From the IMG/VR virus record IMGVR_UViG_3300038701_001661, positions 1 through 21,253 of that record: a DNA stretch of 21,253 nucleotides. One strand, written 5' to 3'. Shown here piece after piece: positions 1-21,253 of this stretch; the first letter of the stretch is position 1; every line of letters begins with the position of its first letter. The notes under the pieces were generated by a model, which had not been told where the DNA came from, did no database searches, and saw only the letters and a program-made list of their open reading frames with translations. The translations under genes and the position numbers were made by a program. This DNA comes from a virus.

Positions 1-407
1 GAGCCTATTTCATGTAGAATTTCAAATAAATAAGTTTTACCAATGCCTACAGGCCCATGAATTAACAGGCCTTTGTTAAATGATGGATCTGATTTAATTA
101 ATTTTGATTCTAAAAATTCAGGATCTTTTAAGAAGTATTTAAAAATTAATTCTACTATTTCTGCATTTTCACCATCTATTTTATAAATGGGTTTACCTGT
201 AGAAGATGCTACGGCTGCACTATGATATTTAAAACGGCCATCAAATGTAGATCTATCTAAAATAAATTTAGGCCTATCTTCTACCTGGCCCTGGCTTTTA
301 ACTTTTGGCAGTATTTGGCCTATTGATTTAGCTGAATCATCTTTATCAAATTTAGCTGCCTTTGCAGCTGCTGAATCTTCTTTAATTTGTTCTGTTTGTT
401 TAGTCAT
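1..407 (-). CDS. DnaC/AAA-type ATP-binding replication protein (3' part missing)
   Basis: The reading frame starts at an ATG at 407-405 and stays open to the window edge, so only about the first 135 residues are present. Residues 118-125 read GPVGIGKT, a Walker A (P-loop) motif, preceded by hydrophobic GLLIH. This arrangement is typical of DnaC/IstB-like helicase loaders and related AAA+ ATPases. The first 40 residues are charged and Ala/Lys-rich and look disordered. The gene follows a replication initiator gene and its ATG overlaps the initiator stop codon by 8 bases (ATGACTAA), implying translational coupling. The initiator-plus-loader pair parallels lambda O-P and P22-type modules. The Walker B and sensor motifs lie outside the window, so another P-loop ATPase is possible. 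Confidence 0.75.
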   Translation of the reverse strand, partial: MTKQTEQIKEDSAAAKAAKFDKDDSAKSIGQILPKVKSQGQVEDRPKFILDRSTFDGRFKYHSAAVASSTGKPIYKIDGENAEIVELIFKYFLKDPEFLESKLIKSDPSFNKGLLIHGPVGIGKTYLFEILHEIG

Positions 408-1236
408 ATTTAGATAATTTTTCTGCTGTTTTCGTGTCTTTAACCTCAACTTTAGCCGTAGAATTATTAGCCTGTGCTAAAAGCTGTGTAATGTTTTTTC
501 TTAATGATGCTGTAGATAAAATATTAGCCTTCCAAAATGTAGAATTAGGCCCTTTTAGATATTTATACGCTTCTAATAGCATTTCACGTGTAACTTTATC
601 CTGTTCAATCATTAAACGTATTGGATCTACCCAGGTAATAAATTTAGCCGCGGTTTGCTTTTTTTTAGGTGCGCGCCTGGCATCTAAATTTTTTATTATA
701 AGTTCATTAAATTCTTTTGCTATTTTAAAATAAAATTGATGTTTAGAAGGCACATCTGAAATTTTAATTTCTGATAACGCACGTTTATTATTAATATAAT
801 TATATATAGTATTATTATTGTGTGCAACTTTTGCACCAGGCTGCTGTGCAACTTTTGCACCATTATTAGGCAAATTTTGCACAAGGTGTGCAATTTTTTC
901 ACCATCTTTTTCAACTCTTTGCACAGGGTGTGCAAATTTTGCACCAGGTGTAAAATATACCTTCTGCCATTTAGCAGTAGTTTTTAGATGTTTAGTTACT
1001 TCATGCCTAATTAAAAAGCCGTTTTTTACTAATTTATTAATAATATTAATGATGGTTCTGCGTGATAAATCAAGTTCATCACTCATAGTAGATTTAGACA
1101 TATAGCACCATCCAGGCACATCTGAATCAGGTTTAACTGATAAATGATAAATCATATCAGTTAAAGTATATTCATCTATTTTAAGGCCGTGCTTTTTTCT
1201 AAATTCGTGCTGTATTGTTGTATATACTAATGCCAT
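400..1236 (-). CDS. Phage replication initiator (O-like, winged HTH)
   Basis: This 278-residue protein has an N-terminal helix-turn-helix domain: residues 48-78 include KSTMSDELDLSRRTI and INKLVKNGFL, the pattern of HTH_36-type phage initiators. The middle (residues about 97-140) is a low-complexity linker in which G-A-K-V/F-A-H recurs. The C-terminal half (about 160-250) is helical and basic, with APKKKQTAAKF and a DnaD/loader-interaction-like stretch. The linker is encoded by an array of DNA iterons (821-946) followed by an A/T-rich tract, the arrangement of lambda O, whose gene contains its own origin. I therefore infer that the N-terminal domain binds the iterons and the C-terminal part recruits the ATPase encoded next. 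It starts 2 bases after the stop of the MazG-like gene upstream. Confidence 0.8.
   Translation of the reverse strand: MALVYTTIQHEFRKKHGLKIDEYTLTDMIYHLSVKPDSDVPGWCYMSKSTMSDELDLSRRTIINIINKLVKNGFLIRHEVTKHLKTTAKWQKVYFTPGAKFAHPVQRVEKDGEKIAHLVQNLPNNGAKVAQQPGAKVAHNNNTIYNYINNKRALSEIKISDVPSKHQFYFKIAKEFNELIIKNLDARRAPKKKQTAAKFITWVDPIRLMIEQDKVTREMLLEAYKYLKGPNSTFWKANILSTASLRKNITQLLAQANNSTAKVEVKDTKTAEKLSKYD
784..819. other. A/T-rich tract beside the iterons, candidate DNA-unwinding element
   Basis: Thirty-five of these 36 bases are A or T; the only G is at 809. It lies directly beside the first iteron, on the side downstream in the direction of transcription. In the lambda origin the A/T-rich tract also follows the iterons within the O gene. 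I infer that this is where the duplex melts when the initiator binds. The assignment depends on the iteron assignment. Confidence 0.65.
821..946. repeat. Six-iteron array inside the initiator gene (putative replication origin)
   Basis: Six related 18-bp copies start at 821, 845, 867, 887, 909 and 929 on the + strand. The best copies read TGTGCAACTTTTGCACCA (821 and 845) and TGTGCAAATTTTGCACCA (929); the core GTGCAAA-TTTTGCAC is close to palindromic. Start-to-start spacings are 24, 22, 20, 22 and 20 bp, about two helical turns. Copies at 867 and 909 are read in a different codon frame from the others (encoding VQN/VQR instead of AKV/AKF), so the DNA, not the peptide, is being conserved. The copy at 909 is the most degenerate. 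Confidence 0.85.
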
Positions 1237-1238
1237 AA

Positions 1239-1793
1239 CTACTGATCTAATATTAATTCAGCTGCTAAATGGCGGCCTGTGATGGTTAAATAATATTCTT
1301 TTGGTGCTGATAGATCTGATGAAGTTAAATTAGTGTTACATTCTAAAATATGCATCTTAACCAGGTTTTTAACTTCATCATGCAGCATATCTAATGGTTT
1401 AGATAAATATGTGCCGCGGCGGTGCGCTAAAATTATTATACCTTCCTGCGGTTCGCTGATCTGCTTTATTAATTCCCTGGCATCATGTATGCCTATTTCA
1501 GCTACAGCTGATAGTTCATTACGTTCTAAACTTTGAACCATAGAAACAGCTACAGCTGCTACTTCTATTAATTCTTTACGGTAACGCATAAGGCGCGCCT
1601 GCTGTATTTCAGGCGTAACTTTACCGCCTGATTTAGGTTTATATTCAAAATGATGTTCTAATGCTTCTTTAGCAGCTTCACCTATTTCTTCTGTTAGTAT
1701 AGGAATCCAATGCATAGGCGTATGATTCTGCACGCCGAATTTATTATTTTGGCGTTCACGTTCATTTTTAATTTCGTTTAAAATGTGTTGCAT
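1239..1793 (-). CDS. MazG-like nucleotide pyrophosphohydrolase with extra C-terminal domain
   Basis: The first 95 residues resemble the all-alpha NTP pyrophosphohydrolase (MazG/dUTPase-like) fold: an N-terminal helix with ERERQ, the acidic motif EEIGE at 35-39, and a second helix RKELIEVAAVAVS around 72-84 where the family carries further metal-binding acidic residues. Here the second motif is ELIEV, not ExxD, so activity is uncertain. Family members hydrolyse non-canonical or excess (d)NTPs, consistent with a phage replication block. Residues 101-184 form an additional region ending YYLTITGRHLAAELI, which looks like a winged-helix segment. The gene lies 2 bases upstream of the initiator and has an A/T-rich leader with TTTAAACCC ahead of the ATG. 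Confidence 0.6.
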   Translation of the reverse strand: MQHILNEIKNERERQNNKFGVQNHTPMHWIPILTEEIGEAAKEALEHHFEYKPKSGGKVTPEIQQARLMRYRKELIEVAAVAVSMVQSLERNELSAVAEIGIHDARELIKQISEPQEGIIILAHRRGTYLSKPLDMLHDEVKNLVKMHILECNTNLTSSDLSAPKEYYLTITGRHLAAELILDQ

Positions 1794-1804
1794 AATTTAT
1801 GGGT

Positions 1805-2188
1805 TTAAATGATGAATAAAAGAATAAATATAAAACCTGTTATTAAAAGCCAAATAACGCGCTCTACAGGCCCTATTTTAGAAAACGATATTCTACCATG
1901 GTTAATAGTTCGTGTAGGTGGCATTTGTGGCCGCTGTGGTTTTATATTAGGTTTTAAATGGTATTTATCAGATGAAAATGAATCTAAATTAACTGATACT
2001 ACGCCTTTATTAGATTCTGATGGCATATTATGCCAGGAATAAAACAGCTGCGGATCATCAGCATTAACTAATTCATTTATTTCTTCACATGTAGCAGGAT
2101 CACCTGTAATAGAATTTACTACTTTAAAGCTAATTCTGTGTTTTTTTGGTGGTGGTGGTGGGTTTTTCATTTTTGGTACGTTTTTCAT
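1805..2188 (-). CDS. Proline-rich tail-anchored membrane protein, unknown function
   Basis: The protein has a run of five prolines at residues 10-14, a soluble middle part, a second Pro-rich stretch (PQRPQMPP), and one hydrophobic segment at the very C-terminus (VIWLLITGFIFILLFII). It would be held in the inner membrane by that tail with its body in the cytoplasm. I chose the ATG at 2188 because the preceding DNA (AAAACTAAAAACAATT) resembles untranslated leaders elsewhere here. An in-frame ATG at 2239 would add 17 residues. I do not recognise the family. It lies between a gene of unknown function and the MazG-like gene, in the same operon. Confidence 0.6.
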   Translation of the reverse strand: MKNVPKMKNPPPPPKKHRISFKVVNSITGDPATCEEINELVNADDPQLFYSWHNMPSESNKGVVSVNLDSFSSDKYHLKPNIKPQRPQMPPTRTINHGRISFSKIGPVERVIWLLITGFIFILLFII

Positions 2189-2273
2189 AATTGTTTTTAG
2201 TTTTAACAGCGGCCATGCAGGCGTTTTAACCCTTCCCATAGCAGTTAAAAAGCTGCACGGCTAATAGGTGCTG

Positions 2274-2933
2274 TTATTGGTTTAATAGTTTTCCTGATGA
2301 TAGTGATTCAATTAACGCGGCTTTATCCTGGCTAATGAATTTATATAATAATTCAGAAATGTTACGCAGGCCTTCTGCGCCTTTTTTTAATGTTTGTTCT
2401 GCTGCTTCTGTGTATGGCACTAAAACGCCTGATGTAGAAAATGTAGAATTAGTAAATACAAAATTACCGTGCCTTTTTTCAAAAGTGTTTAATTCATATT
2501 CAGGATCTACTTTACGTGATTCATACCATAGCACCTGCCCTGTAGATATAGATTCTTTTACATAGAATTTAAAACCAAATACAATGCATGAACCTATATT
2601 ATCATTAAAAGATGTTTTAGCCTGGTGTATAGATGATGAATCAAATAAATAACGGCCTTCTGAATCTTCTTTAAATTTACGATCAGCTTTATATTCAATA
2701 CCTATATAAACTTCATAAGATTTTGATGATTCTAAATATTTATGATATGCTGCATTTATAACATCTTCTAAATCTGATAATACATCATATTCTAATTTAC
2801 CGTTTTCAATTCCTAATTTTTCTGCTGTATGGTAATGTAAATGGCATCTAAAAATACCATCTTTTGCTACATTAACATTATAAGATAGTTCTTTACCATC
2901 TATATTAAGTTTAATTATTTTTACCCTTGCCAT
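2274..2933 (-). CDS. Conserved-looking phage protein, unknown function
   Basis: A 219-residue soluble protein with no membrane segment or recognised catalytic motif. The N-terminus (MARVKIIKLNIDGKEL) and the alternating hydrophobic segments that follow suggest a beta-rich fold. The last 45 residues (EQTLKKGAEGLRNISELLYKF onward) look helical. There are two Cys residues (in FRCHLHYH and GSCIVFGF). The ATG overlaps the preceding gene by 23 bases, so the two are translated in step. It sits in the replication operon, so a single-strand binding or recombination-accessory role is possible, but nothing in the sequence shows this. Confidence 0.7.
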   Translation of the reverse strand: MARVKIIKLNIDGKELSYNVNVAKDGIFRCHLHYHTAEKLGIENGKLEYDVLSDLEDVINAAYHKYLESSKSYEVYIGIEYKADRKFKEDSEGRYLFDSSSIHQAKTSFNDNIGSCIVFGFKFYVKESISTGQVLWYESRKVDPEYELNTFEKRHGNFVFTNSTFSTSGVLVPYTEAAEQTLKKGAEGLRNISELLYKFISQDKAALIESLSSGKLLNQ

Positions 2934-3132
2934 TTTTCAAACGTTTTAATTTTTCTTTTAATTCTTTGTTTTCCTGTTTCAGGATCTGTATTAATTCAGC
3001 ATCTGATACTTTAACGCCCTGCCATGATCTACAGGTACATCTTTCAGGGCCATATACAGCTGCGCCCATGCAGCCAGGTATAAAAACGCGGCCTGCTATA
3101 TGATCTGTAATATAATGGCATCCGTTTGGCAT
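2911..3132 (-). CDS. Small Cys-rich protein with C-terminal coiled coil
   Basis: The protein has 73 residues. Cysteines at 5, 21, 32 and 34 (the last two as CTC), together with His 6 and His 11, look like a small zinc site within the Gly-rich segment VFIPGCMGAAVYGP. Residues 44-66 are a charged heptad helix (AELIQILKQENKELKEKLKRL), followed by a basic Lys/Gly/Asn tail. Its 3' end overlaps the next gene by 23 bases and it begins one base after the stop of the gene at 3134. No function can be assigned; a small adaptor or nucleic-acid-binding protein is plausible. Confidence 0.65.
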   Translation of the reverse strand: MPNGCHYITDHIAGRVFIPGCMGAAVYGPERCTCRSWQGVKVSDAELIQILKQENKELKEKLKRLKNGKGKNN

Positions 3133-3133
3133 T

Positions 3134-3472
3134 TTATAAAATATTTGCCTGGCCGCATGTAGAACATTTGCCTGAACTCAGAGCATCAGCATTATGTGAT
3201 AAAGGATCACAGGCCGATGATTCATCTACAGGATCTTCTACAGGTGGTTTTTTATACTTCTGCACAATTTCTGAAAATGATTTTATTTCAGCTGCGCGTG
3301 TAATGGTTATAGAAACATCTGTACATTCTGAAAATGATTTTATTTCAGCTTTAATAATTTCATTTAACGCAGTAAATGCGCCTATAGTGTTTTCAGCTGT
3401 TACTGTAGCATCTACAGTAGCCATTACTTCACCATCTGATGCTTTTATACTGATTTTAAAATTATGATCCAT
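3134..3472 (-). CDS. Small protein with duplicated AEIKSFSE motif and terminal CxxC
   Basis: This 112-residue protein starts with a predicted beta-rich segment (residues 3-29). The octapeptide AEIKSFSE appears at residues 42-49 and again at 61-68. A Pro/Asp-rich linker follows, then a C-terminus with Cys 88, 103 and 106 (CSTCGQ), resembling half of a zinc knuckle. The octapeptide duplication is also an exact 25-bp DNA repeat. The ATG overlaps the upstream gene by 11 bases. I do not recognise a family; location in the replication operon is the only functional hint. Confidence 0.6.
   Translation of the reverse strand: MDHNFKISIKASDGEVMATVDATVTAENTIGAFTALNEIIKAEIKSFSECTDVSITITRAAEIKSFSEIVQKYKKPPVEDPVDESSACDPLSHNADALSSGKCSTCGQANIL
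3269..3350. repeat. Exact 25-bp direct repeat inside a gene
   Basis: Bases 3269-3293 and 3326-3350 are identical over 25 bp, with starts 57 bp (19 codons) apart. They encode the duplicated AEIKSFSE motif in the same frame. Identity down to synonymous positions suggests a recent duplication or gene conversion. Confidence 0.85.
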
Positions 3473-3806
3473 TTAAAATATCTTTTAGTTTTCCTGATCC
3501 CTTATAGCTTTTTAAATCTGATGGCACTATAGGCAGGCCTAATTTTTGTTTAGCTATTACGCCTTCTAATTCAGATATTTTATTTAGTAATTCCTGAATT
3601 TTACGCGCCTGGCCTTTAGTAGAAACATCATCACCAAAACCTTCTATAATAGATTCTAATACTGCTTTTTCTTTGCGCAGCTTTTTATTATGTATTAGAA
3701 CTATTTTTAGGCTTTGCACAGCTGTTAGGTTTTTAACCTCAACTGATGCACCAAACAAAGATATTAACGGTTCGTGCTTCTTTTTTCTATTGCTTCTTTT
3801 TGCCAT
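3462..3806 (-). CDS. Basic coiled-coil protein, unknown function
   Basis: The protein has 114 residues and starts with a strongly basic segment (AKRSNRKKKHE) suited to nucleic-acid contact. The centre (about 28-90) is a long amphipathic helix including NKKLRKEKAVLESII and RKIQELLNKISELEGVI, likely a coiled coil. The tail contains KSYKGSGKLKDIL. There is no membrane segment or catalytic motif. It overlaps the downstream gene by 11 bases and starts 2 bases after the stop of the gene upstream. The function is unknown. Confidence 0.65.
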   Translation of the reverse strand: MAKRSNRKKKHEPLISLFGASVEVKNLTAVQSLKIVLIHNKKLRKEKAVLESIIEGFGDDVSTKGQARKIQELLNKISELEGVIAKQKLGLPIVPSDLKSYKGSGKLKDILNGS

Positions 3807-3808
3807 GG

Positions 3809-4381
3809 TTACAGCTTCTGCGTTATAGAAATGGCTGCTGTATCTCTAAATGATTTTAAGCCGTTTAAAACCTCAACTGCACCAGGATCTGAACCGTAAT
3901 TAGAATTAACAGCATCTTTTAGATCTTCATACGCATTATCTAATTTAGCTAATTCACCTGCTATAATTGCTTCTATAGCTGATACTGATAAACGATCTAA
4001 TTCTGCGGCTAATAATGCAGCAGAAATAGTAATACGATCACTATAGTTTTTTCTGCACATTTTGGCCCAGGCTTCTAAATTCCATTTATTAGGGCAGGCT
4101 AATATGCGCTGTTTTTCATTATCTATAAGTAATGAACGTGCAGCATCTTTTAGCTGATATTCTGCATTATATTGAAGATCATACTGCGGTGTGCGCTGAT
4201 GTTTAAAAATCTGTTCTGTGCGTTCCTGGTTAATTAAATCTATTCCTGTTTTAGTTTTCATAATTTTTGGGTTTTTGATGTTTTTATTATTTATACCTGT
4301 TACACCGCATTTACCGCAGTAGTAATTACCTATCTGATGATAGTAACTAATAGTACAGTTTTTAGGTGTTTTACAGGTCAT
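3809..4381 (-). CDS. Zinc-ribbon segment fused to a MazG-like or related phage domain
   Basis: Residues 1-28 look like a small zinc ribbon with Cys 3, 9, 22 and 25 (YCGKCG). From Met 41 the protein reads TGIDLINQERTEQIF, then a helical stretch, then KWNLEAWAKMCRKN and ITISAALLAAELDRL. This resembles the widespread phage family that begins with an ERxxQI motif and ends in a helix containing AAELDRL, thought related to MazG-type nucleotide hydrolases. The upstream ATG at 4381 overlaps the previous gene by 11 bases, favouring the long form. The internal ATG at 4261 has the leader AAACCCAAAAATT just ahead of it and could give a second, shorter product. Confidence 0.6.
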   Translation of the reverse strand: MTCKTPKNCTISYYHQIGNYYCGKCGVTGINNKNIKNPKIMKTKTGIDLINQERTEQIFKHQRTPQYDLQYNAEYQLKDAARSLLIDNEKQRILACPNKWNLEAWAKMCRKNYSDRITISAALLAAELDRLSVSAIEAIIAGELAKLDNAYEDLKDAVNSNYGSDPGAVEVLNGLKSFRDTAAISITQKL

Positions 4382-4679
4382 TTTTATATAGTTTTAAAGT
4401 TACTTTTTTAATTGGTGTGTAGCAGTAGCCGTTATGCCTACAGATGCCGTTTTTACCATTTCGCGGCTCATAATCAGCACAATTATCTACACCGCATGTA
4501 TCAGAATTTTTTTCACATGCTACGCTATGATGCCTGCACCAAAAAAAAGAAGATCCTACTTCACGTTCTGCTTCAAAAACTTCTATTTCTGTTAGGCCTT
4601 CATCAAGCATTTTATCGTTAAAATATTCAAGGGTGTAACAAAAATCTGAATCTTCAAATTCAAAATATTTTTTAGACAT
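4371..4679 (-). CDS. Cys-rich, probably zinc-binding small protein
   Basis: This 102-residue protein has an acidic N-terminal half (FEFEDSDFCYTLEYF) and a Cys/His-rich second half with Cys 48, 55, 62, 67, 80 and 86 plus several His (WCRHH, ICRHNGYC). The spacing would suit one or two zinc sites. The C-terminus is a short beta-like segment (KKVTLKLYK). No enzymatic motif is visible. The stop overlaps the start of the next gene, so the two are probably translated together. That neighbour also begins with a zinc-ribbon-like segment, but the two Cys patterns differ. Confidence 0.6.
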   Translation of the reverse strand: MSKKYFEFEDSDFCYTLEYFNDKMLDEGLTEIEVFEAEREVGSSFFWCRHHSVACEKNSDTCGVDNCADYEPRNGKNGICRHNGYCYTPIKKVTLKLYKNDL

Positions 4680-4691
4680 AATTTAAATGAT

Positions 4692-5093
4692 TTACAGCAC
4701 GCGGCCTACGGTTTGAATTTGTGTTATTACTCTATTCTGTGCGGCCTTAATTACATTAAATGGCACATCATAATAACCAGGGCCTTCTATAACATCTAAA
4801 AAATGATGCAGCTGCGCCTGCTCAAAACGTGAAATAGGCACATATAATGATTTATCTGTATCTGCTGCCAGGGTATTTAAAAAGGCTTTAAATGTAGCTG
4901 CATTTGAAGTAATTACACCTACTTTTAAATGTTCATCTAATATAGGTTCATCATACGATACAGGGCCATATTTTTCAAACTCTATTTTTTGAATTTCGGC
5001 CCAATCTTCTAAAGTGTATGGTTTTGATCTGAAAACCCAGGCAAAACCCAGGCCTAATAGTAGTAATGCGGTAATAATAATTAATTCGTTCAT
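4692..5093 (-). CDS. N-terminally membrane-anchored protein, unknown function
   Basis: Residues 3-20 (ELIIITALLLLGLGFAWV) form one hydrophobic segment followed by Arg/Lys, so the protein is probably anchored with its 110-residue remainder in the cytoplasm. That remainder has no Cys and no recognised motif, but includes helical segments such as EDWAEIQKIEFEKYG and RFEQAQLHHFLDVIEG. The start has the leader TTATTTTACC directly before the ATG, a context shared with six other genes here. It could bring a phage process to the membrane, but there is no direct evidence. Confidence 0.6.
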   Translation of the reverse strand: MNELIIITALLLLGLGFAWVFRSKPYTLEDWAEIQKIEFEKYGPVSYDEPILDEHLKVGVITSNAATFKAFLNTLAADTDKSLYVPISRFEQAQLHHFLDVIEGPGYYDVPFNVIKAAQNRVITQIQTVGRVL

Positions 5094-5112
5094 GGTAAAA
5101 TAATTTAATGGT

Positions 5113-5544
5113 TTATCTGTTTCTGTACTTATTGTTTTTTTGGTGTTTAGGGTGAATATGCTGCTGCCTTAAAAACTCTTTAGCACCAGGATCTTTTAAA
5201 GCTGATATTTCATTTAATGATGCAGCAGCTGATGCTTCTAATTCTTTAAACATTTTACGCGTTTTTTCAAAAGTATCATCTATATCAGATAATGATGGTA
5301 AATCTAATTTTTTAGCATTTTTAAATAAATATTCTGCTAAATGATCTGAATTTACACCTGCGGCTTTTAAATGATCTGCATACCTGGCTAAATTTTCTTT
5401 AACCTCAACTAATGAAGATAATTTAGATCCATCTAATACTATAGTATCTGTTAGTTTTTCGCGCGCCTGCATTAACTTTAATGCAGCTGATGTGCCTGAT
5501 GGGCCTGCGCCTATTACAACGTATTTTAAATGATGTTTAGCCAT
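5113..5544 (-). CDS. Protein with a dinucleotide-binding (GxGxxG) signature and helical tail
   Basis: Residues 7-40 read as a beta-alpha-beta Rossmann start: KYVVIGAGPSGTSAALKL, then TDTIVLDGS. GxGxxG at 12-17 and Asp 38 at the end of the second strand match the FAD/NAD(P)-binding motif of flavin oxidoreductases. Only 143 residues are present, against 300-500 in such enzymes. Residues 45-125 are helical and charged, without further flavoprotein motifs, and the end is basic (HPKHQKNNKYRNR). It may be a fragment, a mimic or an unrelated protein that converged on this motif. Its ATG overlaps the preceding small membrane-protein gene by 8 bases (ATGGCTAA). Confidence 0.55.
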   Translation of the reverse strand: MAKHHLKYVVIGAGPSGTSAALKLMQAREKLTDTIVLDGSKLSSLVEVKENLARYADHLKAAGVNSDHLAEYLFKNAKKLDLPSLSDIDDTFEKTRKMFKELEASAAASLNEISALKDPGAKEFLRQQHIHPKHQKNNKYRNR

Positions 5545-5704
5545 AACTGATACCTATTAAAAATAATGTTACTACACCTAATAAAAAGCCGATAATAAAG
5601 AAGATAACGCCATAGAAGATGCCGCCGCGCTTTATACCTTCTTTGTAATAGCCGTAATAAACGTTTTTATTTAAAGATTCTGATTTATCTGTTAATAATC
5701 TCAT
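5537..5704 (-). CDS. Small single-pass membrane protein (55 aa)
   Basis: This short reading frame from ATG 5704 to TAA at 5539-5537 encodes 55 residues. The N-terminal half is polar (SESLNKNVYYGYYKEGIKRG), followed by one membrane segment, IFYGVIFFIIGFLLGVVTLF. It fills the space between the clamp-like gene and the Rossmann-motif gene. Its stop overlaps the next ATG by 8 bases, the same ATGNNTAA junction seen at other gene pairs here, which supports it as a real gene. The Gly-rich tract before the membrane segment is unusual. Its function is unknown. Confidence 0.6.
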   Translation of the reverse strand: MRLLTDKSESLNKNVYYGYYKEGIKRGGIFYGVIFFIIGFLLGVVTLFLIGISYG

Positions 5705-5706
5705 AA

Positions 5707-6261
5707 CTAAAATGATTCTGCGCCTATAGCTACAGGCATTAATAAAATTAAATCTGCATTAGGTTCTAAATCATCAGAATCTATAGGTGTAAAAATTATA
5801 GCTTTGTTTTTACCTCGAAAATGCGCCTTAACGTTTTTAGTATATGATAGGGTTAACTGCTCTACTTTTTTAATTAAAGCCATATTTAAACCTATTGAAT
5901 CAATAGGTGAAACAGGGCCTGTAGGTATTACAGCATCTGCATCAGGATATTTACCATCAAAAGGCGTAAATTCTACTATAGTTTTTACAGGGCCTTTACG
6001 GCATATAAAACCCTGTTCTGTTACAGTAACAGAATCATAACGGTAAACTTCATTAAATGCAGCTGCATGTAAAAATTTACCATTCATTAATTCTATTTCA
6101 TCATCTGTGAAGGCGTGCGCCTTTAGGTTTTGCTTTAGTAGTATATGTGCATCTGTAGCATATACAAAACCATCTTTAAAATGTAGGTGCGTCATAGATG
6201 GCCTTAAATCATCTGTGCCACAGGCCAGGCTAATCTTTTTTCTAAAATTTTTGGTTTTCAT
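5707..6261 (-). CDS. Sliding-clamp-like (DNA polymerase III beta) protein
   Basis: The protein has 184 residues with features of beta-clamp domains. The segment THLHFKDGFVYATDAHILL matches the strand-turn-strand typical of clamps (a residue of the form F-x-D-G-x-V-x-A-T-D-x-H). VKTIVEFTPFDGKYPD matches the family hairpin G-x-x-P-D, and the end reads AIIFTPIDSDDLEPNADLILLMPVAI, like the C-terminal IRPL...LLMP strand of true clamps. Bacterial clamps have about 370 residues in three domains, so this one is about half length, closer to T4 gp45. It would tether a polymerase to DNA or modulate the host replisome. The replication operon context agrees. Confidence 0.65.
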   Translation of the reverse strand: MKTKNFRKKISLACGTDDLRPSMTHLHFKDGFVYATDAHILLKQNLKAHAFTDDEIELMNGKFLHAAAFNEVYRYDSVTVTEQGFICRKGPVKTIVEFTPFDGKYPDADAVIPTGPVSPIDSIGLNMALIKKVEQLTLSYTKNVKAHFRGKNKAIIFTPIDSDDLEPNADLILLMPVAIGAESF

Positions 6262-6280
6262 AATCGTAAATATTTATGTT

Positions 6281-6496
6281 TTAAATTGTTTTAGGTTCAA
6301 ATTCTATAGCTATAAATGGTTTAGAATTTTCAGGCAGTTTAACGCCTTCAAAATGTTCTACATCTGCTACAGGATAAACGCCATCAGATGTGCCATCTGC
6401 ATCAGCTGCTGATGCATTTTTTACCAGGTCTAAAATAAATATTTCAGGATCACCTGGTACAGCTTCTAAAAATTTAATCATTTCTGTTTTTTTCAT
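6281..6496 (-). CDS. Small acidic phage protein (GDPEI...DGVYPV type), unknown function
   Basis: A 71-residue acidic protein, with the pattern MIKFLEAVPGDPEIFI, then an Ala/Asp-rich loop, then DGVYPVADVEHF and PFIAIEFEP. Many phages encode short proteins with this layout (a helix, then x-D-x-E-V-x-I, then Y-P-V), of unknown role. The ATG at 6496 gives a helix of the usual length but overlaps the upstream gene by 23 bases. An in-frame ATG at 6481 would overlap by only 8 (ATGATTAA), matching other junctions here. I kept the longer form. Confidence 0.6.
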   Translation of the reverse strand: MKKTEMIKFLEAVPGDPEIFILDLVKNASAADADGTSDGVYPVADVEHFEGVKLPENSKPFIAIEFEPKTI

Positions 6497-6737
6497 ACTT
6501 TTTGAATTTGTTTACAATGTAAAAGACTATCAGAAATATTAACCATGCAGCGGTTAAAAAAATCAGCATCTGCATCAGATCTATTAAATATTTAGATCTT
6601 CTAACCTGTATTAGATCTTCATTTAAAATTACCATCTGTATAGAAAACAGAAATAGCAATACTGCGGCCTGGTAAATTTGTGTTAGTGTTTCTTTTAGTT
6701 TTTTTTCCGCATTAGGCGGCTGTTTTTGTGGTTTCAT
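6474..6737 (-). CDS. Two-helix membrane protein
   Basis: The protein has 87 residues and two hydrophobic segments, about 21-39 (IYQAAVLLFLFSIQMVIL) and 52-76 (IDLMQMLIFLTAAWLIFLIVFYIV), joined by a short basic/acidic loop (NEDLIQVRRSKY). Both ends are polar and basic, so both probably face the cytoplasm. This size and shape fits a class II holin, but no endolysin or other lysis gene is visible nearby and the gene sits among replication genes. A membrane-located regulator or exclusion protein is equally possible. Confidence 0.55.
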   Translation of the reverse strand: MKPQKQPPNAEKKLKETLTQIYQAAVLLFLFSIQMVILNEDLIQVRRSKYLIDLMQMLIFLTAAWLIFLIVFYIVNKFKKYEKNRND

Positions 6738-6815
6738 CCCTCAATGGTTTAAATTAATATTGAATTATTAGCAAAAATTCATAATTATCATAAGTAGGAT
6801 ATGTAGCCACGCAGA

Positions 6816-7232
6816 TCATATTTTAATAGCTTGTAATGATTCATACGTATCTATGGGTATAATATCAGAAAACTGTTTTAACTGCTTCTTTAAACGCTTT
6901 AATTTGAGTTCTAAACGTTTTTTAACACAGGCTTTAATTTCATCAGGATCTGTAACAACTTTAAAAAGACTTTCAAACGCGTTACCGTTTGCGCCTATAG
7001 TGGCACGTGTGCCTGCTGCCTTTACTATTCCTAAATCCATTAATACTGATATTCTGCTTGTTACAGTTTGATGTGGCAAATTTAGGCGTTTTATTACTTC
7101 ATCTTTAGATGAATTAGGATATTTTTTTAGATCCTGGTAAACGCGGTGCGCATTTGTATTTAATTTTCCTTTGCGGTTCTGCTCTAAAAATGTTTGTACA
7201 GATGCTTCTGTTTTGGTGTAATAATCGTGCAT
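6816..7232 (-). CDS. Winged-helix transcriptional regulator
   Basis: Residues 29-71 form a winged helix-turn-helix: AHRVYQDLKKYPNSSKDEVIKRL, then PHQTVTSRISVLMDLGIVKAAG, the MarR/phage wHTH pattern with a recognition helix around HQTVTSRISVL. The remaining 65 residues are basic and helical (KKRLELKLKRLKKQLKQF), perhaps for dimerisation. The gene lies 5 bases downstream of a Cro/CI-type HTH gene, so two DNA-binding proteins are made from one message. One of them could act on the 18-bp inverted repeats in the three promoter modules; this is inference from position only. Confidence 0.65.
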   Translation of the reverse strand: MHDYYTKTEASVQTFLEQNRKGKLNTNAHRVYQDLKKYPNSSKDEVIKRLNLPHQTVTSRISVLMDLGIVKAAGTRATIGANGNAFESLFKVVTDPDEIKACVKKRLELKLKRLKKQLKQFSDIIPIDTYESLQAIKI

Positions 7233-7237
7233 TTGCT

Positions 7238-7474
7238 TTATGGTTTAGATGGCACTTCTTTAATAATTAAATCTAATGGTGCGCCTGTTAATTCCTGAAT
7301 TTTTAATACATCAGCTGCTACTTTTGGTGCTTTGTTTTTCCAGGTTATTAATTTCTGTTCAGAAATGCCTGCCTGTTCACCTAAATCTTTTTGGCTCATT
7401 TTTGGGCCATCTTCATTAGAATTATTAAAAAATTCTAATGCTGCTGATGAATCTATAATAACTTTAGTTTTCAT
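7238..7474 (-). CDS. Cro/CI-type helix-turn-helix regulator
   Basis: The protein has 78 residues. Residues 26-66 match an HTH_3-like fold: MSQKDLGEQAGISEQKLITW, then VAADVLKIQELTGAPLDLIIKE. SQKDLGEQAGIS is the first helix pair and EQKLITWKN the recognition helix, followed by the usual L-x-x-I-x-x-x-T-G-x-P-x-D-x-I ending. The first 25 residues (KTKVIIDSSAALEFF...) are an extension outside the domain. It follows the lipoprotein gene and precedes a winged-helix gene. Its size fits a Cro-like repressor; which operator it binds is not shown. Confidence 0.7.
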   Translation of the reverse strand: MKTKVIIDSSAALEFFNNSNEDGPKMSQKDLGEQAGISEQKLITWKNKAPKVAADVLKIQELTGAPLDLIIKEVPSKP

Positions 7475-7494
7475 TTATCTGTGGTTTTAATTAA

Positions 7495-7926
7495 TTACTG
7501 TGCTACTACTCTAATAGTAAAATAAATAATAGAATCTACTTCATCAAAATAATTACGTAGATCAGGCATATTAACCGTTAAAACGTTATTATTTAAACTG
7601 TAAGAAGGTAATAAACTATTAGTAACAATAGAGTGAAGTTCATGCTGATCTGATACTATACGTAATGTAAATGCATCCCAATCATGTAAAATACCGAAAT
7701 CTACACCAGGTGCTGCACTAAAATTATTTACAGATACAAATGTATCAAAATCTGCTGATGGCTGCCACGGTGAACCGTTTACACTAATTTCAGATGTGCC
7801 TGAATTGTAACCTATAGAAAATTCTATAGTTTCTACTTCTGTAGATGGATCTTCTATATCATCTTTACTACATGAAGTAGAAAATGATACTAATACTGCT
7901 AAAAATAATAATTTAAAAGTTTTCAT
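7495..7926 (-). CDS. Phage-encoded lipoprotein, probably surface-exposed
   Basis: The N-terminus is a lipoprotein signal: a KTFK basic start, the hydrophobic stretch LLFLAVLVSF, and a relaxed lipobox ending at Cys 19 (STSC). The residues after it, CSKDDIED, match the lipoprotein export signal (basic residue then two acidic residues) that sends lipoproteins to the cell surface in Capnocytophaga and relatives. The mature 124 residues look beta-rich (VETIEFSIGYN, TFVSVNN, AFTLRIVSD, LTVNMPD, IIYFTIRVV) and are acidic. The leader carries AAACCCAAA twice ahead of the ATG. A phage lipoprotein at the surface commonly blocks superinfection or alters host receptors; that role is inferred. Confidence 0.7.
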   Translation of the reverse strand: MKTFKLLFLAVLVSFSTSCSKDDIEDPSTEVETIEFSIGYNSGTSEISVNGSPWQPSADFDTFVSVNNFSAAPGVDFGILHDWDAFTLRIVSDQHELHSIVTNSLLPSYSLNNNVLTVNMPDLRNYFDEVDSIIYFTIRVVAQ

Positions 7927-7948
7927 AATATTTGGGTTTTTGGGTTTT

Positions 7949-7977
7949 TAAAAAACCGCAGGCTATTACACCTGCGG
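7949..7977 (-). terminator. Rho-independent terminator after the gene at 7989
   Basis: A perfect 7-bp stem, CCGCAGG at 7956-7962 paired with CCTGCGG at 7971-7977, has an 8-base loop. On the minus strand it is followed by a run of six T (plus-strand A/T from 7955 downward). It lies 11 bases after the stop of the gene at 7989. Genes to the left need read-through or an unseen promoter. Confidence 0.8.
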
Positions 7978-7988
7978 CGCGCTATTAA

Positions 7989-8330
7989 TTAGTAATAGTA
8001 ACTATCAGAAATCATTTCTGCCTTCATTTCTTCTGTTATGGCAGGTATAACTTCAATAGATCTATAACCATTTCCTTTAGTCATTTTATCACGGCCATCA
8101 AAAAAAGTTTTACCTATCCGCACTACTTCACGGTAATATGATCTGTAACCGATCATAAAAGAAACAGATACTTTAGGTAATGCATCAAACCAGGCCTGTA
8201 ATGCTTCATATTTTTCTTTAAGTTCAAAATATAAAGGCATGTTATCATTTTCTTCTGCCTGTGTCATTTGGTAGTATGCATTTCTTTTTTCTTCTGCTTT
8301 TGCCTGGTAAATTGTTACTGTTAATTTCAT
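7989..8330 (-). CDS. First gene of promoter module A, unknown function
   Basis: A 113-residue protein. I place the start at ATG 8330, preceded by AATATTTACC; a longer frame starting at 8396 would run through the promoter module and is rejected. The sequence starts with LTVTIYQAKAEEKRN, is helical in the middle (AEENDNMPLYFELKEKYEALQAWF), has Tyr/Arg-rich GYRSYYREVVRIGKTFF, and ends ISDSYYY. It has no Cys, membrane segment or catalytic motif. It is the only gene between promoter module A and a terminator, so it can be made alone. A small product under its own regulated promoter could be a host-takeover or anti-defence factor, but nothing in the sequence proves this. Confidence 0.7.
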   Translation of the reverse strand: MKLTVTIYQAKAEEKRNAYYQMTQAEENDNMPLYFELKEKYEALQAWFDALPKVSVSFMIGYRSYYREVVRIGKTFFDGRDKMTKGNGYRSIEVIPAITEEMKAEMISDSYYY

Positions 8331-8434
8331 GGTAAATATTGTTTTGTTTGTTATTACTGATGTAAAATTAATGTTTTTTTTAATTGTACCAAACAAAATT
8401 AATGTTTTTTTTAATTTATTCGATGAAATGCACG
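8331..8434 (-). promoter_or_regulatory. Promoter/operator module A
   Basis: Minus-strand -33 TTTG (plus CAAA 8390-8393) and -7 TAATTTTA (8363-8370) are separated by 19 bp, the Bacteroidota promoter arrangement with one mismatch. Two 18-bp inverted repeats, ATTAA...TTAAT, lie at 8367-8384 (overlapping -7) and 8398-8415 (upstream of -33), 31 bp apart. A further block (plus CGATGAAATGCACG, 8421-8434) is shared with modules B and C. The leader contains TAACAAACAAA. Confidence 0.8.
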
Positions 8435-8439
8435 TTTTT

Positions 8440-8673
8440 TTATGATTTAGGGCCTAATTCAGATAAAAAAGCCTGTTCTGTTTCTTTACCTAATGATTTT
8501 ATAACCTCAACTTTAACCACAGGTACAGCTTCTTTTATTCCGTGCTGCTTTAATCTGCGTAAATTGTGATATTTACCATCAGGCCGCGCTTTATATACTA
8601 ATTTTTTTAATAAAACTTCTTTTGATTTATGTTTTACAGTAATGTTAGCATAGTAAATGGTTCTGCGTTCCAT
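8440..8673 (-). CDS. Small basic protein, unknown function
   Basis: The protein has 77 residues and is basic. It starts with beta-like RRTIYYANITVKHKSKEVLL, followed by KARPDGKYHNLRRLKQHGIKEAVPVVKVEV and an acidic tail (KETEQAFLSELGPKS). There are no Cys residues or membrane segments. It begins 2 bases after the stop of the gene at 8676 and ends just upstream of promoter module A. It is the last gene of the unit driven by module B. I do not recognise it; a small nucleic-acid-binding protein is possible. Confidence 0.6.
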   Translation of the reverse strand: MERRTIYYANITVKHKSKEVLLKKLVYKARPDGKYHNLRRLKQHGIKEAVPVVKVEVIKSLGKETEQAFLSELGPKS

Positions 8674-8675
8674 GT

Positions 8676-9062
8676 TTAAAAGTTCCTGTAGATGGTTTTA
8701 ATGTTTTCAGGATATAATTTACCCATGGCTGCGCTGCTTTTGATCCTGTAGCCATTATTTAAAAGCATTTCATAATATGGATCTGAATTAACAGGCTGTA
8801 CATAATATAATTCTGTGGGCCTGGCATCATTAATTAGATCATAAAGCCATGGCTGCGATATTTTAAGATCCTGTAGAATTACAAAAAATTCAAGTTCATA
8901 GCGTTCAGCATCTGATAAATACAAATGATGATCTTTTAGATCTAATGCAGAATAAATATCAGCTGCATTTAATACCTGGTATTTTTTAGGAATTATGCGC
9001 AGATCTTCACCGCTGTTTTTTAAATGGGTTCTGTTTCCTACTTCTGTTAGTTGTAAGTTCAT
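8676..9062 (-). CDS. Hypothetical protein of the module-B operon
   Basis: A 128-residue soluble protein without Cys, membrane segment or known motif. The N-terminus (NLQLTEVGNRTHLKNSGEDLRI) looks extended. The middle is acidic and helical (SALDLKDHHLYLSDAERYELEFFVILQDL), and the end is mixed (AAMGKLYPENIKTIYRNF). It lies 11 bases downstream of the methyltransferase gene and 2 bases upstream of the small basic protein gene, so these three are probably co-expressed. A partner or modulator of the methyltransferase is one possibility, from position alone. Confidence 0.6.
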   Translation of the reverse strand: MNLQLTEVGNRTHLKNSGEDLRIIPKKYQVLNAADIYSALDLKDHHLYLSDAERYELEFFVILQDLKISQPWLYDLINDARPTELYYVQPVNSDPYYEMLLNNGYRIKSSAAMGKLYPENIKTIYRNF

Positions 9063-9073
9063 AATAAATGGTT

Positions 9074-9715
9074 TTAATAATGTTCATAAATATCTGTTAC
9101 ATAGTCTTTATTAGCTTCATAGAAGGCCTGCGAAAACCCAGGCGGCGTAATAGATCTTAATTCTTTAGTGCGTTCTGATTTACCGCCGTAAAGCCTGTGC
9201 ATTTTAGAACCTTCTGTAGGTTCTACAGGTGTTTTAATTAGATCTGTGTTAAAATCACCGTATAAAGCTGTTTTTTTTGTGTATGGTTCGCCAAAGTCGC
9301 AAGGGTTAAAATACATTAAAGGTTTACCTATTTCAGGCACTAAATTATGCATACGACCTACAGGGTTTTCAATGGCCCAAAAATCAGGCATACATAAATC
9401 TATTATGCGCAGCGTTTGATAAACTAAATCTACAGCTGCTTCTGTTCTGCCATCAGCATCTTTATCTTTAAACCACCGCGCGCCTGATGATGCAAATTCT
9501 GTACACGGTACAGCCGCTAATATGCCATCTACTGTACCATAATTATCAAAAATGTTTTGATAAAAATAATCAGCGCAGGCATCATTAACATCTGTGAAGG
9601 TAGAAAACATATCAGAAGTATGTTTAATATCCCATAGTATTACATTCCATCCTGCACGCGCAAAAGGCGCGGCCCAATTACCGCTATAATCAAATAAAGA
9701 TAGTAGTGTTTTCAT
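9074..9715 (-). CDS. DNA cytosine-C5 methyltransferase (small phage type)
   Basis: The protein has 213 residues. SLFDYSG (6-12) matches motif I (SAM binding). VPCTEFASSG contains Cys 71 in the place of the catalytic Pro-Cys of motif IV. AIENPVGRM (115-122) matches motif VI (Glu-Asn). YTKKTALYGDF (146-155) and RSITPPGFSQAF (187-198) match the late family motifs. It would transfer methyl from SAM to carbon 5 of cytosine in DNA. It is short compared with typical C5 enzymes (300 or more residues), leaving little room for a target-recognition domain. In a phage it would shield the genome from host restriction. It is the third gene downstream of promoter module B. Confidence 0.8.
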   Translation of the reverse strand: MKTLLSLFDYSGNWAAPFARAGWNVILWDIKHTSDMFSTFTDVNDACADYFYQNIFDNYGTVDGILAAVPCTEFASSGARWFKDKDADGRTEAAVDLVYQTLRIIDLCMPDFWAIENPVGRMHNLVPEIGKPLMYFNPCDFGEPYTKKTALYGDFNTDLIKTPVEPTEGSKMHRLYGGKSERTKELRSITPPGFSQAFYEANKDYVTDIYEHY

Positions 9716-9725
9716 ATTCCAGGAA

Positions 9726-9971
9726 TTAAGCCGCGTATTTTTTCACGGCTGTTAATGATCTAAAATATCTGCGTTCTGTTTCCTGGTTTGCATCATCATA
9801 ACCTAATGCTGTAGCAAAATCTTCTACAGTTTCTTTATCTGTATTATATGATGCTGAAAACGTTTTATTATTGATGCTGAAAATTAAAGCCTGGTTAAAG
9901 CCGTTAAAATCTTTTACAGTAAATTTTATTCCTGCTTTTGTTAATTTATTTTTTAGTGTAGATAATTTCAT
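9726..9971 (-). CDS. Small hypothetical protein with N-terminal YcfA/HicA-like look
   Basis: The protein has 81 residues. It starts MKLSTLKNKLTKAGIKFTVK, a helix then strand that superficially resembles small double-stranded-RNA-binding-like folds, followed by beta segments ALIFSINNKTFSASYN and a helical end (ERRYFRSLTAVKKYAA). The catalytic His of HicA toxins is absent, so I do not call it one. It is preceded by a hairpin and by the leader TTATTTTACC. Second gene of the module-B unit, it starts 10 bases ahead of the methyltransferase region. Confidence 0.55.
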   Translation of the reverse strand: MKLSTLKNKLTKAGIKFTVKDFNGFNQALIFSINNKTFSASYNTDKETVEDFATALGYDDANQETERRYFRSLTAVKKYAA

Positions 9972-9996
9972 AATGGTAAAATAATTGAAGATTAAA

Positions 9997-10016
9997 AGGC
10001 CTATTAAGATAGGCCT
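9997..10016 (-). promoter_or_regulatory. Intercistronic hairpin overlapping a stop codon
   Basis: AGGCCTA at 9997-10003 pairs with TAGGCCT at 10010-10016 around a 6-base loop that contains the stop codon of the gene at 10004. On the minus strand it is followed by TTTTAAT, a weak U-tract. It may be a leaky terminator or an RNA-stability element that lowers expression of the following genes relative to the first. Confidence 0.5.
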
Positions 10017-10246
10017 AATTCGATTTTGTGTAATTCTAATTTTATAGATCTGTTTTTGTAGTGTTTTACAGCTGCATCAAAATCAGTAAAATCTTTACCT
10101 GTGATGCCAAAAGGGTTAGCTGTTAATTTACGCACATTAATATAGTTATGTTTTCCTGTAACTATTAATACTGCATATTCTGTTTTACCTACTGTAAATT
10201 TTTTAGTAGTATATGTAGATCCGTTTGCTGTAGTTGTATTTGTCAT
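10004..10246 (-). CDS. First gene of promoter module B, unknown function
   Basis: This 80-residue protein has a Thr/Asn-rich start (TNTTTANGSTYTTKKFTVG) followed by beta-like TEYAVLIVTGKHNYINVRKL and a mixed ending (DFDAAVKHYKNRSIKLELHKI). There are no Cys residues or membrane segments. The ATG is preceded by ATAATTTTACC. As the promoter-proximal gene behind a strong-looking promoter it is probably abundant early in infection. The Thr/Asn-rich start resembles that of the first gene of module C, but the rest of the two proteins does not align by eye. Confidence 0.65.
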   Translation of the reverse strand: MTNTTTANGSTYTTKKFTVGKTEYAVLIVTGKHNYINVRKLTANPFGITGKDFTDFDAAVKHYKNRSIKLELHKIELGLS

Positions 10247-10348
10247 GGTAAAATTATTTGTTTGTTACTTACAGTACAAAGTTAACGTTTTCTTTAACTT
10301 TACCAAACTAAATTAAAGTTTTTTTTAATTTATTCGATGAAATGCACG
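10247..10348 (-). promoter_or_regulatory. Promoter/operator module B
   Basis: Minus-strand -33 TTTG (plus CAAA 10304-10307) and -7 TAACTTTG (10277-10284) are separated by exactly 19 bp, a perfect Bacteroidota TTTG/TANNTTTG promoter. Inverted repeats GTTAA...TTAAC (10281-10298) and ATTAA...TTAAT (10312-10329) are 18 bp each and 31 bp apart, bracketing the -33 box. The block ending in plus CGATGAAATGCACG (10335-10348) is identical to module A. Confidence 0.85.
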
Positions 10349-10353
10349 AAATT

Positions 10354-10593
10354 TTAAGTTTTAACCTCAGCATTTAAAAATTCTATTGTTTCATCTAATG
10401 TATCTACATATTCAGGCAGATCTATTACGGCCTGCTTCACATGATCTAATTTTATAGATAATTCTACTAAATAAAGGCGGCGGTATCTTTTAGGGTGTTT
10501 TTCCCTGTAATACTCTATAAATGCAGGGCCGCCTAATTTATCTTTTAAATAGGCTGCCCTGGCTGCTTCATAATGTTGCTGATCTGCGTTCAT
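10354..10593 (-). CDS. Small helical protein, unknown function
   Basis: The protein has 79 residues with start at ATG 10593. The frame can be extended to 10656, but that extension overlaps a membrane-protein gene whose TGA forms an ATGA junction with this ATG. The sequence is helical and charged: NADQQHYEAARAAYLKDKL, then EYYREKHPKRYRRLYLVELSIKLDHVKQAVIDL, then an acidic heptad end (LDETIEFLNAEVKT). It is the last gene of the unit driven by module C, and its stop abuts module B with no terminator between. Confidence 0.6.
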   Translation of the reverse strand: MNADQQHYEAARAAYLKDKLGGPAFIEYYREKHPKRYRRLYLVELSIKLDHVKQAVIDLPEYVDTLDETIEFLNAEVKT

Positions 10594-10763
10594 GGTTTTA
10601 ATTTTTCTTCTATTCCAAAATAAACTATTGATGCCAGGCAGAAGGCCCAAAACCAATAATGCACATTAAATGCCTTTGTTATATAGTGCAGGATCACAAA
10701 AACACAAACGCCTATAAAAACCAATATTAGGCCCTTTATCAGTTCTAAAACTTCTTTATTCAT
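10590..10763 (-). CDS. Small two-pass membrane protein (57 aa)
   Basis: ATG 10763 to TGA 10592-10590 encodes 57 residues with two hydrophobic segments, about 8-27 (LIKGLILVFIGVCVFVILHY) and 34-50 (VHYWFWAFCLASIVYFG), between charged ends (NKEVLE and EEKLKP). The start overlaps the upstream stop by 8 bases (ATGAATAA) and the stop overlaps the next ATG (ATGA). These two couplings and the clear membrane pattern support it as a gene. It may act at the inner membrane; exclusion or depolarisation are possibilities without direct support. Confidence 0.65.
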   Translation of the reverse strand: MNKEVLELIKGLILVFIGVCVFVILHYITKAFNVHYWFWAFCLASIVYFGIEEKLKP

Positions 10764-11097
10764 AATCTGATATATTTACTGTTAGCGCGTTCATAGTTTT
10801 GTAAAGCGGTGTATCTACGTGATATATAGTTATGCTGTTATCAAACGCAGGTACTATTTTACAGCCTGAAAGTGTTTCAGGGTTAACTATAGCTGTTTTA
10901 TGAAGATTAAACAGCTGTGTTAAATTAGCCTGATTTATGGCCTGCCAAAAATAATTAGGTATAGATATACAGACCTTTGATCTATCAGTAGTACGTGATT
11001 CACCTAAAACATAACTAATTTTACTGTTTATTTCGTGCATTATTTGATTAAATGCATCAGGTGATAGTTTTGCTAATATTACATATTCTTTATTCAT
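10756..11097 (-). CDS. Hypothetical protein of the module-C operon
   Basis: A 113-residue soluble protein: beta-like start (KEYVILAKLSPDAFNQIMHEI), a central segment TDRSKVCISIPNYFWQAI, and an end with CKIVPAFDNSITIYHVDTPLY. There are two Cys residues, not in a CxxC arrangement. No family is recognised. Its ATG overlaps the stop of a 32-residue membrane peptide gene (ATGA), and its stop overlaps the next membrane-protein gene by 8 bases, so three genes are stacked through stop-start overlaps. Confidence 0.6.
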   Translation of the reverse strand: MNKEYVILAKLSPDAFNQIMHEINSKISYVLGESRTTDRSKVCISIPNYFWQAINQANLTQLFNLHKTAIVNPETLSGCKIVPAFDNSITIYHVDTPLYKTMNALTVNISDYE

Positions 11098-11192
11098 AAA
11101 AATATTCCTTTAATGATTATTATAATTAACACTACTAAAAGGCCTAATGTACCCTGTAATGCTTTATCTTCTCTTTTGTCGTAGTTTTTCAT
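11094..11192 (-). CDS. Membrane micropeptide (32 aa)
   Basis: ATG 11192 to TGA 11096-11094 encodes 32 residues: a charged head (KNYDKREDKALQG) and one membrane segment (TLGLLVVLIIIIIKGIFL). It begins 4 bases after the stop of the gene at 11197, and its TGA overlaps the next ATG. The perfect fit between its neighbours and the clear hydrophobic helix argue for a real gene. Small phage membrane peptides often modulate host membrane enzymes or restrict superinfection; the target here is unknown. Confidence 0.5.
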   Translation of the reverse strand: MKNYDKREDKALQGTLGLLVVLIIIIIKGIFL

Positions 11193-11196
11193 GGCT

Positions 11197-11856
11197 TTAA
11201 AATGGTAATTCAGGATATTTAATGTACGCGCTTTTTAATGCGGCTAAATGAAGTACAGGCGCAGCTGTATATGTTTTTAATTCGTTGGCCCATTCCCAGG
11301 CATCAGATCCTAAAATATGTTCATTTTTTTCTGCACGTAAAAAATCACATGCATCATTAAAATATTCAAAATAAAATAGTGAATTATATTCATAATCACA
11401 GTAGCCTGTTAATTCTAATACGCGTTTGCGCACAAATTCTAATTTTTGATCTTTGGCCCAGGTAGAAAAATCTACAGGTGTTTCTAATGGATCTGATGCG
11501 CCTGCGGTTACGTACTCTATAACTACATCTGTTATTATTTCTCCTGCTTTATCTGCATCATATTCTAACTGATCTGCACCATTATAATCTGCTAAACATT
11601 TGCTGCTGAAATAATCTAAATTACAGCCTGCTAAAAACTTTAAAGATATGCCTTTATCATTCCATCTATAGACAGCTGAACCATTATCACCTAAAACTGT
11701 TAATGTGCCTTTATAAATGATCCATGTTTGATGATCTATTATAGTGCCTGATCTGTTTTTGTATTGATATACTGTTACATCACTATCTTCTGAACGTGTA
11801 GTAACTGATTCTAATACATGATGATTAAAACGCTGTTTTGCCTGTTCTAAATTCAT
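11197..11856 (-). CDS. Hypothetical protein with acidic C-terminal domain
   Basis: This 219-residue protein starts at ATG 11856 (NLEQAKQRF), 5 bases after the upstream stop; a longer frame to 11898 overlaps that gene and is less likely. The first 95 residues look beta-rich with SDVTVYQYKNRSGTIIDHQTW, YKGTLTVLGDNGSAVYRW and GISLKFL. The rest is acidic and helical (DFSTWAKDQKLEFVRKRVLEL). There are a few scattered Cys residues and no known catalytic motif. It is one of the largest genes in the accessory block. The function is unknown; an inhibitor of a host enzyme would fit the acidic character but is speculation. Confidence 0.6.
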   Translation of the reverse strand: MNLEQAKQRFNHHVLESVTTRSEDSDVTVYQYKNRSGTIIDHQTWIIYKGTLTVLGDNGSAVYRWNDKGISLKFLAGCNLDYFSSKCLADYNGADQLEYDADKAGEIITDVVIEYVTAGASDPLETPVDFSTWAKDQKLEFVRKRVLELTGYCDYEYNSLFYFEYFNDACDFLRAEKNEHILGSDAWEWANELKTYTAAPVLHLAALKSAYIKYPELPF

Positions 11857-11861
11857 TTTTT

Positions 11862-12095
11862 CTAATTTTTGGGTTTGTAATACGGTGCTAAATTGCACGC
11901 TCTAATAATTGCTGTTTTGTATAATTTAGATCCATCTACAGCTGATGTTTTACCTAATGGCACGCGCTGCAAATTATCATCTAATACATAAAGTGTTTTT
12001 ACACCTGGTGAATCATTTTTTAATTCAAAAATACCAGGTGTAAATTTATGGCTGTATAATTGGTTAATGGCCTGCATAGATCTAAAAATTATCAT
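11862..12095 (-). CDS. Small hypothetical protein
   Basis: The protein has up to 77 residues. The first ATG (12095) overlaps the upstream gene by 14 bases. A second in-frame ATG at 12077 lies 4 bases after the upstream stop and would remove six residues; either is possible. The sequence is beta-like and basic: QLYSHKFTPGIFELKND, GVKTLYVLDDNLQRVPLG, and ACNLAPYYKPKN. It has one Cys and no membrane segment. It follows a small acidic protein gene in the module-C operon. No family recognised. Confidence 0.55.
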   Translation of the reverse strand: MIIFRSMQAINQLYSHKFTPGIFELKNDSPGVKTLYVLDDNLQRVPLGKTSAVDGSKLYKTAIIRACNLAPYYKPKN

Positions 12096-12315
12096 GCAGA
12101 TCTTTTAACTGCTCTTTATATGATTTACCATCATCATCAGGATCTTCTTTATCTACACATACAGCTGCATCACGATCTATTAAAACGCCGTAGCCATTAG
12201 CGCGCCATTCTTTATATTTATCATCTAATTCTGATAATGTAAATCTGCCTATGTATTTAGTATTTGAAATATCAAATGCAGGTATTTGTTCATCTAAATT
12301 TTGAGTTTTTGCCAT
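12082..12315 (-). CDS. Small acidic protein, unknown function
   Basis: A 77-residue acidic protein. It contains ISNTKYIGRFTLSELDDKY, then EWRANGYGVLIDRDAAV, then a highly acidic EDPDDDGKSYKEQLKD. There is one Cys and no membrane segment. AAACCCAAA lies 10 bases ahead of the ATG. It ends with TAG, one of few TAG stops here, inside the next gene. Its negative charge could suit DNA mimicry, a common style of phage anti-restriction protein, but its size and pattern alone do not establish that. Confidence 0.55.
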   Translation of the reverse strand: MAKTQNLDEQIPAFDISNTKYIGRFTLSELDDKYKEWRANGYGVLIDRDAAVCVDKEDPDDDGKSYKEQLKDLHDNF

Positions 12316-12340
12316 TTGTTTAAAATTTGGGTTTATGTTT

Positions 12341-12544
12341 TTACTGTAGTTCTTTTAGTTCTTCTATTACTGATTCTAATTCATCTGCCTGGTATTCTAT
12401 TTCTAAAGTTTTATCTTCATAATCTTCACATTTTTCAGATTCCTGCCATTTTTCAGATCTATCTAATACGTAATCTTCACGTGATGAAATTAATTCACGT
12501 AATTTTTCTAATTGATTTTCTAAATTTTGAATAATTTTTTTCAT
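12341..12544 (-). CDS. Small acidic coiled-coil protein
   Basis: The protein has 67 residues and is almost entirely helical. KKIIQNLENQLEKLRELISSR has a clear heptad pattern, a central YEDKTLEIEYQADELESVIEEL continues it, and the whole is rich in Glu/Lys. It would form a dimeric coiled coil. One Cys is present (in SEKCEDYED). The start follows a hairpin (12559-12578) and the leader ATATCTTACC. Small coiled-coil proteins of this kind are common in phage early regions; no role can be read from the sequence. Confidence 0.6.
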   Translation of the reverse strand: MKKIIQNLENQLEKLRELISSREDYVLDRSEKWQESEKCEDYEDKTLEIEYQADELESVIEELKELQ

Positions 12545-12558
12545 GGTAAGATATTTAA

Positions 12559-12578
12559 AGGGCCGTATTTCAGGCCCT
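12559..12578 (-). promoter_or_regulatory. Hairpin upstream of the coiled-coil gene
   Basis: AGGGCC (12559-12564) pairs with GGCCCT (12573-12578) around an 8-base loop. It lies 14 bases upstream of the ATG at 12544. The spacer is nearly identical to that at 12890-12931, except that the stem bases are changed on both sides so pairing is kept. That argues for selection on RNA structure. Confidence 0.6.
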
Positions 12579-12583
12579 GGTTA

Positions 12584-12889
12584 TTAATGAAATATGTGTT
12601 TATCTGTAGGCACTTCTAACAGATCTTTATTTACTGCTTCATGCATTTCATACAGTAATGCATCAAATTTATTTTGAAGTTCGTGTACTTTATCAAAATC
12701 TACTACTTCTTTAGATAAATGATCTTTTGCTATTTGTTTAATGCAATTTGCAGAAGATCCTGCTAAAACTGATGCTAAAAGTAAATCTAAAAATGCTGAT
12801 TCATCAGATGCTGAATCTGTAGTAAATTCTACAGCAGCTGTTAGTTTTGTTTTTTTAACGTCTATTCTGTTAATGTTAAAGTTTATCAT
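12584..12889 (-). CDS. Hypothetical protein of the module-C operon
   Basis: A 101-residue soluble protein. The N-terminus is beta-like (INFNINRIDVKKTKLTAAVEF), followed by helical ESAFLDLLLASVLAGSSANC, then IAKDHLSKEVVDFDKVHELQNKFDALLYEMHE and the tail DKHIFH. One Cys at about residue 49. No recognised family. It follows promoter-proximal gene 12932 through a spacer with a hairpin and precedes the coiled-coil gene through a nearly identical spacer. Both ATGs are led by ATATCTTACC, so they probably initiate with equal strength. Confidence 0.6.
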   Translation of the reverse strand: MINFNINRIDVKKTKLTAAVEFTTDSASDESAFLDLLLASVLAGSSANCIKQIAKDHLSKEVVDFDKVHELQNKFDALLYEMHEAVNKDLLEVPTDKHIFH

Positions 12890-12903
12890 GGTAAGATATT
12901 TAA

Positions 12904-12923
12904 AGGCCCATATTTCAGGGCCT
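12904..12923 (-). promoter_or_regulatory. Hairpin upstream of the gene at 12584
   Basis: AGGCCC (12904-12909) pairs with GGGCCT (12918-12923) around an 8-base loop, 14 bases upstream of the ATG at 12889 and 8 bases after the preceding stop. It is the partner copy of the hairpin at 12559-12578 with compensating stem changes. There is no real U-tract on the minus strand (CCTTTAAAT), so it is more likely an RNA-processing or translation element than a terminator. Confidence 0.6.
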
Positions 12924-12931
12924 GGTTAATA

Positions 12932-13174
12932 TTATGCTTTTACTATTGCTACTAATCTATTTTTACCTAATCTGCGTTCACCTACATAATCAGATTCTGT
13001 AGAAGATAATTTAAAAGTAATAAATGATTTTGTTTCTTTTACGATCTCTAAAACTTCTGATGCATAGCCGAAATTCCAGGCCATAAATTCACCTACTTTA
13101 AAATCTTTAGCAGGTTTTGCTGCTACGTGTCCTACTGATTGTAATTGTACTGTTTGTGTGTTTGTGTTTGACAT
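12932..13174 (-). CDS. First gene of promoter module C, unknown function
   Basis: The protein has 80 residues with a Thr/Asn/Gln-rich start (SNTNTQTVQLQSVG). The rest resembles a small beta-barrel: KDFKVGEFMAWNFGYASEVLEI, then KSFITFKLSSTESDYV, then GERRLGKNRLVAIVKA. The pattern KVGE...V..I......TF.L recalls small phage proteins with SH3-like folds, but the family is not certain. No Cys residues or membrane segment. The ATG is led by AATATTATTTACC. It is promoter-proximal and probably well expressed. Confidence 0.65.
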   Translation of the reverse strand: MSNTNTQTVQLQSVGHVAAKPAKDFKVGEFMAWNFGYASEVLEIVKETKSFITFKLSSTESDYVGERRLGKNRLVAIVKA

Positions 13175-13277
13175 GGTAAATAATATTTGTTTGTTATTGA
13201 TGGTACAAAGTTAACGTTTTCTTTAACTTTACCAAACTAAATTAAAGTTTTTTTTAATTTATTCGATGAAATACACA
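13175..13277 (-). promoter_or_regulatory. Promoter/operator module C
   Basis: Minus-strand -33 TTTG (plus CAAA 13233-13236) and -7 TAACTTTG (13206-13213) are separated by exactly 19 bp. Inverted repeats lie at 13210-13227 (GTTAA...TTAAC) and 13241-13258 (ATTAA...TTAAT), 31 bp apart as in modules A and B. The upstream shared block has one change (plus ATACAC instead of ATGCAC) where it meets the moron terminator. The leader has TAACAAACAAA as in the others. Confidence 0.85.
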
Positions 13278-13310
13278 AAAAAGCCAGGTTAAATACTAAC
13301 CTGGCTTTTT
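13277..13310. terminator. Terminator after the exported-protein gene
   Basis: The stem GCCAGGTTA (13283-13291) pairs with TAACCTGGC (13297-13305) around a 5-base loop. It is extended by A/T pairs and flanked by A-runs and T-runs on both sides, so it can work in either direction. It lies 28 bases past the stop of the gene at 13339 and insulates it from promoter module C. Confidence 0.9.
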
Positions 13311-13338
13311 GCTAATTAATCAAATATACGCAAATGAT

Positions 13339-13677
13339 TCAGCTATTAATCAATGGTATTTTTTGTTTACTGTAATATTTTTTAATGGTAAATTTATCTT
13401 TAAAATAGCATTTATTATGCCTGGGCCTGTAATTAGGTGCTTCTAAAGAAATAGATTTAACAGCTAAACCGCTGCTGCAATTATCTGATTTTACAAAATC
13501 TACACCAGGTGTAGCATCAGATGCTGTTAACACCTCAACAGCAGAAGGTGAAATATCAGCTGTTACGGCTAAAATTTCAGTTTGATCTGTTAGATCCATA
13601 GTTACACCAGGATCTTCTGCGGCCTGCGAAAACGTAAAGCTAAACAGAAACGCGCATAAAAATAAAATGTTTTTCAT
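13339..13677 (-). CDS. Exported protein in a moron-like single-gene unit
   Basis: The protein has 112 residues. Residues 1-20 are a signal peptide: NILFLCAFLFSFTFSQAA, with likely cleavage near SQA-A-E. The mature part is about 92 residues: acidic first half (EDPGVTMDLTDQTEILAVTADI), then a basic Cys-containing end (NYRPRHNKCYFKDKFTIKKYY). Two Cys (in DNCSSG and NKCYF) could form a disulfide in the periplasm. The gene has its own promoter (13724-13752) and terminator (13277-13310) between the late and accessory operons, the standard moron layout. Modification of the host envelope or superinfection exclusion is the usual role of such genes; that is inferred. Confidence 0.7.
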   Translation of the reverse strand: MKNILFLCAFLFSFTFSQAAEDPGVTMDLTDQTEILAVTADISPSAVEVLTASDATPGVDFVKSDNCSSGLAVKSISLEAPNYRPRHNKCYFKDKFTIKKYYSKQKIPLINS

Positions 13678-13723
13678 GTTAAAAGGTTTTAATGTTTCAT
13701 AATAAAATATGTATTAAGTGAAT

Positions 13724-13752
13724 CAAATATAGTGAAAATAAATTAAAACAAA
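13724..13752 (-). promoter_or_regulatory. Promoter of the exported-protein gene
   Basis: Minus-strand -7 TATATTTG (plus CAAATATA 13724-13731) and -33 TTTG (plus CAAA 13749-13752) are 17 bp apart, within the Bacteroidota range. It starts about 47 bases upstream of the ATG at 13677. It does not contain the inverted repeats of modules A-C, so it is probably not under the same control. The -33 box lies in the U-tract of the late-operon terminator. Confidence 0.7.
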
Positions 13753-13774
13753 AGGCCGCTAAACACGGCCCTTT
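13746..13774 (-). terminator. Late-operon terminator
   Basis: GGCCG (13754-13758) pairs with CGGCC (13766-13770) around a 7-base loop, with extra AAA/TTT pairing past a bulged C. On the minus strand TTTTGTTTT follows. It lies 44 bases after the stop of the spike gene at 13818, so it ends the tail operon. Confidence 0.75.
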
Positions 13775-13817
13775 GAAAACATCAGCATTTCGTCATAAGT
13801 GAAAACAACGAAAATTT

Positions 13818-14330
13818 TTAAATACTTTTTAATTCATTTATTTTAGCAGGTGTTATATCTGCCTGTGATTGCTGCACAGGTGATGCAGGCGGTGATGTAG
13901 GTGATCCAGGTGATGCAGATATATGTGTATGCGAATTAAAGGCCTGCGCCATAGCGTTAAATTTATCATTTAATTCATTAAAGGCGGTTTCTAATTCCTG
14001 GTATCTAACCAGGTTTTTAGTATTGCCTGCTAATTCTATAGTACCATCAGCTTTAAGCCATAAATAAGTAGCTAAATTACCATCTTCATCTAAAGAAAAT
14101 AAACGTTTTTCACCAGGGCCTGCTAATTGGTTTTTATTGATATATCCAATTACTACAGGTTCAGCATTATTAGATGTATCTGCAAATATTGCTACAGCAT
14201 CTTCTAAAGGCTGTGAATCATCACCAAAAGGCGCACATTCTGCGGCTGTTTTAATTCCGAACTGCTGCACCTTTAAAATACGTTTAGCAGCTGTTATAGT
14301 AGCTTCTTTAAATTTACTAAAGGTTATCAT
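13818..14330 (-). CDS. Baseplate spike protein (Mu gp45 / P2 gpV-like)
   Basis: The protein has 170 residues. The N-terminal half looks like an OB-type beta region (VQQFGIKTAAECAPFGD, AVAIFADTSNNAEPVVIGYINK). After it come repeating beta segments (DGNLATYLWLKADGTIELAG). A helical stretch NLVRYQELETAFNELNDKF leads to AFNSHTHIS. The HTH sequence matches the metal-binding His-x-His often found near the end of phage spikes. A Pro/Ser-rich tail closes it. It is the last gene of the operon and overlaps the hub gene by an ATGA junction. It would form the trimeric tip that pierces the host outer membrane. Confidence 0.7.
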   Translation of the reverse strand: MITFSKFKEATITAAKRILKVQQFGIKTAAECAPFGDDSQPLEDAVAIFADTSNNAEPVVIGYINKNQLAGPGEKRLFSLDEDGNLATYLWLKADGTIELAGNTKNLVRYQELETAFNELNDKFNAMAQAFNSHTHISASPGSPTSPPASPVQQSQADITPAKINELKSI

Positions 14331-15343
14331 GCATCAAATATTTTAGAAGGTTCTGCTGCTGTAAAAGTTTCAGGTAACACTAATTTAAAAGTAGAAGATT
14401 CATCAGCTGTACCTGTTTTAATTGAAACATCTATAACCATGAACAGCGTTTTTTTAAAAATAAAGTTTTCAGGGTTTAAAACCTCAACAATAGAACCAGG
14501 TAAAATATTTTCTACCCTGTTTAGATCTATTACTAATTCAATGTTTTTTAATTCAGATGCTAATTCATTATCAGCTGCATTTTTTACATCAGTATCTTCA
14601 CCTGATGATAATATTTTAGTTTGCGGCCTAAACGCGCTAATTAATGGGTTTTTAACTGTATCTGCTGTAGATACACCTGCGTTTTCTGCTGATGGCTGCC
14701 TAATTACACTAATATCACTATGCAGGGCCTGGCCGTTTACCGTTAACTTCATTTTATTAGTATTAGATCCATTAAAAAAATAAACAGGTTTAGTAGATCC
14801 TGGCCTGTAAATAATAACCTGGCCGCGCTCATTATGTGATAATACTAAATTACGCTGTGCTGTTAATTTGGCTAAATATGCTTTAACTGTATCTGTAGGC
14901 GCAGCTACTGATTTTTTATAAATTTGGTTTGCAGCTGTAGCCGCAGATGGATCTATAACTAATTCTATATTAAAAAGGCCTAATAGGCGTTCTGCTACAT
15001 CTTTTAATGATCGGTTAATACTTTCTAATGGGTAACTGCTAACAGGCACAGTAACATCTTCTAAAATACCTGGTAAAGAATATCCTGATAAATTTAAAAG
15101 CTGTGGCTGTGCAGCTGATGTAAAAACATGATTTATAATTATGCCTGTAAAAATTAATTGATCTTCTGAATTAAAAAGTTCTACACGCTGATATGATAAC
15201 GGTTTAAATAGTTTTCTGTGTAATGGGTTTTCAGGGTTAAAACGTACATCAAAACTAAAAATAGATCCTATAGCATCTAATTTTAGGTTAATAGCTAAAC
15301 CTGAAAAATATTCAAAAAAATCACCTGCTATTTTTACTTTCAT
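14327..15343 (-). CDS. Baseplate hub / tail protein (Mu gp44-like, gpD family)
   Basis: The protein has 338 residues. Features of Mu gp44-type hubs are KIAGDFFEYFSGLAINLKLDAI at the N-terminus (an early beta domain), SGYSLPGILEDVTVP, the segment RSLKDVAERLLGLFNIELVID (a shared helix-strand of hub proteins), and APTDTVKAYLAKLTAQRNLVLSHNERGQVIIYRP. The last third is beta (NRVENILPGSIVEVLNPENFIFKK) and ends TFKLVLPE. It forms the ring between tail tube and spike. It overlaps the N-like gene by one base (TAATG) and the spike gene by four. Confidence 0.8.
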   Translation of the reverse strand: MKVKIAGDFFEYFSGLAINLKLDAIGSIFSFDVRFNPENPLHRKLFKPLSYQRVELFNSEDQLIFTGIIINHVFTSAAQPQLLNLSGYSLPGILEDVTVPVSSYPLESINRSLKDVAERLLGLFNIELVIDPSAATAANQIYKKSVAAPTDTVKAYLAKLTAQRNLVLSHNERGQVIIYRPGSTKPVYFFNGSNTNKMKLTVNGQALHSDISVIRQPSAENAGVSTADTVKNPLISAFRPQTKILSSGEDTDVKNAADNELASELKNIELVIDLNRVENILPGSIVEVLNPENFIFKKTLFMVIDVSIKTGTADESSTFKLVLPETFTAAEPSKIFDA

Positions 15344-16560
15344 TATACAAAGTAATTTATTTTACGGCCCTTTTTAATTACTATCAATTCTTTTAGGCGT
15401 ATGTTATTAATTTCTATAAATGTAGCTAAATTAGAATCATCTTCTGATGGCCCTAAATAGCGGTGCGCTAATAAAATTACATTTGTGTTTTTAGAAGTGT
15501 AAACCGTGCGCAGCTGTTTAGCTTCAAATGCAAAATTATATAAATTACCTATAGTAAATGCCACCAGGTTATACAGATCTGTTTGCGTGTTTACATTTGG
15601 TGTATAGTTTTCAGATACATTATAAATTTCTACCTGGCCTGCATCTAATGTAGCTGTATAATCATTATAAACTTCTAAAACATCTTCTACTACAGATTCT
15701 ATTTCTGTACGTATTACATAATCTTCTGCTGATGGGTTTACAGCTGCATTACAAAGTGATGAAATACATGCTGCACCCTGCGCTTCAAAAAATAATTTAT
15801 CAGATACTGTTTCTATCTGTAGTTTTAACTGCGCGTATGCTGATAAAAATGCTGATACTTTTGATGAAATATTAGATGCAAATGTAGCAGGAATATCAAA
15901 AACCGCCTGTGCAGATCTAATAGCTGCACCAGGATCTGCTAAAAATGAATCAGCAGCTGTTAATGATTTAGCTGTAGCATTTGAAAATTCAGCTGAATTT
16001 TCATCTGTTATAATTGGGCCAAATGATGCAGCTACCAATGCATTAGAATCTTTTATTTTAGAAATATCTTCTGATTCAGGTGTAACATCAGATGTAAATG
16101 CTATAGATGAAGATTCTAAAACTAATACTTTTTTAGCTTCTACGTTATCACGTACAGATATACGTGAATCAGGAAAATCAGCGTTTATAGTTTCCCAAAA
16201 ATCCACAGTAACTACAGTTACATTTAATGAATCTTCATTATAATCTATATTTAATGGCTGCCCTGTTATAGGCCCATAAAAAGGATGCGTAACCTTCCAG
16301 GCGCGGCTATCTGATGCAGATGCATCAAATTCAGCTGTATCTTCTATATTGTTTTCACCTTGAAAATAAAATACTAAAGTATGCGCTGCTGATCTGCCTT
16401 TTTTGCGCTCAACTAATGAACCTTCTACATTAATAAAATCAAATATAGCAGTATTAAATTCACGTGTTTTACCTGTGGTTTTCCATAAAGGCCTAAAGGT
16501 TTTGCCATCACCTGTAGTTATTTCAAAATCTATATTTTCTATTTTATTTTGCCAACTCAT
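15343..16560 (-). CDS. Mu N-like tail protein (DNA circulation protein N-terminal family)
   Basis: The protein has 405 residues. The first 130 match the DNA_circ_N family: SWQNKIENIDFEITTGDGKTF, KTREFNTAIFDFINVEGSL, then AHTLVFYFQGENNIEDTAEFD and WKVTHPFYGPITGQPLNIDY. The rest is mainly helical and Ala/Ser/Asp-rich, with ISSKVSAFLSAYAQLKLQIE, and a C-terminal segment ending LKELIVIKKGRKINYFV. In Mu, the homologue is a baseplate/tail protein, despite the older name DNA circulation. It overlaps the hub gene by one base and the gpZ-like gene by an ATGA junction. Confidence 0.8.
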   Translation of the reverse strand: MSWQNKIENIDFEITTGDGKTFRPLWKTTGKTREFNTAIFDFINVEGSLVERKKGRSAAHTLVFYFQGENNIEDTAEFDASASDSRAWKVTHPFYGPITGQPLNIDYNEDSLNVTVVTVDFWETINADFPDSRISVRDNVEAKKVLVLESSSIAFTSDVTPESEDISKIKDSNALVAASFGPIITDENSAEFSNATAKSLTAADSFLADPGAAIRSAQAVFDIPATFASNISSKVSAFLSAYAQLKLQIETVSDKLFFEAQGAACISSLCNAAVNPSAEDYVIRTEIESVVEDVLEVYNDYTATLDAGQVEIYNVSENYTPNVNTQTDLYNLVAFTIGNLYNFAFEAKQLRTVYTSKNTNVILLAHRYLGPSEDDSNLATFIEINNIRLKELIVIKKGRKINYFV

Positions 16561-17216
16561 TTTAATAGCCTTTTAAATTGTTTTTGTGCGTTTTTTTCGT
16601 AAAATCTATCCATCATTTGCGCGGCTTTTAATGCTGATGGCCTTAACACAGGGCGCGCGCTCAACTGCGTTTTATTTGTGGGCCTGTAGGTAAATATAGG
16701 TATTATTCTACGTTTTTTAGAAACATCAAAAACAGTACCGCCTGAACCCTTTTTAATTAGCACGTATTTAGATCCTGGTTTACGCCTGTTAGGCCTGGCT
16801 ATATTGATACGGTTAAATCTATTTTTAGCACGTAATTTTTTACCATAACTGCCTGAAATACGCGCCTGATCCATAGGTATTAATTTACGGCCTGATACTG
16901 TGCCGCCTGATTCCTGTTTAGCTAAACCATCTGTAACTTTAGATGTTTTACCTGGCCTGCCATCTATACCTACTACAGCAGCCATAGAACGCATATCAAA
17001 ACCACGCGCTTTATCTACTACTATAAATTTTTTATAAAGGTTATTCTGCCTGATGGTGAATTTTTGGCCTGCTAATTTAGGTATATTGCCTTTAGCCTTA
17101 AACGCAGCATCATTTAATGTAGATCTAACTGCTACAGGAAAAGCTGAACGGTGCAGTTTTTCGAGTTTAGCAGTTAATGCTATAGCAGCATCATTATTTA
17201 CATCAAATGCGCGCAT
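16557..17216 (-). CDS. gpZ-like minor tail / tail completion protein
   Basis: A very basic 219-residue protein. The start ALTAKLEKLHRSAFPVAVRS, followed by TLNDAAFKAKGNIPKLAGQKF and IRQNNLYKKFIVVDKA, matches the pattern of phage minor tail protein Z (a helix followed by tube-proximal segments). The centre carries many basic residues (GKKLRAKNRFNRINIARPNRRKPGSKYVLIKKG), and the end is RPSALKAAQMMDRFYEKNA. Members help finish the tail tube end. It lies one base after the fibre gene and overlaps the N-like gene. Confidence 0.7.
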   Translation of the reverse strand: MRAFDVNNDAAIALTAKLEKLHRSAFPVAVRSTLNDAAFKAKGNIPKLAGQKFTIRQNNLYKKFIVVDKARGFDMRSMAAVVGIDGRPGKTSKVTDGLAKQESGGTVSGRKLIPMDQARISGSYGKKLRAKNRFNRINIARPNRRKPGSKYVLIKKGSGGTVFDVSKKRRIIPIFTYRPTNKTQLSARPVLRPSALKAAQMMDRFYEKNAQKQFKRLLK

Positions 17217-17217
17217 T

Positions 17218-18384
17218 TTAAAAAGTCCATTTAGCAGCTACTTCATCTTTAGTATAATAAAAAGATCCGTTAAAATTAAAAATTACACCATGAAACAAAG
17301 TAAAATCTATTAATTGATTTTGTTCTGTGCCTGTATCACGATCATAAGAATTTACTATACCATTTACAAAGGTATAAATGCGGTTATTAATAGCCACTAC
17401 ATTAGTAGTTTTATTAAAAGATCCTGCTAAAGTAATGTTACCTACAAATGTTAATGTATTAGTACCTTCATTATATGTAAATTTAGATACTACTAAATCA
17501 TTAGCATTTTTATTAAATTCATTTGTGATATAAATAAAATCAGAATCTGCCCAAATATAAGGCTGATTATCTACGCCTGTAGATATTGTAAACCCTGAAT
17601 AATTTACTTCATCAGATCCTGTAGGATCATTAGCAGGTAAAGCATGTAACCTATAATCTATAACATTAGGATCATATACCAGGGCCAAAACAAAACCTTT
17701 TAAAACTATAGCATCAGATACAATTAATGAACCATCTGCCAGGGTGTTCTGTATGGTTTCTTCTATGTTATATATTTTAGGTGCATCTGTGTATAGTTTT
17801 CCTGATTCCAGGTAAAACATATCTGATGTATCATTATATGTAATAGGTGCGCCTAAAACGGCAAATGTAGATGTATCTACAGATGCTGTTAACATGGTTA
17901 GGCTATACATTCTTACACCTAATGCATCTACAATTATTAAAACCTCATCATTAACACTAAAACCTGTAGAAGATGATGCAGAAATAGTAGCTTCACCTGA
18001 ACCTTTAAAAGTATATGATGTAGCTGAATTATAATTTTCTGCTGCGCGCGCTATAAAAACGTATTTATTAGGCAGTAAATCTAAATCCAGGCCCACAGTC
18101 CAAACAGTACCGTTTAAGGTTAAAACCTGTTCTACATCATTTAATGTATTAGTTAATTTTCTTAAAGCTGTTATAAGCTGATACTGTGTATCATTAGAAT
18201 CTTCATCACCTGTAGGCGTTTCTTTAGTAACTTCTAATAATTTATATAGATTCGTAATTATATCACCGTATAATTCACGAACTACAGGCGTACCCTGCTG
18301 CGTATCTGTTTCATTTTGAATAGTGCCAAAAGGAAATTTTGCAGCTGTATCTTTAGGTACGTTTAAATTTTGTAATGTTCTCAT
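17218..18384 (-). CDS. Tail fibre / receptor-binding protein with beta-propeller-like C-terminus
   Basis: The protein has 388 residues. Residues 13-77 (including FPFGTIQNETD, QQGTPVVRELYGDI and TQYQLITALRKL) share a pattern with the N-terminus of the next protein upstream, so this part probably attaches to the particle. The middle is beta-rich with a GSGEATISASSSTGFSVND repeat-like segment. The last 150 residues contain blade-like repeats (QPYIWADSDFIYITNEF, LTFVGNITLAGSF, RIYTFVNGIV, GVIFNFNGSFYY), resembling a propeller. It is likely a host-recognition protein. It starts 9 bases after the stop of the other fibre gene. Confidence 0.7.
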   Translation of the reverse strand: MRTLQNLNVPKDTAAKFPFGTIQNETDTQQGTPVVRELYGDIITNLYKLLEVTKETPTGDEDSNDTQYQLITALRKLTNTLNDVEQVLTLNGTVWTVGLDLDLLPNKYVFIARAAENYNSATSYTFKGSGEATISASSSTGFSVNDEVLIIVDALGVRMYSLTMLTASVDTSTFAVLGAPITYNDTSDMFYLESGKLYTDAPKIYNIEETIQNTLADGSLIVSDAIVLKGFVLALVYDPNVIDYRLHALPANDPTGSDEVNYSGFTISTGVDNQPYIWADSDFIYITNEFNKNANDLVVSKFTYNEGTNTLTFVGNITLAGSFNKTTNVVAINNRIYTFVNGIVNSYDRDTGTEQNQLIDFTLFHGVIFNFNGSFYYTKDEVAAKWTF

Positions 18385-18393
18385 AGTATTATT

Positions 18394-19416
18394 TTAAATC
18401 CAAATTGCAAACCAATTAACGCGCGGCGGTTCTTCTAATTCAGATGCGCCGCATATTACCCTAACTTTAGTAGCTTGTACTTCCCATCTGCACCACATTC
18501 TATCGTCATCATTTACATTACCATCAAACCGTATGCGGCTATGTGATGCCATAAAACCCTGTAAATCATCTATAGTTTTGCCTGTAGGTGGAAAAACATC
18601 TACATAATTAAAATTATTGTTATCCTGCTGATTACCTTCCTGCCAGGCAGTTACAGCTATATTTGTAGCAGAAGTAACTTTAATTAATGAAGTAGGATCT
18701 GTAAAATCTTCTATAGCCTGGGCCGCTTCTTTTGAAAGTAACCCATTTCTAACTGATGCTATTGCTAATGCATTATTAGATTCTGCACCGTTTACACGCT
18801 CTACAAACGCTAAAAGATTATTTAAAGGCGTAGTAGCTACTGTATCTAAAGTACCATCTAATTCTTCTGCTAATGTAGCAGCTTTTAAATAGGCTAATTC
18901 ATCTACAGCTGCATCTAAATTAACTGAATCTACCAGGCGTATTAAAACTACAGCTGTAGCTGTTTTTACTAAACGCACATATTCATCTGTTTTAAAATCA
19001 CCTATAGAAACTACAGCTGTTTCTGTGTTATCAGATCCTACTATAGTAGTTTCAGTATTTAGATCTACAGCTGCTTTACATATTACCTGTTCATTAGGCA
19101 GCATTTTACCTATTTTAATAGGTACTGATAACTTGTTATCAGTAGATGTTAACGATAGTATAAAATCATTTTTTGATGCCAGGGCGCGCGCTGCCTCTAC
19201 TAATTGATAACCTGTAGCTTCATTATCAGGTAAACCATTATATTCAATACCATACAAACGCATTAATTTAGCAAAAAATTCGTGCTGATCGCCGTAAACT
19301 GTTTCATCTACAGGTGTACCATCACCTAAACCTGTGTTATCTTTTATACGCGCATTTGGGTAATTTACAGGATCTGCATTATTTATGTTATCCTGGTTTG
19401 CTTTATCTCTTGCCAT
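18394..19416 (-). CDS. Tail fibre protein with conserved C-terminal tip domain
   Basis: The protein has 340 residues. Residues about 18-80 (YPNARIKDNTG, DGTPVDETVYGDQHEF, ATGYQLVEAARAL) parallel the N-terminus of the fibre encoded just downstream. The middle is Ala-rich and helical-to-beta (AAVDELAYLKAATLAEEL). The last 75 residues contain NYVDVFPPTGKTIDDLQGF, then DDDRMWCRWEVQATKVRVIC, ending VNWFAIWI. That ending is typical of contractile-phage fibre tips. It would bind the host surface. Two fibre-type proteins suggest a two-receptor or branched-fibre arrangement. Confidence 0.75.
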   Translation of the reverse strand: MARDKANQDNINNADPVNYPNARIKDNTGLGDGTPVDETVYGDQHEFFAKLMRLYGIEYNGLPDNEATGYQLVEAARALASKNDFILSLTSTDNKLSVPIKIGKMLPNEQVICKAAVDLNTETTIVGSDNTETAVVSIGDFKTDEYVRLVKTATAVVLIRLVDSVNLDAAVDELAYLKAATLAEELDGTLDTVATTPLNNLLAFVERVNGAESNNALAIASVRNGLLSKEAAQAIEDFTDPTSLIKVTSATNIAVTAWQEGNQQDNNNFNYVDVFPPTGKTIDDLQGFMASHSRIRFDGNVNDDDRMWCRWEVQATKVRVICGASELEEPPRVNWFAIWI

Positions 19417-19426
19417 TTCTTAATTT

Positions 19427-20227
19427 TTATATAAAGTTAATAAAAGTAAAAGCTACAGTATGTGCAGGTTTTAATTTTAATACTAATTCTTTAAATTCTA
19501 CTACTCTATCAGAAGGTACTTCTGCATAATCACCTAAATTTTCACCGCCTATAAAAAAAGTGGCCCATAAATTAGCACCTACTGTATATGATTCTGCGCC
19601 TGGTATAGCTAAATTAGCTATAACTGAAAACTGTGCAGATCCATGTGTAAAACCTGGGCCATGCTGTGCAGGTTCGCCATGCTGTGATGCTAATAATGCT
19701 ACATTTGCAACTTCATCAGGTGTTTTAAAAACCCATTCACCGCCTTCAAAAAATCTGTTTTCATGTATGTAAACATCAAAACCTGCTAACCTTAACTGTG
19801 ATTCTATAAATAGTGGATTTTGGCGCGGCCTTACATTACCAGGGTATGCAAATTTACGCAAAATAGCTGCTTTTTTATCTGCTAAAGAAATAGAATCTGA
19901 TAAAGTTAAACCTAATCTAAAGGCCCATAAATTTACATCATCTTCTGAAAAATTTTCATTATCAGGTAATGCGCTGTTAATGGTTTGCTGTGCATCTTCT
20001 AAAACCCTAATAAAACTAACATTAATAGCTGCATGAAGATTATAAAAAACAGAATTAAATTTAATGTTAAATGCGCGGCCTGTAGGGTATAATTGGCGCG
20101 CTAATTCTGCAAATAAAGCCGTTTGTGAATCTTCACCAGGTGTAGTAGGGTATCTATGCGGCACGCCGTAGCCGTGCGGTGTTATTAAACCATGCTGTGT
20201 ACTATTATCTGTTACCTGGTATGCCAT
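19427..20227 (-). CDS. Mu gp48-like baseplate tail protein
   Basis: The protein has 266 residues. The core (about 28-160) has ALFAELARQLYPTGRAFNIK, helical NVSFIRVLEDAQQTINSALP, then DVNLWAFRLGLTLSDSISLADKKAAILRKF and FIESQLRLAGFDVYIHENRF. These match the gp48/YmfQ family, including the R-x-L-x-P-x-G-R-A-F and A-x-x-L-x-L-x-G sections. The N-terminus is His-rich (HGLITPHGYGVPHR) and the C-terminal third is beta-rich. In Mu-like tails it links baseplate J-like proteins to fibres. It overlaps the J-like gene by one base (TAATG). Confidence 0.8.
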   Translation of the reverse strand: MAYQVTDNSTQHGLITPHGYGVPHRYPTTPGEDSQTALFAELARQLYPTGRAFNIKFNSVFYNLHAAINVSFIRVLEDAQQTINSALPDNENFSEDDVNLWAFRLGLTLSDSISLADKKAAILRKFAYPGNVRPRQNPLFIESQLRLAGFDVYIHENRFFEGGEWVFKTPDEVANVALLASQHGEPAQHGPGFTHGSAQFSVIANLAIPGAESYTVGANLWATFFIGGENLGDYAEVPSDRVVEFKELVLKLKPAHTVAFTFINFI

Positions 20228-21253
20228 TAATTAAAATTTAAATTTCTTAAATACGGTATATTACCTAAACTAAACTGTGTTACAGTTACAGGTACGCCGT
20301 TAACACTCATTACAAAACTTTGAAAAAAGTTATCAGGATCTAATACATCTGTAACTACAGACTGTAAACGCCCTGAATATAAAAAATCATTTTTATTACG
20401 CAGAAGATCTGCGCCTGAAATAAACGGCCTAACAGTTCTTAAATATTCTGAAACATTTGCTGTTATAGCAGAAGTAATAGCAGCTGAATTTTCAGATAAA
20501 CCTGTTATATCAATATCTACAGGTATTAATTCTATTGGCTGTGTTTCTACTATAGCCTGTATAGGCCTGCGGCCACGCTCATTAATAGGTTTTGTTTCAT
20601 CAGGATCAAATTCTATTACTTCTAAAACAGAATCTAATAATGGCTGTGAAGGCGTGCCTAAACCATCTGATGAATCAGCAGCTGTAGCTTCTACATAAAC
20701 ATCTACTACACCTGCATTATTTTGCCTAACATAAGGGTAAACACGGCGCACGCCAGGTGTATCTGCGGCCCATAGTCTATAATCGGTTTTGCTGCCGCCC
20801 TGTGGTTCTAATTGTATAGCATCTAAAATGGCCTGCCTGTAGTTTTCTATAGGTTCTGATGCAGTAGGCTGTGTAATTATAGTAGAAACTGTAGCTGTTT
20901 GATCTGCGCCTATTACAGGTTCTGTTATAGTTAATTCATCACCTGAATCTAAATCAGCTGCTGTACCTGCTTCTAATGCGCGCACCTGTATAACATTTGC
21001 GCCTGCCTGTATTGTATATTCAGAATCTAAAATATAAACTGCACCAGGATTTTTAGAATCTTCATTAGATTTAAATGTTAAGCCTTCGCGTAATGTAGAT
21101 CCTTCTACACCTGTTACTGATAATTCAAATACACCTACAGTAGCTGCATTAGGTTTACGGCCCAAATAAATAAGGCCTAAACGTTCTAATGTGCCGCCGT
21201 TTTCTAATAGATCTGCGGTATCAGGAAAAATATTATTTTGTATATCTGATCTT
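20227..21253 (-). CDS. Baseplate J-like protein (5' part missing)
   Basis: The frame is open to the window edge. A TTG at 21165 is inside the protein, not a start, since the frame continues upstream as DIQNNIFPDTADLLEN and TLERLGLIYLGRKPNAAT, the classic N-terminal region of J-like proteins. Later features fit Baseplate_J (Mu gp47): GFVFEL-like strands, AGTAADLDSGDELTITEPV, then RQAILDAIQLEPQGGSKTDYRLWA, GVRRVYPYVRQNNAGVVDVYV, and the C-terminal RTVRPFISGADLLRNKND. It forms the wedge of the contractile baseplate. Confidence 0.85.
   Translation of the reverse strand, partial: RSDIQNNIFPDTADLLENGGTLERLGLIYLGRKPNAATVGVFELSVTGVEGSTLREGLTFKSNEDSKNPGAVYILDSEYTIQAGANVIQVRALEAGTAADLDSGDELTITEPVIGADQTATVSTIITQPTASEPIENYRQAILDAIQLEPQGGSKTDYRLWAADTPGVRRVYPYVRQNNAGVVDVYVEATAADSSDGLGTPSQPLLDSVLEVIEFDPDETKPINERGRRPIQAIVETQPIELIPVDIDITGLSENSAAITSAITANVSEYLRTVRPFISGADLLRNKNDFLYSGRLQSVVTDVLDPDNFFQSFVMSVNGVPVTVTQFSLGNIPYLRNLNFN

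Follow-up and report, generated by a model that had tools for sequence, protein, structure and literature searches.

A probable lambda-type replication origin of GTGCA palindromes inside the initiator gene of an IMG/VR virus

In the closest systems described so far, the repeats bound by a phage initiator lie within the initiator gene. The record of phage lambda (NC_001416) carries iterons of the form CCCTC-AAAAC-GAGGG, spaced by 20, 24, and 23 bp and followed by A/T-rich DNA. Dimers of lambda O on adjacent iterons form the O-some (PMC3985674, PMC7466680). Lambdoid Stx phages have six iterons in the gene, beside an A/T-rich region, and their O proteins are dimers (PMC7466680). Gene 18 of P22 and of phage L encodes distantly related initiators, each with its own repeats in the coding region (PMC8022706).

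We analyzed the entire virus record IMGVR_UViG_3300038701_001661 of IMG/VR (21,253 bases; hereafter the window), which is probably a fragment because a P-loop ATPase gene runs off one end. The initial annotation had proposed that the initiator gene harbors a replication origin of the lambda type. We regard it as very likely that positions 784 to 946 are such an origin, where the initiator would bind and replication would fire; the identity of the initiator, the array in its linker, the arrays of its relatives, and the layout of the lambda record all support this reading. The features concerned are as follows.

400..1236, minus strand: replication initiator gene, 278 aa (Pfam and PHROG matches); winged helix-turn-helix (HTH) at about aa 7 to 97, repeat-coding linker at about aa 97 to 157, C-terminal part at about aa 160 to 278
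3..407, minus strand: truncated P-loop ATPase gene (GPVGIGKT), candidate helicase loader by sequence similarity, overlapping the end of the initiator gene
821..946, minus strand: array of six iterons inside the initiator open reading frame (ORF), with a 15-bp palindromic core GTGCA-N5-TGCAC, 20 to 24 bp apart
929..946, minus strand: iteron closest to the region coding for the HTH, without arm mismatches, frame 1 (GAKFAH)
909..926, minus strand: degenerate iteron, three arm mismatches, one good half left, frame 0 (VQRVE)
887..904, minus strand: iteron with one arm mismatch, frame 1 (GEKIAH)
867..884, minus strand: iteron with two arm mismatches, frame 0 (VQNLP)
845..862, minus strand: iteron with perfect arms, frame 1 (GAKVAQ)
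821..838, minus strand: iteron adjoining the A/T tract, without arm mismatches, frame 1 (GAKVAH)
784..819, minus strand: candidate DNA-unwinding element, A/T at 35 of 36 bases, coding for the Asn-rich NNTIYNYINNK

Judged by its family matches, the product of the ORF at 400 to 1236 is a replication initiator. It matched Pfam HTH_36 (PF13730) with 27.3 bits, above the gathering cutoff of 25, and phrog_391, named "replication initiation O-like," at 1.8e-16 across aa 41 to 272. No match to Phage_rep_O (PF04492), the Pfam family of the lambda O protein, was obtained at E ≤ 0.1. In the AlphaFold2 model, the N-terminal winged helix had pLDDT values of mostly 80 to 94, the linker fell to 33 to 48 where the repeats lie, and the C-terminal part was poorly modeled; the repeats thus encode a linker, predicted to be disordered, between the winged helix and the C-terminal part, as initially annotated. 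The winged-helix fold matched MarR-type proteins and the DnaD N-terminal domain with Z of about 9; the DnaD match (Z of 9.2 over 95 residues, rmsd of 4.5) was tied with those to MarR-type proteins, and Pfam DnaD_N reached 16 bits, under its cutoff. Foldseek found no match for the predicted initiator structure at E ≤ 0.001, and no lambda O structure was among the fold matches listed. These matches did include the centromere-binding winged helices TubR and AspA, as would suit a partition (centromere) or incompatibility site of a plasmid-like prophage bound by the winged helix. We consider such a site very improbable, given that the array lies inside an initiator gene beside a loader-like ATPase and that an unsystematic look noticed no partition ATPase or GTPase nearby.

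The C-terminal part of the initiator is 46 to 47% identical to genes of the Polaribacter phages Danklef and Freya. A single-protein search for close relatives of the initiator returned one locus among viral contigs and no locus among genome contigs. The virus had been described as a Mu-like-tailed Bacteroidota phage. Its tail gene matches are contractile-tail baseplate families; a Bacteroidota host is suggested by the similarity to the Polaribacter phages. The GC skew of the 21-kb record had no turning point and was uninformative. We also observed a match to C-5 cytosine DNA methylase (PF00145, 30.3 bits), possibly incomplete, at 9074 to 9715 on the minus strand.

The six repeats in the initiator gene are real. 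All of the annotated copies were recovered, with starts at 821, 845, 867, 887, 909, and 929 and spacings of 24, 22, 20, 22, and 20 bp, and the five-base center of the cores is mostly A-rich on the coding strand. Scored over the 10 arm positions of the coding-strand 15-mer, three copies are perfect and one is nearly so, whereas two are degenerate, which qualifies the count of six iterons. The change of frame reported for the copies at 867 and 909 was also found (frame 0 against frame 1 for the other four), as was the 36-base tract with one G beside the array; 784 to 819 is the sole 36-mer in the window with 35 of 36 A+T.

A search with GTGCAAAAWTTGCAC allowing up to 3 mismatches gave 11 matches, compared with a mean of 2.9 and a maximum of 8 in 100 shuffles. 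When the same peptide was redrawn synonymously with the codon usage of the window, the observed repeat score was reached in 1 of 20,000 redraws. The weaker control of permuting the region's own synonymous codons reached it in 458 of 10,000 and was only weakly significant, because the permuted codons are already iteron codons. Outside the initiator gene, the 21-kb record has no site with 12 of 14 matches. Furthermore, GTGCA-type sites were confined to the initiator array in the four viral records checked (control, 0).

Relatives were sought by the DNA pattern, which consisted of one iteron and the start of the second and used no protein information. Among viral contigs, this array search returned 34 stretches, compared with 2 for the reversed pattern. 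We scanned 42 ORFs, 39 reached through the DNA pattern (viral and genome contigs) and 3 chosen by protein (the window, L004, and L008). HTH_36 was matched by 22 of the 42, phrog_186 by 23, and replication-initiator or loader PHROGs by more than 20; two genes with GTGCA arrays (L032 and L076) matched Phage_rep_O. In the genes found by the DNA pattern, the iteron reads as VQNLH, GAKIAP, or CKNCT, depending on the frame. In 10 of 21 genes, the copies are spread over at least two frames, and all three frames are used within single genes at L032, L036, L094, and L120. A search of phage and plasmid records with the composite repeat peptide gave no match.

The array pattern also returned 90 stretches in genome contigs. 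This set is mixed: a Prevotellaceae Fic gene is in it, as are nucleotidyltransferase-HTH genes that have no relation to initiators, and its counts were therefore left out as proof. In the Fic-domain gene of L061 and of the similar Prevotellaceae contigs L073, L075, L081, and L103, GTGCAAAA..TTGCAC and GTGCAAAA form a pair close to the 3' end, at an almost constant position, in frame 2 (CKNCT). Three Bacillota contigs (L046, L068, and L084) carry the same paired motif at the 5' end of nucleotidyltransferase-like genes with an HTH domain, perhaps as an operator. In the near-identical contigs L012, L013, and L024, the GTGCAAAA array is intergenic and outside long ORFs (longest, 35 aa).

An alignment search with the N-terminal domain, with no DNA criterion, yielded ten viral loci. 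These relatives carry palindromic arrays in the same linker as the window, and their arms differ: GTGCA in L135, GTAAA with TTTAC in L136 to L142, and CTCCA or ATCCA with TGGAG or TGGAT in L143 and L144. The linker peptides shift along with the arms (GKESLP, VKKVY, CKESLH, and PLQKME), whereas the build of 5-bp arms around a 5-bp center (5-5-5) is constant. Pooled iteron spacing had a mean of 21.9 bp (s.d., 2.1) and was divisible by 3 in just 12 of 68 cases, so two-turn phasing overrides the codon register. In 22 of 23 genes, lambda O included, A/T content is higher in the 40 bases on the 3' side of the array than in the gene; the 5' side has no such enrichment.

These relatives bear out the initial proposal that the DNA repeat, not the peptide, is conserved: they alter both the peptide and the half-site and retain 5-5-5 palindromes arrayed about 22 bp apart. 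We saw no homologue that keeps GAKxAH without the palindrome. It could be argued that the repetitive linker peptide was selected and that the DNA repeat is its by-product, as G[AE]K[FIV]A is common to four window copies and L200, L204, and L210 keep all copies in one frame. This is extremely unlikely, however, in view of the copies in other frames (two in the window and many in relatives, with some genes using all three), of the spacings rarely divisible by 3, and of the synonymous redraws described above. Similarly improbable are RNA or single-strand hairpins acting in attenuation or translation control. The arms of the inverted repeats do stay complementary like those of a stem, but the stems would be just 5 bp, the two-turn spacing fits duplex DNA, and G-T accounts for 10 of 53 broken arm pairs, which is near the level of random substitution, so wobble is not favored.

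The 5-5-5 build belongs to a subset of HTH_36 proteins. In a broad sample of 129 HTH_36 ORFs, 5-5-5 arrays occur in about one in ten, and gaps of another length (such as 3) score too; the build is thus not common to all HTH_36 proteins. The HTH initiator-like genes of L185 and L241, found de novo, have 5-5-5 arrays with new arms (TTGCC/GGCAA and TAAGG/CCTTA). In the initiator ORF of L142 (2992 to 3600; IMGVR_UViG_3300003309_000015), a TGA interrupts the frame at a position that is Gly in relatives, and reading with table 25 (the SR1/Gracilibacteria code) keeps the ORF open; its iterons are GTAAAGAAAGTTTAC, and a DnaC-like loader lies downstream. From these features, the in-gene origin design seems to extend to phages whose hosts use code 25.

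The gene downstream of the initiator may provide a helicase partner. The window ATPase resembles the Freya replication gene weakly (41% identity over 51 aa), which in turn matches DnaC-like loaders; the truncated ATPase itself had no PHROG family match. In relatives, the neighboring gene is a DnaB helicase (L135, L138, and L139) or a DnaC-like loader (L136, L142, and Freya). These neighbors bear on whether the array is instead an intragenic operator used by the HTH protein to repress or adjust its own operon, with replication starting elsewhere. Winged-helix proteins with the fold of the initiator are mostly transcription regulators, and the Polaribacter homologues are annotated as "transcriptional regulator." Nevertheless, six phased sites some 300 to 400 bases into a gene with a polar A/T tract would be unusual for an operator, and both the PHROG names and the adjacent genes for helicases or loaders speak for replication. 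We therefore judge the operator reading unlikely, and autoregulation can coexist with origin function.

For the origin in the initiator gene, we propose a mechanism modeled on the lambda O-some. The N-terminal winged helix would bind each 15-bp palindrome as a dimer, and the six sites, two helical turns apart, would align the dimers along the same face of the helix in a single nucleoprotein complex. Strain from this complex would then open the A/T tract at 784 to 819, after which the C-terminal part, together with the ATPase encoded downstream, would recruit the replicative helicase, allowing the origin to fire.

A possible determinant of arm specificity emerged from the recognition helix. The third residue of its start (R60 in the window) is arginine in 20 of 25 GTGCA genes, a count that leaves out L126 for having no GTGCA copy, compared with 0 of 10 genes with other arms and about 16% of the broad HTH_36 sample. 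Within that sample, the correlation was 6 of 6 against 14 of 123. The R60 correlation ignores kinship in a small and related set, and of the six genes in the broad sample, three come from genomes that the DNA pattern had already returned and the remaining three are each other's relatives; thus, a link of R60 with the GTGCA arms is possible and is offered as a lead only. Genes with arginine at position 60 and no array also exist. More broadly, we suggest, tentatively and at less than even confidence, that an origin design of 5-5-5 15-bp palindromes, two turns apart in winged-helix initiator genes and with A/T-rich DNA on the 3' side, extends far beyond the lambdoids, that its two arms diversify jointly within a constant build, and that specificity lies partly in R60.

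We know of no established origin for most environmental phages. If such a shared design and the R60 specificity hold, initiator-origin pairs could be read from sequence, and should the in-gene 5-5-5 palindrome prove to be the rule among these initiators, an origin could be located from one gene; the hosts of the phages concerned would range from Bacillota to code-25 bacteria. The matched changes of arm and recognition helix make the predicted binding specificity directly testable. In addition, this initiator family would be a natural experiment in overlapping information, in which one piece of DNA has to serve as a phased array for binding and also encode a linker peptide that can be tolerated, a conflict solved by rotating through reading frames.

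Comparison with lambda agrees with the earlier statement that lambda O has the same layout with a different iteron. On lambda's own record, gene O and ori-lambda have in common with the window an origin in the initiator gene, 5-5-5 palindromes with an A-rich center, spacing of about two turns, an A/T-rich 3' side, and a next gene for helicase loading (a candidate in the window). Lambda differs in having four iterons rather than six and CCCTC/GAGGG rather than GTGCA/TGCAC arms, whereas the window initiator is without a Phage_rep_O match and its partner is a P-loop ATPase, not a recognized lambda P. The Stx phage origins share six in-gene iterons with the window, although they have lambda-type arms and belong to close relatives of lambda O. 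P22 and phage L are Salmonella phages with other repeat sequences, the unit being 11 bp in phage L. The gene annotated as a regulator in Freya and Danklef has a C-terminal part homologous to that of the window and in-gene linker repeats, with a loader-like neighbor in Freya; its N-terminal part and its repeats (period of 12 or 23 bp) differ, a pattern that looks like a joint exchange of the DNA-reading half and its site. IMG/VR 3300001200_000005 (L004/L135) is 58% identical to the window in the N-terminal half and shares the GTGCA arms, the place of the array, and the Asn-rich A/T tract, whereas its center is GAAAG and a DnaB helicase gene directly follows.

Among open papers, we found no description of a GTGCA-type iteron or of HTH_36 origins, an absence of little weight. 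In-gene iterons of unrelated initiators are already known from lambda, P22, and phage L (PMC8022706); thus, the layout of the window is a known one, and its putative origin is a further case of it. In addition to the lead on specificity, our comparison adds a 5-5-5 build that distant phages share, with arms that can be exchanged.
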